Shown: positions 1-64,000 of the stretch, in pieces | Position numbering within the stretch: position 1 is the stretch's first letter | How the letters are laid out: each line of letters begins with the position of its first letter | Source: Oscillatoria nigro-viridis PCC 7112 | GTDB lineage: Bacteria; Cyanobacteriota; Cyanobacteriia; Cyanobacteriales; Microcoleaceae | Direction of reading: 5' to 3' | NCBI RefSeq assembly: GCF_000317475.1 | Contig: NC_019729.1 | Coordinates: 5,532,501 to 5,596,500 of the forward strand | DNA length: 64,000 nt | Translations under genes and position numbers: made by a program | The notes under the pieces: model-generated | What the model saw: the letters and a program-made list of their open reading frames with translations, nothing else | Database searches by the model: none | What the model was told of the DNA's origin: nothing

Positions 1-907
1 GAGCTTTCGGTCGAATGCGCTTGACATTCCAGAGGTGAAAAAACTCGTGAGCTACCAACTGAATAAAACGTTCATACTTTTCCTTAGCCCGAAAGCCAAA
101 ACGCGGATAGTTGAGAGTGCAGCTCTCCTTGTGTTCCAAACCGCCAAAACCCGAGCCGGACAAATGCAGGAAAAACACATAGCGTTCGTAAGGCAAACCG
201 CCGAACATTTTTGCCTCGACTTCGATCACTTTTTGGATGTCTCGAATCGTGCGATCTGGTTCTAAATTGCCTTTTCCCCAAACAACTAGCTGGTGGGGTT
301 TTCCCCTCACTTCAAAGTCGTACACTTCGTGACAGCCAATCTCAAAAGGACTATCGACAAGGGTATCAAAATCCGCAGCAGCGAAAGTAAAATTTTGACC
401 GGAAACAGGCGGCAAAGTTGTAACGGTGCGCCATTCTGGCTGCGGTGGCACAACTGTCACGGTGTAACAGTTGCGCTCAAAACCGGGCAAGAAAAAGCAC
501 AAAGCCGCCGGATTGAAATAACCGTGAGTCGAGTCTAAATGATTGGTTCGCACTGTCAGTTCGTTGGCAAAAATGCGGTAGAAAACCGTGATATCTGACA
601 CCGAATCGGTCTCGATTTGCCAGTGATTTTTGCTTTTTTTGCGCCAAGGTAAAGCTCGATCGCCCGCCAGGGAGCTAAAATCTTGCAAGTGGCGGGCGTA
701 CTCTCGAACCAAGTAAGAACCGGGAGTCCAGACAGGCATTTTTAAATCCAGAACCGGCTCCGACCAACCTTGCACGCGCAAAGTTACTTCAAAAAGGTGG
801 GATTCAGGATTGGGCATCGCCACCGAATATTGAATTGTCGGTGCTGTTAGTTGCCCCTGACAGTTGCCGGCAGCGGACGAGGTATCCAAAGAAGTAACAT
901 CAGTCAT
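1..907 (-). CDS. M61-family metallopeptidase (glycyl aminopeptidase-like), N-terminal part, runs off the window
   Basis: About 302 residues are visible, from ATG at 907 to the left edge. The N-terminal part is the beta-rich domain usual for M61 peptidases (VPTPGSY-like stretch reading MPVWTPGSYLVREYARH). The zinc signature HEFFHLWNVKRIRP lies near residue 287, just before the sequence is cut off; the two histidines bind zinc and the glutamate is the catalytic base in this family. An M61 protein normally continues with a C-terminal PDZ domain, which would lie beyond the window. Its ATG overlaps the TGA of the upstream Crp-type gene (ATGA at 904-907), so the two are probably translationally coupled. 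Family assignment is firm; the substrate is unknown. Confidence 0.88.
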   Translation of the reverse strand, partial: MTDVTSLDTSSAAGNCQGQLTAPTIQYSVAMPNPESHLFEVTLRVQGWSEPVLDLKMPVWTPGSYLVREYARHLQDFSSLAGDRALPWRKKSKNHWQIETDSVSDITVFYRIFANELTVRTNHLDSTHGYFNPAALCFFLPGFERNCYTVTVVPPQPEWRTVTTLPPVSGQNFTFAAADFDTLVDSPFEIGCHEVYDFEVRGKPHQLVVWGKGNLEPDRTIRDIQKVIEVEAKMFGGLPYERYVFFLHLSGSGFGGLEHKESCTLNYPRFGFRAKEKYERFIQLVAHEFFHLWNVKRIRPKA

Positions 908-1584
908 TGACTTGCCAAATTAATCAAGTGCTTGAGGTTGATCAAATGGATAGTTTGGTTGTCTGGATCGATTTTGATCCAACCTTTACTATCGAGTTTT
1001 TCCATAATTTTGCTGGTTTCATCTAGGGTGATATCTGTGACATCAGCTAAGTCTTCATAAGGGATATTGAAGATATCTTTGCCCTCAGCAGTTTTCTGAC
1101 CGTAGTTTTCTGCCAGCTCGACTAAAGTATTTGCTAGTTTAACCGCTGGCTGGCGGTTTCGGAGTTGATAGCGGAGATTGGTTTGGCGGAGTCGCCGTAC
1201 CATCAGTTGCAGCATCCGGTGGTGCAATTGCGGGTCTTTAAACAGGGTTTGGATAAATCGCTGAGCTGTGACGCTCAGAAGTCGCACGGGCGATAGAGCA
1301 AGTACGTCATTCGATCGGGGAGATTCGTCCAGAATGGCCATTTCGCCGAAGAAGGCACCCCGTCCTAAAATAGCCATTGATACAGCTCGATCGTTTGACA
1401 AGCGGCGGACTTTTACCCAGCCAGACACGACAAAGTAAATCGCGTTGCCCCAAGAATCCTCCATCACCACAGCTCGGCCCGGGGGATACTCATGCTTGAC
1501 GGCATTTGATAGCAGCCCTCCCAAGGTTTCTGGGTTAGCACCCTTAAATAGAGGGAATAGCTCACTGAAAGCTTCTGTCTTCAT
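904..1584 (-). CDS. Crp/Fnr-family transcriptional regulator
   Basis: A 226-residue protein with an N-terminal cyclic-nucleotide-binding fold (about 10-130) followed by a C-terminal winged helix (about 150-215). The phosphate-binding cassette region reads FFGEMAILDESPRSNDVLA, keeping the Gly-Glu and Arg-Ser of cAMP binders but with Asn where Crp has Ala or Thr, so ligand binding is possible but not certain. The recognition-helix region is LADVTDITLDETSKIMEKL. The stop codon overlaps the start of the M61 peptidase gene by ATGA, indicating one transcription unit. Targets cannot be read from the sequence. Length and domain order are normal for the family. Confidence 0.85.
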   Translation of the reverse strand: MKTEAFSELFPLFKGANPETLGGLLSNAVKHEYPPGRAVVMEDSWGNAIYFVVSGWVKVRRLSNDRAVSMAILGRGAFFGEMAILDESPRSNDVLALSPVRLLSVTAQRFIQTLFKDPQLHHRMLQLMVRRLRQTNLRYQLRNRQPAVKLANTLVELAENYGQKTAEGKDIFNIPYEDLADVTDITLDETSKIMEKLDSKGWIKIDPDNQTIHLINLKHLINLASQ

Positions 1585-1744
1585 GCAAACTCGCGGAGGT
1601 GGGAAATATGATTAGGCGACACCCAACAGCTAGGGAACGATCGATGTTTGGGAACACAAACAATCTGTTGCTCCTTTAATTGATGATAAGGGTGCAGAGG
1701 CCCGGTTCACGTAAAATCGGCAGATTCTTTAATCTTAAACGGGT

Positions 1745-2629
1745 TTACAAGCCTGTCACTGCCTGTTGAACTTTGCCCAACAGAGGTTCTATGTAGTTCG
1801 GCCAGCCGATCGCGATTGACTGCGTGTGGGCTAGAGTCTCCGGCTCGATCGCATCTGCCGTCCACCTCAGCGGTTGACCTTGCAAGTCGCAACAAACCAA
1901 TCCGGCTGCTTTTGCTAGAGCCAGAGGGCCGGCGGTATCCCACACTTTCACTCTGCCGTTGAGATACAGGTACAAACCAGCTCTACCGAAGATAACTTCC
2001 ATCACTTTTAAGCCAAAGCTGCCCAGCGAGTAAAATTCGGCTCCGGGGATGCTTTGGGCGATCGCCCGGGCGTAGTTTTTCTGGTCTTTGTCTCCGAGAA
2101 CAATTTTACAATTTTCCGCTGTCGGAGCCGGGGGTTTGCACAGGGCGATCGGCTGAGGCGCTTGGGTTCCGACAGTTTGGAACAATCCCCAATCTTTGCC
2201 GCCAAAATACATTTGGTCAAAAGCCGGGGCGTAGATCCAGCCGGCCACCGGTTTCCCCTCAAGCAGCAGCCCCACCATCGAAGCGTAGTGCAGTTTTCCC
2301 CGAATAAATTCTTCAGTCCCGTCGAGGGGATCGATGCACCAGAGGCGCTGGTAATTGGCGCGGTAAGCTGCTCTGGAGGCGGTGTTTTCCTCGGTAATCC
2401 TGCCGTCTTCAGGAAACAAAGCGCTAAATGCTGCCGATAGTTGTCGGTCTAGGTATCGATCGATACTCGTCACGTAGTCGTTGGGCCCTTTCTCGGAAAC
2501 TTCAAAAGGTTCGGCTGCGAGCTTGTAAGCTTCTTGACCGCACTCGCGCAGGGTGTAGCGAATTTTTTGGTCTTGCTCTGGAGAAATATACATGAGGTTA
2601 AACATAAATGCTTTAGCTAACTTCAGCAT
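1745..2629 (-). CDS. cysQ: 3'(2'),5'-bisphosphate nucleotidase / inositol monophosphatase-family protein (CysQ-like)
   Basis: A 294-residue member of the lithium-sensitive, Mg-dependent phosphatase fold. The metal-binding motifs are visible: ITEENT (about 79-84), the WCIDPLDGTEEFI block (about 96-108) and the C-terminal VWDTAGPLALAKAAG. The extended residues after DGT (EEFI) favour the CysQ/PAP-phosphatase branch over inositol monophosphatase. In sulfate assimilation this enzyme removes 3'-phosphoadenosine 5'-phosphate. The start is uncertain: an internal ATG at about residue 13 (MYISPEQD) is equally plausible and neither has a strong ribosome-binding site. It stands alone, 160 bp upstream of the Crp-type gene on the same strand. 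Confidence 0.75.
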   Translation of the reverse strand: MLKLAKAFMFNLMYISPEQDQKIRYTLRECGQEAYKLAAEPFEVSEKGPNDYVTSIDRYLDRQLSAAFSALFPEDGRITEENTASRAAYRANYQRLWCIDPLDGTEEFIRGKLHYASMVGLLLEGKPVAGWIYAPAFDQMYFGGKDWGLFQTVGTQAPQPIALCKPPAPTAENCKIVLGDKDQKNYARAIAQSIPGAEFYSLGSFGLKVMEVIFGRAGLYLYLNGRVKVWDTAGPLALAKAAGLVCCDLQGQPLRWTADAIEPETLAHTQSIAIGWPNYIEPLLGKVQQAVTGL

Positions 2630-2901
2630 AAAAGCTTAAGTCCTTGGAATCGATCGACCCCTGTCACTGTTTTTGATTCGTACAGGATTTGCGCGCGGGT
2701 GTCGAGAAACCCGGTTTCCTAACCGTCAGCGCCGTTGCGATACAAACCCCAGACAGGATTCGCGGAACTCAAAAAAATTCACACATAAGGGAGAACCCCC
2801 CAGATTCATCTAAAATCTAAAATCTAAAATCTAAAATCTAAAATCGACTGACCGATCGCACTAGCACTTTCAACAGCAGAGGATAGAATCTTCTGAGGTT
2901 A
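2630..2901. other. Intergenic region left of the IS66 element
   Basis: No gene is seen. It holds a palindromic stretch around 2705-2722 (AAACCCGGTTT type, a recurrent short motif in this window) and a run of 7-bp tandem repeats at 2808-2844. It is the former promoter-side flank of the glycosyltransferase gene before the IS66 insertion. Confidence 0.6.
2808..2844. repeat. Heptanucleotide tandem repeat, unit AAAATCT
   Basis: About five head-to-tail copies of a 7-bp unit. The same unit or its complement recurs at 29322-29354 and, degenerate, at 40970-41006. Short tandemly repeated heptamers (STRRs) are known from filamentous cyanobacteria. Confidence 0.9.
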
Positions 2902-2909
2902 GATAATTT

Positions 2910-4687
2910 GTAACTGCTCACCGCAACTGCGTTGCAGTATCGCAAATGGAGCCACAAATGGTGATGGAAAAATTTGCGCGTTTTGTAGAAACGGGAAATT
3001 TCCCAAGCTCAAAATGCAGGCTGCCACTGAAAATAGCTACCGTCACAAGCCCACAATTAAGTTCAACTGAACTGTAAACCCGGAGGACTACGACCTGCTA
3101 AACAAAGTAACTGATAAAGTTGCGCGATCGCTTCATGTCCTTGCAACCGAACTGTTTCGAGAAAGCTGAACATTTGAGCCACCAGTTGAGCGCCCCAATC
3201 GCTGCGCGCCCCGCCAGTTACTTTCCGATGTACAACTACTGGACGTAAAGCTCTTTCGGCATCATTGTTATCAGGTTTCACTTGTGGATAATCTAAAAAG
3301 GTGAACCACTCTGTCCAATGACGTTGCATTCGGTTGGTTAATCGTTGGGCATCGGCAGGCCATCCCGTAACTGGTGGATTGTGCAAAACTGCTTGCAGTT
3401 GAGCTTCAATTACCGAACGATTGCCAGCGAGTTGAAGGCAACTCAATTTCCCAGCATGATAGTCCCTGTGCAAAGTTCTGGCAGTGGTTAAAATCTCACC
3501 CACGCCTTGGGCAAACAAACGATTAGCTTCAAATCGACTGAGCTTGAGTGCTTCTAAATCTCGTTCCAGATGTGTTAAACATTTCTGTTTCGCCGCTGCT
3601 GATTGTCGGTTGTAAGCACTGAAACAATCGCTGCTGAGAATGCCTTCAAAGTTTTGTCCCAATAACTGCTGAAGTTCGGCACTACTCCGAGTCGGAGCTA
3701 ATAATAGTACACAAACTCGATCGCTGGTGGCTACCCACAACCAATACTTGATGCCATCAATACAGTAAGTTGTTTCATCTACGCAGCGCACTCCCGGCTG
3801 TTGCACGTAGGTGAGCCATTGTTGATAAATTGGCTGCAAACTTTGCTGAAAGTAGCGCTGCATTTTGGCTAAACTTCCTTGAGAGATGGGTACTCCTAAG
3901 ACGTGTTCCACAAAATATTCTTGTTTTCTCCAGGGTAAGTTACCACCATATCCCAGCCAACCCACCACGCTACATAACCTGCTACCATAGCTAAACCCTT
4001 CGATGACGGAGGGTGGTAGTTGAGAGTATCCCGACCAGCCACAATCAACACACTGACATAATGGGCGACGGTATTCTCTGATTTCTACTGGTTGCTCTAC
4101 CAATTCGGCTACTTGTTGCACTTTGGTTGGTGTTGTTGTGATCGCCTCAACTCCTGCCTGACAAACTGGACATCGCTCGGGTTGTAACTCAATGATGTGG
4201 TCGGGTTCGCCAAATCCATTTCGTGTCTTGCCCGGATGGTCGTATTTTGGACCGCGTTTTTTTCCTTTTTTTCGCTTGCTTTTGTCGCTAGGTTTTTTAA
4301 TTTGGTCGGCTGATGGAGGGATAGAACTGTTTGATGAGGAGCGGTTTTTCAGCTTGGATAATGCTTCTTTTAACTGTTCGATTTCCTGTTGTTGTTCTTC
4401 GATAAGCTGCTGTTTTTCTGCCAGTTTTCGCTGTTGCTGTTTGAGTTGCTGTTGTTGCTTGAGCAGCCATTCTCCTAATGACAGCATTGTCTGTGCCATC
4501 TGCTCTACTGCGATGGCTATCTCTGGTGGTTCGCTGGTCAGTGCTGGTGTTTTAAGCATGAAAGCTACTATACTCTATTTTCGTCGGCTTTGGCTCAACC
4601 CCTTACTACACTTGCAACAGATGCAACAGAGGCCAGCTCGATTGCCATCATTAGCAATACCGCAACGCAGTTGCGGTGAGCAGTTAC
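2910..4687 (-). mobile_element. Complete IS66-family insertion sequence (ISBst12-like, transposase only)
   Basis: The element is 1778 bp. Both ends begin with GTAACTGCTCACCGCAACTG and stay identical for 26 bp as inverted repeats (2910-2935 and the complement of 4662-4687), with imperfect similarity further in. It is flanked by an exact 8-bp target duplication, gataattt at 2902-2909 and 4688-4695. GTAA ends and 8-bp duplications are both typical of IS66. Only the large transposase gene is present, without the accessory tnpA and tnpB of classical IS66, matching the ISBst12 subgroup. The right end lies 42 bp upstream of the start of the disrupted glycosyltransferase gene. Clean ends and an intact gene point to a recent insertion. 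Confidence 0.95.
3063..4559 (-). CDS. tnpC: IS66-family transposase (TnpC type)
   Basis: A 498-residue DDE transposase. It starts with a glutamine/lysine-rich coiled coil (about 28-72), then a basic linker (KKPSDKSKRKKGKKRGPKY), a zinc-binding segment (CPVCQAG near 135 and CQCVDCGWSG near 165) and the IS66 catalytic domain from about 180 (CVDETTYCIDGIKYWLWV; LSSDCFSAYN; late glutamate in NNDAERALRPVVVHRKV). The C-terminus has the usual SFLETVRLQGHEAIAQLY segment. The reading frame is uninterrupted and of family length, so the enzyme is probably functional. It is the only gene of the IS and ends about 150 bp inside the left terminus. Confidence 0.95.
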   Translation of the reverse strand: MLKTPALTSEPPEIAIAVEQMAQTMLSLGEWLLKQQQQLKQQQRKLAEKQQLIEEQQQEIEQLKEALSKLKNRSSSNSSIPPSADQIKKPSDKSKRKKGKKRGPKYDHPGKTRNGFGEPDHIIELQPERCPVCQAGVEAITTTPTKVQQVAELVEQPVEIREYRRPLCQCVDCGWSGYSQLPPSVIEGFSYGSRLCSVVGWLGYGGNLPWRKQEYFVEHVLGVPISQGSLAKMQRYFQQSLQPIYQQWLTYVQQPGVRCVDETTYCIDGIKYWLWVATSDRVCVLLLAPTRSSAELQQLLGQNFEGILSSDCFSAYNRQSAAAKQKCLTHLERDLEALKLSRFEANRLFAQGVGEILTTARTLHRDYHAGKLSCLQLAGNRSVIEAQLQAVLHNPPVTGWPADAQRLTNRMQRHWTEWFTFLDYPQVKPDNNDAERALRPVVVHRKVTGGARSDWGAQLVAQMFSFLETVRLQGHEAIAQLYQLLCLAGRSPPGLQFS

Positions 4688-4729
4688 GATAATTTGTGCC
4701 AGCACCAGAATAATTATAAGGAGAATAGT

Positions 4730-4980
4730 TTGAAATACGATTGGGCATTAGGTCGCAAAATAGACCTAGATGGAATTGACCGCGATGCACAACTCGGCAA
4801 ATGCCCCCGCCACGTCCTGCGGGCCCTCAGAGACAGCTTAAATGCCACCGTTCACGCCCCGGATGGCGAAGCGATATCGTTGAGTGACAAGCTGCGATCG
4901 AAAATTTCTTCTAAACCCGAACATTAACCGCCGCCCGCAAATTGTCCGAGCAAGTCAGCAGCGACGACGTGATATTTTTT
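4730..4980 (+). pseudogene. 5' part of a disrupted GT-B glycosyltransferase gene
   Basis: A TTG start at 4730 follows an AAGGAG Shine-Dalgarno (4718-4723) at good spacing. The product begins LKYDWALGRKIDLDGIDRD and runs to TAA at 4925-4927. Coding then continues in the frame one base over: from 4930 it reads AARKLSEQVSSDDVIFF up to 4980. That is a net one-base deletion near 4924-4927. At 4980/4981 the gene is cut by the tnpB element, and the rest resumes at 8703. Joining TTT TTT to GGT AAC gives VIFF-GNGEDIGIP with no further frame change. The gene is therefore broken twice, and the IS66 upstream may also have separated it from its promoter. Confidence 0.8.
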
Positions 4981-6125
4981 GACACTCCCCTGCCTGAAGG
5001 CGAGGGGATTCTAGGATCGGCCAGTCGATTTGCTCCAAAGGATGCTACCACCAGCGAGTAGAGCTCGGTCTGTCCCCCAGCGTGAATTCCGGTGTGCCCC
5101 ACCGTATTTAAATTGATTTTTGCTTGCTTGAAACCCTTTACCAAAATGTTTCTCGCGGCGTTGTGGTCGCGATCTAATATCGTTCCACAACCGCAAATAT
5201 GGGTTCGAGTTGATAGGGTTTTCTTGACCTGGTTGCCACAATTTGAACACTCCTGGGATGTGTATTGTGGTGGAATAGCAATTACGGTTTTGCCGTACAC
5301 TTTCCCAAAATACTCCAACCACTGAGCAAACTGCGACCACGCTGCATCGCTAATTGATTTAGCAAGCTTGTGGTTTTTGACCATGTTTCGCACCTGAAGG
5401 TTTTCGTAAGCTACAAAATCGTTAGATTTTACCGCGCACAATGCCGTCTTTATGGCAAAGTCTTTACGCTGCCTGCTGACCTTTAGGTGCTTTCTTCCTA
5501 ACTTGTTAATCGCTTTCTTTCGATTTTTAGACCCTTTCTTTTTCCGAGAGACTCGCTTTTGCAATCTCTTCAAAGCTTTTTCGCTTTTTCGGAGATAACG
5601 GGGATTGGGAACTGTTTCGCCGTCGCTGTCAGTATAGAAGTGGTTCAACCCTACGTCTATTCCGATAACTTTACCAGTCGGAACAAGTTCCTCTTTTCGC
5701 TCTACGTTGATGCAAATTTGTGCGTAGTATCCGTCGGCACGGCGCACAACTCTAATTCGCTTAATTTCATCAGGTGCATAAAAATGCAAGTCTCGACTAC
5801 CGATTAATTTGAACTTCCCAGCGGCAAAACCATCTTTAAACGTCAAGCATCTTTTGTCGTGAGAAAGTGCCCAGCCGGATTGTTTGTACTCAACGGCTCG
5901 GGTATGCTTTTTGAACTGTGGAAATCCCTTTTTTCCTGGTTTTTTAGCTTGGCAATTAGCAAAGAAACGTTGAATGGCAAAAATAGCACGTTCCGCCGAA
6001 GCTTGACGTGCTGTTGAGTTAAGCTTGCCTGCCCATTCAAACTCTTTCGCCATGAGGGCGCATTGTTTGTACAGGTCTACTAACTTAATTCCTTGATTGT
6101 CTATCCAATGTCTCAGAGTTTTATT
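4911..6125 (-). CDS. tnpB: TnpB RNA-guided endonuclease, exon 2 (main body) of an intron-split gene
   Basis: About 404 residues starting NKTLRHWIDNQG, directly after the group II intron 3' end at 6126; exon 1 is at 8501-8587. All three RuvC acidic residues are in place: Asp in GIDVGLNHFYTD, Glu in FVAYENLQVRNM, and Asp in CGTILDRDHNAARN. The zinc ribbon is CSNCGNQ...HICGCG. Spliced length is about 433 residues. The frame has no stop inside the element and reads about 22 codons into the flanking glycosyltransferase DNA before TAG at 4911. The apparent upstream extension to 6203 (TTG start) is intron domain V/VI sequence, not protein. TnpB nucleases use an RNA from the element end to cut DNA and favour element retention; no TnpA is present here. 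Confidence 0.9.
   Translation of the reverse strand, partial: NKTLRHWIDNQGIKLVDLYKQCALMAKEFEWAGKLNSTARQASAERAIFAIQRFFANCQAKKPGKKGFPQFKKHTRAVEYKQSGWALSHDKRCLTFKDGFAAGKFKLIGSRDLHFYAPDEIKRIRVVRRADGYYAQICINVERKEELVPTGKVIGIDVGLNHFYTDSDGETVPNPRYLRKSEKALKRLQKRVSRKKKGSKNRKKAINKLGRKHLKVSRQRKDFAIKTALCAVKSNDFVAYENLQVRNMVKNHKLAKSISDAAWSQFAQWLEYFGKVYGKTVIAIPPQYTSQECSNCGNQVKKTLSTRTHICGCGTILDRDHNAARNILVKGFKQAKINLNTVGHTGIHAGGQTELYSLVVASFGANRLADPRIPSPSGRGVSKNITSSLLTCSDNLRAAVNVRV
4982..5110 (-). ncRNA. Candidate right end / omega-RNA region of the tnpB element
   Basis: In characterised tnpB elements the guide RNA comes from the 3' end of tnpB and the right end of the element, with its guide reading into the flanking DNA. 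Here that region holds the terminal hairpin at about 4986-5008 and overlaps the tnpB coding end. The predicted guide would begin at 4981 reading leftward (TTTTTT complement) into the glycosyltransferase gene. Position is by analogy only; no RNA ends can be read from the sequence. Confidence 0.35.
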
Positions 6126-6167
6126 GTCGGGTAGGAGAGCATACGTCGCCGCATCTCTCCCCCCTAA

Positions 6168-6201
6168 GAACCGTACTTGACACTTTCGCATCATACGGCT
6201 C
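6168..6201 (-). ncRNA. Group II intron domain V (catalytic hairpin)
   Basis: A 34-nt segment beginning GAGCCGTATGATGCGAAAG and ending GTACGGTTC, with the strongly conserved lower stem, AGC-type catalytic face and GAAA tetraloop of group II domain V. The maturase stop codon TGA (6200-6202) overlaps its first bases. Confidence 0.92.
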
Positions 6202-7900
6202 AAGCCTCCAGAACCTCAGAACTTTTACCCGTATGTACGTGCTTGTGGCAGGTGAGGTGTAGGTGGACTAGGTTGTTTTCCCTATTAGTTCCCCCATCTT
6301 TCACTTGCATTTTGTGGTGGGTGTGTAGCTTTTCTCCATTGAACAGGTGTTCACCGCATACGGGGCATCTCCAGCTTTGGCTCTGGGCTACATTGAATAG
6401 CTTTGAACCTTTGGCAAAATATGTTTTTCCGTAGTTAGTTCTACGTTTTTCCCAGTATTCGGTAAGGTTGGGGTCATCAGGGGACGCCGTTCCTTTGATT
6501 TTGACGTGGCGGGTTATTGGTAAGTCTCCGAGTTTCGTTAGGATTAGGTTTTTCTTCCTCCCATTTCTGTCTTCAACTGCTGCATGAAAGTTCCATTTCC
6601 TGCCATTGACAGTGATGAAATACTTTCCTGCCACCCACTTCTTCCCCTTGTTTGGATGTCTGCTTAGTGACCATTTCCAGATTGCCTGAAAAATTTGGTG
6701 GTCAACATAGCTGAACACTTCGCTACTTACCCCGTGCTTATAGTAGTTTCCCCACCCCCTGATTCGGGGGTTTAGGTATTGGATAACTGCTTCCGGGCTG
6801 GCGTGTTTATTGGTTTTTAGCCATTCCCGAATTTCTCTAAGGAATAGTTTGACTTTTTCCTTTTGAGGTTTTACTAGACAGCTTTCCTGGAAGTGTCGGA
6901 CATTAAATCCCAGAAAGTTGAATCCTTGTTCTATATGAACAATATTGGTTTTGTCCTCATTTAATTCCAGTCCTCTTGTCTTGAGGAGTTCCTTTACCGA
7001 GGGAATTATTTCCTCAATATCCTCTTTTGTTTCGGCGGTGATAATGAAGTCGTCAGCGTATCTGACAAATCCATATTTAGGCGCTCTAGGAGACTTGTTC
7101 TTCCCTTGCCTTTTCTTAAATTGACTTAGGAATTGTTCTATTCCGTCCAGCGCTATATTAGCTAAAAGGGGTGAGATTATCCCCCCTTGTGGTGTTCCGC
7201 TTTTCGTTTCGTGGAATATCTCAGATTCTACATAACCTGCTTTCAGCCACTGTTTAATTAACTCTCTGCCTGGTATTTCTCCAATAGTTTTGAGTATGAA
7301 GTTGTGGCTGATGTTGTCGAATGCGCCTTTGATATCTGCGTCTAATACCCACCTGTCATTCCCTTGTTTATTAAGGCGAATCCAAGAGTGTTCTATGGCA
7401 TCATGACAGCTTCTACCTGGTCTGAAACCGTAGCTGCTACCCTCCATTCGGGCTTCCCAACTAGGTTCCAGTGCATTCTTGATTACTGCTTGTGCTATAC
7501 GGTTTTTAACTGTTGGAATCCCTAATGGTCTTTGTTTTCCATTGGCTTTTGGAATATATACCCTTCTAGCGGGTTGAGCTTTCCACAGGGTGTAATCCTT
7601 CATTTCTTTGACGAGTTTTACTCTTTCGGAGGGGGTGGTTGCCGTCTGACCGTCTATGCCAGCCGTCTTTTTCCCCTCGTTTTCTTGAGTTACTCTCCGC
7701 ACTGACAGTAGTAGGTTGGAGTAGCTACATATCATCAGTTTCATAAGGCTGCGAACCTTATTCCACTGTCCGTTCTGGGTTGCTCGATAAATTCTCCGTC
7801 TCAGGTTTTTAATCCGTCTATTCACAAGTTTCCAGTTGATGGATTCCCATGTTCTCAACGGTTCCTTCGTTCCGATGTCATTACTGACCCTATCTTTCAC
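6200..7900 (-). CDS. ltrA: Group II intron-encoded reverse transcriptase/maturase with HNH endonuclease
   Basis: A 566-residue intron-encoded protein with the full domain set. The RT fingers/palm contain NGKQRPLGIPTV, YGFRPGRSCHDA, the SGTPQGGIISPLLANI block and the catalytic YADD in FVRYADDFIITA (about 275). The maturase X domain follows (WLKTNKHASPEAVIQYLNPRIRGWGNYYKH, about 345-400). The C-terminal HNH endonuclease has CPVCGEHLF...HTHHKMQVKDGG...HLTCHKHVH (about 510-560). It needs no partner other than the intron RNA for splicing and target-primed integration. The frame is intact with no truncation. It ends on the first bases of domain V, as usual for domain IV-encoded proteins. Confidence 0.96.
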   Translation of the reverse strand: MKDRVSNDIGTKEPLRTWESINWKLVNRRIKNLRRRIYRATQNGQWNKVRSLMKLMICSYSNLLLSVRRVTQENEGKKTAGIDGQTATTPSERVKLVKEMKDYTLWKAQPARRVYIPKANGKQRPLGIPTVKNRIAQAVIKNALEPSWEARMEGSSYGFRPGRSCHDAIEHSWIRLNKQGNDRWVLDADIKGAFDNISHNFILKTIGEIPGRELIKQWLKAGYVESEIFHETKSGTPQGGIISPLLANIALDGIEQFLSQFKKRQGKNKSPRAPKYGFVRYADDFIITAETKEDIEEIIPSVKELLKTRGLELNEDKTNIVHIEQGFNFLGFNVRHFQESCLVKPQKEKVKLFLREIREWLKTNKHASPEAVIQYLNPRIRGWGNYYKHGVSSEVFSYVDHQIFQAIWKWSLSRHPNKGKKWVAGKYFITVNGRKWNFHAAVEDRNGRKKNLILTKLGDLPITRHVKIKGTASPDDPNLTEYWEKRRTNYGKTYFAKGSKLFNVAQSQSWRCPVCGEHLFNGEKLHTHHKMQVKDGGTNRENNLVHLHLTCHKHVHTGKSSEVLEA

Positions 7901-8500
7901 GTCGGTTCAATTCCTTTACTTTGATTTATCGCTGAAGACCTACCAGAAGTCTGCCACCTTTTGGTGAGAGGCAAATTTTGAACCCCTATCCAGGGCGTTA
8001 CCCTTGGCTTTCGCTTTTTCTGGCATCCTTTACCCCCTCGGCAGTTCCGTCTTCCTTACGGTTGACCTACTTGGGCTTTCGACCTTACCCAAGAGCTAGT
8101 GGGGTTTACCGTGTTTCGTGTATGTGACCTGCGAGAGGTTCGGGTTCCATCTATACTCCGACAGGGGTTTTACTCCTTCATCGTTGATGTCCGAACTTCA
8201 ACGACTTACCTGCTTGCCTTTTGGCATGGCGTATCAGCTCATTTCGCCATTGTCATTTCACGGAGCTTACGATGATTCACTTTCGTTAACCCTTACCTCC
8301 CTTTCCCTTGCCGGATATATCAAACGAGCTGTCCGTATTCCAGCTTTTGTGCCTTGCATTCCCTTAGTTTCATTACTTACTATCTCGGTAGGCGGGGTAC
8401 TTGACCCTTTTACATGGGAATATGGGGAAGGAGTCCCATAGAGGAGACGGCTCCTCAGTCTTTAGTGCTGATGCACCTACACACGACTTTCACGTCGCAC

Positions 8501-8587
8501 TCGCACAAATTGAGCCGTCCGAATCATGTCGTCGATGATTCGATATTGCTCTGCTTTGCCCTTTAATTTAAACTCTAATACTATCAT
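8501..8587 (-). CDS. tnpB: TnpB RNA-guided endonuclease, exon 1 (29 codons)
   Basis: ATG at 8587 opens a reading frame of exactly 29 codons, MIVLEFKLKGKAEQYRIIDD and on to TAQFVR, the typical N-terminus of cyanobacterial TnpB proteins. It ends with CGA at 8501, directly before the intron 5' end GTGCGAC. After splicing the next codon is AAT at 6125 (NKTLRHW), giving an uninterrupted TnpB. Unspliced, translation would run into the intron, so TnpB production should depend on intron splicing. Confidence 0.88.
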
Positions 8588-8702
8588 TGCAATAGTTTAC
8601 CACTTTTACATAAACTTTTATTTGCCAGCTTGCATCTTTAACGAATCTTCACAGTTTTATTAAAGCCGTCCTGTAAGGACGGGGCTTTAGACCCAGTTTC
8701 TT

Positions 8703-9506
8703 GGTAACGGCGAGGACATTGGCATTCCAGTGGCGGCGGTTTGCGGGGCTAAGCCCGATCGTCCGAAAATTGTTGTACATTTCCACAATATCGATCGGCT
8801 GCGCGGCCGCCTCGCCCTAAAACTATTTGGTTTGGCTGACAAAATAGAGGTGTTCATGGCCTGCGCCAGCCCTCAAACTGACTTCCTCCGCAGTTATTTA
8901 GCTTTACCTGAATCCCGGATTTTAGTGCATCTAGACCAGACAGACACCCAGTTTTTCACACCCGGTCCCGTTTCTGGCGATAAAAAGCGGCAAACGGTTG
9001 TTAGCGTCGGATTAGAAAAGCGCGACTACCGACTCTTAGCAGCAGCAACTGCTGACTTAGATGTTGACGTAAAAATTAGCGGTTTTTCTAAAGATGCCAA
9101 AGCTTTATCGCAAGCTTTCCCCGATACTATGCCAGAAAATATGTCCCGCAAATTCTACGAATGGCCGGATTTAGTGCAGCTTTACCGCGATGCAGACGTA
9201 ATTGCAGTTTGTTTGGCGGACAATAAATATGCTGCTGGAGTGCAGGGTTTGCTAGAAGCAATGGCCTGCAAGCGGCCGGTCGTCATTACTCGGACTCAAG
9301 GTATGGTCGATTATTTAGCGGCCCCGGATATTGCCAAAGTGGTAGATGTGGGAGATGCAGCAGGTTTGCGCGAGGCGATCGTCCATTTGCAAAAAAATCC
9401 TCAAGAAGCTGAATCTCAAGCGCAGCGGGGCTGCGAAATGGTGGTGAACCAGCACAGCAGCGAACCTTATGTCGATGTTTTGGCCCAGAAGCTGCGATCG
9501 ATCTAA
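8703..9506 (+). pseudogene. 3' part of the disrupted GT-B glycosyltransferase gene
   Basis: Open frame from GGT AAC GGC GAG (GNGEDIGIPVAAVCGAKP) to TAA at 9504-9506, 267 residues. It contains the C-terminal Rossmann half of a family 4-like glycosyltransferase: KIVVHFHNIDRLRGRLALKLFG, the SVGLEKRDYRLLAAAT start of the nucleotide-sugar domain, and the EX7E-like segment AAGVQGLLEAMACKRPVVITR. A GTG at 8730 could give an independent product, but that would lack most of the N-terminal acceptor domain, so activity is unlikely. The 5' part lies at 4730-4980. The sugar donor cannot be told. Confidence 0.8.
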
Positions 9507-9523
9507 ACTCGTAATATCAGCAA

Positions 9524-9630
9524 CGGGCTTTCCGGCCCGTTCCACAAAACAGAAACTTGGTTGTGGAACAGCCCGGAAAGCCTGTTCATTAAAAACTGGT
9601 AAAACAGCCCGGAAAGCCTGTTGATTAAAA
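9524..9630. repeat. Hairpin repeats between convergent genes, possible bidirectional terminator
   Basis: A palindrome AACGGGCTTTCCGGCCCGTT (about 9522-9541) is followed by two near-identical direct copies of AACAGCCCGGAAAGCCTGTT (about 9567-9587 and 9602-9622), each followed by ATTAAAA. These lie exactly between the stops of the plus-strand glycosyltransferase remnant and the minus-strand amylase, so they probably end transcription on both sides. Confidence 0.6.
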
Positions 9631-9631
9631 A

Positions 9632-11557
9632 TCACGACTCGCGTCCACTCGCCCACTTATCCCGCCATTTCACAGTCCCTTCCGAAACTAAAACCCAGCG
9701 GCGACAAACCAGATTTTCTCGCAGCGGCGACAGTCCTTCCCGTAGCAGCGCATACTTATAAGAAATCAACTTCCCCGCACTTTCATTAAAAGGAATTTCC
9801 CCAAACCAAGTATTAGTATTGATATACTCCAAGGGATAACCCTTACTAATATCCCAATTCCCCAATTCAGGACAATCTCCAATCACCACAATTCTTTCCC
9901 CAGGCTGAGTTCTAACGCTGTTAAGCTGCGCCCGCACAATAGTTTTCGCCTTAACTCGCTCTCCGACGCGACTAAAAATCATTACTTCCTGCGAACCCAA
10001 CTCTAAATTATACAGCATTCCATCTTTAACTTCAAACTTGCGGCGCGATAAAACCTCCGTATGCTCTCCATCAGGGAGCTCAGTATCAACCTCTTTAATT
10101 GTCACAGAATTCCCACGATTCATCGCTACAAATACTACCGAATCGCGATAGCGGCGCACGTAACAATAAACATCAGCAGTTAGATATTTTTGCCACTGAC
10201 TCCCCATCGAAATAGCTGGATTCAGCCGCCGCAATCCCGACAGCAAACGCACATCTCGGTAAATCGGCGAATCAGTATCCCACTTTTCCATCATCGGGCG
10301 GTTGTAGGGGTCATTTCCCCCATCTGTATCATCGTGCAGATACTGTTCGGTGCCGTAATAAATGCAGGGAATGCCGCGAGTCGTCATAATTAAACATATC
10401 GCCAAATTCAGCATTTCTGGAGCGGGATTCAACGACTGAAACCTCGGCATATCGTGGTTGTCAATAAAAGTAATCAACTCCGTCGCCCCGTAGTAGCGGT
10501 GATCCAAATTCAGGACATCTTGGACTAACTTAAATCCCGCCTCCGCACCCTTTCCCAATACTTCTCGAATTGCCACGCACAGACCAAAATCTAAAATAGT
10601 CATCCCCGACTCGTTGGCAAATTCCACAGAACGATCGTTTCTAGGGTCGCTGTAAATCCATTCGCCAAAAATGAAAACATCAGGTCTGTGTGTTAAAATG
10701 TCAGCATTAAATTCCTGCCAAAACCAAATAGGCATATGCTTGACTGTATCAACCCGCAAAGCATCAACACCTCTGTCCAGCCATTGTTTAATTGCTGATT
10801 TAATGTAATTGCGGTAGGCAATATTGTTTTCGTTGAAAGTTGCTAAACCCGACAGTTCGCAGTTTTGGACTTGCCATTCATCTTCCCAGTTTGTGACTTC
10901 GCCGTAGTGGTGATACCAGTCATCTTCATCGTCGTTAAAGTCAGCTATTTTTACGCCGTCATCGTAGAGTTCCCCTTTTTTTCCGCTAAAATCTGGGTTG
11001 CTGTGATTGCAGACAATATCGAGCACGAGTTTCATATTTCGCTGGTGCAACTCGTGTACTAATTTGTCAAATACGGTATCTTTAGTTTCTTGTGTTTGGT
11101 TGATAGAAGGATTGTCGCCTTTGGCAATAAAGCGGGGATTTAGTCGCTTGAAATCTTTAGTCCAGTAGCCGTGAATCGCCGCTTGTTCGACAAATAATGC
11201 TTCTACTTGCTCGAACAGTGGAGTCAGCCAAACTGCGCTAACTCCCATATCTTTTAAGTAATCGAGTTTGTCGATAACTCCCTGCAAGTCGCCGCCCCAA
11301 TACTTGCCCCAATCTTTCCCTTCTGGATCGTAAAGTTCTGGATTGGGGCCTTCGTTATTTGCGGGGTCGCCGTCGTAAAAGCGATCGACTACAATGAAAT
11401 AAATTGTTTCTTGTCGGAATTCAATGTCTCTGGTGTAGAGGAATTCTAAATCGATTTCGCTTTCTGGCTTAACTTCTTCTACCAGAGACTGAATTTTGTC
11501 TTCTGACTCTGTAACTTCGTATTGAGAGGAAGTTTGATTGGGAGTGACTGATGTCAT
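9632..11557 (-). CDS. GH13 alpha-amylase-family enzyme with C-terminal CBM20 starch-binding domain
   Basis: A 641-residue protein with no clear signal peptide, so probably cytoplasmic glycogen metabolism. The GH13 barrel shows region I DIVCNHS (about 180), region II GVDALRVDTVKHM with the nucleophile Asp (about 267), region III FGEW with the acid/base Glu (about 299) and region IV FIDNHD (about 365). Residues from about 535 (VRAQLNSVRTQPGERIVVIGDCPELGNW) form a CBM20 with its GDCPELGNW signature. The CBM20 suggests binding to insoluble alpha-glucan. Exact activity (amylase, neopullulanase or cyclodextrin glucanotransferase-like) cannot be fixed. Single gene; no operon partner. Confidence 0.92.
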   Translation of the reverse strand: MTSVTPNQTSSQYEVTESEDKIQSLVEEVKPESEIDLEFLYTRDIEFRQETIYFIVVDRFYDGDPANNEGPNPELYDPEGKDWGKYWGGDLQGVIDKLDYLKDMGVSAVWLTPLFEQVEALFVEQAAIHGYWTKDFKRLNPRFIAKGDNPSINQTQETKDTVFDKLVHELHQRNMKLVLDIVCNHSNPDFSGKKGELYDDGVKIADFNDDEDDWYHHYGEVTNWEDEWQVQNCELSGLATFNENNIAYRNYIKSAIKQWLDRGVDALRVDTVKHMPIWFWQEFNADILTHRPDVFIFGEWIYSDPRNDRSVEFANESGMTILDFGLCVAIREVLGKGAEAGFKLVQDVLNLDHRYYGATELITFIDNHDMPRFQSLNPAPEMLNLAICLIMTTRGIPCIYYGTEQYLHDDTDGGNDPYNRPMMEKWDTDSPIYRDVRLLSGLRRLNPAISMGSQWQKYLTADVYCYVRRYRDSVVFVAMNRGNSVTIKEVDTELPDGEHTEVLSRRKFEVKDGMLYNLELGSQEVMIFSRVGERVKAKTIVRAQLNSVRTQPGERIVVIGDCPELGNWDISKGYPLEYINTNTWFGEIPFNESAGKLISYKYALLREGLSPLRENLVCRRWVLVSEGTVKWRDKWASGRES

Positions 11558-11845
11558 GAGATGTATTTTTTGATTATAGTAAGATTTGTCAGTTATGCGG
11601 AGCTAGAGTCGGAGATAGCTTTCCCCTGTGACTGACTTTTACAGCATCATACGGAATTTACTCGTTTAATGAAATCTGCCTTTAGACGGAGGGCAGACTC
11701 ATCCTTGAGTATTAAGTGGATGAGAGTTAATATTTAGCGTAATTCTCAATCCAAGAGGCAGAACCTCAAAAACCTGCGCTACCAGGCTGATTCTGGTAAC
11801 GAGAAAAGCTGCACTAATTGTGCGATCGTACTTTTTCCCTTCTTT

Positions 11846-12757
11846 TCATTCCTCCCGCAAATTTTGGATATCTTCAACGCTCAAACCAGTAGTTTGACTA
11901 ATTGTTTGATTGTCAAGGAAATTGAGAAGTTGCCTAGCAATTTCTAGAGCCTTTTCTCTCATTCCTAGGGCGAGTCCTTCTTCTCTACCTTCTTGTCGCC
12001 CTTCTGCGATGCCTTGTTCTCTGCCTTGTGCGATTCCTTTTTCAATTCCCTTGAGCAAGACACCCTGCCGATCCAGAATAAACATTTCGCGTTCTTCTAA
12101 ATCTGCCAACTCCTCTGGATTCAAATTAGTTTCATTTGCAATCGCAAAAGCTTGCTGTATTTCCGAGACTGTTTCCATTGTTGACGGCACTATTTCCAAG
12201 GTGGGAGCATTTTTCATAAAATAAATCCACTTGTCAGTCAAAGTTTCTAACTCATCCAGTTGTTTATTGAATTTTGGCAATTCGATAAAGATCGGTTCAA
12301 TCTCTGGATCGACATAATCAAATAAACGCTTTTTCTCCTTGAACACAAAGTGAGAAATTACTTCTCGGTCATTGTCAAACATTTCAAAATCAGTAATTGT
12401 CAAAGCAATTACAGGTTTTAACTTAAAGTAACCTTGACCGCGAATCAGTTGAGTAGAATAAGTTTTCGCAGCATTGTAAACCACTCGTTTCGCAAAAGAT
12501 GCTACATTTAAAACTTGCATCTCGATAATTACAGTTGCGCCTCCTGCAAGTCTGGCTTTGACATCTAGGTAAGAGTCTTTGAGATACGGAACTCTCGATG
12601 CTAAATACGGGTCGATAATTTCTAGGTCGGCGATGGTGGGGTTGCCATCATAAATCATGGCATTGAGAAAGCTGATTAAAATTGGTTTGCTTTCGTTGGA
12701 GCCGAATATTTTTTTGAAGGCAAACTCGATTTTGGGGTTAATTAATCTCAATGTCAA
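11846..12757 (-). CDS. Rpn-family PD-(D/E)XK nuclease (recombination-promoting nuclease / putative transposase)
   Basis: A 303-residue protein beginning with the Rpn signature NPKIEFAFKKIFG and NESKPILISFLNAM. The nuclease core shows YLDVKARLAGGATVIIEMQV, with Asp, Glu and Gln of the PD-(D/E)XK site (about 80-100). The C-terminus carries a charged repeat segment (GIEKGIAQGREQGIAEGRQE), typical of cyanobacterial members, then a short helix and QTTGLSVEDIQNLRE. Such proteins promote RecA-independent recombination in E. coli; they are multicopy in filamentous cyanobacteria. A decayed relative lies just upstream at about 12883-13050. Confidence 0.9.
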   Translation of the reverse strand: MTLRLINPKIEFAFKKIFGSNESKPILISFLNAMIYDGNPTIADLEIIDPYLASRVPYLKDSYLDVKARLAGGATVIIEMQVLNVASFAKRVVYNAAKTYSTQLIRGQGYFKLKPVIALTITDFEMFDNDREVISHFVFKEKKRLFDYVDPEIEPIFIELPKFNKQLDELETLTDKWIYFMKNAPTLEIVPSTMETVSEIQQAFAIANETNLNPEELADLEEREMFILDRQGVLLKGIEKGIAQGREQGIAEGRQEGREEGLALGMREKALEIARQLLNFLDNQTISQTTGLSVEDIQNLREE

Positions 12758-12882
12758 TCTATTTTAAAGTGAGTTACCTATTATTTTAATCCAGTAAAAA
12801 ATGGGTTATACCTGTTAGAATTAAGAGCGATATCCAAGCTTGAGCCGGGGACTCCATCAGCCATTAGCGCTTGCTCTATGTT

Positions 12883-13050
12883 CTATTCTGTCAAATCGAC
12901 TTGTCGAATCTCTTCTAGCGTCATATCCAAGCATTTCGCGATTTGCTCGTCGCTCAATCCTATTGCTTGCAAGCGTTGGATCGCCTCAATTTTTGCCTGC
13001 TGCTTTCCCCGCCAAAAATCAGGCGACTCTTCCCGTGACGCGCCGATATT
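12883..13050 (-). pseudogene. C-terminal remnant of a second Rpn-type nuclease gene
   Basis: In the minus frame ending at TAG (12883-12885) the sequence reads WRGKQQAKIEAIQRLQAIG and then LSDEQIAKCLDMTLEEIRQ. This is the usual tail of Rpn/PDDEXK_2 proteins (compare the end of the neighbouring intact gene). No start, nuclease core or in-frame upstream extension is visible. It is a fragment of about 50 codons, probably left by deletion next to the repeat cluster at 13094-13378. Confidence 0.55.
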
Positions 13051-13093
13051 AAGTCTGGACTTCCCCCATACAAATGTACTAACAGTCCTAAAA

Positions 13094-13378
13094 CTCTTAC
13101 TCTACAAAGGATGCAACTTTTGAGCTGAAAATTTGTACCCATTTATCAGCAATAGCTGACGCAGGATCTCGCGCTCAATTGTTGTAGATTCAATATAATT
13201 GCCGATCGCAAACAGATAAGCTGTCGCGCATTTAAATTGTATATTCAGGGCGGGCTCATAGGCCCACCCCACAAGACGGGGAATTGTTTTTTAACAGACA
13301 ATTTAAATGTATAACTGCTTATCAATCATCTACATGGGTACACAATTTTTTACTCAAAAATTACAACCTTTGTGATGA
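13094..13378. repeat. Diverged inverted repeat enclosing a MITE-like element
   Basis: The complement of about 13094-13143 (ATGGGTACAAATTTTCAGCT onward) is similar over about 45 bp to the plus strand at about 13333-13378 (ATGGGTACACAATTTTTTAC onward). The two copies face outward and are about 190 bp apart. The MITE at 13215-13323 lies between them. No gene is seen between 13051 and 13571 apart from these repeats. Confidence 0.55.
13215..13323. mobile_element. MITE-like palindromic element, copy 1
   Basis: Terminal inverted repeats of 26 bp (GATAAGCTGTCGCGCATTTA at the left; right end complementary at 21 of 26 positions) enclose about 55 bp with the GC-rich core GGGCGGGCTCATAGGCCCAC and CCCCACAAG. 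A second copy with the same ends and core motifs lies at 39581-39681. It has no coding capacity. Confidence 0.7.
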
Positions 13379-13571
13379 AAGGCTTGTGAGCTTGTGTAAG
13401 TATATTGGCAGGGGTAAGTTCAGATTTAAGTAAGCCCAGCTAAAAAAACAGAATATCCAGAACTACGACTTCTTTAAGTGCTGCGGCGATATAAAAGAAG
13501 AGCATTTTACGTTTAATTATAGCGACTTACTTATCCGAAAAAAGAACGATCGCCCGACATCCACCCCAACC

Positions 13572-14441
13572 CTAGCTCACTACAGCCACCGCAGACTCTG
13601 GAACCTGAGAATGCTCCACACGGAACACATTCGCGTTCAAATTAGCAACAATTTGTTTCCCCTGCTGCGTCAGTTCCAAATAGCCGATCGCATCCTTCAC
13701 ATACCGATAAACCACATTCCAATAAAACTTCGGATAACCATCCCGCAACGCCCCTGGATTTTGATAGCCCAAAACCAGATTTTGCCCAGTCTCCTCAAAC
13801 TCGTAAAACAGCGCCGCAATCTTTTGCAAATATCGCGGATCGCTCAACTGACCAATTAAATCGGCAGCCCGAACTAAACCCGGATAATTTACAGTATCTT
13901 GATAATCTTCATCGGCAGGAACTGGGAAACGAGTCAGCTCAATATTGCGCTTAACCAGCTCGGCATCAATCAGTTTGTGACCGCCAAAACGCTCGTCAAT
14001 AAACATTTTTCCGCGATCGACATGATAAGGCATCAAACTAGCATCCGTCGCCCCCGGAGGCAGCGTTAATTTCAGGTCGCCTATTCCCGTCGCATACAGT
14101 CCCAAATCTGTTCTATCTTGGCGGCAAACACCTTTAACATACCCGATATCGTGACACAGCAAAGCAATGTGGAAGTGCAGCCAATCTTCGCAGGAAACAC
14201 CCCCTTCGCGGATGTGCTTCCCACCCAGAATTGCTTGTCCCACCAAGGTTACTAAAATAGTGTGTTCGACATTGTGGTAAAGAGCATCGCTATTAGCAAT
14301 ATTTTCTAAAGCCATACTCGCCACCCAAGCAATAATCTCACCATAGTCAGATTTAAACCCGCCGTAAGTGTGGCAGTAGCCTTCAATCAGGCGATTGACA
14401 AAAGCCTTAATCAGCAGTTCAGTTGCGTTAAACATATTCAC
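13572..14441 (-). CDS. HD-domain metal-dependent phosphohydrolase
   Basis: A 289-residue protein with an HD-type metal site: His in YHNVEHTILVT (about 57), the HD pair in HIALLCHDIGYVKG (about 95-98) and a later Asp in VRAADLIGQLSDPRYL (about 190). The family hydrolyses phosphomonoesters, nucleotides or cyclic nucleotides; this subtype is common in cyanobacteria without an assigned substrate. The N-terminus (MNMFNATELLIKAFVNRLIEGY) has no signal peptide, so the protein is probably cytoplasmic. The gene stands alone, with 300 bp of empty sequence upstream. Confidence 0.8.
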   Translation of the reverse strand: MNMFNATELLIKAFVNRLIEGYCHTYGGFKSDYGEIIAWVASMALENIANSDALYHNVEHTILVTLVGQAILGGKHIREGGVSCEDWLHFHIALLCHDIGYVKGVCRQDRTDLGLYATGIGDLKLTLPPGATDASLMPYHVDRGKMFIDERFGGHKLIDAELVKRNIELTRFPVPADEDYQDTVNYPGLVRAADLIGQLSDPRYLQKIAALFYEFEETGQNLVLGYQNPGALRDGYPKFYWNVVYRYVKDAIGYLELTQQGKQIVANLNANVFRVEHSQVPESAVAVVS

Positions 14442-14765
14442 TTCCCCGATCCCACGTAGATTATTAAATTATTTTTATAGTTATTGTTTTTGCTGCTACC
14501 GTTTGATGTTATTTTTGGCTTAAGCGCCGCGATGGATATCCACTCCTATCGAGAGGCATCCATTGATATTATCAACAATTATGGCTTAAATTATGGCTCT
14601 GGCAACTACCAGAGCGACAGACCCCATAAATAATTGATATCAATGGGCGATCGAGGTATGACACCCCTCAATCAGCAGTACCGTGTTACATCTTCCGCGC
14701 ATACGTCAGTCGATTTTAGATTTGAGATTTACTCCACAGATACATCTGGGGGCAGGAAGTAGGAT
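14442..14765. other. Non-coding stretch upstream of the HD hydrolase gene
   Basis: No gene or RNA is recognised. It contains a weak inverted pair around 14531-14640 (ATTGATATTATCAAC and ATTGATATCAATGG) and an AT-rich promoter-like region just before the HD gene. Nothing else is supported. Confidence 0.4.
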
Positions 14766-14769
14766 CTAA

Positions 14770-15106
14770 AATTTTGGGTTGCTCACCACTCTTGTCGGAA
14801 ACTTGTCTCTGTTATGGCTGACCCCCCCAACAACGAGAGCGAGTGAAAGCGTAACCCCATTCATTAATTCCTCATACAAAGGATTAAGCTTGCACATAGG
14901 CAGTATGTGGAAAAAATGGTGTCCCCATAACTGAATATCTCTCTCACAAGAACACTGTGCGAGTATAAGTTGGCACACCACTGAGTTACTGGTGTCTCTC
15001 CCACTGCAATGCTATCGAGCCACTGTCGCACTGGTTGCACGAGGCGATCGCGAAAAGTTAAGTCTTGGCACTGATTTTCCGGGAAAATACTTGTAGTCAA
15101 GTTCAC
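14770..15106 (-). pseudogene. Decayed gene for a Mo-dependent nitrogenase C-terminal-domain protein (PF06967-like)
   Basis: From GTG at 15106 the minus strand reads FRDRLVQPVRQWLDSIAVGE, typical of the N-terminal half of this cyanobacterial family. Near 14980 the similarity moves to another frame (VCQLILAQCSCERDIQLWGH then FFHILPMCKLNPLYEEL), and near 14865 to a third (GLRFHSLSLL). At least two frameshifts have therefore occurred, and the end is missing. The intact family is found beside nitrogenase genes and elsewhere in cyanobacteria; its role is unknown. Family assignment is from recalled motif pattern (PAQCPFERD, PPLCKLNPLY). Confidence 0.65.
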
Positions 15107-15429
15107 GATCGATCTCAGTAATCATTACTAACAAAAACTTATGAATCACCCGACTCAATCATCAACGAAACCCACCGTTGCGCCGGTGACGTGAAGAAGT
15201 TTTATGGGTGGCACTCGTCGCACCCAAATGTGATGCGAAGAGCTAGCATTTGTGATTTAAAACTCGCTAAAGTGTGAGACCGATCACGCCCCCGGTTCCC
15301 TACAGAATGTATATTTAGATAGATGGCAAGAAAAGAAGACAGAATAACTTGCAACCCTCCGTCGCAGCTTCCCTTCCCATCATCTGCGATGTATTACTCT
15401 GTATACTTACTAATATAAGGTTTCAGGCA
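15107..15429. other. Non-coding stretch upstream of the 15430 gene
   Basis: Nothing recognisable as a gene or RNA. A short open stretch in frame upstream of 15430 has no ribosome-binding site and is taken as leader sequence. Confidence 0.4.
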
Positions 15430-16245
15430 ATGATTAAACAAAAACATAAATATGCCGACCTTGCTCAACTCCCCCACACAGATACCGTGCTGCAAAAACT
15501 CCCTGTAGAAGTTAAAGATTGGGCCCAAAGCTTGCCTTGGAACCAACGGCGCTATGTCTTGTCCCTCTGCTACATATTGTGTGCATCTACTCCCGACTTG
15601 CAAGCAGAATTTTTAGATAATTATACAGCCGACGGTTTAGTCTCAAAAATGTTTGAAGATGTAGATACTCTACACCGAGTCAAAGAGTATCTAATCAGAT
15701 TTAGAGTCAAAAAACAATTAAACGAATCAGATTTAAGAAGCTACATCAAACAATTTTATATCCACTCAGCTCAACAATCGCGCCGGGAAACTGACCAATA
15801 TTTAGAATCTGCACTCCGCTTCGTTTTGAGTACAGAAGAACGCAATAATGTTTTTAACTACATTTTGGGCTTTGAATTTATTAAGATTGTGTTTCAAATG
15901 AGCTGGTTGCAACACGAAAGATTAGCGAGACTCCAAAAAAATCAGTCGCAGTTTATTGAAACCTATATCAAGCCGATTCAACACGCACACAGAATTAATG
16001 GCATAATTCTACCGAAAGATGAGAGAATCTTTTTTGCCAGACGCACCTATTACGTTCAACTGCCTAACATTTCTTACAGAAAGCTCATTGAGTTAGTCAT
16101 GGCAACTTTTACTACAGAAATGGTGAGTAATTGCGGATTTTCTATCAGCCGCCACTCTCAAGCTCTGCGTTTTGACTGCGATTACATTTACGATCCAGAA
16201 CCAGAAGAAGAAAGATTTCCTACTGACTTGCAATTTATTCATTGA
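15430..16245 (+). CDS. Conserved cyanobacterial protein of unknown function
   Basis: A 271-residue protein beginning MIKQKHKYADLAQLPHTDTV. The frame is open from 15349, but ATG at 15430 gives the natural start. Recognisable features are LPWNQRRYVLSLCYILCAST (about 50-69) and a mostly helical, charged middle part (about 90-200). The second half has IQHAHRINGIILPKDERIFF and ends in an acidic tail (YDPEPEEERFPTD). No catalytic motif, signal peptide or membrane helix is evident. I do not recognise a characterised family. Convergent with the permease gene at 16400. Confidence 0.7.
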   Translation: MIKQKHKYADLAQLPHTDTVLQKLPVEVKDWAQSLPWNQRRYVLSLCYILCASTPDLQAEFLDNYTADGLVSKMFEDVDTLHRVKEYLIRFRVKKQLNESDLRSYIKQFYIHSAQQSRRETDQYLESALRFVLSTEERNNVFNYILGFEFIKIVFQMSWLQHERLARLQKNQSQFIETYIKPIQHAHRINGIILPKDERIFFARRTYYVQLPNISYRKLIELVMATFTTEMVSNCGFSISRHSQALRFDCDYIYDPEPEEERFPTDLQFIH

Positions 16246-16399
16246 CTTTACCCAGTTACTTTGCTTTTTTCTTTTTACTTCTCTTTACTTTTAATTCGCT
16301 TTGAGAACAGAAGAGTTTTTGAAGCATGGCACTTCTAGTCGGCAATTTAAAATCTGATGTTACAGCCGGATTTTATATAAAATAGGAGGGCTGCATCAA

Positions 16400-17443
16400 T
16401 TAACTTTCCGCTTGCATTTCTTCAATTTCAAACCAGCTAACTATCACTCCTGCTAGCGGAATCGCCAGAAATATACCTAAAAGTCCTGCCGATCTTGCCC
16501 CGACTAACAGCGCAAAAAATACCACTACCGGATTCAGGTTAAGGGAATTTTGCATGAGTCTCGGCTGAATAAAATTGTCTTGAAGTTGCTGCAAAATAAT
16601 GCAAGCTGTCAATACTTTTAAAGATAGCCACACACTTTGAGACAATACAATAAAACAAACTAAGCTAATGCCCAGAGTCGCTCCAATCCCCGGAACTAAA
16701 TCAAACAATCCGATAATAAAGGCTAAAATCAAGGGAAATTTTACATCTAACAGCAGAAAAATTAAAAAACTTGCTGTTGTCAAAAATAACATTAACAGGA
16801 TTTGTGCCTTAAAAAATCCTAAAAAGTTTTTCTCTATTGTTACACTTAAACGCCTGTGCAGGTGTCTGGGTATAAATTTGAGAACTAACAGCCACAGCCT
16901 CTCTCCATCAAGTAACATGAAAGAAGCCACTACCATAATTAATATTAAATTCAATAAATTGGTTAAAAATACTTGTAAAAAAGCAATACTCGATACAACT
17001 CCAGCCAAAGCTTGATTTCGCAGTTGTTCCTCAATAACTCGCAGGTTAACTTGCAGGTTTCTCGCCCGCAGGAAGGCTTCGATGCGCTCTGAAAGAGGCG
17101 CCAGAGCATTCACGAATTCCGTCATGCTGTCAATTAATTGCTGTCCTTGAGATAAAAGAGTGACGCCTACGGTGACGGTGAGACCGCCAAAAACTAAAAT
17201 GGCGATCGCGACAACGAAGGCGACAGCTAAACTTCGCGGTAAAAATCGCTGGAGATTTCGCACCGGATAGTTGAGCAAAAAAGCCACGAGTGCAGCAATC
17301 GCGAACACCGCGACTGCTGTTTCAAAGTAAGCTAGAAGTTGCAGTCCAGCCCAACCTGAAGCAAATAAAAGCAAAAACCGAACTAAGGCTAAATTGCTTA
17401 GCATATTCCAAAAATTGGGAGGGGTTTTTTCAAGCTGTTTCAC
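16400..17443 (-). CDS. AI-2E family transporter (PerM/UPF0118)
   Basis: A 347-residue integral membrane protein with about seven to eight hydrophobic segments: two near the N-terminus (about 15-60), one at 70-95, one at 155-180, and a C-terminal group from about 215 to 335. The family signature region LILAFIIGLFDLVPGIGATLG (about 235-257) with the conserved PGIG turn is present, followed by IQPRLMQNSLNLNPVVVFFA. Members include AI-2 exporters and Na+(Li+)/H+ antiporters; the substrate here is unknown. Divergent from gshA across a 414-bp gap. Confidence 0.88.
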   Translation of the reverse strand: MKQLEKTPPNFWNMLSNLALVRFLLLFASGWAGLQLLAYFETAVAVFAIAALVAFLLNYPVRNLQRFLPRSLAVAFVVAIAILVFGGLTVTVGVTLLSQGQQLIDSMTEFVNALAPLSERIEAFLRARNLQVNLRVIEEQLRNQALAGVVSSIAFLQVFLTNLLNLILIMVVASFMLLDGERLWLLVLKFIPRHLHRRLSVTIEKNFLGFFKAQILLMLFLTTASFLIFLLLDVKFPLILAFIIGLFDLVPGIGATLGISLVCFIVLSQSVWLSLKVLTACIILQQLQDNFIQPRLMQNSLNLNPVVVFFALLVGARSAGLLGIFLAIPLAGVIVSWFEIEEMQAES

Positions 17444-17857
17444 AGGTATTTCCCGGGGTTAATAATAGCTCAAAAATATTGCAGAGTCCTCTTTTAGAAT
17501 CGCACCCAAGATATATCTGCGGCTATCCCTCTCAAGGCAGAAAACAGATGTCGAACTGAGGCAGGGGAGGGTTCTCTTCACCATAAGTTCGATCGTCACG
17601 AATGCCCAATAAAAGACGCCCGCGATCGAACAAACAGCCTTTCTGACTCTAAAACCGCCTCGGAAACTCTTTGCGAAGGGAGCATTTGTCCTGACAGGCC
17701 CTCAACTAACACACAAACGCTCAAACTTGCTGGCGCCGAAAAACCCGGTTTCAGTGCCAGTCGCGAAAAATTTCAACTCTGCCTCGTGGCAGATAGTATG
17801 AACAGGTCAATTTTTGGGATACTAGAAACTAGCACTCAACTTAGCTGAGGAACAAAC
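17444..17857. other. Divergent promoter region between the permease gene and gshA
   Basis: No gene is seen. It holds a recurrent AAACCCGGTTT palindrome at about 17736-17750. Promoters for both neighbours should lie here, but no clear -10/-35 pair stands out. Confidence 0.4.
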
Positions 17858-19009
17858 GTGCTGCTATCGAAAGGCTTTGAAGTAGAAATGTATACCGGCA
17901 CGCCACAAGGTGAGGTGGTCGGTCTCTCCGATCGCATAGTTGCCGATCTAGAGGGATTTGTGCGGGAGCCTGATAGCCGCAATGTGGAGTACACGACTGC
18001 CCCGCTGTCGAGCTACGATCGCCTGTTGTGCGCCTTAGTCAAGCCGCGAGTTCGGCTGCGCGAGTATTTAAAACAATTGGGCGACTATACCTTGCTGCCG
18101 GGAAGTACCTTGTCTCTCGGGGGGAGCGATCGATTTTACCGATCCGATCCCAACAACCCCTACCACACCTACATCGAGCAAACCTACGGCACCAAAGTCG
18201 TCACCGCCAGCATTCACATCAACATCGGCATCTCCCAACCAGAAATGCTGATGCGCGCCATCCGCCTCGCCCGCGTCGAAGCACCGCTGTACCTTGCCTT
18301 GAGCGCCTCTTCCCCCTTCCTCGACGGCGAAGTCACGGGCTATCATTCCACTAGGTGGGGTTTGTTTCCCAAAACTCCCGCCATCGTCCCCCTGTTTGAA
18401 AGTCACAGACATTACATCCAGTGGACTGAAGAACAGCTAGAACTCGGTACTATGCAAAACGTCCGCCATTTGTGGTCTGCAGTGCGGCCAAATGGCGATC
18501 GTCGCCCCTACTGTCTCAACCGCCTCGAACTGAGAATTTGCGACCTTGAAGTCAATCCTCTGGCTTTGTTAGCCATCACTGCCTTACTAGAAGCTCGCAT
18601 TTGGCAGATGATGGAAGACCCCAACTTAGACCCCTTAGAACTCAGCACCTTACCTGCGGCCACCCGCAACCAAGACTTAGTTGCTCTCACAGACGCTAAC
18701 GAAATTGCTGCATCGCGGCAAAGTTTGGATGCCGAACTCACCCACTGGCAAGACGGCAGAACTATTCTGGCACGAGATTGGATTGAGGAAATTTACCGCG
18801 AAGTGTGGCCTATAGCCAAAAAACGCGGCTTTAGTTGCTTTCTCTCGCCACTCAAAAAGATTCTCCGGGAAGGCAACACGGCCCAGCAGTGGTTGAAGCT
18901 GCACGAGGGCGGTTCGGACACCCGCAGTATTATTCTGCAAGGAATGCAGGGGATGGCTCACCAAGAATGGGAGCTCGAAGACAACTTGTGCGCCCAGTTA
19001 GTTGCGTGA
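17858..19009 (+). CDS. gshA: Glutamate-cysteine ligase, cyanobacterial type
   Basis: A 383-residue enzyme for the first step of glutathione synthesis (glutamate + cysteine + ATP). It matches the cyanobacterial gshA family throughout: KGFEVEMYTGTPQGEVVGLS at the start, REPDSRNVEYTT (about 38), LPGSTLSLGGSDRFYRSDP (about 83), VTASIHINIGIS (about 115), LSASSPFLDGEVTGYHSTRW (about 147) and LRICDLEVNP (about 228). Start is GTG at 17858. A GC-rich hairpin at 19028-19052 follows the stop. It links to the cysteine genes further along only by pathway. Confidence 0.93.
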   Translation: MLLSKGFEVEMYTGTPQGEVVGLSDRIVADLEGFVREPDSRNVEYTTAPLSSYDRLLCALVKPRVRLREYLKQLGDYTLLPGSTLSLGGSDRFYRSDPNNPYHTYIEQTYGTKVVTASIHINIGISQPEMLMRAIRLARVEAPLYLALSASSPFLDGEVTGYHSTRWGLFPKTPAIVPLFESHRHYIQWTEEQLELGTMQNVRHLWSAVRPNGDRRPYCLNRLELRICDLEVNPLALLAITALLEARIWQMMEDPNLDPLELSTLPAATRNQDLVALTDANEIAASRQSLDAELTHWQDGRTILARDWIEEIYREVWPIAKKRGFSCFLSPLKKILREGNTAQQWLKLHEGGSDTRSIILQGMQGMAHQEWELEDNLCAQLVA

Positions 19010-19027
19010 AGTACCCGCCGCTATTAT

Positions 19028-19052
19028 CAGGGGGGCTTTCACTAGCCCCCTG
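19028..19052 (+). terminator. Hairpin after gshA, possible terminator
   Basis: Stem AGGGGGGCT with AGCCCCCT closing a 6-base loop, 19 bp after the gshA stop. It lacks a T-run, so termination is only likely. Confidence 0.45.
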
Positions 19053-19249
19053 GCTATGCGTACTCAGCCAATAATAAAAATAGCCCGAACCTCCATGAAA
19101 AAAGTTGCAGAGCGACGCCCAAAAACAAATCAGAATATTTAATCAATGGAGCTCGACAAAGGTTATAAATAAAAGCTATAAGGTATATCTACCTGTGGGT
19201 AGTTTTATAAATTTCCCAATAGCTGTATTTTTCGCTTTTAATTAGCTTC

Positions 19250-19711
19250 ATGCCGCAACTTGTCTTGATTCACCCGCAAATCCCCCCGAATACTGGCAAT
19301 ATCGCCCGCACTTGCGCTGCCACAGGTACGGAACTGCATTTAGTGGGCCCGCTGGGGTTTGAAATTAGCGATCGCTACCTGAAACGGGCCGGCTTAGATT
19401 ACTGGCCCTACGTCAATCTCCACAGCCACGAAGACTTAGCGGCTTTTGGGGCCTATCGGCAGCAGCGCGGGGGACGATCGATCGGATTCAGCACTGGCGG
19501 GCGATGCAGTTACGCCGAATTCCAATTTCAGCCCAGCGACTGGCTGATGTTTGGCTCGGAAACTGTAGGCATTCCCCAATTCGTCTTGGATGCCTGCGAC
19601 GCCACAGTTTTTATTCCGATGAGCCAGCCTGGAGTCAGGAGTTTGAACCTATCCGTCAGCGCCGCTGTAGGTTTGTTTGAGGCTAAACGACAGTTGGGGG
19701 AGCTGGGATAA
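19250..19711 (+). CDS. trmL: tRNA (cytidine/uridine(34)-2'-O)-methyltransferase, SPOUT family
   Basis: A 153-residue SpoU/TrmD-fold (trefoil knot) methyltransferase. The three family motifs are visible: motif 1 HPQIPPNTGNIARTC (about 8-22), motif 2 LMFGSETVGIP (about 100-110) and motif 3 IPMSQPGVRSLNLSVSAAVG (about 122-141). The enzyme methylates the wobble ribose of tRNA-Leu using SAM. Size is the usual 150-160 residues. Motif 2 reads GSETVG instead of the common GPETRG, a mild variation. Single gene. Confidence 0.9.
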   Translation: MPQLVLIHPQIPPNTGNIARTCAATGTELHLVGPLGFEISDRYLKRAGLDYWPYVNLHSHEDLAAFGAYRQQRGGRSIGFSTGGRCSYAEFQFQPSDWLMFGSETVGIPQFVLDACDATVFIPMSQPGVRSLNLSVSAAVGLFEAKRQLGELG

Positions 19712-20292
19712 ATCATTATCAACACATAAATATATAGATATTTAATAGCTGCCGGAGGCTGCTAAATCTTCATTTAAATATAAGAAATTTGTATCAAAGG
19801 GGTGAAAATCTAAATAGCAGACATTAATATATTTTATTCATGCAAAAACAGATTGTTATCAGCAACACCAAATTACTCCCAAGATGATTCAGCCGCAAAA
19901 ACAGAGTATTTTAGCGATTTAGGGCGCGATCGAGTACCAGCTTGGGTCTGAACACTATATCTAGTAAATATACGGTTGTAGGTTGTCCGGAAATTAGCCT
20001 AAAGTCTGATAATAGGTGAGAGTCTTATGCCTTACCGGAACGCAGAATTTACATATTCGTTCCAGCTATTGCGGTGTAAGGCTTGTGGGGTTAATTGCAG
20101 CAGGTTTGACCGAAAATTTTAAAATTTATGACGGTTTGAGCTTGTCTAAATTAAAAAAGCAAGGTAATCTGGCCTAAGCATGATAGCTGTCAACAATCAG
20201 AATATTTTGCTTGTTGATTTAAACTCAGCGTCATGCGATCCCCTTGAGTGTTTCCAAGGACAGTTAGCGCTTCTCAGTAGGAGGTCGTTTTT
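19712..20292. other. Long intergenic leader upstream of the LysM/M23 gene
   Basis: No gene is seen in 580 bp. The first half is AT-rich. The second half contains a two-stem RNA-like structure (20015-20082), then about 200 nt to an AGGAGG ribosome-binding site at 20278-20283. Confidence 0.5.
20015..20082 (+). promoter_or_regulatory. Candidate structured 5' leader with alternative pairings
   Basis: GCCTTAC (20029-20035) can pair with GTAAGGC (20076-20082), enclosing a GGAACG/CGTTCC stem (20037-20042 with 20058-20063). The same CTTACC can instead pair with GGTGAG just upstream (about 20015-20020, one G-U pair), so two structures are mutually exclusive. It does not match the riboswitch consensuses I know, including the c-di-AMP class often found near cell-wall hydrolases. 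Confidence 0.35.
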
Positions 20293-22764
20293 TTGAAACG
20301 AACATATCCCCAAATTAAGCCTGTTCAGGCTAGTGAAATCGACAGAGACGGTTCTGCGGAACCATCCAAACAGACAACGCTCAGCACAGGCAGAGTTCGC
20401 TCTCTCGCCACGATCGGGCTGGCAATATCGGTAGGTGCTTCTGGCATCCTGCTACCGAGAAATGGAGACAGCGCTCGCGCGTCTGAACTCGCACCGACAT
20501 CAGAATCCACCGCTGAAGTACAGCCAGTATCGGCCAACGGGCCAGCTACGCCGGCACAAGTTGACGGTTCCAGGGCCCCACAGCCCGTATCGCCTTCTGA
20601 ACCCGCGACGGTTAAGGTGCAGGAGGGGCAAAGCCTTTTGGAGCTTTCTAGGGATTATCAAGTTGAACCGTTGGCACTAGCAACTGCCAACGACATCAAA
20701 CCCGATACCCTACTCCAAGTTGGGCAACAGCTCAGAATTCCGACTGCGACGGAAGCCACACCACAACAGAACGCCGGCAATAGCACATCGGGTTCGCTAG
20801 ATCGCCCAGCGACGGTCAATCCCGAACAAGAGTTAAATGTGACTGGCTCCGAGCCGGATAGTGCAGCAATGACAGCGCTGCCATCAACCGCAGCGCCCCC
20901 GCCGATCGCGACTGTACCGGAACAAAGTTCGATCGACATCCCGAATGCAGACGGGGCGATCGACAGTTTGAAAAAACAGGAAAACCGCACCACAGAATCT
21001 GGTCGAACTGCGCTCGGGTCGGAGGGGGGAGCAAATTTATCTACACCTGCGGCATTTTTGCCGGAGTCAGCACCGACGCTGACCTCCCCCGGATCTGCAA
21101 CTGGGACAACTATTCCTGACCTCGGTGCCACACCTGTAATTTCCAATGCTGGGGTCGGTCAAGCAGCATCTCCCGATCGAGCATTCGAGTCAATTGAACA
21201 GTCTTTGGCAACACCCAGTTTGCCCTCGGCTGTGGTAGTCCCCCCTGCAGGAAGTACCGCCGCGCCGGCTGAGGTTCTCTACAGCGTGCGTCCGGGAGAT
21301 ACGGTAGATGCGATCGCCAAAGGTCACGGCGTATCGCCCAAAGATCTGATCTCCGTCAACAAGCTCGGCAACCCCAACTTGCTGAATGTCAATCAACGGC
21401 TCAAAATTCCCCCAGTTGGGTTAAAAAATCCAGGGGTGCAGGCAGCAGCCTCTTATTCTGCCTCCAACTCTACATCTGTCTGGGCGGCGAGTTCGGTTCC
21501 CGCATCTTTGAACCCCAGCTCGTCTACCTCGGAAATAGCCGGTGCTGGCGTTGCAGCTCCCGCGCCCACAGTGCCTGTTGTCTCTCCCCTGGAGAACCTC
21601 GAAGGTCTGAACAATATTTCAGCGCCGATGGTTCCCAAAATTAACAGCATTCCGCTGACTCAAGTTTCCCAAACCATTAGCGATCCGCGGAAGCTGGATC
21701 TTCAAGGCGAACCAACATTTACAGGTGCAGTTGACACCAGTGCCCTGCCTGGGCCAGCGAGTGCAACTGCTACCGCCATCGCTACGGGAGAATACCCGCA
21801 GCCGATCGGCTTCGCGGCAAATACTAGCGCCCAGGGTTCAAATGCCGATCCAACTAGCGCTTTACCAGAGTCGAATTCGGAGGCTCTCCCTACCGCAGAA
21901 GCTCTCAACCCTTATTCCGAACGCTTGAGGGCAGAAGTTGTCAGGCTGCGAGAGGAATATCGTGCCTCGCGCAATTCGATCGGCGCCAATGCGGTGTCCC
22001 TGGCTCCAACTGACGGGCCCTCGGTCAACCCGTCTGAGGATATGCCAAGTGTCAATCCATATCTCTACACCCCCGACTATACTGAGGCGGTGCAGAATGA
22101 AATCAGCAGACCGCCATCAAGAGCCTGGTCCCAGCAGGTTCAGAAGCAGCAGCAAGAGCGTTTAGACCCGGCTCGCGCAGCGGAACTGCAACCGATCCAC
22201 CTGACGCCGACCTCTGCTGGGCAGCGGCCTGTCGTAGCAACTGCTCCTTTGGGAGCCGAGGGTTACGATCTCCTAAGCAACCCGTCTTTGGGACGCATGG
22301 TTTCTCCAGAACTGCCTCCGCTTTCGAACCCTGATACTTATCTGCCTAACGGCAAACAACAGTCGGCTAAGGGGTTTATTTGGCCGTCTAAGGGCGTTCT
22401 TACTTCTGGCTACGGCTGGCGGTGGGGACGGATGCACAAAGGAATTGATATTGCAGGGCCGATCGGCACGCCAATTGTGGCCGCATCAGACGGGGTGGTT
22501 ACCTATGCTCAGTGGAATGACGGCGGATACGGGTATCTGGTGGAAATTACCCATCCTGACGGCACTGAGACTGTCTATGCCCACAACAGCCGGATTTTGG
22601 TGCAAAAGGGTCAGAAAGTCGCTCAAGGGGAACAAATTTCCGAAATGGGCAGCACGGGCTTTAGTACCGGGCCGCACTTGCACTTTGAAGTCCATCCCGC
22701 CGGACAGGGTGCTATCAATCCAATGGCTTTTCTGCCCGACGATGGGTCCAGCGCTTCTCGGTAA
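20293..22764 (+). CDS. LysM-containing M23 family peptidoglycan hydrolase (NlpD/EnvC-like)
   Basis: An 823-residue envelope protein. TTG at 20293 is chosen because AGGAGG lies 9 bp before it. A hydrophobic segment ATIGLAISVGASGILL (about 37-53) serves as signal or anchor. LysM 1 is about 107-150 (VKVQEGQSLLELSRDYQV), LysM 2 about 328-373 (YSVRPGDTVDAIAKGHGV). Long Ser/Thr/Pro/Ala-rich linkers join them to the C-terminal M23 domain (about 705-815), with zinc ligands in MHKGIDIAGP and HLHFEV. The family cleaves peptidoglycan cross-bridges or activates amidases during division. The low-complexity linkers, about 450 residues in total, are unusually long. Confidence 0.92.
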   Translation: MKRTYPQIKPVQASEIDRDGSAEPSKQTTLSTGRVRSLATIGLAISVGASGILLPRNGDSARASELAPTSESTAEVQPVSANGPATPAQVDGSRAPQPVSPSEPATVKVQEGQSLLELSRDYQVEPLALATANDIKPDTLLQVGQQLRIPTATEATPQQNAGNSTSGSLDRPATVNPEQELNVTGSEPDSAAMTALPSTAAPPPIATVPEQSSIDIPNADGAIDSLKKQENRTTESGRTALGSEGGANLSTPAAFLPESAPTLTSPGSATGTTIPDLGATPVISNAGVGQAASPDRAFESIEQSLATPSLPSAVVVPPAGSTAAPAEVLYSVRPGDTVDAIAKGHGVSPKDLISVNKLGNPNLLNVNQRLKIPPVGLKNPGVQAAASYSASNSTSVWAASSVPASLNPSSSTSEIAGAGVAAPAPTVPVVSPLENLEGLNNISAPMVPKINSIPLTQVSQTISDPRKLDLQGEPTFTGAVDTSALPGPASATATAIATGEYPQPIGFAANTSAQGSNADPTSALPESNSEALPTAEALNPYSERLRAEVVRLREEYRASRNSIGANAVSLAPTDGPSVNPSEDMPSVNPYLYTPDYTEAVQNEISRPPSRAWSQQVQKQQQERLDPARAAELQPIHLTPTSAGQRPVVATAPLGAEGYDLLSNPSLGRMVSPELPPLSNPDTYLPNGKQQSAKGFIWPSKGVLTSGYGWRWGRMHKGIDIAGPIGTPIVAASDGVVTYAQWNDGGYGYLVEITHPDGTETVYAHNSRILVQKGQKVAQGEQISEMGSTGFSTGPHLHFEVHPAGQGAINPMAFLPDDGSSASR

Positions 22765-22902
22765 CGACTGGTCGGAAGTTATGGGTTTTGAATGATTACC
22801 AAAACTCATAACTTTTACTGGAAGTCATTAGAAATAATGTTGTTTGAAAACCAGACATAGCTAGCCCTACCGTGCTACGATAGTAAATCGTGAAGTAGAT
22901 TT

Positions 22903-22975
22903 GGCTCAGTGGCGCAGTGGTTAGCGCAGGGGACTCATAAGCCCAAGGTCGCAGGTTCAAATCCCGCCTGAGCCA
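22903..22975 (+). tRNA. tRNA with CAU anticodon (Met, or Ile2 if lysidine-modified)
   Basis: Cloverleaf of 73 nt: acceptor GGCTCAG/CTGAGCC, D stem GCGC/GCGC, anticodon CAT at 22936-22938 in loop CTCATAA, T arm GCAGGTTCAAATCCCGC-like, discriminator A. CCA is not encoded. The anticodon stem is imperfect at its two ends. Initiator identity is excluded by the paired first acceptor base. The GACTCATAA loop resembles both elongator tRNA-Met and CAU-type tRNA-Ile, so identity is left open. Confidence 0.93.
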
Positions 22976-22985
22976 TTATTTAATC

Positions 22986-23024
22986 AAAAAAACCGCGCTC
23001 TCAATATTGAGAGCGTGTTTTTTT
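22986..23024 (+). terminator. Rho-independent terminator after the tRNA
   Basis: A-run, then stem CGCTCTCAATATTGAGAGCG, then seven or more T. The structure is symmetrical and would work on both strands. Confidence 0.85.
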
Positions 23025-23101
23025 GATCGATCGAGAAGATACTTGTAGTCGTTATGAGTATGATATATTTGTAACAGTTCGTAAAAAAGGAAACAAAATC
23101 T

Positions 23102-23701
23102 ATGACCAGTGAATGCCTCCGGGTTGGTCAAGCTGCACCCGATTTCGCAGCAACAGCCGTAGTGGATCAGGAATTCAAGACAGTTAAACTGTCCGACTAT
23201 AAAGGCAAAAAGTATGTAGTCCTGTTCTTCTACCCCTTGGACTTCACCTTTGTGTGCCCGACTGAGATTACAGCATTTAGCGATCGCTTCGAGGACTTCA
23301 AGAAAATCGATACTGAAATCCTCGGCGTATCCGTTGACAGTGAATTCTCTCACCTCGCTTGGATACAAACAGACCGCAAATCTGGCGGTGTTGGCGACCT
23401 CAACTATCCCTTAGTTGCTGACCTCAAAAAAACCATTAGTTCGGCCTACAACGTCCTCGACCCAGAAGCAGGCATTGCCCTCAGAGGTCTGTTCATCATC
23501 GACAAAGAAGGCATCATCCAACACTCTACTATCAACAATCTTGCCTTCGGCCGCAACGTGGACGAAACTCTCCGTACTCTGCAAGCTATCCAACACGTCC
23601 AGTCTCATCCCGATGAAGTTTGTCCCGCCGGCTGGCAGCCCGGTGACAAGACCATGACTCCCGATCCTGTCAAGTCTAAGGTATTCTTTGCTGCGGTCTA
23701 A
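23102..23701 (+). CDS. Typical 2-Cys peroxiredoxin (AhpC/TSA family)
   Basis: A 199-residue thiol peroxidase. The peroxidatic cysteine lies in [14 protein letters not shown] (about Cys 52), and the resolving cysteine in [13 protein letters not shown] (about Cys 174), with the intact C-terminal extension of the eukaryote-like typical 2-Cys group. It reduces H2O2 and alkyl peroxides using thioredoxin or NTRC in cyanobacteria. The GG(L/V)G-type loop appears as [15 protein letters not shown] second peroxiredoxin-like gene follows on the same strand after 112 bp, separated by a palindromic repeat, so co-transcription is uncertain. Confidence 0.94.
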
Positions 23702-23718
23702 GCACGTTATATTTGTAC

Positions 23719-23739
23719 GGACACGGCGCTGCCGTGTCC
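23719..23739. repeat. Short GC-rich palindrome (GGACACGGC/GCCGTGTCC)
   Basis: Perfect 9-bp stem with 3-base loop, flanked by GTAC and CTAC. A related sequence (GGGGACACGGCACCGTGCC) occurs near 44537. It may act as a terminator for the upstream peroxiredoxin gene or be a REP-like repeat. Confidence 0.55.
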
Positions 23740-23773
23740 CTACCCGCAGGGGCATTCAGGGAACCGGATTTTT

Positions 23774-23808
23774 AATTACCAATTAGCAATTACCAATTAC
23801 CAAATTAG
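23774..23808. repeat. Heptanucleotide tandem repeat, unit ATTACCA
   Basis: Four to five degenerate copies of a 7-bp unit ending 5 bp before the start codon of the next gene, where a ribosome-binding site would be expected. Confidence 0.8.
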
Positions 23809-23813
23809 GAAAT

Positions 23814-24353
23814 ATGCTGACTTCTACTAATTTTAGCGGCTTGTTAAATCAGCGGTTTTTCCAAAATTTATTGCCTGTTCCCGCGAGTAATGTTCTGAAG
23901 TTGGGACAGATGACCCCAGATTTTGAATTGCCTGATATTAATAATGGCAAATTGGTGCGACTGTCCAATTATCGGGGCGATAAGCCGGTTATTCTGGCTT
24001 TTACGCGGATTTTTACTGAAAAGCAATATTGCCCTTTCTGTTTTCCTCACATTAAAGCTTTGAATGAAAACTGGGAAAAATTTGCCGATCGCAATATAGA
24101 ATTATTGATGGTTGCCAGTACCGACGATCGCCAAAGCCAAATTGTGGTTAGAGATTTAGGCTTGAAAATGCCTCTGCTTTCCGATCCAGGCTGTCAAGTT
24201 TTTCGGGCTTATCAAGTCGGTCAGGCTTTAGGTGCTCCTTTGCCCGCTCAGTTTGTTTTGGATGCAGATGGAAAACTCCTCTTCAAACATTTGTTTTCTT
24301 TCATAGACCACAATGCTAGTGTGGACACTTTGTTGAAATATGTCGATCGGTAA
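23814..24353 (+). CDS. AhpC/TSA-type peroxiredoxin-like protein (thioredoxin fold)
   Basis: A 179-residue thioredoxin-fold protein: LGQMTPDFELPDINNGKLVR (about 28-47) is the usual peroxiredoxin start, and the active site reads KQYCPFCFPHI (about 70-80), giving a CXXC pair in place of the single PXXXTXXC cysteine. SDPGCQVFRAYQVGQALGAP follows. This CPFC arrangement and the short C-terminus place it in the PrxQ/atypical or thioredoxin-like group common in cyanobacteria. Function as a peroxide or disulfide reductase is inferred. A terminator hairpin follows at 24390. Confidence 0.82.
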   Translation: MLTSTNFSGLLNQRFFQNLLPVPASNVLKLGQMTPDFELPDINNGKLVRLSNYRGDKPVILAFTRIFTEKQYCPFCFPHIKALNENWEKFADRNIELLMVASTDDRQSQIVVRDLGLKMPLLSDPGCQVFRAYQVGQALGAPLPAQFVLDADGKLLFKHLFSFIDHNASVDTLLKYVDR

Positions 24354-24389
24354 GGAAACCGCTGCTGTGTCCTAATTTGGAGTTTTTCA

Positions 24390-24431
24390 CCGCTGATGCA
24401 CCCTGGTGTAGGCCCATCAGCGGGATTTTTT
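24390..24431 (+). terminator. Rho-independent terminator
   Basis: Stem CCGCTGATG/CATCAGCGG with a 16-base loop and a following T-run (GATTTTTTC), 37 bp after the peroxiredoxin-like stop codon. Confidence 0.8.
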
Positions 24432-24567
24432 CACCGGTTGGCACTGGGTGCGACAGCTCTTTAGTCATAAATACTTATTGTGCCAATTTCGATGGCGGAA
24501 TGTTGCCATGTTCGATCGACATTAATCTAGGCTATAGCTTGAAGGTACTTAGTACAAGTATAAGCCC

Positions 24568-27500
24568 ATGTCGTCTCCCAAAGATCGATCGAGCAAAATT
24601 GAATTGAGCATCTTAGCCTCGCATCCTGAGTTGTTGACAGGTTTAGATGCGTGGCTGCGTCTAGGTTTACTTTCGCCCGCCGAGGTTGAGGAATTGTGCA
24701 GGCAGTATTTAGTCTGCCCAATCAGAGATCCCGCTGTAGATTTTTCTGAAATTGACGATAGCCCGATCGCTCCTATTGCCGAGCCAAAAGTACCTGCCTT
24801 ATCAACGCAAAAAGCAGTACCTAGCAACAGAGAAAGCGTTGCTAGCCCCACAGAAACTACTCAAACCCCTAATTTGATCGCTCAAATTTTGCACTCGCTA
24901 ATGGCAGAAATTAGCGTGGTGTGGCTGTTGTTTTTAGGAGTGTTCATGGTAGTTGTCTCCTCTGGAGTCTTAGCTGCCAGTCAGTGGGAAAAATTTCCTG
25001 CAGCCGGACAATATGGAGTTTTATTAGCTTATACTTTAACCTTTTGGGCGATTAGCAGTTGGGCAAACAGACAGCAGAATTTACACTTGACTGCTCAAAC
25101 TTTGCAAGAAGTGACGCTGTTGCTAGTGCCGATCAATTTTTGGGCAATGGATAGTTTTGGATTGTGGCGGTATCCTTGGGATTGGGCGGTAGCAATCGCA
25201 GCGGCACTGATTTTGACTTGGATAACTGCCCGGATTATCAAAGATCAATATCAAAGCTGTTCAGGAAAAAACATCGCTCGATCGATCGCCCTAAATCACT
25301 TGGGATTGAGTTATTTGCACTCTTGGTGGGCATTGGGCGGCTTTGCCCTGACTGCGGTTTATGTGGGTACAGTGGGAACTGCTGCTGCTACAGTTTATCA
25401 AGTTCAGCAACAACGATTGCAATCTATCCAAGGCGGGGGAAATACTGAAACATTCGCCGCTGCTTTCAGTTTGAGCAGAGATTTTCTGACTTACAAAAAA
25501 GCGGCTTTAGTAGCTTATTCGTTAGGAATTTTACTGGGTCGAGCGATATTTGTCAAGGATGTAAATATCGCTGAAATGGGTTTAGCTTTGGGAATTTGCG
25601 GCGTGCTTTTAGCATGGCTGGATTGGCAGCACCCCCTCACATCTGGGACTATTGAAAACAATATATCCGACCCGCCCAATCCCAGCAACTTTTTTTACTG
25701 GCAATTAGCGGGAGGGGGTTTGTTGGGTTTGGGATACCTGGTTTGTTTTCGGGACATTCCGCTACAGGCGATCGCAGTTAGCGGATTGGCTGTTTGGTTT
25801 TTTTATAACCGTTTAGTGCGGTTTTGGCAAGAGTTTGATTTGGTAATGCTGGAGGCGGTGGGACTTCAGAGTATTTGGCTGTTTTGGCGACTGGTTCCTT
25901 TAGGGATTAAAACACAAGTTGTGGCCTTTTTAACTCAGCTTACAAACTCTCAGGAAACTCCTTGGGCTTTTTGGGGTGTTCTGCTGTTGCCTTATTTAAT
26001 TTTAATGGTAAGTGCGGCGCAGTGGCTCTACCGCAAGCGAAAGTTTCAACTTGCCCGTTTTGGCGAAAACCTTGCTCTCGGTTTGGGGAGTGTGTTAACT
26101 GTTATTAGTTTTGTCAATCCGTTTTGGCGATCGCTCAATTTATTAGTCTCTACTTTAATTTTAGGTTGGATCGCTTGGAAATACGTAATTCCCGATAATT
26201 CCCGGCGAGTTTCAAGGCCGGCTTCTGCGGCTGAACAACAGGGAAATCCGGCAATTTTGGTTCCCCTAACTCACATTATGGGTTTAGGCGCGATCGCTTC
26301 GGCAATTGACTTATTTTTCCCAAACCTGACACCCAATATTTGGTCGGCAATATTATTAATATTCATGGCGAGTGAATGGGTATTTTTTGTCTGGATGAAA
26401 GCGGCAAATTCCCGAGAAAACTCTGCCTTTTTCCGCTGGCATCCTGCATTGTTCCAAAGTTCCTGGTATCTGGGCTTAGTATTAGCAGGATGTAGCTTTG
26501 TCTTGTTGCAAAATTATTTGATTGCGGGTACTGCCACTCACCGCCCTCAGTGGAGTTTGCTCTGGCTGGCGACTCCTTTGGCTTTGACTGCTGTTGCTAA
26601 ATATACTGAGGTTCCTCACAAACAAGTTGCCAGTACCTTTAGTACGATCGCCCTAATATTCGCACAAGTTCTAATTTTTATTTTTCCGGGATATCGGTTA
26701 ATTGGTTTTGGTTTTGCAGCCGGATTAATGTTCGTCAATACTTACTATTTAGTCGAGATACCAGCGGCTGCAATTGGAGTGGGGTTTGGCTTGAGTTTCG
26801 TAGCTGCGGCGATCGATCGATTAGGTTTTGTGTCGGGTTGGGATTGGGGAATTGCCGGGGCGATCGCTATTTTGTCTCTGTGGGTGCTTCGCAGCACGAT
26901 CGTTCGTTTTTCCAGCCGTTTGCCTGAGTCTTCTCAATTAGCTGAAATTTACGATCGAGCTTTAGATGGGTGGGCAATCCTACTCGCAGGCTTACTGTTA
27001 ACAACTATTACTTTTTATTCCTATGAACTCTACGCAGTCAGTACCTTGAGTTTGCCGCCCTCTACAGCAGTTTTGGCTGCTATTTTGGTGATAATGGCTG
27101 CGATAATTTTCCGAAGTTTACGCCAACTTTCCCCTCTGGCAATTTATGCCTTGGCTTGGAGTTTGGAGTTGTTGACAGCAGTCGGTTTGAGTTTTGTCGA
27201 TCGCACTACGATTAATTTGGCAGTTGCTAATATCGCTCTCGGATTATTTACTCAATTGCTGGGGGATTGGTGGCGGCGCCGCCAGCCCGATCCAACAATC
27301 TTACCTACCATTCATTTTATACCTTTGGTTTACGGGGTATTGGGTTTAACTTTCCGATCCCACACTTTTGCGAATTGGACTGGTTTAACGGTGTTGGGGG
27401 CGTCTTTAATTGCGATCGGCATTGGTAGGCGGGAGCCAGAATTCAAACCTTTGGTTTATTTAGGATTAATTGGCGTGTCCGCTGCTGCTTACGAATCGCT

Positions 27501-28620
27501 ACTCTATCAACTTTTTCAAACACCGGGAGGAGCTTTTGGCGACGGCTTAATTGTCCTGGCCAGTCTCGGCACAACTTTAACCTATATCTATCGCATTTTA
27601 TCTCCTTGGCTCAGCAATTATTTACATTTAACTAATGCAGAGTTAAAAATATTTGCTCACCTGCACTGGGTTTTGAGCAGTTTGCTGCTGATTTGGGCTT
27701 CTGCCGAGGATATTAAGTCCGCCCTAAGTTTAGGATTAGTCACTGGTGCTTTATTAGTTCAATACGCTTTCTTGCAAGGTCGAAATAATCTCGATCGCCA
27801 ATGGGCAGAAATTTGGATTTACTTGGGTTGGCTAGAAGCCTTTGGCATCCGGCTTTACTGGATCAATACACCTTTAGTTAAGTATATTTCCGGGCCGCTG
27901 GGGCCTTGGAAAGTTGCCCTCGCTTCTCTATTTGCCTATTTCATTTACATTTTGCCTTGGGACAACTGGGGTTGGTCAAAAAAACCTTGGCAGGTAATTG
28001 CTTCGCTGATTCCAATAGTTGCTATTTTGGAAAGTCCGGCTAAGTTTTATCCGATTAGCTTGCTGATAGCTGCTACCTTCTATTTTTTCCTGGCTTGGGA
28101 AAGGGAGGAAGTCCGTTTTACCTATGTGAGTTTGGCGATAATTGATTGGATCTTGCTGCGGTGGTTCTGGCAAATAGGATTGACTCAGCCAGAGTTTTAT
28201 GTTACTCCTTTAGGACTTTCTTTACTTTACATTACTCAGTTCGATCGCAGTCTCAAATTACCAGCAGAAAAACCGCTGCGCCACACTCTGCGAATGGTCG
28301 CAACTGCGCTAATTTGCGGGATGCCTCTTTTTACTCAGCAAAGCCACGGTTTAGTTGGAGGAGCTTTTAGTTTGGCGGCTATTGCAGCGGGTTTGGCGCT
28401 GCGAGTTCGGGCGTTTTTGTTTGTGGGAACGGCTGTATTTTTAATTAATGTTTTCTATCAGTTGGTGGTTCTGATATTCGATTATCCGCTGATTAAATGG
28501 GCGATTGGTTTGGCTTTTGGGATTGTGTTTATCTGGATTGCTGCTACTTTTGAAACTCGGCGCGATCGCATTTCTGCTTTGGTGCAGCATTGGGTTGTGC
28601 AATTGCAATCCTGGGATTAG
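24568..28620 (+). CDS. Very large polytopic membrane protein (DUF2157-like), unknown function
   Basis: A 1350-residue protein. The N-terminal about 100 residues are soluble (LDAWLRLGLLSPAEVEELCR), a segment resembling the start of DUF2157 proteins. From about 110 to 1330 it is a near-continuous series of hydrophobic helices, well over thirty, separated by short basic loops. No enzymatic motif was found. Tryptophan and glycine are abundant. Homologous giant proteins occur across cyanobacteria without assigned role. Start ATG 24568 is followed by an open frame with no alternative better start. Single gene; terminator-like structure precedes it. Confidence 0.75.
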   Translation: MSSPKDRSSKIELSILASHPELLTGLDAWLRLGLLSPAEVEELCRQYLVCPIRDPAVDFSEIDDSPIAPIAEPKVPALSTQKAVPSNRESVASPTETTQTPNLIAQILHSLMAEISVVWLLFLGVFMVVVSSGVLAASQWEKFPAAGQYGVLLAYTLTFWAISSWANRQQNLHLTAQTLQEVTLLLVPINFWAMDSFGLWRYPWDWAVAIAAALILTWITARIIKDQYQSCSGKNIARSIALNHLGLSYLHSWWALGGFALTAVYVGTVGTAAATVYQVQQQRLQSIQGGGNTETFAAAFSLSRDFLTYKKAALVAYSLGILLGRAIFVKDVNIAEMGLALGICGVLLAWLDWQHPLTSGTIENNISDPPNPSNFFYWQLAGGGLLGLGYLVCFRDIPLQAIAVSGLAVWFFYNRLVRFWQEFDLVMLEAVGLQSIWLFWRLVPLGIKTQVVAFLTQLTNSQETPWAFWGVLLLPYLILMVSAAQWLYRKRKFQLARFGENLALGLGSVLTVISFVNPFWRSLNLLVSTLILGWIAWKYVIPDNSRRVSRPASAAEQQGNPAILVPLTHIMGLGAIASAIDLFFPNLTPNIWSAILLIFMASEWVFFVWMKAANSRENSAFFRWHPALFQSSWYLGLVLAGCSFVLLQNYLIAGTATHRPQWSLLWLATPLALTAVAKYTEVPHKQVASTFSTIALIFAQVLIFIFPGYRLIGFGFAAGLMFVNTYYLVEIPAAAIGVGFGLSFVAAAIDRLGFVSGWDWGIAGAIAILSLWVLRSTIVRFSSRLPESSQLAEIYDRALDGWAILLAGLLLTTITFYSYELYAVSTLSLPPSTAVLAAILVIMAAIIFRSLRQLSPLAIYALAWSLELLTAVGLSFVDRTTINLAVANIALGLFTQLLGDWWRRRQPDPTILPTIHFIPLVYGVLGLTFRSHTFANWTGLTVLGASLIAIGIGRREPEFKPLVYLGLIGVSAAAYESLLYQLFQTPGGAFGDGLIVLASLGTTLTYIYRILSPWLSNYLHLTNAELKIFAHLHWVLSSLLLIWASAEDIKSALSLGLVTGALLVQYAFLQGRNNLDRQWAEIWIYLGWLEAFGIRLYWINTPLVKYISGPLGPWKVALASLFAYFIYILPWDNWGWSKKPWQVIASLIPIVAILESPAKFYPISLLIAATFYFFLAWEREEVRFTYVSLAIIDWILLRWFWQIGLTQPEFYVTPLGLSLLYITQFDRSLKLPAEKPLRHTLRMVATALICGMPLFTQQSHGLVGGAFSLAAIAAGLALRVRAFLFVGTAVFLINVFYQLVVLIFDYPLIKWAIGLAFGIVFIWIAATFETRRDRISALVQHWVVQLQSWD

Positions 28621-28739
28621 ATTCGTCGATGGTAACGCGGGCAATGCCTGCCCTACTGAACGACTACTGGTCGATGTAGTATAATCAAATTATGCAACCT
28701 GGGTCTCAGACAAAAACTCCAATATTCCTGTACTAAACA

Positions 28740-29303
28740 ATGATGACAACTCAGTTAATTAAGCGGTTATTTACAGTAAAAGAATATCATCATATGATTG
28801 AAGCTGGCATCTTGACCAAAGATGATAAAGTTGAATTAATTCGAGGAGAAATTGTTCAAATGGCCGCCGTCGGTAGAAGGCATACATCTCATGTCAAGCG
28901 TCTGACAGAGTTATTCTATATCCGCTTATTATCGAGAGTAACCATTGGAGTTCAAGATCCGGTAGAATTGGACGATCGCTCCGAACCAGAACCGGATATT
29001 TCCTTGCTGCGGCGGCGCGATGATTTTTACGAATCGGGACATCCTCAGTCTGAGGATATTTTACTAATTGTGGAAGTAGCGGATGCAACCGCTGAAACTG
29101 ACAGAAATATCAAAATTCCTCTGTATGCCGAAGACAATATTGTAGAAGTTTGGCTTGTAGATATTAACGAGCAATGTGTAGTAGTTTATCGCGAACCTTC
29201 TCCCTCGGGATACCAAAATATTCAAAGATTTCAGCGGGGTCAGGTTTTATCTATTCTAGCTTTTCCAGATGTAGAAATTGCTGTAGATAATGTGTTGGGG
29301 TAA
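28740..29303 (+). CDS. Uma2 family (DUF820) restriction-endonuclease-fold protein
   Basis: A 187-residue protein of the PD-(D/E)XK superfamily that is massively expanded in filamentous cyanobacteria. It opens with FTVKEYHHMIEAGIL and KVELIRGEIVQM (about 30-41), then shows the catalytic region RSEPEPDISLL (about 83) and ILLIVEVADAT...DRNIKIPLYAE (about 108-135), which contains the E-x-D/K-type residues. Cellular role is not established. Start could be either of the two adjacent ATG codons at 28740 and 28743. Single gene. Confidence 0.9.
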   Translation: MMTTQLIKRLFTVKEYHHMIEAGILTKDDKVELIRGEIVQMAAVGRRHTSHVKRLTELFYIRLLSRVTIGVQDPVELDDRSEPEPDISLLRRRDDFYESGHPQSEDILLIVEVADATAETDRNIKIPLYAEDNIVEVWLVDINEQCVVVYREPSPSGYQNIQRFQRGQVLSILAFPDVEIAVDNVLG

Positions 29304-29321
29304 AAGAGCTAGAACTCATAC

Positions 29322-29354
29322 TATTTTAGATTTTAGATTTTAGATGTTAGATTT
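29322..29354. repeat. Heptanucleotide tandem repeat, unit ATTTTAG
   Basis: Three to four copies, the complement of the AAAATCT unit at 2808-2844. It is followed at 29397-29441 by a different short GCAGAG-rich tandem repeat. Confidence 0.8.
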
Positions 29355-29534
29355 GGGAATGATATCGTTTCCGGTTGTATCGTCGGAATGATTTAACCGC
29401 AGAGGGCGCAGAGAACGCAGAGGGAGAGAATACAGAGAGGAATAATTCCGATGCTACCGAATTTGATATGACTGATTATATAAGGATTTGGAGCTTGCCT
29501 AAAGTTGCTTTTTTTGGACGGCTATTTTTTTATT

Positions 29535-29567
29535 AAAAACCCGGTTTCTCTGAGAAACCGGGTTTTT
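29535..29567. terminator. Strong palindromic terminator downstream of clpC
   Basis: AAAAACCCGGTTTCTC pairs with GAGAAACCGGGTTTTT across a one-base centre, ending in T-runs on both strands. It lies 33 bp past the clpC stop (minus strand) and also belongs to the AAACCCGGTTT palindrome family repeated in this window. Confidence 0.8.
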
Positions 29568-29599
29568 AATCAACAGTATTTATCCGTTGGTAGAGTGCA

Positions 29600-32068
29600 T
29601 TAATGGCTTAATGCGAATTCGGGCAATTTCGGCTCAGATGGACCATCGGGCACTATCTTAACCTGACCGTTTTCATCCACATCAACGATCGCCTTTTGGC
29701 CGTCTTTCAGCTTCCCAGACAGCATTTCCTCAGCCAGTACATCTTCCAACAACCGCATGATTGCGCGGCGCAAAGGTCGAGCACCGTAGCTGGGATTGTA
29801 GCCTTCTGTCACTAACAAGTCCTTGAACCTTTCTGTCACCGACAAAGTAATACCCTGTTCGGTTAAGCGGCTGAAGACTTGCTGCAACATAATGTCCGCA
29901 ATCTGCTTGACTTCTTCCCTGTTCAACTGGCGGAAGACGATAATCTCATCCAAGCGGTTGATAAATTCAGGACGGAAAAACTGTTTCAGTTCTTCGTTTA
30001 CCAAGCTGCGAACGCGGTTGTACTGCCCGTCTGCGGCACTTTCAGCAAACTCGAAACCGAGACCGCCACCGCCTTTTTCAATCACTCGCGAACCGATGTT
30101 TGAGGTCATGATCAGCAGCGTATTCTTAAAGTCTACTGTCCGACCTTTAGCATCAGTCAAGCGGCCGTCTTCCAAGATTTGCAGCATCATGTTGAAGACA
30201 TCCGGGTGAGCTTTTTCGATTTCGTCGAACAGGACGACGGTGTAAGGACGGCGCCGGACTGCTTCTGTTAGTTGGCCGCCTTCATCGTAGCCGACGTAAC
30301 CCGGAGGCGAACCGATGAGTTTAGAAACCGTGTGGCGTTCCATGAATTCGGACATATCTAACCGAATCATGGCTTCTTCGGAACCGAAGAAATATGTTGC
30401 TAGGGCTTTTGTAAGTTCCGTTTTGCCGACGCCTGTGGGCCCGGAAAAGATGAAACTGGCGATCGGGCGATTCGGATTTTTCAAGCCTACCCGCGCGCGG
30501 CGGATGGCCCGAGAAACTGCGGTGACAGCTTCTTCTTGACCGATCAAGCGCTGGTGCAAAGTATCTTCCATGTGCAGCAGCAATTCCGATTCGGATTCTG
30601 TCAGCTTGCTGACCGGTACTCCCGTCCAATTAGCCACGATGTGGGCGATGTCTTCTTCGGTGACGGTGGGAGAGGTTTTGAGTTGGCTTTTGTTGATCGT
30701 AGCTGCGGCGATTTCGGCTTCAATTTCTAATTCGCGATCGCGCAATTTTCCAGCTTTGTCGAAGTCTTGCTCGCGTACTGCTGCATCTTTTTCTTTTGTT
30801 ACTGCGGGCAGTTGCTTTTTGAGCTCTTTAACTTCGGGCGGGGTTTGTGAATTCATCACGCGGACGCGGGAACCTGCTTCGTCAATTAAGTCGATCGCCT
30901 TGTCTGGCAAAAACCGATCGTTAATGTACCGATCTGACAGTGTAGCCGCTGCTTCTAAAGCTGCGTCGGAAATTGTCAGTCTGTGATGCTGTTCGTAAGC
31001 CGATCGCAACCCGTACAATATTTCTATTGTTTCTGCCACGCTCGGTTCGCCGACTTTGATCGGTTGGAAGCGGCGTTCTAAGGCAGCGTCGCGCTCGATG
31101 TGCTTGCGGTATTCGTCCAAGGTAGTAGCGCCGACACACTGCAATTCACCTCTAGCAAGGGCGGGTTTGAGCATATTAGAGGCGTCCATGCTGCCTTGAA
31201 TTGCGCCTGCACCGACTAAGGTGTGAATTTCATCAATTACCAGAATGATGTTTCCTGCAGCGCGAATTTCGGCCATGATTTTCGCCAGCCGTTCCTCAAA
31301 TTCGCCTCGGAATTTTGTACCAGCAATCAGCGAACCCATATCGAGGCTGATTACTTGTTTGTCTTCTAAAATTTCCGGGACGTTTCTATTAACAATCCGC
31401 TGGGCGAGGCCTTCGGCGAGGGCTGTTTTGCCGACTCCCGGTTCGCCTACTAACACCGGATTGTTCTTCGTGCGGCGCCCGAGCACTTGGATCACGCGCT
31501 CGATTTCATTTTCGCGGCCCACCACGGGATCGAGTTTGCCTGCTGCGGCTAACTTGGTCAAATTTGTCCCGAATTCTTCTAAAGTCGGGATTTTGCGATC
31601 GCCGCTATCCCCCCTACCTCCGGGTACCGCCGCAACTTCTCCCACGGCACGAATTACCTGCGTGCGGACTCTCTGGCGATCGATTCCCAAGTTTTGCAGC
31701 ACCTTCGCCGCCACCCCTTCATCGTCCTGAATCAGCCCTAGCAGGATGTGCTCGGTGCCGATGTAATTGTGGCCTAACTGCCGCGCTTCGTTCAGCGCCG
31801 TCTCAAAAATGCGCTTGACGCGGGGCGTAAAAGGAATTTCCGGCGGGAGGAACCCGGAACCTCTACCGATGATATTTTCGATTTCATTGCGCGCCTCTTT
31901 CAAGTTGAGGCCCATATCCAGTAATACTTTTGCAGCGATGCCAGTGCCTTCGCCGACGAGCCCCAGAAGAATTTGCTCGGTGCCTACAAAATTGTGACCG
32001 AGGCGTCGCGCTTCCTCTTGGGCTAGCATGATTGCTTTAATGGCTTGTTCTGTAAAGCGTTCAAACAT
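29600..32068 (-). CDS. clpC: ATP-dependent Clp protease ATP-binding subunit ClpC
   Basis: An 822-residue HSP100 unfoldase that feeds substrates to ClpP/ClpR. Two N-terminal repeats (1-145; [20 protein letters not shown] then [20 protein letters not shown]) are followed by AAA-1 with Walker A GEPGVGKT (about 209) and Walker [12 protein letters not shown]-like ([10 protein letters not shown]). A UVR-type middle segment comes next (about 420-455, [15 protein letters not shown]). AAA-2 has GPTGVGKT (about 550) and the ClpP-docking loop near the IGS-rich area (about 670-690). Length and organisation match cyanobacterial and chloroplast ClpC. It is expected to be essential. Single gene with a terminator downstream. 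Confidence 0.98.
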
Positions 32069-32510
32069 ATTTTTTCTATCCTACTGTCTGGGCGAGGGCT
32101 GTATCGCTGCTGGTGAGGAGCGATTTGGAACACTACACAAATTATAGATGTAAATTTTTGTGTATTTCCTTCTCTAACAATGTATCTTGCTAAGGGGGGA
32201 GGGACAGTGGGGAGACCCGAATAGTAGAGGTGTGGTTGCCGTCCGCTGTCGATCGGATATTAATTGAGAATAATAATAGCAAAATGGCTTGATTCCATGA
32301 ATACTATCATTTTATCTATAAATAGATTCTTGTCCGAGTAAATAAAGCTTGATTTTTGTTGACCTAAGTACATGGTTGAATTAAGCATATAACAGTTGCC
32401 ATGTCAAGACTTTTGACAGTTGAGGGTGGTCGTAGCGTCAGCCAACAGCCAACAGTCAACAGCGAACAGCGACTCGAATCAGATATATTTTCAACTCTCA
32501 GGAGAACTCC
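32069..32510. other. Divergent promoter region between clpC and the giant kinase
   Basis: No gene is seen. A CAACAGC heptamer repeat lies at 32440-32472 and an AGGAGA ribosome-binding site at 32500-32505 precedes the kinase ATG. Confidence 0.5.
32440..32472. repeat. Heptanucleotide tandem repeat, unit CAACAGC
   Basis: Four to five copies with one-base variants, 39 bp upstream of the kinase start. Confidence 0.8.
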
Positions 32511-35500
32511 ATGCAATTTCTCTCGCAATACCAAATCCACTCCACTCTCCACGAAGGTATCGAAACAATTATTTATCGAGGAAAAATCCCCGCCCAGCAG
32601 GAGACAACTGTACTCAAAATCCTGAAAGCTGAATATCCCACCCTCGATGCAATTACCCGGATCAAGCACGAGTATCGCATTCGCCAACATTTAGACCATC
32701 CAGGCCTAGTTAAAGTCATTAGCCTAGAAACCTTTGATAACCGTCTCGGCTTGCTTTTAGAAGACTTTAATGGCGCATCTCTCGATCGCCTGATTTCCAG
32801 ACAAAAGCTCGAAGTCATCGCCTGTTTGAGGTTTGGTATTCAACTCATAAAAACCTTAGAATATCTGCACCTTCAAAAAATTATTCATAAAGATATTAAA
32901 CCTAGCAATATCATCATCAACACCCAAACAGGAATTATTAAACTGACAGATTTCGGGATTGCTTCGCGATTGTCCAAAGAAAATCCCCAAATTAATATTA
33001 ACTCGATAGTCGGCACTTTTGCTTATATGTCTCCCGAACAAACAGGGAGAATGAACCGCACCCTCGACTACCGCACCGACTTTTATTCCCTCGGAATTAC
33101 CTTGTATGAAATGCTGACAGGTCAATTACCATTTATGAGTAACGACCCGTTAGAAATAGTTTACAGTCACATAGCCTCTCAAGCAATTTTACCGCATAAA
33201 ATTAATTCAGACATTCCACCACCAATTTCACAAATTGTGATGAAATTGATGGCAAAAAATGCCGAAGATAGATATCAAAGTGCAGGCGGATTGTTGGCAG
33301 ATTTAGAATTTTGTTTGAATCAGTTAGAAACTACAGGCAAAATAGTAGATTTTACGCCGGGAAACTTAGATATATTGAGTCAGTTGCTGATTCCTCAAAA
33401 ATTGTACGGTCGGGAAACACAAGTCAGGGAACTATTGGCTGCATTTGAACGTGTAGCTAATCCTTGCGAGGAAAATTCTTCCCCTTCCCAAATTGAAGCG
33501 ATCCTAGTTTCTGGTTATGCAGGTATAGGCAAATCAGCCGTAGTCAGCGAAATTCAAAAACCCATCACCAGACAGCGGGGCTATTTTATTTCCGGTAAAT
33601 TCGATCAATTCAAGCGCAATATACCTTACGCATCTTTAATTCAAGCTTTTCAATCTTTGATCCAGCAGTTACTTGCGGAAAATAACGAAAAATTACAAGA
33701 TTGGCAACATCAACTCTTAGCCGCACTAGGCGATTCCGGGCAAGTAATTATTGACGTGATTCCCGAAGTAGAATTGGTAATTGGCAAACAGCCTGCCGTT
33801 GCGGAACTTGCTCCCACAGAAGCACAAAATCGCTTTAACAGGCTATTCAAAGAATTTATCCACGTATTCGCGCAAAAAGAGCATCCATTAGTCATATTTA
33901 TCGATGACTTGCAGTGGTCAGATTCAGCAACCTTGAAATTAATGGAATTGCTGGCGACTGACCCCGATAGCAAATATTTACTATTAATTGGAGCCTATCG
34001 AGACCATGAAGTTAGCTCTACACATCCTTTAATGCAAACAGTAGAGTACCTTCAAGCAACGGGGATTATTATCAACAATTTAGTGCTGGAACCTCTTTCT
34101 TTAGCCCAGGTGACTGAGTTAATTTCTGAGACATTGAATGACTCAGAAAGAATTCAACCTTTAGCGGAGTTAATTTGGAATAAGACTGGTGGGAATCCTT
34201 TTTTCTTGACGCAATTGCTCCACACTCTTTATCAAGAAAAACTTTTGAGATTTGACTTTACCCGGCTGCTGTCTCCCGGAAGAAGAGGGGAGTGGCAGTG
34301 GAACATTGAGGAGATTCACGCTATTGGCATCACAGATAAGAGTGTAGTTGAATTGGTAGCCAGTCGGATTCAACAATTGCCAGAGACTACACAACAAGTT
34401 TTGAAATTGGCGGCTTGTGTTGGGGACAAATTCACTTTAGATGTTCTCTCTACTGTCAACGCAAAATCTCCATCAGTCACGGCGACTGAACTCTGGGATG
34501 CTTTGCAAGCGGGGTTAATACTTCCCTTGAATGAGAGTTACCTCATTCCTTTATTTTTAGATGGAGAAGCAGGAGCTAATTTAACTTTCGATTGTTCGCG
34601 AATCAGCTATAAGTTTTTGCACGATCGCGTTCAGCAAGCTGCATATTCGCTGATTCCTGATGATGAAAAGAAAGCAACTCATCTTAGCATCGGTAAATTG
34701 CTGTTTGAAAATACGCCCGCCGATAAAGTAGAAGAGAAAATTTTTGATATTATCAACCAGTTGAATGTAGGAATTGATTGTCTGAGCCTGCAATCAGAAA
34801 AAGATGAATTAGCAGGATTAAATTTAATCGCTGGACATAAGGCAAAAGCAGCTAATGCTTACGAACCCGCTGTTAAGTATTTGAATGCGGGAATGTCGTT
34901 ATTAGCACCTGATAGCTGGGAACGCAACTATAGCATGACGCTGCGGCTGTATGTAGAGACGCTGGAAGCAGAATATTTAAACACCAACTTCCAGCAAGCA
35001 GAAAATTTGGCGGAAGTGGTTTTGCGATCGGCTAAAAACCCGCTTGACATAGTGAAAGTGTATCAGCTAAAAGTCCTATTTTATCAGGCTCAAAGCCTGA
35101 TGCTAAAAGCTGTTGAAACCGGGCTAGAAGTGCTGGAAATTCTGGGAGTAAAACTCTTAGATAACCAAACTATTGCAGTGCCAAAATTGCCGCGAATTGA
35201 GGAATTAGAAAACCTGCCAGTTATGACAGATCCTTATCAACTGGCAGCTATGGAAATCCTGACAGCCCTCTATCCTCCTGCTTATATTGCCAAACCAGAA
35301 ATTGTGTCGTCCCTTGTCTTGACTATGGTCAATTTTTGTATCGAGCGCGGTCATTCAGCATTAGCCACTTTTCCCTATACTCTTTATGGAATGATCCAGT
35401 GCGGTATCGAAGGGGACATGGAAGCTGGCTACTACGCTGGACTAATCGCCTTAAAGCTGCTAGAACAATTTAATGCTAGCCAACAAAAAGCTAAGGTTTA

Positions 35501-37856
35501 TGTAATGTTTAATGCTCATATCAGAATCTGGAAAGAGTCTACTAAAAATACAGTGGCTTCGTTTCTAGAAGGAATGAAAGTTGGCGTAGAAACTGGCGAT
35601 CTAGAATGGGCAATTTATAATTCCATGCACTATATTACCAATTTATTTTTGGTGGGAAAATCGCTAGAATATGTCGAAGATAAACAAACCGTTTATATGG
35701 AGTTTTTGCTGAAAAATAAACACGAATTTGCCATAGGTTATGCTAAAATATGGCAAATAATTGCTTCAAGCTTAAGAAGCCAAACCGCAGAGCAAGTACG
35801 GTTAGGTAGCTCCAGGTTGGATGAACCTGCTGTGATGTCGCGTTGGCAGAAAGAAAATAATCGAATGTCGCTGTTTGCAGCTTATGTTGCTAAATTGATG
35901 CTGCTTTATTTATTTAAAGATTATGCTGCGGCTGTTGCCAGCGGTAAATTAGCGGCAGAATACGCAGATGGGGCGATCGGCTTAATCACTGTTGGGGTAC
36001 ACAATTTCTACTATTCGCTGGCCCTCCTCGCTCACTATCCTGACAGTGACGATCGAGAAGCATACCTAGCTATTGTTAACTCTAATCAGCAAATTATGAA
36101 AAAGTGGGCCTACCATGCACCCATGAATTATCAGCACAAGTACGAGTTAGTTGAAGCTGAGAAAGCGCGAGTTATCAGCGATAAACTGGCAGCAATGGAT
36201 TATTATGACTTAGCTATTAAAGGAGCGGCTGCTAACGGCTACATCCAAGAAGAAGCATTAGCTTATGAATTAGCGGGAGAGTTTTATCAATCTTTGGATA
36301 AAGATATCAGTGCTCGCTCTTATGTGAAAAAAGCTTATTATGCTTACATCCGCTGGGGAGCTACAGCCAAAGTTAAAGACTTAGAATCTCGTTATGATTA
36401 TTTAGTCGATCGCCATCAAGAAGCAATATATAATAACAATTGGGTCACGACTACCAAAACTACTATCAACAATAGTTTGGTGCTGGATTTACCAACTGTT
36501 GTCAAAGCATCTCAAGCTGTTTCGAGCGAAATTATCCTCAGCCGTTTGCTAGAGAAACTCGTACAGCTTGTAAAGGAAAACGCAGGCGCTCAAAAAGTAT
36601 TATTTCTTGCCAAGACAGGTAATCAATTCTTCATAGAAGCTGCGCTGACAGGTCAGTTTAATGATGTAACCGTGTTACAATCTCTCCCGATTGCCGAATC
36701 CGAGAGCCTCCCCATTTCATTGATTAACTATGTAGAAAGAACCCAAAAATACTTGGTTTTAGATGATGCTACCCGATCCGAGCAATTCCAATTTGACCCT
36801 TATATTGCAGCCCATCAACCCCTATCTATCCTGGTATTGCCAATTATCCATCAAGGAAACCTTACGGCAATTTTTTATTTAGAAAATAATTTAACCAAAG
36901 GTGCTTTTACTAGCGACAGGCTTGAAATTTTGGGAATCCTGTCTGCACAAGCAGCTATTTCTCTAGAAAATGCCCGTTTTTATAATATTCTGGAAACGCG
37001 AGTAGCGCAAAGAACTGAGAAATTGCAAACTGCACTGGAAGAACTTCGCCACACTCAATTGCAGCTAATTCAAAGTGAAAAAATGTCCAGTTTAGGTCAA
37101 GTAGTCGGGGGAATAGCTCACGAAATTAATAACCCGATTAACTTTATTTATGGAAATTTATATTACACCAATGAATACGCTGAAAACTTACTAAATCTAC
37201 TACGTCTATACCAAAAAAATTACCCAAATCCCGTGCAAGAAATAGTAAATGAAACAGAGCAAATAGATTTAGATTTTTTGATGAATGATTTCACTAAAAT
37301 GATAGATTCAATGAGATTGGGCGCTGCGAGAGTTCGCGATATTGTGCTGTCGCTGCGAAACTTTTCTCGGCTAGATGAATCAGATAGAAAATGGGTTAAT
37401 ATCCACGAAGGTATCGACAGCACGTTGATGATTTTGGAACACAAATTAAGTGCTATTCAAGTGATCAAGAAGTACGACAATTTGCCTTTAGTGAACTGCT
37501 ATCCGGGAGAAATTAATCAGGTATTTATGAATGTACTGACCAATGCGATTGATGCTTTTTGTCGGGAAAGAGGGAGTGAAGTTGACTCGACACAGACTCC
37601 GACAATTCAGATTTGCACTGAAGTCGCGAAAGGCAATCAAGTAGCGATTCGCATTGTTGATAATGGTGTCGGTATGAGTTCGGAGGTGCTGGGTAAAATA
37701 TTCGATCCGTTTTTTACTACTAAACCGATAGGTAAGGGGACGGGTTTGGGATTGTCTATCAGTTATCAAATTGTGGTAGAACAACATGGAGGAAAGCTAA
37801 TTTGCCAGTCGGAACCTGGAGAGGGCAGCGAGTTTACTATACTGCTGCCGTATTGA
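32511..37856 (+). CDS. Serine/threonine kinase - AAA ATPase - GAF - sensor histidine kinase hybrid
   Basis: A 1781-residue signalling protein. Residues 1-265 form a Ser/Thr kinase with Lys in VLKIL, HKDIKPSNI (about 125), LTDFGIAS and GTFAYMSPEQTGRMN. Residues about 300-560 are an AAA/STAND ATPase with Walker A SGYAGIGKSAVV (about 335) and Walker B LVIFIDDLQWSD. A long helical TPR-like region (about 700-1300) and a GAF domain (about 1330-1480) follow. The histidine kinase has H in GGIAHEINNPINF (about 1536), N box (about 1665), DNGVGM and GKGTGLGLSIS (about 1741). This multi-kinase type is characteristic of filamentous cyanobacteria. Its stop lies 4 bp from the convergent Yip1 gene. AGGAGA precedes the ATG. 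Confidence 0.95.
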   Translation: MQFLSQYQIHSTLHEGIETIIYRGKIPAQQETTVLKILKAEYPTLDAITRIKHEYRIRQHLDHPGLVKVISLETFDNRLGLLLEDFNGASLDRLISRQKLEVIACLRFGIQLIKTLEYLHLQKIIHKDIKPSNIIINTQTGIIKLTDFGIASRLSKENPQININSIVGTFAYMSPEQTGRMNRTLDYRTDFYSLGITLYEMLTGQLPFMSNDPLEIVYSHIASQAILPHKINSDIPPPISQIVMKLMAKNAEDRYQSAGGLLADLEFCLNQLETTGKIVDFTPGNLDILSQLLIPQKLYGRETQVRELLAAFERVANPCEENSSPSQIEAILVSGYAGIGKSAVVSEIQKPITRQRGYFISGKFDQFKRNIPYASLIQAFQSLIQQLLAENNEKLQDWQHQLLAALGDSGQVIIDVIPEVELVIGKQPAVAELAPTEAQNRFNRLFKEFIHVFAQKEHPLVIFIDDLQWSDSATLKLMELLATDPDSKYLLLIGAYRDHEVSSTHPLMQTVEYLQATGIIINNLVLEPLSLAQVTELISETLNDSERIQPLAELIWNKTGGNPFFLTQLLHTLYQEKLLRFDFTRLLSPGRRGEWQWNIEEIHAIGITDKSVVELVASRIQQLPETTQQVLKLAACVGDKFTLDVLSTVNAKSPSVTATELWDALQAGLILPLNESYLIPLFLDGEAGANLTFDCSRISYKFLHDRVQQAAYSLIPDDEKKATHLSIGKLLFENTPADKVEEKIFDIINQLNVGIDCLSLQSEKDELAGLNLIAGHKAKAANAYEPAVKYLNAGMSLLAPDSWERNYSMTLRLYVETLEAEYLNTNFQQAENLAEVVLRSAKNPLDIVKVYQLKVLFYQAQSLMLKAVETGLEVLEILGVKLLDNQTIAVPKLPRIEELENLPVMTDPYQLAAMEILTALYPPAYIAKPEIVSSLVLTMVNFCIERGHSALATFPYTLYGMIQCGIEGDMEAGYYAGLIALKLLEQFNASQQKAKVYVMFNAHIRIWKESTKNTVASFLEGMKVGVETGDLEWAIYNSMHYITNLFLVGKSLEYVEDKQTVYMEFLLKNKHEFAIGYAKIWQIIASSLRSQTAEQVRLGSSRLDEPAVMSRWQKENNRMSLFAAYVAKLMLLYLFKDYAAAVASGKLAAEYADGAIGLITVGVHNFYYSLALLAHYPDSDDREAYLAIVNSNQQIMKKWAYHAPMNYQHKYELVEAEKARVISDKLAAMDYYDLAIKGAAANGYIQEEALAYELAGEFYQSLDKDISARSYVKKAYYAYIRWGATAKVKDLESRYDYLVDRHQEAIYNNNWVTTTKTTINNSLVLDLPTVVKASQAVSSEIILSRLLEKLVQLVKENAGAQKVLFLAKTGNQFFIEAALTGQFNDVTVLQSLPIAESESLPISLINYVERTQKYLVLDDATRSEQFQFDPYIAAHQPLSILVLPIIHQGNLTAIFYLENNLTKGAFTSDRLEILGILSAQAAISLENARFYNILETRVAQRTEKLQTALEELRHTQLQLIQSEKMSSLGQVVGGIAHEINNPINFIYGNLYYTNEYAENLLNLLRLYQKNYPNPVQEIVNETEQIDLDFLMNDFTKMIDSMRLGAARVRDIVLSLRNFSRLDESDRKWVNIHEGIDSTLMILEHKLSAIQVIKKYDNLPLVNCYPGEINQVFMNVLTNAIDAFCRERGSEVDSTQTPTIQICTEVAKGNQVAIRIVDNGVGMSSEVLGKIFDPFFTTKPIGKGTGLGLSISYQIVVEQHGGKLICQSEPGEGSEFTILLPY

Positions 37857-37860
37857 TGAA

Positions 37861-38427
37861 TTAAAGCCATCGTGAAAACAACTGTTCAGCTACTTTCACA
37901 AAGCCGATCGCAATTTGGATCAACGGCCAACCTACAAAACAAATTAACACCGCCCAGCGAGTTTGAATATCCAAACCTTGACGAACCGCCACAATTACAG
38001 CTAGCAAACTCCACAGCGCTAATATGCGTTCTATTCCTTCTCCCAACAAGGGAATTAAGGTTAAGAAATTCAGCACTTGGGGCGCGTAGGCAAAGCCGAT
38101 TGGAACCAACAACTCCCCATAAGTTACGTGTCCCGGCTTCAGCCACTCCCCGATTTTAAAAATAGTGAAAGTCCAAAAATAATAACCCCCCGCGACTGCC
38201 AAACCATCTATCAAAAGTCCTAGAAATAATACGGATGGCTCAGTTCGGTTGATTAACAAGATGACAGCACTGCCCAACGCGCGAGACAGCGCAGCTAAAA
38301 TTACAATTGTTAAAGCTATTCGCTTAGTTCTGCGAGTGTAGGGAGTTTTTTCGTAAAAATTGCCGTTCAAAGAAAGTGCGTTCCAAAGGGTTGCCCCCAA
38401 ACCTGCAATTGAATCTTCTCCCTTCAC
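37861..38427 (-). CDS. Yip1-domain membrane protein
   Basis: A 188-residue protein with about five hydrophobic helices after a soluble N-terminal 35 residues: about 38-58, 68-88 (FLGLLIDGLAVAGGYYFWTF), 110-130, 135-155 and 160-180. The motif GYYFWTFTIFKIGEWLKPG and the YGELLVPIGFAYAPQVL segment are typical of the Yip1 domain family. Function in bacteria is unknown. It is transcribed toward the giant kinase gene, with 4 bp between stops, and divergently from the 38550 gene. Confidence 0.75.
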   Translation of the reverse strand: MKGEDSIAGLGATLWNALSLNGNFYEKTPYTRRTKRIALTIVILAALSRALGSAVILLINRTEPSVLFLGLLIDGLAVAGGYYFWTFTIFKIGEWLKPGHVTYGELLVPIGFAYAPQVLNFLTLIPLLGEGIERILALWSLLAVIVAVRQGLDIQTRWAVLICFVGWPLIQIAIGFVKVAEQLFSRWL

Positions 38428-38549
38428 GTTGAACTCCTGCTCCTCAAGATAGTTGACAACTTTTACAAAATAAGCTCTAATACAGCAGAATCACCGAACT
38501 ATTTCTACGTAATTAGCTAATTAATTGGCATTCTACCAGATTTTATTAA

Positions 38550-39563
38550 ATGCTAAGATTGATTTTAAGGATACTTGCATGGCTGCGCGGGGGAAGTTTA
38601 AATTTGCTGATCGTCGCAGGTGTAATTCTGATAATTTGGGGCATTCTTTCCCCGGTGGGAACTGTTATATGGTGGCTGAATCAAAGTGCCGAAACTTTTG
38701 GCATCAAGAAAAATTTGCCGGAGATATTGCCTTCAAACAAGGGCAATCTAGAAGCGCGCAAATCTTCGCGGCTCAATTGTTATATTATCTTTTTACCGGG
38801 AGTTGGCGATTTTTCGGGGGATGAATTAACCTCTGGTGAAGAGTTTTTTCTCAAGCATTTAGTTAAAAGTCACCCGCAGTGCGTAGCAGTGGGCGATGTT
38901 TTTCCTTATTCAGCCTCTAACAAAAGTTTAGGAGGAGAGCGGTTGCTAGCTCCTTTTTGGCGGTTTGCAGAACAGGCCAAGAGCGGGCCGATTGCGGGGG
39001 ATATATTCATCAAAATTCGCAATCTCTGGAGGTTTGCAATTTCTCTAGATTATCGCTACGGCTTTGCATACAATCAGGGAATTGCTAATGCAATTATCGA
39101 GCGGATGAATGCTCAATCTCCCATTTCAGTTAATTCTCAACAACCTTTGAAAGTTATTTTAATTGGCACTAGCGGGGGCGCACAAGTTGCTTTGGGTGCT
39201 ACTCGCTATCTTAAAGAATGGCTGAAGGCAGAAATTACGGTTGTTTCGGTTGGGGGCGTGTTTTCGGGAGAAAATGGTTTTGCAGAAGCCGATCGCATTT
39301 TCCACTTTCGCGGCACTCGCGATTCAATTGAGGATATTGGCGGCATAGTTTTTCCAAGTCGCTGGTACTGGTACGTGACTTCTCCTTTCAACCAAGCCCG
39401 TTTGGAAGGCCGCTATACAGAAGCTTTGAGCGGCCCTCACAAGCACGACGGCGATGATGGATATTTTGGAGAAAATCTGGCGGCGGACGGTAAAAAGTAT
39501 GTAGATATAACCCTGGACAAGATTAATCAATTGCCTGTTTGGTCTGAGGGGGCGCGCGATTGA
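38550..39563 (+). CDS. Membrane-anchored alpha/beta-hydrolase-like protein, unknown function
   Basis: A 337-residue protein with an N-terminal membrane helix (NLLIVAGVILIIWGILSPVG, about 18-37). The rest looks like an alpha/beta hydrolase: strand-turn YIIFLPGVGDFSGDE (about 78-92), nucleophile elbow LIGTSGGAQVALGA with Ser in GTSGG (about 210), and a late acidic/His segment SGPHKHDGDDGYFG (about 305). Possible lipase, esterase or thioesterase, but no family is recognised and the active-site assignment is inference. Frequent in cyanobacteria as a hypothetical protein. A MITE copy follows at 39581. Confidence 0.65.
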   Translation: MLRLILRILAWLRGGSLNLLIVAGVILIIWGILSPVGTVIWWLNQSAETFGIKKNLPEILPSNKGNLEARKSSRLNCYIIFLPGVGDFSGDELTSGEEFFLKHLVKSHPQCVAVGDVFPYSASNKSLGGERLLAPFWRFAEQAKSGPIAGDIFIKIRNLWRFAISLDYRYGFAYNQGIANAIIERMNAQSPISVNSQQPLKVILIGTSGGAQVALGATRYLKEWLKAEITVVSVGGVFSGENGFAEADRIFHFRGTRDSIEDIGGIVFPSRWYWYVTSPFNQARLEGRYTEALSGPHKHDGDDGYFGENLAADGKKYVDITLDKINQLPVWSEGARD

Positions 39564-39580
39564 TGAGTTTTTGCATATTC

Positions 39581-39681
39581 GATAAGCTGTCGCGCATTTA
39601 AATTGTATATTCTCCGCGGGCGGGACACCCCACAAGAATTGATTTTTTTTGACATACAATTTAAATGCAGCAACAGCTTAG
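39581..39681. mobile_element. MITE-like palindromic element, copy 2
   Basis: The left end GATAAGCTGTCGCGCATTTA is identical to the copy at 13215. The right end (complement TAAGCTGTTGCTGCATTTAA) pairs with it apart from two small differences. The core shares GGGCGGG, CCCCACAAG and a T-run. Between the hydrolase-like gene and the GT-B-like gene. Confidence 0.75.
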
Positions 39682-39756
39682 TCATTAGTTATTAATTTTG
39701 TCATTGTTCGTTGCCTTCGAGTCTCTACCTCCAATTCGCAATTCCCGATGCCCGAT

Positions 39757-39789
39757 CCCCAATTCCCAATTCCCAATTCCCAATTCCCT
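39757..39789. repeat. Heptanucleotide tandem repeat, unit CAATTCC
   Basis: Four to five copies immediately 5' of the ATG at 39797. It is open in the same frame as the downstream gene and could be mistaken for an N-terminal extension. Confidence 0.85.
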
Positions 39790-39796
39790 ATTATCA

Positions 39797-40897
39797 ATGT
39801 CTCGACCAACATTATATATTGCCATCACGAATCACGGATTCGGCCACGCTGTCCGAGTCTCCTCCGTAGCTGCAAAAATTCAAGAATTAAATCCAGATAT
39901 TTTACTAATTATCACAACAACAGCACCTCGCTGGCTGCTAGAATCTTACATTGGCGGCGACTTTATCCACCGTCCCCGCGCTTTTGATGTCGGAGTCGTG
40001 CAAGCTGACAGTTTGAATATGGATAAAGACGCGACGCTGGAAAAATTGCGGGAAATTCGGAAAAAGCAAAATTCCCTAATTGCCAGCGAAGTTAATTTTA
40101 TCAAGCAAAATCGGGTGGGTTTGGTGCTGGCAGATATTCCTCCTTTGGCAACGCGAATGGCGGCAGCGGCTGGGGTTCCTTGCTGGATGATGAGCAATTT
40201 CGGGTGGGATTTTATCTATCGCGATTGGGGCGGGGAATTTGCAGAAATGGCAGATTGGATTGGTGAGTGTTTCGGAATGTGCGATCGGCTTTTTCGTCTT
40301 CCTTTGCACGAACCGATGGCAGCTTTCCCCAATATTCAAGATGTTGGCTTGACTGGCGGCAATCCTCGCTACAGTAACGATAAAGTTCGGGAAGTATTCG
40401 GCATCGAAACACCCCTGGAAAAAACTGTATTGTTGACTTTTGGCGGACTGGGTTTAGAAGAAATTCCTTATCAAAATTTACAGCAATTTAGCGACTGGCA
40501 ATTTATTACTTTTGATGCGGGAGCTCCCGATTTTTCGAATTTGATTAAAGTCAAAAATCAGGAGTTTGCACAATCTTTCCCGATTTTACCGCGTCCGGTC
40601 GATATTATGCCTGTCTGCGGGCGTTTAGTTTCTAAACCGGGATACAGCACTTTTGCAGAAGCTTTGCGCTTGGAAATACCTGTTATTTCTATCATGAGAG
40701 AAGGTTTTGCAGAAGCGGCGGTGTTGCTGGAAGGGATTCAAAATTATGCGGAACATCAAATTGTGACGGCGGCGGAGTTTTTTGAGGGGGATTGGGAGTT
40801 TTTGCGACAACCGCTGCATCGGCCCTGTTTGCCGGATAAATTGGATAAGAATGGTACGGAGGATGTCGCCCAAGCTGTTGTAGACTATTTTTCATAA
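39797..40897 (+). CDS. GT-B-fold glycosyltransferase-like protein
   Basis: A 366-residue protein beginning [20 protein letters not shown], a glycine-rich loop as in UDP-GlcNAc-type and L-arabinokinase N-domain-like GT-B proteins. The second domain has [20 protein letters not shown] (about 212) and a C-terminal nucleotide-sugar region [20 protein letters not shown] (about 277-297) with the conserved E after the GYST loop. The donor is unknown. The frame extends upstream to 39698, but that part is a heptamer repeat, so ATG 39797 is preferred. Confidence 0.78.
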
Positions 40898-40969
40898 GTG
40901 CGATTAGAAATAGATCCTAAACAAACAAAGTCGGGCTGCGCCGAATGAATAGTTTTGCATCAGTATCAT

Positions 40970-41006
40970 CCAAAATCTAAAATCTCAAATCCAAAATCTC
41001 AAATCG
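40970..41006. repeat. Heptanucleotide tandem repeat, unit AAAATCT/CAAATCC
   Basis: Five degenerate copies ending 1 bp before the ATG of the YjbQ gene, leaving no purine-rich ribosome-binding site. Confidence 0.8.
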
Positions 41007-41007
41007 A

Positions 41008-41424
41008 ATGTCTGACTACCAACAAATACTCAAAATTAAAACTACAGGGAAGTCTCTGTGCAACATCACTCCTAAGATAGAAGATGCGGTGGCGAATTCA
41101 GGTATTCAAACGGGACTTTGCAGCTTATTTTTGCGCCATACTTCTGCTAGTTTGGTGATTCAAGAAAATGCTGACCCCGATGTACTTAAGGATTTGGCTA
41201 ACTTTTTGGCTAAACTGGTACCGGAGGACGATCGCTACATTCACGATGCGGAAGGCCCAGACGATATGCCTGCCCACATTCGCACTGCGCTGACTCATAC
41301 TTCTGAACAAATCCCGATCGATCGCGGCAGGTTGCTGTTAGGAACTTGGCAGGGAATTTACCTGTGGGAACACCGCCAGCGGGGTCACATTCGCGAATTA
41401 GTTGTTCACGTCAGCGGCACTTGA
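41008..41424 (+). CDS. YjbQ/UPF0047 family protein (secondary thiamine-phosphate synthase-type)
   Basis: A 138-residue single-domain protein. The conserved pattern is complete: LRHTSASLVIQENADPDVLKD (about 43-63), RYIHDAEGPDDMPAHIRTAL (about 77-96) and LGTWQGIYLWEHR (about 112-124) with the metal-binding histidines. E. coli YjbQ has weak thiamine-phosphate synthase activity; the true role is unsettled. The 3' end overlaps the convergent SOUL gene by 14 bp. Confidence 0.93.
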   Translation: MSDYQQILKIKTTGKSLCNITPKIEDAVANSGIQTGLCSLFLRHTSASLVIQENADPDVLKDLANFLAKLVPEDDRYIHDAEGPDDMPAHIRTALTHTSEQIPIDRGRLLLGTWQGIYLWEHRQRGHIRELVVHVSGT

Positions 41425-41926
41425 TGGGAATTTGTACCTCGCTGATTTTAGTTGCTTCCGGCGTCATCGGGGAATTGTAAAAAAAGCGGCGCGGCGACCC
41501 GACTATTTCGTATTCAGGATGTTCTTGAAGCCAATCTTTGAGTTTCTGGAGGTTATTTTCGTAGCTTTCCCAAGTGTAGGCCCCGCCCACGCCGATGCTG
41601 ACAACCGTCATCGGCGAAGTATCCGTGATTTCTACAGCGGAGTTAACGCTGCTGGGGGCGATATTTGGTGCGGGATAGAGGAACGAAACTTTTGCTTGGG
41701 GAAGCGCATCGATTTGCCCGGAAGTTTCGGTGTAGCGCGCTTCTACTGGCGTTGTCATCGCAATTTGGTTGTTGCTGATGTGTTGAAATAAGGGATTGAA
41801 GGCGATGCCAGTTGCTTGTCGCAAATCGCCCGCGTGGGTGTAGGTGACAGCGCGGTACTGAGGATATTGCTTAACTTCTATGACCCCAATCTGTGCGGGT
41901 TCAGGGAATCCAGTAGGTAATACCAT
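41411..41926 (-). CDS. SOUL-family heme-binding-type protein
   Basis: About 171 residues from ATG 41926 (MVLPTGFPEPAQIGVIEVKQ). The frame is open upstream to 42070, but the similarity begins here. The family features are VIEVKQYPQYRAVTYTHAGD (about 14-33), FNPLFQHISNNQIAMTTPVE (about 44-63), and the C-terminal DWLQEHPEYEIVGSPRRFFY. SOUL proteins bind heme or tetrapyrroles in eukaryotes; binding by this bacterial member is unproven. Its last 14 bp overlap the end of the YjbQ gene on the other strand. Confidence 0.8.
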   Translation of the reverse strand: MVLPTGFPEPAQIGVIEVKQYPQYRAVTYTHAGDLRQATGIAFNPLFQHISNNQIAMTTPVEARYTETSGQIDALPQAKVSFLYPAPNIAPSSVNSAVEITDTSPMTVVSIGVGGAYTWESYENNLQKLKDWLQEHPEYEIVGSPRRFFYNSPMTPEATKISEVQIPIKCR

Positions 41927-42346
41927 TTGAGATTTAAAAGTTGAGATTTTACGTGGAAGAATGGGGAAGACTGACTCCGCAAGGGTTTGGAACTTGCTTG
42001 CAGTTGCATGATTTTTGGCAACTGGTATAAATAGGCTGAGATTGTTTGCAGACAATCGTTCAGGTGGCACAATTAGTTTAGCAGTTATTTAAGGCGCTGC
42101 TAACTATCGATCGCCTAGAATTAGTTTAGAGATTATTAATTAACCTCGTAATAATACGGACGGCACTGAGTAAGCAGAGAAACATTAATCTAGTTGTGCT
42201 TGAAAAATTAGCGTTTTTCAGGCGTTTGCTATTTGTGTCGGAAAATATTCCGCTGTTGGGCCGATCGAGCTGTGCGTTCTCAGTTATTGGGACGCTTATC
42301 GCGTTCAGTAACGCCTATCAATTATACCGCTTGCAGGGAATGACCT

Positions 42347-43549
42347 ATGAAAAAGATTCTAGTGATTGAGGACGAGCAAGTAATTCGCGAGAATATTCTC
42401 AAACTCCTCAAAGCTGAAGGTTTCGACGTGACGGGTGCAGAAAATGGAGCCAAAGGTTTATATGCGGCGGTGTCAAATGTTCCCGACGTGATTATTTGCG
42501 ACGTGATGATGCCAGAACTTGACGGGTATGGGGTGCTGGTGGCCTTGCGATCTAATCCTGTTACTGCTACAGTACCTTTTGTTTTTCTCACCGGTAAAGC
42601 CGATCGCTCTGAAATGCGGCAAGGTATGGAATTGGGAGCAGATGATTACCTGACTAAACCTTTTAGTAAAGCTGAACTTGTGGGCGCGATATCGAGCCGC
42701 TTGAAAAAACAAGAAGCTGTCGCCGAACAGTACAATACTTTGCGATCGCAAAGCAGCGAATATACCCAAAAGAATGCCGACAAATTAGAGCAGATCAAAA
42801 CTTGTTTGTGCAACGCACTGGAACGAGAAGAATTCCAAGTTTACTATCAGCCGCAAGTCAATGTCCAGACAGGTAAGATTATGAGCGCAGAAGCTTTAGT
42901 GCGCTGGGTGCATCCAGAAAAAGGGCTGATTTCACCCGCAGAATTTATTCCCCATGCCGAAGAAACTGGCTTCATTGTACAGTTAGGCGAGTGGGTGTTG
43001 CAGACAGCTTGCAAGCAAATGCAAGTTTGGCACAATGCTGGTTTTTCGCTTCGGATAGCGGTGAATCTGTCGCCGCGTCAATTTCACCAACCGGATCTCA
43101 GCAGCAGAGTTGCCCAAATTTTAGCAGAAACTGGTTTGCAAGCGAGCAGTTTGGAATTAGAGCTGACAGAAAGTTTGATGGTAGAAGATGCCGAAAGTGC
43201 GATCGCGACTTTGCAACATTTGAAAAATTTGGGAGTTTGTATATCTCTTGACGATTTCGGAACTGGGTATTCTTCTTTAAGCTATCTGACGCAATACCCT
43301 TTCGATACTTTAAAAATAGACCGCTGTTTTATCAGCAATATCACCGATGGTTGCACCAATGCAGCGATTGTGAAAGCTATTATTGAAATGGCGCACAGTC
43401 TCTGTCTTGAGGTAATTGCCGAAGGAGTTGAAACAGAAGCCGAAAAAGATTTTCTCTGGCGCTATAATTGCGATATAATGCAAGGATATTTGTTCAGTCC
43501 TCCTTTGGCTGCAGCGGATTTTGAACAGTTGTTGATGGCAGAAAAATAA
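42347..43549 (+). CDS. Response regulator with EAL domain (c-di-GMP phosphodiesterase)
   Basis: A 400-residue two-domain protein. The receiver (1-125) has ILVIEDEQ, phospho-acceptor Asp in IICDVMMPELDG (about 52), Thr in FLTGKA and Lys in DDYLTKPF. A short coiled linker precedes the EAL domain (about 150-395) with EALVRW (about 182), LELELTESLM (Glu about 270), LDDFGTGYSSLSYL (about 302), DRCFI and IAEGVETEAE. All metal and catalytic residues of active phosphodiesterases appear present, so c-di-GMP hydrolysis controlled by phosphorylation is likely. No cognate kinase adjoins it. Confidence 0.93.
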   Translation: MKKILVIEDEQVIRENILKLLKAEGFDVTGAENGAKGLYAAVSNVPDVIICDVMMPELDGYGVLVALRSNPVTATVPFVFLTGKADRSEMRQGMELGADDYLTKPFSKAELVGAISSRLKKQEAVAEQYNTLRSQSSEYTQKNADKLEQIKTCLCNALEREEFQVYYQPQVNVQTGKIMSAEALVRWVHPEKGLISPAEFIPHAEETGFIVQLGEWVLQTACKQMQVWHNAGFSLRIAVNLSPRQFHQPDLSSRVAQILAETGLQASSLELELTESLMVEDAESAIATLQHLKNLGVCISLDDFGTGYSSLSYLTQYPFDTLKIDRCFISNITDGCTNAAIVKAIIEMAHSLCLEVIAEGVETEAEKDFLWRYNCDIMQGYLFSPPLAAADFEQLLMAEK

Positions 43550-43602
43550 AATATCTATTCAGTCAATATTGAGCAGATAATTAAGTGCTATCGGGGTGGA
43601 AT

Positions 43603-44454
43603 ATGGTTTTAGAATCCAGCAGCAACGTGGACTCACTCAAATCAAGCAATAAAAAAAATCAGGATTTTTACAGAGCTGTTCAACTAGCTATATTGATAGT
43701 AACTTTAGCGATTTTATCCAATTTTTTTGTCATTGTCAACGCGGGAGAACGGGGCGTGTTGATGCAGTTTGGTAAAGTGCAAGAACAGGTACTCGGAGAA
43801 GGAATTCACGTAATATTTCCCACAGTTTATACTGTACAAAAGTTGAGCGTTAGGGTACAAAAACAGGAAATTTCCGCTGAAGCTTCTTCAAAAGATTTGC
43901 AAGATGTTTTCACGGATGTAGCGCTAAATTGGCATATTATCCCAGAAGAAGCAAATGCTATTTTTCAACAAATAGGTGACGAAAAAGAAGTCGTTACTCG
44001 CATTATCGATCCGGCAGTTGAAGAAGTATTAAAAGCAGTTATGGCTAAATACACGGCTGAAGAAATTATTACTAAACGGGGAGAAGTTAAAGCCGCAGTA
44101 GATGATTCTTTGACCTTGAGGCTGCTTACATATCACATTGCCGTTGACGATATTTCTTTAGTACACGTTCACTTTTCTGAGCGGTTTAGCGATGCCGTGG
44201 AGGCGAAACAAATTGCCGAACAGGAGGCAAAAAGAGGAGAGTTTTTAGCGCTGAAGGCAGTAAAAGAGGCTGAGGCTAAGGTGAATTTAGCCAAGGGAGA
44301 AGCCGAAGTGCAAAGGTTGCTGCGGGACAATTTGACTCCCGAACTTTTGGAAAGGCAGGCTATAGAAAAATGGGATGGGAAATTGCCGCTGATTGTTGGT
44401 GATGGGGGTAAAAATTTATTGGATGTGAAAAAACTATTGAACAGCGGTAATTAA
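43603..44454 (+). CDS. Prohibitin/SPFH (band 7) family membrane protein
   Basis: A 283-residue protein with an N-terminal hydrophobic helix (AVQLAILIVTLAILSNFFVI, about 22-41) followed directly by the SPFH domain (VNAGERGVLMQFGKVQEQVL, about 43-62; RVQKQEISAEASSKDLQDV about 81-99). A C-terminal coiled coil rich in Ala/Glu/Lys (KQIAEQEAKRGEFLALKAVK, about 202-221) follows. Such proteins assemble into large rings at the membrane, scaffolding quality-control proteases. ATG 43603 is preferred to a GTG 18 bp upstream. Spaced 53 bp from the REC-EAL gene. Confidence 0.9.
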   Translation: MVLESSSNVDSLKSSNKKNQDFYRAVQLAILIVTLAILSNFFVIVNAGERGVLMQFGKVQEQVLGEGIHVIFPTVYTVQKLSVRVQKQEISAEASSKDLQDVFTDVALNWHIIPEEANAIFQQIGDEKEVVTRIIDPAVEEVLKAVMAKYTAEEIITKRGEVKAAVDDSLTLRLLTYHIAVDDISLVHVHFSERFSDAVEAKQIAEQEAKRGEFLALKAVKEAEAKVNLAKGEAEVQRLLRDNLTPELLERQAIEKWDGKLPLIVGDGGKNLLDVKKLLNSGN

Positions 44455-44789
44455 GGTAATTAGATATCTCCCATAATTCTTGTGGAACAGGCATCCTGCC
44501 TGTTCAAAACTTGCTTTTTAGGAGATGTCTATTAAGTGGGGACACGGCACCGTGCCTTTCGTCGTGTCAACTTAACGTACAACCAATAGTCCGGCAAGGG
44601 TTGAAACCCCTGCCTCAAAGCTAAAGTCGTCTGAAGACGACTAATGAGTTCTTCAGTCCTCTTTGAGAGGACTTTAGCTATTAGACAGGGGTTTCAACCC
44701 CTGGCGGACTGACGGGCGGACGGAAGGACTGGGCGGACTGACAGCTTAAGTTGACACTAATAGGCTCATGGAGTGTCCCTACGCGGATC
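44455..44789. other. Intergenic region filled with palindromic repeats
   Basis: No gene. From left: a hairpin with AGGCATCCTGCCTG near 44484, a GGACACGGCACCGTGCC palindrome near 44540, and the large inverted repeat at 44588-44710. Confidence 0.55.
44588..44710. repeat. Large inverted repeat (PIR family), copy A
   Basis: The first about 41 bp (AGTCCGGCAAGGGTTGAAAC and onward to CTAAAGTC) are closely complementary to the last 41 bp. Nested inside are GTCGTCTGAAGACGAC and AGTCCTCTTTGAGAGGACT. Related copies lie at 47663-47842 and 53663-53780. Confidence 0.8.
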
Positions 44790-45731
44790 TTACCAATTAC
44801 TAGCAAATTCAGTTAATATCTGTTCAAAAGCTTTAGTAATTCCTGTTTGAAAACGCTGTCGGTGCTTCAGTTTCAAAACGGGTTTAATTATTTCAAGACC
44901 TAAATTTGAACTTGCTTGGCTATCTATAATTTTAATTTCTCGCAGTGTAGATAGCTGCAATTCTTTTTTTACCATCAATTCAGGAATAGCCGCGGCACCT
45001 GTGCCGCTTTCCACCACTGCTTTTACCATTTCGCTGCTGTTCAAAACTAAAGTTACATTCAATTCACGGGGATTAATACCCCAACTTTGCAAAGCTTGTT
45101 CCAACATTTGCTGAACTCCAGAACCAGCTTCTCGCATCACCCAATCCGTTTGCACAATTTCCGCTAAACTCACCTCTGCACGTTCAAACCAAGGGTGAGA
45201 TTTGCCAACTACAATCAGCAAGCGTTCGCTGCCTACAATTTCTTCCTCAAGAGTGCTCTTAAGCGAAGCTTTGATGTCTCCCGTCACTAAACCCAAATCA
45301 AATGTTCCCGTCGCCGTACCCGCACAAATTTCTTCGGCATTTGCAAGAGTACAATTCACGCAAATACCGGGATATTTCTGTTTGAACTTGCTAATTTTAT
45401 CAGGCAACCAATAATTGCCAATGGTCAGACTGCAACCCAATTTTAAATCGCCTCGCTGCAAGTCGTTCAACTCCCGCAAACCTCTCTCAGTCAAAGCAAC
45501 TTGGTCGAGAATTTTCTGCGTTTCAACTTGCAGCAACTTCCCGGCTTCAGTAATTTCGATGTGGCGGCCGATGCGGTGAAATAGTTTTACTCCGTATTGC
45601 GCCTCTAAGCTTTGGATTGTCGCGCTGACAGCGGGTTGGGTGATGTAAAGTTCTTCTGCGGCGCGACTGAAGTGCAGGTGTTCCGCGACAGCTAGAAAAA
45701 CTCGCAGTTGGTCAAGTGTCATTCCGGCCAT
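44790..45731 (-). CDS. LysR-family transcriptional regulator
   Basis: A 313-residue regulator. The N-terminal winged helix (about 4-65) reads MTLDQLRVFLAVAEHLHFSR and ITQPAVSATIQSLE, and the C-terminal periplasmic-binding-like effector domain runs from about 92 to 300 (GDLKLGCSLTIGNYWLPD). ATG at 45722 (residue 4) is an equal candidate start. It is divergent from the APC-type permease gene across 382 bp, which suggests that it controls that permease in response to a metabolite. The effector is unknown. Confidence 0.9.
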   Translation of the reverse strand: MAGMTLDQLRVFLAVAEHLHFSRAAEELYITQPAVSATIQSLEAQYGVKLFHRIGRHIEITEAGKLLQVETQKILDQVALTERGLRELNDLQRGDLKLGCSLTIGNYWLPDKISKFKQKYPGICVNCTLANAEEICAGTATGTFDLGLVTGDIKASLKSTLEEEIVGSERLLIVVGKSHPWFERAEVSLAEIVQTDWVMREAGSGVQQMLEQALQSWGINPRELNVTLVLNSSEMVKAVVESGTGAAAIPELMVKKELQLSTLREIKIIDSQASSNLGLEIIKPVLKLKHRQRFQTGITKAFEQILTEFASNW

Positions 45732-46113
45732 TCTGAGTGCCCTTTTACTAAATACAGTTATTTTTTGAAATTAAAATTTTTTGCGGCTTAACTTTGACTT
45801 GAACTTTTCGATCGAGTCTCTGGTACAGGCTGGAATTCCCCAAAAAGCACGGTTGCCAGCCGGTATTTAATGTTTCCTTTTAACATCAAGGGTTTGGGCT
45901 TTGGGGAACAGATACGTCTCGTCTTCCAACAGTTCTTTTGCGGCGGCACTGCATCACTTGTATTTATTAATTCGATAAAAAACACCATTTGATTCTACCT
46001 GTCAAGAGCCTTAAGGTGATACTCAAGCTTCTAATGCAGGGCCCGATGCTGAAGCAGCACCGACAAGTTTAAGCCGATCGCCAAAAGTCGATCGACCAAA
46101 AGAGAGAAGATAA
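45732..46113. other. Divergent region between lysR-type gene and APC permease
   Basis: No gene supported. It should contain the LysR binding site and both promoters; no T-N11-A dyad clear enough to call was found. Confidence 0.35.
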
Positions 46114-47619
46114 ATGACTAAGAAAACGCCAAAAAATCACAGTCCTCACGGCTTAAAGCCGGACTGCCTCTCGTTCGGGGAGGTTTTAGCTCAATCCTTT
46201 GCTGTCATTGCACCTACAACGATACCAGCATCTAATATAGGGTTAATCGTAGCTCTTTCAGGAAACGGTACTTGGCTGAGCTTTCTCATCGGCTTGATGG
46301 GCCTAGTATTTGTCAGCATCAATATCAACCAATTTGCGAGTCGATCGGCTTCTGCTGGTTCTCTTTATTCTTACATTGTTAAAGGACTTGGCCCGACGGC
46401 AGGCGTAATTTGCGGCTGGAGTTTGGTACTGGCTTATCTATTTACTGCGATGTCCGTTTTGTGTGGTTTTGCCAACTTTACGGGTACTTTCATCGGTCAT
46501 TTAGGCATCCATCCGTCACCGATTACGCTGTTAGCGATCGGGGCGGGCGTTGCTTGGTATGCAGGTTATAAAGATATCCAACTCTCCGCTATGGCGATGC
46601 TGTGGCTGGAGGGGGCATCAGTGGCGGCGATTTTTATTTTGGGAATCATCATCTGGGCGCACAAAGGTTTTGCCCTGGATATGTCGCAATTAACTTTGGA
46701 AGGCGTAACTCCGGGGAACATAGCGACGGGACTTGTATTAGTCATGTTTGGTTTCTCTGGTTTTGAAAGCGCTACATCTCTGGGCGACGAAGCGAAAAAA
46801 CCCTTAAAAAATATCCCCAGGGCTGTCATTGGCAGTGCTGTCATGGCAGGCTTATTCTTCGTTCTGATGACCTATATTGAGGTTTTGGGTTTTAGCGGTA
46901 CTGGAGTTTCTATTACTAATAGTGAAGAACCTCTGACTTTTCTAGCGCAACAAGTGGGCATGGGTTGGCTGGGACAGTTAGTGGCTGTAGGCGCTTTATT
47001 TAGCTTTTTTGCTTGCGTGCTCGGCAGCATAAATCCAGCGGCGAGAGTGTTTTTTATGATGGCGCGCCACGGTTTGTTTCACTCTTCATTAGGTGTAGCG
47101 CATTCGTCTAATAGAACTCCCCACGTTGCAGTAACGATGTGTACATTTATGACATTTTTGGTGCCGGCTGTGATGTCTATGTTTAACATCAAACTGTTCG
47201 ATTGTATGGGTTATTTGGGGGCAATTTGCAGCTACGGATTTTTAACGGTATACATCTTGATTTCGATCGCCGCCCCGGTTTACCTGCACAAAATTCGTAA
47301 ATTGCGCCTGCAGGATGTAGGGTTCTCGGTGGCGGCGATCGCATTTATGATGATTCCGATTGCGGGCAGTGTGGGCATTCCAGGCAGCACTATGTTCCCA
47401 GTTCCCGAAGCTCCTTACGATGCGTTTCCTTACTTGTTCTTGATGTATTTGGTTGCTACTTGCGGATGGTTTGTCTTGCAGCGGCTGCGTTCTCCTGAAC
47501 TTGTGGGTTCGATGGAGCAGGGTATTGACGCAATTCACGCCCAATTCGAGGAAGATAATACAATTTACGGCGGTGTTCGATTAAAAGCAGTATCGATCGA
47601 CAACAACAGCTTTGATTAG
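46114..47619 (+). CDS. APC-superfamily amino acid permease
   Basis: A 501-residue transporter with about twelve hydrophobic segments. The first transmembrane region reads SFAVIAPTTIPASNIGLIVA, and the conserved APC motif near TM6 is LVMFGFSGFESATSLGDEAK (about 209-228). FFMMARHGLFHSSLG marks the TM8-9 region. It imports amino acids or amines, probably by proton symport; the substrate is not predictable. A ribosome-binding sequence AGAGAAGA precedes ATG. Divergent from the LysR-type gene. Confidence 0.9.
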   Translation: MTKKTPKNHSPHGLKPDCLSFGEVLAQSFAVIAPTTIPASNIGLIVALSGNGTWLSFLIGLMGLVFVSININQFASRSASAGSLYSYIVKGLGPTAGVICGWSLVLAYLFTAMSVLCGFANFTGTFIGHLGIHPSPITLLAIGAGVAWYAGYKDIQLSAMAMLWLEGASVAAIFILGIIIWAHKGFALDMSQLTLEGVTPGNIATGLVLVMFGFSGFESATSLGDEAKKPLKNIPRAVIGSAVMAGLFFVLMTYIEVLGFSGTGVSITNSEEPLTFLAQQVGMGWLGQLVAVGALFSFFACVLGSINPAARVFFMMARHGLFHSSLGVAHSSNRTPHVAVTMCTFMTFLVPAVMSMFNIKLFDCMGYLGAICSYGFLTVYILISIAAPVYLHKIRKLRLQDVGFSVAAIAFMMIPIAGSVGIPGSTMFPVPEAPYDAFPYLFLMYLVATCGWFVLQRLRSPELVGSMEQGIDAIHAQFEEDNTIYGGVRLKAVSIDNNSFD

Positions 47620-47662
47620 TAGTTGTAGGGCGGTGTTTATAGATGTTAATTTAGCCGCAAAA

Positions 47663-47842
47663 ACCGCCAGGGAATTAATTCCACGGGGCTTTTAGCAAAA
47701 GTCCTCGCTATGAGGACTAAAGATTACTGATAATTTCTTCGGCAGATTACTGATAATTTATTTGGCAGATGGCTCATAAATTCTTCAGTCCTCATAGCGA
47801 GGACTTGAGCTATGAGGCAGGGGTTTAAACCCCTGCCGGACT
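47663..47842. repeat. Large inverted repeat (PIR family), copy B, with internal insertion
   Basis: Outer and inner palindromes AGTCCTCGCTATGAGGACT and AGTCCTCATAGCGAGGACT match copy C, and GGCAGGGGTTTAAACCCCTG forms the right end. The centre is lengthened by two direct copies of AGATTACTGATAATTT (about 47721 and 47746). Confidence 0.75.
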
Positions 47843-47951
47843 GCGGGATAAACGACCGACCCAATGCAAAATTGACTTTGATTAAATTCAACAATTTACC
47901 CGCGAACAAATCAGCATAAAAACCGATCGTACAAATTAAGGAGACACAGAA

Positions 47952-48656
47952 ATGAATGAATTACTAACAGCAATTTCTACGGGTATGACAGCTTTTACAG
48001 CTACGAATCTTGACGATATTCTGATTCTGCTGCTGTTTTTCTCGCAGGTGAATGCAGTATTTCGGCGCAGGCATATCGTCTTCGGTCAGTTTCTGGGCTT
48101 CAGTGCACTGGTTTTGGTTAGCATTCCGGGGTTTTTTGGCCGCTTAATATTTCCGCCAGATTGGATCGGAATGCTGGGTTTGCTGCCAATTGCGATCGGG
48201 CTTAGCCGCTTGCTGAATCCAGAAACAGACGATTCGGAAGCTGAGGCAGAATTAGAGCAATCTGAGAACTCTTTTTTTAGAAATTTTCTGTCTCCTCAAA
48301 CTTACAGCGTAGCAGGGGTGACGGTGGCAAATGGGGGCGACAATATCGGGATATATGTACCGCTTTTTGCTAGCAATACTTTAGAAAGTTTGGCGGTGAT
48401 TCTCGCTGTATTCTTCGCGATGGTGGGCGTTTGGTGCTACGCTGCTTATCGGTTAATTCAGATGCGGGCGATCGCGGATACTTTGACTCGCTACGGCAAT
48501 CAATTAGTACCTTTTGTTCTGATCGGATTGGGAATGGCGATTCTGGTGAAAAGCGGCACTCTGGCAAGCCCAACTTTAAGTATAATATCTTTAGTTGGTT
48601 GCGGTTTCTGTTTGATAACTATGAGCAGAAGTAACGCCAGCGAAACTGAAGTTTAG
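47952..48656 (+). CDS. CadD-family cadmium resistance-type transporter (1)
   Basis: A 234-residue membrane protein with five to six helices and the family start TGMTAFTATNLDDILILLLF (about 10-29), where the acidic NLDD pair sits in TM1. A second conserved motif is TVANGGDNIGIYVPLFAS (about 121-138), repeating an acidic membrane site. CadD proteins give cadmium resistance in staphylococci; related proteins transport other substrates, so the cargo is uncertain. It is followed after 20 bp by a close paralogue, and both probably form one operon. Confidence 0.85.
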   Translation: MNELLTAISTGMTAFTATNLDDILILLLFFSQVNAVFRRRHIVFGQFLGFSALVLVSIPGFFGRLIFPPDWIGMLGLLPIAIGLSRLLNPETDDSEAEAELEQSENSFFRNFLSPQTYSVAGVTVANGGDNIGIYVPLFASNTLESLAVILAVFFAMVGVWCYAAYRLIQMRAIADTLTRYGNQLVPFVLIGLGMAILVKSGTLASPTLSIISLVGCGFCLITMSRSNASETEV

Positions 48657-48676
48657 AAAAATTGCAGGGACAGCAC

Positions 48677-49339
48677 ATGAATTGGATTGCAGCAGCGATT
48701 ATTGCCGGGATTACATCTTTTGCCGCAACCAATATCGACGATATGGTGATTTCGATGCTGTTCTTCGCCCAGGTAAATGATACTTTCCGCCCCCGGCATA
48801 TCTTTGTGGGTAAGTACCTCGGATTTGCCGCACTCATCGCTGCTAGTTTGCCAGGTTTTTTTGGCGGTTTAATTGTGCCGAAAGCTTGGATTGGCTTGCT
48901 GGGTTTGGTTCCGATCGCGATCGGCATCAGTCACTTAGTCAAGAGAGAAAATGAGGAAAATGACGTACAAGCGGTATCGGGCGAATTTAACCGGAAATCT
49001 AACTCATCTGCTGTGTCAAAACTCGCCAATCTTTTCAATCCCCAAACTTTGAATGTGGCTGCGGTAACAGTAGCCAACGGGGGTGACAATATCGGCATTT
49101 ATTTGCCGCTGTTTGCTAGCAGCGATTTGCCGAGCTTGGTGGTGATTCTGGCGGTTTTCTCGGTGATGGTAGGTGTTTGGTCTTATGCCGCTTACTGGTT
49201 AACTCGCCACAGGGCGATCGCCCCTATTTTGACTCGCTATACCAAGGCTGTTGTCCCTTTTGTCTTGATTGGTTTGGGAATATTCATCCTGATTGAAAGC
49301 GGTAGTTATCGGCTGCTCCCGCTATTTCAATCTAACTAA
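48677..49339 (+). CDS. CadD-family cadmium resistance-type transporter (2)
   Basis: A 220-residue paralogue of the preceding gene with the same two signature sites: AGITSFAATNIDDMVISMLF (about 8-27) and TVANGGDNIGIYLPLFASSD (about 130-149). ATG 48677 is preferred over an in-frame TTG 15 bp upstream. The two copies differ mainly in the hydrophilic loop (about 95-125). The tandem arrangement suggests duplication and either a heteromeric pair or different substrates. Confidence 0.85.
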   Translation: MNWIAAAIIAGITSFAATNIDDMVISMLFFAQVNDTFRPRHIFVGKYLGFAALIAASLPGFFGGLIVPKAWIGLLGLVPIAIGISHLVKRENEENDVQAVSGEFNRKSNSSAVSKLANLFNPQTLNVAAVTVANGGDNIGIYLPLFASSDLPSLVVILAVFSVMVGVWSYAAYWLTRHRAIAPILTRYTKAVVPFVLIGLGIFILIESGSYRLLPLFQSN

Positions 49340-49877
49340 TGATTAGCCAATGATCCGCTATTTTCATCCCTCTATAGGTAGATTATTTGCTACAATTCAT
49401 AAGCCCTAAATCATCAGTTTTTTCTTGACAATTATTTGCTTAAAAGTTGCGATAAATCGCTTGACATTTATCAAAAAATATGGTAAGTTAATAATCAAGT
49501 GAGTTACCCAGCTAAAAGCAGCTTCAAACTAATTTAGCCTCAAGTATTCACGAAAGTTGACACCATCTTTTGAGCTAGCCAATTGCCAGACTCAGGCAAG
49601 AATATACCTGTCTTTTCAAGAAATTCTGTAGTGGGGAATCAAACTCAGCTAAAAGCTTGAGGAGGAATCCATAAAATATTTCCCGAACACTTGGCTACTA
49701 CCCCACGCCGCTCGACTTTGACAAGAGGTCTAATCCTAAAAAACCAGATTTTTCGATTCTGCAAAATTTGGTTTTTCCGGCAAACCAGTTAAAGATAGTT
49801 CGTTTTTGCCTAAGTCCTGAAATAGCAAGCAAAGAGAAAGTTGAAAAAACCTGACAATCTAGAAAAGGAGAAAAATT
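49340..49877. other. Long intergenic region upstream of the secreted-protein gene
   Basis: No gene is seen in 538 bp. A possible -35 TTGACA at about 49462 precedes an AT-rich stretch, and two GAGGAGG-like or GGAG motifs occur, the last (AAGGAG at about 49864) serving the next gene. Confidence 0.4.
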
Positions 49878-50543
49878 GTGAAAATCTTCAAATTTGTTTT
49901 AGCGATCTTGGTAATGACCGCCAATTTAGTATTCGTTCCCCCATCCTGGGCCGATGCTCCAAAAACTCCGAAATATGCGACCAATCCAGATTACATAGAG
50001 GTGACTCAAGCTCTGAACACTCTCAAAACAGCGAAAGACGCACCCAATCTTGCCGAGACTTATACCCCCGAGCAACTTCAGCAAAAAATCGCTCAATTGG
50101 AGTTTCAAAAATACACTTTAGAAACGGGAAAACCTTGGGGTCAGTGCCGCAACGAGACAGGAAAAACCCTGGCAGTCTACGGCCCGAAAGGCAAAAAAGC
50201 CGCTTCTTCTACTTACGAGAATGCCCTTTATTTTCTAGCTGACGGCCAAACAACTAAACATAAATGGGATTGCGATGGAATTTATCTACCCAGCGATATC
50301 AAAGCAACCGATTTAAGAACGACCGATCGACCTTCAGAAGCATTGACGGGCGGTCTAGCTGTTAAGATAGTTGACGGAACTCAACTCGTAGCGAGAGCTA
50401 ATCCCGATACGGGGGCTGTAGAATTCAACGTTCCTACTGCTAAGGTTTTCCAGCCTGGGGATGCGAATTGGTTTGTTCCTGACGTTACTCAGGCTTACAT
50501 AGATACGCAAGTTCCCAACGCACCTACTGAGGAAAATGATTAG
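49878..50543 (+). CDS. Secreted/periplasmic protein of unknown function
   Basis: A 221-residue protein. GTG at 49878 is placed 8 bp after AAGGAG. It has a clear signal peptide: basic start VKIFK, hydrophobic core FVLAILVMTANLVFV, cleavage near PSWADA (about 24-26). The mature part has a short helical N-segment (EYTQALNTLK-like, about 40-80). Two cysteines, in WGQCRNETG and KWDCDGIYLP, could form a disulfide. No known domain is recognised. It leads a plus-strand series with the DUF202 genes. Confidence 0.65.
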   Translation: MKIFKFVLAILVMTANLVFVPPSWADAPKTPKYATNPDYIEVTQALNTLKTAKDAPNLAETYTPEQLQQKIAQLEFQKYTLETGKPWGQCRNETGKTLAVYGPKGKKAASSTYENALYFLADGQTTKHKWDCDGIYLPSDIKATDLRTTDRPSEALTGGLAVKIVDGTQLVARANPDTGAVEFNVPTAKVFQPGDANWFVPDVTQAYIDTQVPNAPTEEND

Positions 50544-50689
50544 TTTTGGTGAAGTTGTAATGCGATCGGCTGTGTAAAGCCCGTTGCAACGCAAAATTCC
50601 GCCTGGTATAGATACCGGGCGGATAATCGTCCCAGCGAAAATATATCGGTTGACCTTCTCATTTCCCGTTAAAATTAAAAGGTTTATCT

Positions 50690-51112
50690 ATGCTATTAAA
50701 TTGGAAATCCACGAAAGTAATTACAGAAAAGATTAAGCGACCAAATCCGTCGCGGGTGCGGGATCACTTGGCAAACGAGCGCACTTATTTAGCATGGATG
50801 CGGACAGCAATATCGCTGATGGGTTTTGGCGTAGTTATCGTGCGCCTTCGCACCTTTCATCCCCCTCTACTCCCAACTCCCGGCAATGGCTGGAAGTTGG
50901 GTTTGCTTTTTTCAGCAGTGGGTTTGCTGACGGTGTTATTCTCAACTAAGCACTACTTTGGCGTCCGTCACGATATCGATTACGATACTTATGAACCTAC
51001 AGATCGCTGGGTAATTATTTTTAGCCTCGCGATCGCAATCCTAGGGGCTGGGGTAATTTATTATATGTTCACCGTTCCTTCTAGCTCATTTGGTTTGATG
51101 GCACCTGAATAA
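50690..51112 (+). CDS. DUF202 (YidH-like) membrane protein (1)
   Basis: A 140-residue inner-membrane protein. Conserved start of the family is HLANERTYLAWMRTAISLMG (about 23-42), followed by three hydrophobic segments (about 36-52, 68-86 and 110-132) and TKHYFGVRHDIDYDTYEPTD between them. The function of the family is not known. It is followed by a paralogue after 15 bp, apparently in one transcription unit. Confidence 0.88.
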   Translation: MLLNWKSTKVITEKIKRPNPSRVRDHLANERTYLAWMRTAISLMGFGVVIVRLRTFHPPLLPTPGNGWKLGLLFSAVGLLTVLFSTKHYFGVRHDIDYDTYEPTDRWVIIFSLAIAILGAGVIYYMFTVPSSSFGLMAPE

Positions 51113-51127
51113 TGGTGGCGGTTTAAT

Positions 51128-51574
51128 ATGAATATTAAAGAGTTCGATCGCGTGCAATTATCGTTCAAACCGATGCAAGTAGATGATGAGAAACCAAAGC
51201 AGCAAAATCTGTCGCGGGCGATCGATCGATCGGCTAATGAACGCACCTTCTTAGCATGGATGCGGGCCGCGATCGCACTCATGGGTTTTGGCGTCATCAT
51301 CATCCGACTTCGCGTCGTGCAAATGCCCGTACATTACCGCGAGGCGATGGGGTGGAAGTTGGGTTTAATCTTCTCTCTAATAGGTTGGGCGACAGTCTTA
51401 ATCTCAACTAAGCATTACTTCACCGTTCGCCACCAAATTGACCGCGATACCTACAATCCCCCAGACGGCATGGTTTTATTTTTCAGTTTTGCTGTGGGCT
51501 TATTGGGGATTGGAGTAGTTTATTCAATTTTGGCAGCCGCCCTGGGCCCAAGTAGTCTTGTAATACCCGATTGA
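51128..51574 (+). CDS. DUF202 (YidH-like) membrane protein (2)
   Basis: A 148-residue paralogue of the preceding gene: SANERTFLAWMRAAIALMGF (about 37-56) and TKHYFTVRHQIDRDTYNPPD (about 97-116) are the same signatures. It has three hydrophobic segments. The N-terminal about 35 residues are polar and longer than in copy 1. The tandem pair and the small membrane gene 19 bp downstream probably belong to the same operon. Confidence 0.88.
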   Translation: MNIKEFDRVQLSFKPMQVDDEKPKQQNLSRAIDRSANERTFLAWMRAAIALMGFGVIIIRLRVVQMPVHYREAMGWKLGLIFSLIGWATVLISTKHYFTVRHQIDRDTYNPPDGMVLFFSFAVGLLGIGVVYSILAAALGPSSLVIPD

Positions 51575-51593
51575 TTTTCAACAGGAGTTAACC

Positions 51594-51830
51594 ATGAACA
51601 GCGATACAGTTGCCACGATCGCTTCCATTCTCATCTTAGGTGCTGCTATCTGGGCAGCATTCGCAGTGCTGGAGACTGTCGCGAAAATAGTCCCTAAATT
51701 GCTCGGCGTGACAGTCGCGATCGGGCTTTTGCTCGTTTACCTGCAATTTTACTGGGGTATCGATACGTCATATCTTTGGCAAACAGTCAAGCATTTGCCC
51801 GAAGCTTTCAATTTCTCGATCGCAGCCTAA
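51594..51830 (+). CDS. Small membrane protein, unknown function
   Basis: A 78-residue protein with two hydrophobic helices (VATIASILILGAAIWAAFAV, about 6-25, and LGVTVAIGLLLVYLQFYWGI, about 37-56). AGGAG lies 8 bp before ATG. The gene follows the DUF202 pair by 19 bp, so it probably shares their operon. No family is recognised. Confidence 0.65.
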   Translation: MNSDTVATIASILILGAAIWAAFAVLETVAKIVPKLLGVTVAIGLLLVYLQFYWGIDTSYLWQTVKHLPEAFNFSIAA

Positions 51831-52002
51831 ACCGACAGCAGCCAGCATTCTCAACAACCTCTCCCTCATCGATATTCTTGTACCGGAAACAAAGTAGATT
51901 GAGGCGATCGACAAGAAAATACGGTAACTCGATTGACTTGCTAGACATAGCTTTGTCGGGATGCTAAACTACGGTAAGTCGATCGAGTTATGAGTTATTG
52001 AC

Positions 52003-52506
52003 GTGGAAAACGCTAAAAAAGTCAGTGAAGAGTACCAGCTTGCAGGACAACTTACCCAACAGTTGCCACAAGCTAAGGGCTTTAAGGAAGTCTGGTTTAA
52101 AAAAATCCGAGGCGGGTTGCTTCTGGGAATTGGATATTTGCTATCACCCCTGTGTTGGTGGAACGACATATTTTTCAATCTGCCAATTGCCTACGCCTTT
52201 GGGTATATCTGTAGTTGGCTTTCCCCAGATTTACTGTTTCCTTGCACAATTGTCGGCTACTGGCTTTCCAATATTGTGGGAATTCTGTTGATGCAGCTAG
52301 GAACTTTAGATGTTTTTACAGACAAACCCAAGGAAAAGAACCTCAAAAAAGAGTTATTGACGGGTTTAGTTTCCTCAACAGCCTTCACTCTTGTCATTGT
52401 GGCATTGATTCATTTTAATGTTCTCGATACTCCCGATTTGTTTTCCGGCAAGGACTCGGTTAACCTCAGCTATGTTTTACCTGTGACGAACGTCACTTCA
52501 AGGTAG
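52003..52506 (+). CDS. Membrane protein of unknown function
   Basis: A 167-residue protein from GTG 52003 with four hydrophobic stretches: about 38-55 (GLLLGIGYLLSPLCWW), 58-75, 80-102 and 128-146. A charged loop KPKEKNLKKE (about 110-119) separates the last two. The ribosome-binding site is weak (GAGTTATGAG), so the start is uncertain. No recognised family. It is the last gene of the plus-strand series before the sulfur block. Confidence 0.6.
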   Translation: MENAKKVSEEYQLAGQLTQQLPQAKGFKEVWFKKIRGGLLLGIGYLLSPLCWWNDIFFNLPIAYAFGYICSWLSPDLLFPCTIVGYWLSNIVGILLMQLGTLDVFTDKPKEKNLKKELLTGLVSSTAFTLVIVALIHFNVLDTPDLFSGKDSVNLSYVLPVTNVTSR

Positions 52507-52810
52507 AAGGCAGAATATAAACCCCATAAATGAATCCCGGGTTTTAGAGCAGTTACACAGGTACATTTAAGAAAATCAGGGAGCTTTTACACTACAATTG
52601 ATGTAGTCTTGTTTATTTGCATTTACTTACTTTTACCAAAAATATTGTTGCTGAAAACGCGACCACTCTAAAGCGTTTAAGAGGCAGCTTGTTGGTAAAA
52701 AATCTTGAAATGCAAGTGAGATTTAGCCTGTGTAGCTGTGTTGCAGGAGCCGCCAAAGTTATCTATTTGTTGGTTTGCAGCGCTTAAATACACAGTTTTT
52801 GGGCATAACA

Positions 52811-53605
52811 GTGAACTACTTATTACTATCTTTTCTCAGCTTTTTTGTGGGCATTATCGTTGGTTTGACCGGAGTGGGCGGAGCCTCCCTCATCACCCCA
52901 ATGTTAATTTTTGTTTTCCAAATTCCAGCCTCAATTGCTATTAGTTCAGATGTCGTAGCTGCCACACTGATGAAAGTTGTTGGCGGCTTCAAACACTGGC
53001 AGCAAAAGACCCTAGACTTGCAAATAGTTAAGTGGCTGGCTTTGGGCAGCGTGCCCGGTTCGCTGACTGGCGTGTGGATTTTACACTGCATCAAATCCAG
53101 CGGAAGTCAGGACTTAGACAGCATATTGCTGCGCGTTCTCGGAGTAGCGATCGCACTAATTGTCGCTTTATCGCTGACCCAATTAGCGGTCAAAACATTT
53201 TTCCCTAATTTTAAATTGCCTTCGCCCCCTAAATGGGACTTAAATACTAATTCTGGCCGTATTTGTACTGTGAGTGCGGCAGCAATTTTAGGCTGCATAG
53301 TGGGAATCACTAGCGTGTCTTCCGGTTCGATGTTTGCACTGTTGCTGATTGCTTTTTTCCGCCTGGATACTTCTAAATTGGTGGGTACAGATATTTCGCA
53401 GGCGGCAATTTTGTTGGTGTTTACATCTCTGGGACATCTCAGCCTCGGAACAGTAGACTGGAGTTTAGTTTTGCCAATTTGGTTGGGTTCGGTGCCGGGA
53501 GTTTTAGTAGGTGCTAAATTCTGCAAAATTATGCCCCAACGCCCGCTTAAGTTTGTGATTTACGGAATGTTGGCGATGGCTAGTTGGAAGTTGTATCAAG
53601 TCTGA
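52811..53605 (+). CDS. TauE/SafE-family sulfite/sulfonate exporter-type permease
   Basis: A 264-residue permease from GTG 52811, or 276 if the in-frame TTG at 52775 is used. The N-terminal signature FFVGIIVGLTGVGGASLITP (about 9-28) is repeated in the second half as GCIVGITSVSSGSMFALLLI (about 161-180), the two-fold repeat typical of this family with about eight helices. It moves sulfite, taurine or other sulfur/carbon anions. Its position next to cysK suggests sulfur-related export, but no motif fixes the substrate. Convergent with cysK; copy C of the large inverted repeat lies between. Confidence 0.85.
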   Translation: MNYLLLSFLSFFVGIIVGLTGVGGASLITPMLIFVFQIPASIAISSDVVAATLMKVVGGFKHWQQKTLDLQIVKWLALGSVPGSLTGVWILHCIKSSGSQDLDSILLRVLGVAIALIVALSLTQLAVKTFFPNFKLPSPPKWDLNTNSGRICTVSAAAILGCIVGITSVSSGSMFALLLIAFFRLDTSKLVGTDISQAAILLVFTSLGHLSLGTVDWSLVLPIWLGSVPGVLVGAKFCKIMPQRPLKFVIYGMLAMASWKLYQV

Positions 53606-53662
53606 AAGGTAGGGTAATGTCAGGAGTATTGCTGTCAACAAATATGCGCTTTCGCTGCATTT

Positions 53663-53780
53663 CGGCAGGGGTTTAAACCCCTGCCTAAAAGCTGAAGTCC
53701 TCGCTATGAGGACTATTAACTCATTAGTCCTCATAGCGAGGACTTTCGCTTTGAGCCAGGGAATTAATTCCCTGGCGGTC
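53663..53780. repeat. Large inverted repeat (PIR family), copy C
   Basis: GGCAGGGGTTTAAACCCCTG on the left, two facing copies of AGTCCTCATAGCGAGGACT (one inverted) with ATTAACTCATT between, and CCAGGGAATTAATTCCCTGG on the right. It separates the convergent TauE and cysK genes and may act as a terminator for both. Confidence 0.8.
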
Positions 53781-53835
53781 TTTCGGGTTAAGCTGATAGC
53801 TATGTCGCAGTAATGACGATCGCCCCTACTACGTA

Positions 53836-54816
53836 TTAATAATTGCTGACTAATGCTTCGAGTTCGCTGACTGTCGGCAATTCTAAGTCTTTGAACAAGA
53901 CTGTACTGAGGTAGCGTTCGCCATAAGAAGGCTGCACAAAAACTATCAATTTTCCTGCATTTTCGGGACGCTTGCCGACTTGAACTGCGGCACACAAAGC
54001 GGCGCCTGCAGAAATTCCTGACAACAATCCTTCTTCTCTGGCAAGTCGGCGGCTGTAGGCGATCGCATCTGCGTCGCTAACTGCGATCGCCTCATCAATT
54101 AACTCTAGTTTCAACACTTCCGGGATGAATCCTGCACCAATCCCTTGAATTTTGTGAGCACCAGATTTTCCTCCAGAAAGCACGGGGCTGCTGGCTGGTT
54201 CAACTGCGATCGCCTTAAAACTCGGTTTCCGCTGTTTAATTACCTCAGCAACTCCCGTAATCGTACCGCCGGTGCCAACTCCAGCCACTAAAAAATCTAC
54301 TTTACCCTCTGTATCTTCCCAAATTTCCTCGGCCGTGGTTGCCCGGTGAATTTTCGGATTAGCGGGGTTGCGAAACTGTTGCAGCATGAAAGCGTCGGGG
54401 GTTTCTTCTACAATTTCTTCCGCACGGGCGATCGCGCTTAACATCCCTTCATGTCCCGGAGTTAATTCCAACCGAGCTCCGTAAGCTTTCAGCATCGATC
54501 TGCGCTCTAAACTCATCGTATCCGGCATTGTTAAAATCAGACTGTAGCCTTTCGCCGCCGCGATCATTGCCAAAGCAATTCCAGTATTGCCTGAAGTCGG
54601 TTCAACTAAAATAGTTTTCCCCGGTTGAATTAACCCCGCATCTTCTGCCGCCTGAATCATGCTGGCGGCAATCCGATCTTTCACCGACGCAGCCGGATTC
54701 ATCCCTTCCAATTTGGCCACAATTTGAGCAACTACTCCTTCGGCTTGCGGAATTTTATTGAGCTGAACTAAAGGAGTTCTGCCAATTATTTCTGTAACAT
54801 CCTTAGCAATTTTCAT
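53836..54816 (-). CDS. cysK: Cysteine synthase A (O-acetylserine (thiol)lyase)
   Basis: A 326-residue PLP enzyme that makes cysteine from O-acetylserine and sulfide. The PLP lysine is in [17 protein letters not shown] (about Lys 46), the substrate loop is [17 protein letters not shown] (about 71), and the phosphate-binding loop is [16 protein letters not shown] (about 178). The C-terminus has [20 protein letters not shown]. Length is standard. It follows the Rrf2-type gene by 18 bp, so the two form an operon likely controlled by that repressor in response to O-acetylserine or cysteine status. Confidence 0.96.
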
Positions 54817-54834
54817 GGCTTAATTTCTCTCCTA

Positions 54835-55281
54835 TTAAATGTAGTACATGGGATGTGCTTGTTTGCGAACATCCCGCTGTTCGCACAAATCTTGTAATGT
54901 GTATTTGCCCAAAACCTCCCAAGATGCCTGTCGAGCTTCCTGCCATATTTCTAGCACCGCAGTTTTTTCTATTGTTGCAGATTCCGAAACTTTTTGGGTG
55001 TTGCCGCTGCCGTCACCTTCGAGAGTCGAAAACACCTCTAGCAAAGTAATCTGCCAAGGCTCTTTTGCCAGCAAATAACCGCCTTTAGCGCCCCGCAGAC
55101 TCTGGACGATACTCGCACGCCGCAGCACGGCAAGAATTTGGTCTAGATAGCGTTCCGGTATCTCTTGAGAAGCAGTAATTTCGTTTACTGTTAGGGGCGA
55201 ATCCTTCGGGTGGTGGCTCGCCAGTTCCAAGAGCGCTAACAAGGCATATTCTACTCTAGAAGATAGTTCCACATTTCCCAC
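54835..55281 (-). CDS. Rrf2-family transcriptional regulator (CymR-like)
   Basis: A 148-residue winged-helix regulator: VEYALLALLELASHHPKDSP (about 9-28), the recognition region ITASQEIPERYLDQILAVLR (about 35-54) and RGAKGGYLLAKEPWQITLLE (about 63-82). It lacks the three-cysteine iron-sulfur ligand set of IscR and NsrR; the single Cys lies near the C-terminus (TLQDLCEQR). That, and its operon with cysK, fit a CymR-like cysteine regulator that senses O-acetylserine through CysK. A 27-bp palindrome 16 bp before the start is the likely operator. Confidence 0.92.
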   Translation of the reverse strand: MGNVELSSRVEYALLALLELASHHPKDSPLTVNEITASQEIPERYLDQILAVLRRASIVQSLRGAKGGYLLAKEPWQITLLEVFSTLEGDGSGNTQKVSESATIEKTAVLEIWQEARQASWEVLGKYTLQDLCEQRDVRKQAHPMYYI

Positions 55282-55297
55282 TCGCGATCGAGTTTAA

Positions 55298-55324
55298 ATT
55301 GTACACTATATCATAGTACACAAT
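55298..55324. promoter_or_regulatory. Palindromic operator candidate in the divergent promoter
   Basis: ATTGTACACTATATCATAGT continues to a 27-bp near-perfect dyad (10 of 12 positions paired around a 3-bp centre). It lies 16 bp upstream of the Rrf2-type gene and 58 bp upstream of the divergent four-cysteine gene. Rrf2 regulators bind such palindromes. Binding here is inference. Confidence 0.6.
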
Positions 55325-55382
55325 TCCGGTAGGTGTATAGGTGTTAATATATTTTTATTATAAAAACGGTTGGAGAAATCCC

Positions 55383-55619
55383 GTGAGCAACGTAAATGTA
55401 GGCAATTTAAGCTGTCGGCACTGTCGGTATTACGAGCAGCACGGGCACAGGGGCGGAAACTGCCTGATGCTCGGCGTGGCGGTACAGGGTGGCTGGAAAG
55501 CCTGCCCCTTCTTGGTTCCGCCCTTTGCACCATCTTGGGAATACCCAGAAGCGGGTAGAGCCCGAAAGTCTCAAATGTTGCAGGGAGCGAGTATTTTACA
55601 AGCAATACCCCCGCCTTAA
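55383..55619 (+). CDS. Small four-cysteine protein, unknown function
   Basis: A 78-residue protein from GTG 55383: VSNVNVGNLSCRHCRYYEQH and so on. Cysteines at 11, 14, 27 and 41 (CRHC, GGNC, WKAC) suggest a bound zinc or iron-sulfur cluster. It is divergent from the Rrf2-cysK operon with a palindromic operator candidate in between, so it may be co-regulated and take part in cysteine or sulfide handling. No better match is recognised. A terminator hairpin follows at 55756. Confidence 0.65.
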   Translation: MSNVNVGNLSCRHCRYYEQHGHRGGNCLMLGVAVQGGWKACPFLVPPFAPSWEYPEAGRARKSQMLQGASILQAIPPP

Positions 55620-55755
55620 AGTAACTGCTAAGTAGGTAGGCGGATATATGCTGTTTCATCGTTAAGTTGAGTCATACTCACCTACTTAAGGGTAGTCAAC
55701 AGGTGCGAGATATCGCATCTGTTGGCAGTGAGAAGAAAGAAATCAACACCAAGAA

Positions 55756-55786
55756 AAAAGCAAGTGCGATCGTCGCCCTTGCTTTT
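55756..55786. terminator. Bidirectional terminator hairpin
   Basis: AAAAGCAAGTGCGA pairs with TCGCCCTTGCTTTT (one mismatch) with A- and T-runs at the ends. Located between the four-cysteine gene and the convergent Crp-type gene. Confidence 0.75.
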
Positions 55787-55965
55787 GAACTTATTGACAA
55801 GTCGATGAGAAAATTTAATTAACGCAAATTCGATACAAATTATCTGTTGTCTAGAGAACTCTGAATTTGCTCGAATATCGCATTGTGACCGAAAAAAATA
55901 TTTCGACCGCATTCCTACCACCTACATCAGCAACCCTACACTATTAACAGTTAATATTTATTTTT

Positions 55966-56550
55966 TTATATTTCGTAGTGCCACACCTCAGAAGGTTGGA
56001 GAATAATCCGGTGGAATGGCAGACGATCGATCAAGCCTTGCTGCTCAAAATGACCGAGGGTGCGAGTGACAGTTACGCGACTTGTACCGAGGATTTCTGC
56101 AATATCCTGATGCGTTAAAATCATATCGATCAGATGTCCTCGCTCTACCTCAGAACCAAACCTCTTAGCCAGCCAAGTTAATAGTTGATAGAGCATAAAA
56201 TCAACTCTTTTGTAACCTCGCATTACCATAAAATCTTCAGCCTGCTGAATGTGAGTGAGCAAAATATCTCTATTTAGCCAGCGCTCGCCCGATAGTAAAA
56301 TTGCTTCGACTTTAGTGAGGCATTCAATTTGAAAAGGATCGCATTTTGAGATCTGTTTGCCGATGGTATCACCAGGCCCCCACAATCCCAAGGTGATAAT
56401 TGTGCCATCTTCAAGCCACGTTACAGTTCGCACTACTCCAGTTTCAATTCGCCACAGAGCATTGCTTCTGTTGGGCAAGTGCGAGCGTCGAGCAAATATA
56501 TGTCTGCTCGTTTCATCAAAAGTTTTAGTGGAAAGAGAAGCAATAGTCAT
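55966..56550 (-). CDS. Crp/Fnr-family regulator, possibly sulfur-related (CysR-like)
   Basis: A 194-residue regulator, shorter than usual Crp proteins (about 210-230). The sensor half (about 20-115; WRIETGVVRTVTWLEDGTII, GDTIGKQISKCDPF) keeps the fold but lacks the conserved E-x8-RS/T cAMP pocket, so cAMP binding is unlikely. The C-terminal helix-turn-helix is strong: THQDIAEILGTSRVTVTRTL (about 145-164). Location beside cysE and cysA recalls CysR, the Crp-family sulfur regulator of Synechococcus. That link rests on position, not sequence identity. Confidence 0.82.
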   Translation of the reverse strand: MTIASLSTKTFDETSRHIFARRSHLPNRSNALWRIETGVVRTVTWLEDGTIITLGLWGPGDTIGKQISKCDPFQIECLTKVEAILLSGERWLNRDILLTHIQQAEDFMVMRGYKRVDFMLYQLLTWLAKRFGSEVERGHLIDMILTHQDIAEILGTSRVTVTRTLGHFEQQGLIDRLPFHRIILQPSEVWHYEI

Positions 56551-56637
56551 AGCCAGTTACTGAAATAATAAAAGTTAGTTTGTCCAATGACAGCAGGATA
56601 GTGTGGCTGGCAAAAATCTATATAAATTAAAGCTTTA

Positions 56638-57369
56638 CTAGATTCCTGCACCGTCTAAAAACTGTGTAATGAATAAATCGGAAGACAGAAATAATTCATG
56701 TTTTGCGACCTCTGCTGGCTCTGATTGAGTTGTTTTGAGCGGAGATAATTGAGATTTTAAAAAAGCAACCTGCTCTTCTAAATCCTTAATTCTATCGAAC
56801 AAAGCTCGAATCGCTTGAGCTTCCAAATCCGGTAGACCTTGAGAATTTAGAGTATCTTCCACCTGCTTTTTCCTAGAGATAATGCGGCCGGGAATTCCCA
56901 CAACTGTGCAATCGCTAGGGACATCCCGGAGCACTACCGAACCCGCACCAATCCGAACATTATTGCCAATTTGAATATTGCCTAAAACTTTAGCACCGGC
57001 TCCTACCACTACATTTTCTCCCAGCGTTGGATGCCGTTTTCCTATTTCTTTGCCCGTACCGCCAATGGTGGCTCCTTGATAAATTACAGCATAATCTCCA
57101 ACGATCGCAGTTTCGCCAATTACCACCCCCATGCCGTGGTCGATAAACACGCCCCTACCAATTTTCGCACCTGGGTGAATCTCAATACCTGTTAAAAAGC
57201 GACTCAGTTGGGAAATCAAGCGCGGTACAAACGGCAGGCCGGCCGAATAAAGCCAGTTTGCTGTTCGGTGCAAAAAAAGTGCTTGCAGTCCCGGATAGCA
57301 AAATAATACTTCCAGCCAGTTGCGCGCCGCAGGGTCGCGTTCGTAAATAATTTGCAAGTCACTGAACAT
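56638..57369 (-). CDS. cysE: Serine O-acetyltransferase
   Basis: A 243-residue hexapeptide-repeat enzyme that makes O-acetylserine from serine and acetyl-CoA, the substrate of CysK. FSDLQIIYERDPAARNWLEV is the N-terminal signature, HPGAKIGRGVFIDHGMGVVI with catalytic His (about 112) and IGGTGKEIGKRHPTLGENVV (about 133-152) the active-site and coenzyme-binding region. The left-handed beta-helix spans about 90-190. ATG 57369 is preferred; an in-frame ATG at 57429 would add 20 residues not typical of the family. A 60-residue C-terminal extension is helical. Confidence 0.94.
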   Translation of the reverse strand: MFSDLQIIYERDPAARNWLEVLFCYPGLQALFLHRTANWLYSAGLPFVPRLISQLSRFLTGIEIHPGAKIGRGVFIDHGMGVVIGETAIVGDYAVIYQGATIGGTGKEIGKRHPTLGENVVVGAGAKVLGNIQIGNNVRIGAGSVVLRDVPSDCTVVGIPGRIISRKKQVEDTLNSQGLPDLEAQAIRALFDRIKDLEEQVAFLKSQLSPLKTTQSEPAEVAKHELFLSSDLFITQFLDGAGI

Positions 57370-57474
57370 ATTTAGTCTCGCCGTGTTTGGGTTATACAGT
57401 ATCGGCAGTGCCCACGGTTTAAGCTGCATAAAGCAGTATTGGTTTTGGCATTATTACATATAATACTATAACTC

Positions 57475-57491
57475 GACCGAATTACAGTAGT
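57475..57491 (-). promoter_or_regulatory. Putative sulfur-regulon motif upstream of cysE
   Basis: GACCGAATTACAGTAGT, with 16 of 17 bases identical to the motif at 60768-60784 upstream of cysA, in the same orientation relative to the genes. It lies 106 bp upstream of the preferred cysE start (46 bp from the longer start). No known site matches it in memory. Confidence 0.5.
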
Positions 57492-57524
57492 TAACGGGAA
57501 AAAATTTTTCTTCCCCAGCCCTTT

Positions 57525-59471
57525 CTAAGCTGCCTCCGATATTTTCCGCGAAACAAACGGTACAGCTTGTCTGACTTCTTGCCGCAGCGGAATCTCGATC
57601 GAAAATTCCGTCCCCAATCCCGGTGTCGAATCGCAGCGCAGCGTACCCTTGTGCTTTTCTACGACAATTTTATAGCTGATTGACAGTCCCAATCCCGTCC
57701 CTTTTCCGGCTGGTTTCGTCGTAAAGAAGGGGTCGAACAGCCGTTTTTTGACATTTTCTGCCATACCGGGGCCGTTGTCGGATATCCGCACAATTATTTT
57801 ATCGGGGATCGTCGAATATTCTGTGGTTATGGCGATCGCGATCGGATTGGCTTTCGCTGCTTGGGGCCCGCGATCGAGGTTGTAACTCTCAAGGGCGTCG
57901 ATCGCATTAGCCAGAATATTCATAAACACCTGATTTAATTGTCCGGCATAGCACTCTACTAAAGGTAAATGGCAGTAGTTTTTAACAATCTCGATCGCGG
58001 GGCGATCGGCTGTAGCTTTCAGGCGGCTTTGCAGAATTAGCAGAGTGCTGTCAATGCCTTCATGGATGTTGACAGGTTTCATTTCGCTTTCGTCTAAACG
58101 AGAGAAATTCCGCAAAGATTTGACAATTTGAACAATGCGATCGGCTCCTATTTTCATCGAAGACAGCAGTTGCGGCAAATCTTTGCTGAGAAAGTCAAAG
58201 TCAATATTTTCTAAATACTCGGAAATTTCCGAGGGAGGGTGTAAATAGTGTTTTTGGTAGAGTTTTACCAACTCCAACAAATCGCTACTATATGCGCTGG
58301 CGTGTTGAATATTGCCGTAAATAAAACTAATTGGATTGTTAACTTCGTGGGCTACACCAGCAACTAATAAACCCAAACTAGACATTTTTTCCTGCTGAAT
58401 CAGTTGAGTTTGAGTTTGCTGCAATTCTTGCAACGTTTGCTCTAGCTGTTTAGATTTAGCCGTGCGTTCTGCTGCTATTTTTTCAATTCTAGCGGTATAA
58501 TTCCACAAGCTCATTAGATAAAGTGTCGCCGCTAAAGTTAAGATTGTCCCAAAAATTAAAACAGTCAAAGAACGCCAAAATCTTAGAGGATTAATGTACT
58601 CTGGCGTTAGCCGCAGTTGCAGCAACCACCTGCGATTTTCAATATTGAGAATGCGGGTACAACTGCTGCCGTCCGGGCAGTAAGCTCTTTCCCCAATTGG
58701 GAGTTTATTTTTCATCTTTTCGTCGGTAATTATCCTTTTAGTCTTTGCTTCGTAAAAAGCGAGAAATCTTTCTGCTTCAGGAGCCATAGCATCTTGCAGA
58801 TACACATTAATAAAGTTGAGTTTAGTTTCCTGTAAAGCAGATTTAACAATAGCGTCAACCAGCAAAACCCCGAGAGTAAAACCTTTCAAATTTTCTGGTT
58901 CCCTAGCAGAAAAATTTTCAGGCAAGCCTGCGGGATCGCCAGCAGAAATTTGACTAAAAATTGGCATAAATACAAAGACGCTTGGTTGATTTTGTGAAGA
59001 CCATTTTTGGCGGTCAGTCGCGATAATTTCTTGTCTTTTTACGGCTTTTTCTAACGCAAGCCGATTGGCAGTCAAATCTAAACCTAAATCTATTTCATCA
59101 GTCAGGAATTGCGGCGACTCAGAAACACGGGGCAGCCAAGCGATCGCCTTCAGGCTAGGATGGCGGTACATGGCAGTACCAACAAATGTATTAATTTCTG
59201 GTTTTTTAACGCCGTCAAATACGCTGTAAAATGCCCCAGCAGCACGAATTATTTCTAAATTGCCGCTAACATCTCTCTGAATCTCTGTAGCTATCTTGTC
59301 CAGTCGCTCTTGCAGTTCGGCTTGCATGGATTTGTATTCCCAATTGTACGCAACTGAAGAGGCGATCGCAGACAGTCCCAATCCTGCACAAAGTGTTAAT
59401 CCTGCCTGAATGTAACGGCGATAAGCAAGTAAATTGCTAGTTGCTAAATTGAACAATTTGTTAGCATTCAT
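57525..59471 (-). CDS. CHASE-domain sensor histidine kinase
   Basis: A 648-residue membrane kinase from ATG 59471 (MNANKLFNLATSNLLAYRRY). A frame extension to 59600 is palindromic repeat and not likely coding. TM1 (about 24-44) and TM2 (about 306-328) enclose an extracytoplasmic CHASE domain (IQRDVSGNLEIIRAAGAFYS, about 63-82). A coiled coil leads to the kinase core: H in LLVAGVAHEVNNPISF (about 380), N box NQVFMNILANAIDA, DNGPGM and GKGTGLGLSISYK. It shows close similarity in the core to the giant kinase at 32511. It lies between cysE and cysA, and it may belong to the block only by position. Confidence 0.9.
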   Translation of the reverse strand: MNANKLFNLATSNLLAYRRYIQAGLTLCAGLGLSAIASSVAYNWEYKSMQAELQERLDKIATEIQRDVSGNLEIIRAAGAFYSVFDGVKKPEINTFVGTAMYRHPSLKAIAWLPRVSESPQFLTDEIDLGLDLTANRLALEKAVKRQEIIATDRQKWSSQNQPSVFVFMPIFSQISAGDPAGLPENFSAREPENLKGFTLGVLLVDAIVKSALQETKLNFINVYLQDAMAPEAERFLAFYEAKTKRIITDEKMKNKLPIGERAYCPDGSSCTRILNIENRRWLLQLRLTPEYINPLRFWRSLTVLIFGTILTLAATLYLMSLWNYTARIEKIAAERTAKSKQLEQTLQELQQTQTQLIQQEKMSSLGLLVAGVAHEVNNPISFIYGNIQHASAYSSDLLELVKLYQKHYLHPPSEISEYLENIDFDFLSKDLPQLLSSMKIGADRIVQIVKSLRNFSRLDESEMKPVNIHEGIDSTLLILQSRLKATADRPAIEIVKNYCHLPLVECYAGQLNQVFMNILANAIDALESYNLDRGPQAAKANPIAIAITTEYSTIPDKIIVRISDNGPGMAENVKKRLFDPFFTTKPAGKGTGLGLSISYKIVVEKHKGTLRCDSTPGLGTEFSIEIPLRQEVRQAVPFVSRKISEAA

Positions 59472-59504
59472 ATTCTTCGCTGACCTTTTTTTATCGTTCC
59501 CACT

Positions 59505-59632
59505 CAAAATTTCAGGAGGAAGCTTTTTCCCCTTCCCAGGCTCTGCCTGGGAATGAATTTCAGGAGGCTCGGCCTCCGATTTAGAGCCACGAGACAGCAT
59601 TACCAGGCACGAGCCTGGTAACGATGTGGGAG
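59505..59632. repeat. Cluster of short palindromes upstream of the CHASE kinase
   Basis: TTCCCAGGCTCTGCCTGGGAA, GAGGCTCGGCCTC and TTACCAGGCACGAGCCTGGTAA occur within 130 bp. Similar to REP-type elements. It lies in the leader of the kinase gene. Confidence 0.65.
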
Positions 59633-59686
59633 CAGTGTTTTGTAAAAGCTCCCCGATAGTATTTTGAGTAAGATGCAGCCGCTGAT

Positions 59687-60718
59687 TTAAATTGAATAAG
59701 CAGGGAAAGTCATCGCGTTTTTGGGTTTGACGTAAACCTGCTGATCTCGCGTTAACTGTAGAGAATCGAAGCGCTCGCGACTCACGTAAGCTGTTACTAC
59801 CTGCTGCGATTCTAACAGTAACTCGGTTTGTATTTCCCGCCCTAAATGAATGATGCGGTTGACTTTTGCTAATGCAAAACCAGACTCCGGCTTAGTTTTA
59901 ATTTCCACGTCGTGGGGGCGCAAAAACACTACTTCAGAATGAGCGGCTCCGTTCTTGTGAGCCGTTGTGGCGTTGCTGGCGAACAAACCCGCAGCATTCG
60001 ACAGCACATTGACCGGCCCAATAAAACTCATCACAAAAGCTGATGCCGGTTTGTCGTAAATTTCAGCAGGAGTGCCAATTTGTTCGACTCTACCTTTGTT
60101 CATCACCACAATTTCATCGGCTACTTCCATAGCTTCTTCTTGATCGTGAGTCACAAAAACTGTGGTGATGTTAACTTCTTTGTGAAGGTTGTGCAGCCAC
60201 GATCGCAATTCTTTGCGGACTTTAGCATCTAATGCTCCAAAAGGTTCGTCTAGCAGCAGCACTTTTGGTTGAACTGCTAGAGCTCTGGCCAAAGCCACCC
60301 GCTGGCGCTGGCCCCCGGAAAGTTGCGAAGGATAGCGATCGCCCAAACCTGTCAACTGCACTAAATCCAAAAGTTCATCAACCCGCCTGCGAATAGAGTC
60401 TTGAGGAACTTTGCGAATTTCCATCGCAAAAGCAATATTTTTCCGAATACTCATGTGTTTGAACAAAGCGTAGTGCTGAAACACAAAACCGATATGCCTC
60501 TCCTGCACCGACTGCTGAGTAGCATCCTCGCCGATCAAGTAAATATGACCCGTGTCCGGCGGTTCGAGTCCGGCAATCATCCTCAGCAGAGTCGATTTCC
60601 CCGAACCGGAAGGCCCTAAAAGCGCGACTAGAGAGCCGTTTTTTATTTTCAAACTCACGTTGTCAATGGCGTGGAAGGAGCCGAAGTGTTTCGATACGTT
60701 CTCAATTGTAATGCTCAT
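59687..60718 (-). CDS. cysA: Sulfate/thiosulfate ABC transporter ATP-binding protein
   Basis: A 343-residue ATPase. Walker [10 protein letters not shown] (about 34-42), Q-loop [14 protein letters not shown], signature [15 protein letters not shown] (about 133), Walker [14 protein letters not shown] (about 153) and H-loop [15 protein letters not shown] (about 189). The C-terminal TOBE-like domain (about 237-340) contains [12 protein letters not shown] and [16 protein letters not shown], typical of CysA. The permease partners CysT and CysW and the binding protein are not in this window, so cysA is separated from the usual operon, at least downstream. The motif at 60768 lies 50 bp upstream. Confidence 0.9.
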
Positions 60719-60767
60719 GACTTTGTGTACCTATTTTAGGAGTTGACGATATTAACTCCACATATCT

Positions 60768-60784
60768 GACCGAGTTACAGTAGT
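60768..60784 (-). promoter_or_regulatory. Putative sulfur-regulon motif upstream of cysA
   Basis: GACCGAGTTACAGTAGT, matching the site near cysE at 16 of 17 positions. Located 50 bp before the cysA ATG. Confidence 0.5.
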
Positions 60785-61238
60785 ATATCCTGAAATTAAT
60801 CTTTTGCAAGACCTGTAACTTTTTGTATTGTATTTCGAGCCCTCCTGATGGGGACGGCGCTTGAAAGCTGACGCTGGCGGGCCGTCTGAGTTAAGCCGCG
60901 AGGGTTTCCAGATGTGGCTGCAGCCGTAAATGCGATCGTCGGAGAATAAGCCTTGCTGAAATTACGTAGAAACCGGGTTTGATGGACGAAAATACTGCAT
61001 CATAACCTTTAAAACCTTTAATCCCCGTAAAAAACCCGGTATATTTGCTGTCGATCTATCTATATTTTACCGCTCCCGACAATTCCCCGACTCCCGGCGA
61101 TATTAAAGATTTCATGTACAAATTGCTCAATCTGAGGTGCGATCGCACACAATTTAGATGACAATAGTTAATTCAGAAGCCAGCCAGCTTCACCTTTGAG
61201 AAACTGCCAGAATAGTAAATTCTAACCAGAACACCACT
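60785..61238. other. Intergenic region upstream of gltD
   Basis: No gene is seen. Two AAACCCGGTTT-type palindromic motifs (about 60970 and 61029), a GTGCGATCGCACAC dyad at about 61138 and a GC-rich inverted pair at about 60850-60890 are visible. No NtcA-type GTA-N8-TAC site was found. Confidence 0.45.
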
Positions 61239-62723
61239 ATGGGAAAACCAACAGGCTTTATCGAATTCTTGCGCGAATTACCCTCCGAACTCTCACCAGT
61301 CGAGAGAGTCCACAACTGGGACGAATTTCACCTGCCGATGGATGAGGACAAACTCCGCACCCAAGGCGCGCGCTGCATGGATTGCGGCATTCCGTTTTGC
61401 CACACGGGCACAATTATCAGTGGCATGGCAAGCGGCTGCCCGATTAACAACCTCATCCCCGAATGGAACGACCTAGTATATCGGGGACTGTGGAAAGAAG
61501 CCCTAGACAGACTCCACAAAACGAACAACTTCCCGGAATTCACCGGCCGCGTCTGTCCCGCACCCTGCGAAGGCGCTTGCGTGCTCGGCATCAACAACCC
61601 GCCGGTGACGATTAAAAACATCGAAGCCGCAATTATCGATAAAGGCTGGGATGAAGGCTGGATTACTGCCGAACCGCCAGCCAAACGCACCGGCAAAAAA
61701 ATCGCCGTCATCGGTTCCGGGCCCGCCGGTTTGTCCGCCGCCGCGCAACTCAACAAAGCCGGTCATTGGGTAACAGTATACGAAAGAGCCGATCGACCAG
61801 GCGGGCTGCTAATGTACGGCATCCCCAACATGAAGCTAGACAAAGAACAAGTCGTGATGCGCCGCCTCAAAATCCTCGAAGACGAAGGCGTGACATTCGT
61901 CTGCAACACCGAAGTCGGCAAAGACTTACCAGCAGAACAACTGCTAAAAGAATACGACTCCGTTGTCCTCTGTACCGGCGCCACCAAACCCCGCGACTTA
62001 GGCATCCCCGGCCGGGAATTAAAAGGCATCCACTTCGCAATGGACTTTTTGACAGCCAACACCAAAGCAGTTTTAGACAAGAGCACCAACGGCAACTTCA
62101 TCTCCGCCGAAGGCAAAGATATTGTGATTATCGGCGGTGGCGACACAGGCACCGACTGCGTGGGCACCTCCATCCGCCACGGCTGCAAAAGCCTGGTACA
62201 GCTAGAAATCCTCCCCAAACCGCCCTCGGAACGCGCGGCCAACAATCCCTGGCCCGAATGGCCGAAAGTCTACCGCCTCGACTACGGCCAAGAAGAAGCC
62301 GCAGCCAAATTCGGCGACGACCCCCGCGGCTATCTCACCACGGCGACCAAGTTCGAGGGCGACGAAAACGGCAATGTCAAAGCCGTGCACACCGTTGAGG
62401 TGGAGTGGGCGAAAAACGAGAAAGGGCAGTTCATTCCGAAACAAATCCCGGGCACCGAAAAAGTGTTGCCCGCACAGCTTGTGTTGCTAGCGATGGGCTT
62501 CCTCGGCCCGGAACAGCCCTTGCTGGATGACTTGGGATTGGAACGCGACGCCCGCAGCAACGTGAAAGCCGAGCACGAAAAATATACAACCAGCATTCCG
62601 GGAGTGTTCGCCGCGGGTGACTGTCGCCGGGGACAAAGTTTGGTGGTTTGGGCGATTAATGAAGGGCGGGGCGTGGCCCGGGAGTGCGACCTTTATTTGA
62701 TGGGGAGCACGGATTTGCCGTAA
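61239..62723 (+). CDS. gltD: Glutamate synthase (NADPH) small subunit
   Basis: A 494-residue flavoprotein that passes electrons from NAD(P)H to the large GOGAT subunit. The N-terminal Fe-S binding part has [12 protein letters not shown] (about 45-56), [12 protein letters not shown] and [16 protein letters not shown] (about 102-117). The FAD site is [17 protein letters not shown] (about 151) and the NAD(P)H site [18 protein letters not shown] (about 292). The C-terminal [19 protein letters not shown] closes the FAD domain. Length is typical. The large subunit is not in the window. Codon choice is more GC-rich than in neighbouring genes, perhaps reflecting high expression. Confidence 0.95.
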
Positions 62724-62728
62724 GACCC

Positions 62729-63330
62729 CCAACCAATAACCCAGATTAACCTGATGTTCGATCGCCTTCAAAAAATGTAGATTCCGATTTACCTTTGGGC
62801 GGGGGCGGATTTTTTATATTGTTGGTTTCAGACATAAATGGTTGGTGAAACCCGCCCCGACGATCACCTGTAGGGGCGGGTTTTACCAACAATATTTGAG
62901 GCTGACAAACAATCTATATAAACCCGCCCCCACCCAACCAATAACCCAGATTAACCTGATTTTATAGAGCATCCCAAAAATGTAGGGGGCGGGTTTATTA
63001 CATTGTTGGTTTCAGACAGAGATGGTTGGTGAAACCCGCCCCGACGATCACCTGTAGGGGCGGGTTTTACCAACAATATTTGAGGCTGACAAACAATCTA
63101 CAAAAACCCGCCCCCACCCAACCAATAACCCAGATCAACCTGATGTTTGAGAGCATCCCAAAAATGTAGGGGGGCGGGTTTTTTATATTGTTGGTTTATG
63201 ACAGAGATGGTTGGTGAAACCCGCCCCTACACATTGGTACTTTTGGATTTCCCGCCCAAGCGGGGCGGGTTTATTATATTGTTAGTTTATGGCAGAGATG
63301 GTTGGTGAAACCCGACCCTACAAATCGATT
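62729..63330. repeat. Tandem array of GC-rich palindromic repeats (REP/BIME-like)
   Basis: Three units beginning CCAACCAATAACCCAGAT at about 62729, 62934 and 63118 (period about 205 and 184 bp), followed by a partial fourth. Each contains a palindrome with GTGAAACCCGCCCC and TGTAGGGGCGGGTTTTACCA arms, plus a second arm pair TGTAGGGGGCGGGTTT / AAACCCGCCCC. A GTAG tetranucleotide borders many arms, as in REP sequences served by RAYT transposases. The RAYT gene begins 10 bp beyond. Confidence 0.85.
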
Positions 63331-63339
63331 GACATAATA

Positions 63340-63948
63340 TTAGAAGACGATCGACTGTATATAAGATTTGCCATTCCATTCGGTCGCCAGCGGACTAAAT
63401 TCATTAATTTTGACTGAATTATGAGGATACAATTCATCTTTTCCCCACAACAAAGGATTATTAAAAATATATTCACGAATGGCAACTAATGATTCTTCAT
63501 TGCGGATGATATGTTCGTAATAACCCCGCTGCCACACCGATATGCCTGTCAAATATCGCATTTGGTTAATTCGCCGCGCCGAAGATGTTTTTAAACCCCG
63601 CACAATTTCCTACAAAGGATGGATTTTTGATTTTTTCTGCCCAAATGTATCTAATTCTGTAGAATTTATTTCTGGGCTGCATTTCAAAACAATAATTCCA
63701 TGAACGTGATTTGGCATTACAATAAAATTGTCTAATGCTACGTTTTGGTAACGTTTGGGAAGAATGCTCCAATTGAATAAAACAGTTTTCCCATAGCGAC
63801 TCAATTGCATTTTATCATTAATAACTTCGCCGAATAAACATTCGCGCTGCCAACTGCAAATAGTGATAAAATACGCACCGGGAACCCTATAATCATATCC
63901 TGGCAGGCGAATTGAGCGGCGGTGGTGTTTGTGAGGATCGTATTTCAT
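63340..63948 (-). pseudogene. REP-associated tyrosine transposase (RAYT, IS200-like Y1), interrupted by an in-frame stop
   Basis: From ATG 63948 the frame reads RSIRLPGYDYRVPGAYFITI, then VMPNHVHGIIVL with the HUH histidine pair (about 78-82), and stops at TAG (63610-63612) after KSKIHPL. The same frame then continues EIVRGLKTSSARRINQMR and the catalytic-tyrosine region VWQRGYYEHIIRNEESL to 63340. The only defect is one nonsense codon where relatives have Gly, so this is either a very recent pseudogene or a suppressed/recoded stop. RAYTs mobilise REP sequences, and an array of such repeats lies immediately downstream. Confidence 0.85.
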
Positions 63949-64000
63949 AATTTTGTCCCCATAAAACAGTTGTTCGTTGGGCGGCGGCGGGTTTATTATA
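63949..64000. other. Upstream flank of the RAYT gene
   Basis: It ends with GGGCGGCGGCGGGTTTATTA, resembling an arm of the repeat array on the other side, so the RAYT gene appears to be bracketed by repeats. Confidence 0.45.

Follow-up and report, generated by a model that had tools for sequence, protein, structure and literature searches.

A cyanobacterial group II intron that is probably specialised on one tnpB site, nested in an IS200/IS605-type element within a glycosyltransferase gene

How did a group II intron come to lie inside a tnpB gene that itself lies inside a glycosyltransferase gene? An earlier note had described such a three-level nest in a 64,000-nucleotide stretch of DNA from Oscillatoria nigro-viridis PCC 7112 (the window). 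We found that the glycosyltransferase gene is continuous at the insertion point in 12 relatives, which confirms that the tnpB element interrupts it. The 5' part of the gene (4730–4978, + strand) was identified by alignment with relatives and probably starts with the TTG at 4730. The 3' part (8704–9506, + strand) matches Pfam glycosyl transferase families and is unbroken in relatives. The 5' part also contains a frameshift and a TAA stop at 4925–4927. The note had described this as a separate one-base frameshift, and all 12 of the alignments that cross the junction agree, with an extra base at this point.

The empty sites also correct the element's boundary. The note had placed the edge at 4982, which all 12 empty sites contradict: at the join, every relative lacks three bases of the sequence that the note had restored. 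The element therefore spans 4979–8703 and is 3 bp longer on this side. The note had named an intact homologue that mismatches its joins as an observation that would refute it, and by that standard the 3-bp error makes its restored host motif (VIFFGNGE) wrong: among the three relatives that we translated, the native protein has VIFCNGED (one) or VIFCTGED (two). The nest stands despite the shift.

As a separate observation, an IS66-family element that the note had missed (2910–4687, - strand) lies upstream of the glycosyltransferase gene, 42 bp from its start. It has 39-bp inverted ends and an 8-bp duplication, GATAATTT.

The tnpB element (4979–8703, - strand; 3,725 bp with the intron) has the same ends as four related intron-bearing elements. 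In IS608, insertion occurs 3' of a short target and without duplication. Similarly, our element lies just 3' of TTAC (8704–8707, - strand, adjoining the left end and present in the empty site), has the right end TCAA, and shows no target duplication. TTAC is found at four of the five elements; the exception, L005, has TTGAC instead (target TGAC). Both ends have potential subterminal hairpins with modest z-scores. The left one (8661–8689, - strand) has a single-stranded DNA fold of -8.7 kcal/mol (z = -1.97; equalled by 5 of 200 shuffles). The right one (4986–5008, - strand, followed by TGTCAA) has a fold of -9.2 kcal/mol (z = -1.70; equalled by 16 of 200 shuffles). Within 4979–8703 there are OrfB_IS605 and TNB domains and no match to Y1_Tnp (tnpA), so this is a tnpB-only (IS1341-type) member of the IS200/IS605 group. 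Exon 1 of tnpB (8501–8587, - strand) has 29 codons in translation and ends with FVR. Exon 2 (4911–6125, - strand) encodes both domains, and its reading frame continues past the edge of the element into the glycosyltransferase gene.

Between the exons is a 2,375-bp group II intron (6126–8500, - strand), with the limits that the note had given. They are supported by a match to RF00029, by an open reverse transcriptase/maturase/HNH frame, and by four other copies that fix both ends. Removing the intron joins codon 29 of tnpB (FVR) to the following N in frame, also as the note had read it. Although the exon repeats GTGCGA, the other copies resolve the 5' end: a start at 8506 was considered, but L004 and L005 differ there, and the five copies set the boundary at 8500, where the intron begins with GUGCGAC (compare the GUGYG consensus). 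Domains V and VI (6126–6203, - strand) match RF00029 with 60.8 bits and have a fold of -39.5 kcal/mol (z = -5.96). The intron-encoded protein (6200–7900, - strand; 566 amino acids) has RVT_N, RVT_1, GIIM, and HNH domains in one open frame; that is, it has the reverse transcriptase, maturase, and endonuclease domains of a mobile group II intron. The HNH domain separates it from RmInt1-like class D introns, which have no endonuclease domain. It is not the inner part of a twintron, as its host is tnpB rather than another intron. Nor is this an IStron, in which a group I intron forms the 5' part of the element: Rfam at gathering scores gives the window a group II intron, which lies inside tnpB, and no match for group I.

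This genome contains five copies of the intron, which the note had missed. Four are identical and the fifth has a single change in 2,375 nucleotides. All five interrupt tnpB at a shared codon boundary (F[VI]R|N), and the 3' exons of these tnpB copies are just 64–90% identical. Identical introns in tnpB genes whose 3' exons differ by 10–36% imply that the intron arrived after the tnpB lineages diverged. By this comparison of sequences, the intron is younger than its host tnpB lineages and appears to have homed repeatedly. We identified a further five copies in other cyanobacteria, spread over four genomes: Okeania SIO2C9, Microseira wollei NIES-4236, UBA11372, and G118 (two copies). This makes at least 10 copies of the lineage in five genomes, and all 10 are at the same tnpB codon. 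In a phylogenetic tree (built after removal of 20 protein rows out of 72 as duplicates, near-duplicates, or fragments), the four proteins of this lineage that were placed form one clade with support of 100/99.

Assembly can misplace identical repeats, and the G118 copies are broken at an assembly gap. It is nevertheless hardly credible that the five copies are an assembly artefact, because they differ in their flanks, all five elements retain their own ends, the genome is in 6 contigs, and other assemblies have the intron at this site too.

The intron might instead have entered one tnpB element once and then spread only as a passenger of element transposition. Such spread is likely for a second intron lineage, in which the exons of L204 and L205 are identical, as are 576 bases upstream, and alignment fails beyond that; also, tnpA genes are present in the genome. 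In the window's lineage, near-identity never extends over the whole length of two elements: the introns differ by 0–1 base while the 3' exons differ by 10–36%. This refutes the passenger-only route for L004, L005, and the group of L001 (the window's copy), L002, and L003, and we consider that route very improbable as a general account.

Recombination between tnpB genes has probably contributed. L001–L003 are mosaic: the 5' flank of L001 is 96–98% identical to that of L002, and the first ~350 nucleotides of its 3' flank are 98–100% identical to that of L003. These three copies may share one homing event and have spread by recombination. The intron could also have spread among tnpB copies mainly by homologous recombination or gene conversion instead of by retrohoming. 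We think this is improbable, because the 3' exons of L004 and L005 are only ~65% identical to the others and bases -18 to -1 differ as well, so no conversion tract is visible there. The sequences thus point to at least three clearly independent insertions in this genome, not five.

Very probably, then, the intron is specialised on a site in tnpB and reached its present host by retrohoming into the tnpB gene of an IS200/IS605-type element, which now interrupts the glycosyltransferase gene. How would it recognise the site? The candidate EBS1 (UCGGAC; intron nucleotides 307–312; 8189–8194, - strand) is in a hairpin and ranks first of 600 positions for three exon types. The candidate EBS2 (GAAAUGAG; intron nucleotides 256–263; 8238–8245, - strand) is tied for first of 600 positions and, across the FVR|N sites compared in tnpB genes, forms 6–8 of 8 pairs. 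The hairpin around EBS2 is absent from the local minimum-energy fold; we read its stem by eye from the alignment. Position 40 tied with position 256 in the scoring, and we preferred 256, which is near EBS1, appears by eye to be in a hairpin loop with compensatory changes in the stem, and shows poor pairing in introns with other targets. A third candidate, at nucleotide 588, pairs fairly well, but it is just upstream of the frame for the intron-encoded protein, where EBS2 is not expected.

Together, EBS1 and EBS2 are predicted to form 12 of 14 pairs with IBS1 and IBS2 in exon 1 of tnpB (8501–8514, - strand), and 12–13 of 14 pairs across the five occupied sites, although the EBS positions were picked partly in view of these same exons. 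EBS1 also covaries with the target in related introns (6/6 pairs both for UBA11372 and for the inner intron of the Trichodesmium type).

We also surveyed tnpB genes that lack the intron. We found 107 matches to TNB and read 102 loci (the other 5 were below the cut-off): 76 were open reading frames with the expected zinc-ribbon pattern and 26 were not, and 24 had an IRTxxFxR site. Adding the five occupied genes by hand gave 29 recognised sites of the motif. The five occupied sites have 12–13 of 14 pairs, and the 24 empty ones have 10–11. Pairing does not suffice for insertion: tnpB loci contain 40 other positions that combine an A at +1 with at least 12 of 14 pairs and yet are unoccupied, though at least 12 of these are one repeated site. 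Three strict matches to the pattern elsewhere also lack the intron.

We propose the following history. A tnpB-only IS200/IS605-type element inserted 3' of TTAC in the glycosyltransferase gene, with the ends seen from the empty sites. Afterwards, or earlier in the history of the element, the intron would have reverse-spliced into the boundary between codons 29 and 30 of tnpB, where EBS1 and EBS2 would pair with DNA encoding the motif AxF[VI]R, just before a conserved asparagine. The intron would be transcribed with tnpB, and its reverse transcriptase/maturase would splice it out to give a joined tnpB mRNA. This product would not in every case encode a normal TnpB: the tnpB of L005 contains a stop codon, and that of L001 has lost the stop that L002 and L003 keep. 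The ribonucleoprotein would then reverse-splice into empty tnpB copies that pair well, HNH would cut the other strand, and the intron would be copied in. We infer these steps of splicing and retrohoming from introns that are near-identical although their exons have diverged. Between close tnpB copies, flanks are also swapped by recombination, as the mosaic exons show.

Is this preference peculiar to one intron? Among 27 matches to intron-encoded proteins in this genome, 11 interrupt tnpB or iscB. The second lineage, which is distant and has four copies, is inserted 4 nucleotides away, in other tnpB genes. A related lineage interrupts IscB, another RNA-guided nuclease of transposons. At the junctions of a third lineage (nine copies in this genome, L212–L220), neither tnpB nor iscB is present, though in L214 and L216 a stretch several hundred bases upstream weakly resembles tnpB.

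Across 60 intron loci (L202–L261), we classified the 57 with a match to domain V. L222, L225, and L247 have no such match; L225, the Microseira copy, has tnpB on its 5' side. L224–L261 are 38 relatives taken from a longer list, with the best scores first and then by selection, and we named the host genes for just part of them. Seven of the 38 interrupt tnpB or iscB (L224, L225, L230, L240, L241, L243, and L260; L225, L240, and L241 were assigned from one side only). Five are in reverse transcriptase genes (L226–L228, L233, and L251), four are inside another intron (L244–L246 and L248), and one (L232) is in what we take to be a DUF1016-like gene. L254 has a TnpB-like stretch 54 nucleotides from the intron. 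The repeated insertion of this and other introns at one position in RNA-guided nuclease genes, a pattern beyond what the note had described, suggests that certain introns home preferentially into such genes.

In our order-wide and phylum-wide searches, we scored just 2–3 candidates per genome, so further copies may exist. A sample of 386 genomes from the phylum, with the first 600 nucleotides of the intron as the query and two candidates per genome, gave no new member of the tnpB lineage; the loci that we inspected from it (L263/L287, L268, L273, and L276) have no tnpB at the junction. In viral contigs, an exact 25-base pattern had no matches. Among plasmids, 361 records matched, none across more than 80% of the query, and the best match, from Leptolyngbya boryana, has no tnpB or iscB annotated alongside in its incomplete gene table.

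Several known systems are similar in part. RmInt1 is a mobile group II intron of Sinorhizobium meliloti that homes into the insertion sequence ISRm2011-2 (PMC4238363, available text). There too, the intron normally resides at one fixed position in an IS gene, so the IS protein requires splicing. However, the host of RmInt1 is an IS630-Tc1 transposase, the intron is of class IIB3/D (PMC4238363), and its protein is described, in the available part of PMC8914252, as lacking the endonuclease domain, whereas our intron's protein has HNH. The hosts of our intron are RNA-guided nucleases of IS200/IS605-type elements, and it uses one codon across diverged tnpB subfamilies. IStrons also combine a ribozyme intron with an IS605-type element (PMC4227781, available text), but in an IStron the intron is of group I and makes up the entire element, while our group II intron is inside the tnpB reading frame and probably moves on its own.

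The inner intron of a Trichodesmium twintron is a relative: the proteins of L244–L246 and L248 are 60–63% identical to the window's, and those of L244, L246, and L248 group with the tnpB lineage with support of 92/79 (L245 is outside the tree). As we read it, this intron is Tr.e.I8. The available text of PMC4649490 reports that it splices in vivo; unlike ours, it is hosted by a second group II intron and not by tnpB. In Thermosynechococcus elongatus, families of introns defined by their EBS home to matching IBS sites, as ours seems to, and have spread by retrohoming after changes in EBS (PMC2882425, available text). Those are other introns with other targets, and specialisation on tnpB or iscB is not apparent in that text. 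Our literature search found no group II intron specialised on TnpB or IscB.

Might the intron be more than a homing parasite, retained because splicing regulates TnpB or limits the spread of the element? Separate lineages repeatedly use tnpB and iscB, and a similar proposal has been made for RmInt1 in ISRm2011-2 (PMC4238363, available text). On the other hand, the near-identical introns indicate recent spread rather than long maintenance, and the tnpB that hosts the L005 intron carries a stop codon. We consider such a role unlikely. Specialised homing is the reading that we prefer, and TnpB and IscB genes, being numerous, mobile, and dispensable, may offer a safe niche that travels.

More tentatively, we speculate that these genes are a standing niche for homing, on whose conserved codons several cyanobacterial intron lineages (two of them distant) converge. 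This would be a group II counterpart to the IStron, in which splicing gates the nuclease and the nuclease and intron spread together.

These results connect the mobility of group II introns to the biology of TnpB-like nucleases, from which the type V CRISPR nucleases may have evolved (PMC11043419, available text). They also provide natural pairs of introns and targets, with predicted EBS/IBS contacts, that could be used in mobility assays. A survey of prokaryotic introns asked why CL-type introns rose in cyanobacteria, as their sites seem unrelated to terminators (PMC8919778, available text). If lineages such as ours belong to that class, homing into abundant, mobile, and dispensable TnpB and IscB genes may be one answer for at least some of them.

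The genome of Oscillatoria nigro-viridis PCC 7112 (8.27 Mb in 6 contigs, 100% complete) has a minus-strand tnpB gene in the window that is split by a group II intron. Exon 1 (8501-8587, minus strand) translates to 29 residues ending in FVR. Exon 2 (from 6125 downwards, minus strand) continues with NKTLRHWID and has matches to both OrfB_IS605 and the zinc ribbon TNB. The intervening 6126-8500 (minus strand), which an earlier note had read as an intron from the reading frame, contains a domain V/VI match to RF00029 (60.8 bits), so that reading held. Its 3' end has a strong predicted fold (z = -5.96), and RVT_N, RVT_1, GIIM, and HNH all lie in a single open frame within it.

We found this intron at five places in the genome (L001, the window copy, to L005), in each case with a TnpB zinc ribbon about 0.8 kb downstream. 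Every copy is 2375 bp long; L005 departs by a single base from the other four, which are identical. The 3' exons are 90% (L003), 85% (L002), or about 65% (L004 and L005) identical to that of L001, and the interruption point is common to all five: ...IRTA[QR]F[VI]R/N, with the slash marking the break. Near-identical introns in diverged exons at one boundary indicate that the intron arrived after these tnpB elements had split from one another. This adds to the order of events in the earlier note; the intron may have entered this tnpB copy before or after the element landed in the glycosyltransferase. On the 5' side, L001 and L002 share 98% identity. The 200 nt upstream of L001 are 96-98% like L002, and about 350 nt downstream are 98-100% like L003, so these three loci exchange sequence. 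This leaves a minimum of three independent insertions (the L001-L003 group, L004, and L005).

The tnpB element itself interrupts a glycosyltransferase gene (4730-9506). A search for glycosyltransferase homologues covered 39 genomes, the window's among them; 28 had a match at some level, and 12 alignments from 12 genomes crossed the insertion point. The element is absent from this site in all twelve, which was a check that the earlier note had proposed. That note had placed the element at about 4982-8703, but in 12/12 alignments the host is three bases shorter than the resulting join, so the element is 4979-8703. The motif it restored, VIFF-GNGED, is also replaced: in the three relatives that we translated, the native sequence is VIFCNGED or VIFCTGED. 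The same twelve alignments confirm the separate frameshift that the earlier note had read in the host gene, at 4925-4928. An IS66-family element (2910-4687; 39-bp inverted ends, DDE_Tnp_IS66, 8-bp duplication GATAATTT) lies 42 bp upstream of the presumed start codon, as judged from sequence and synteny, and relatives are contiguous at its insertion position. Thus, the glycosyltransferase region was hit three times. In a relative (G255, loci L094 and L109), the glycosyltransferase is split elsewhere by about 3 kb. Also, the tnpB stop codon of L002 and L003 is missing from the window copy (4911-5100), and the frame leaves the element and enters the host gene.

On the tnpB strand, the ends of the element are GTTAC/CAAG...GTGTCAA/AAAATATC. 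The ends of the four remaining tnpB elements that carry the intron are TTAC/CAAG (L005: TTGAC/CAAA) and TGTCAA. TTAC and TCAA are features of IS608, and judging by these bases the ends of all five elements are of the IS608-type pattern. In the window's tnpB element, each end has a small hairpin, with modest z-scores. We found no tnpA within the tnpB element; across the genome there are 18 Y1_Tnp matches, one of them under the cut-off. Given the empty site and the general biology of TnpB, the presumed guide (the bases adjoining the element's right end) would match the glycosyltransferase allele without the insertion, next to TTAC.

Intron proteins at least 88% identical to the window's are found in Okeania sp. 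SIO2C9 (91%; G320, same family as the window genome), Microseira wollei NIES-4236 (92%, over 460 residues only), and UBA11372 (88%, over 280 residues only); among the matches listed, the next-best protein is at 73%. Because their flanks are the same, G178 was treated as the UBA11372 record and G091 as that of Microseira. In another genome (G118), two tnpBs are fused to the intron's first 125-127 nt (98% identical over 125 nt). The two copies break off at an identical position, one against a gap and the other against a contig end, which is the pattern that a collapsed repeat would leave. This gives at least 10 copies in five genomes, and all those found are at the same tnpB codon; of these ten, the window genome's five and the Okeania copy were also read on the 3' exon side. 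Because the searches scored at most 2-3 candidates per genome, more copies may exist. The four proteins of this lineage in our tree form one clade (100/99).

When 600 positions were compared for the three exon types, the candidate EBS1 (UCGGAC, intron nt 307) came out on top, and the candidate EBS2 (GAAAUGAG, intron nt 256) shared the top rank. At the same alignment columns, the UBA11372 intron and the Trichodesmium-type inner intron (L057) form 6/6 EBS1 pairs with their own differing targets, while Okeania forms 5/6 and Microseira 4/6. The introns at L056 and L054 form 4/6 there, reaching 6/6 and 5/6 only after a one- or two-base shift. We recognised 29 tnpB sites that carry the motif. Of 14 possible pairs, the occupied sites form 12-13 and the empty sites 10-11; 12 or more pairs are seen at 5/5 occupied versus 0/24 empty sites (p = 8e-6 by our own arithmetic, with an EBS choice that drew on these exons). 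A large, expanded family of tnpB genes on contig C1 of the window genome (22 copies among L127-L165; IRTVQFIR/NKALRFWM) is empty at the intron site, which reads TGC instead of the CTC of occupied sites. Pairing alone is not sufficient: no intron sits at 40 further positions that have 12 or more pairs and A at +1 (one repeated site accounts for at least 12 of them), nor at three strict matches outside tnpB.

Other introns interrupt tnpB or iscB as well. On contig C1, a distant intron is present four times in other tnpBs (L203-L206; three of the copies are identical over 2488 nt and the fourth is one base shorter). Its insertion point, ...VVWN-G/, is 4 nt away from that of the first lineage, with the 3' boundary known to +/- one base. 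Three of these have tnpA nearby. L204 and L205 have identical exons and 576 bp of identical upstream sequence, so the element probably moved or was duplicated carrying its intron. L207 and L208 carry an intron from a different branch of the clade to which the window's intron belongs. The two copies are identical over 2401 bp, with 3' exons 69% alike; the host is IscB (RRXRR and HNH), with HEARO RNA upstream. L243 (G219) is similar, with 30 differences and HEARO upstream, and L240 (G152) has IscB as its 3' exon. In the tree, the introns found in IscB group as a single clade (100/100). Relatives in tnpB at other sites are L230 (PRF/K), L241 (CRKSY/), and L260; the break in L241, for which only the 5' exon was seen, is again just before Asn.

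What we observe directly is that near-identical introns occupy diverged exons at a single codon boundary, that their EBS and IBS sequences pair, and that the RT/maturase/HNH frame is open. The intron would splice out of the tnpB transcript and would spread among tnpBs by retrohoming, and its HNH domain may be used in mobility. The inner intron of the Trichodesmium twintron, which is related to the window's, is spliced in vivo (PMC4649490). Four loci (L244-L246 and L248) have the host sequence given in that paper or a near match to it, and the spacing of the two 5' ends is nearly alike (153 vs 154 nt).

Homing of a group II intron to an IS gene is already known from RmInt1 (PMC4238363), and in IStrons a group I intron is combined with IS605 (PMC4227781). 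Among the matches listed, titles and abstract openings in the open-licence literature did not mention repeated group II homing into tnpB or iscB.

In the window genome, 11/27 GIIM matches are in tnpB or iscB. The others are nine copies of a third lineage and six more outside these genes; L222 was left out of the classification. The nine copies (L212-L220) are at varied sites, and their junctions lack tnpB or iscB. Identical clade proteins in G264 (L237 and L238) are at two places without either gene. Among the 38 relatives that we fetched (L224-L261), 7 are in tnpB or iscB, so this preference is a trait of certain lineages and not of the whole clade.
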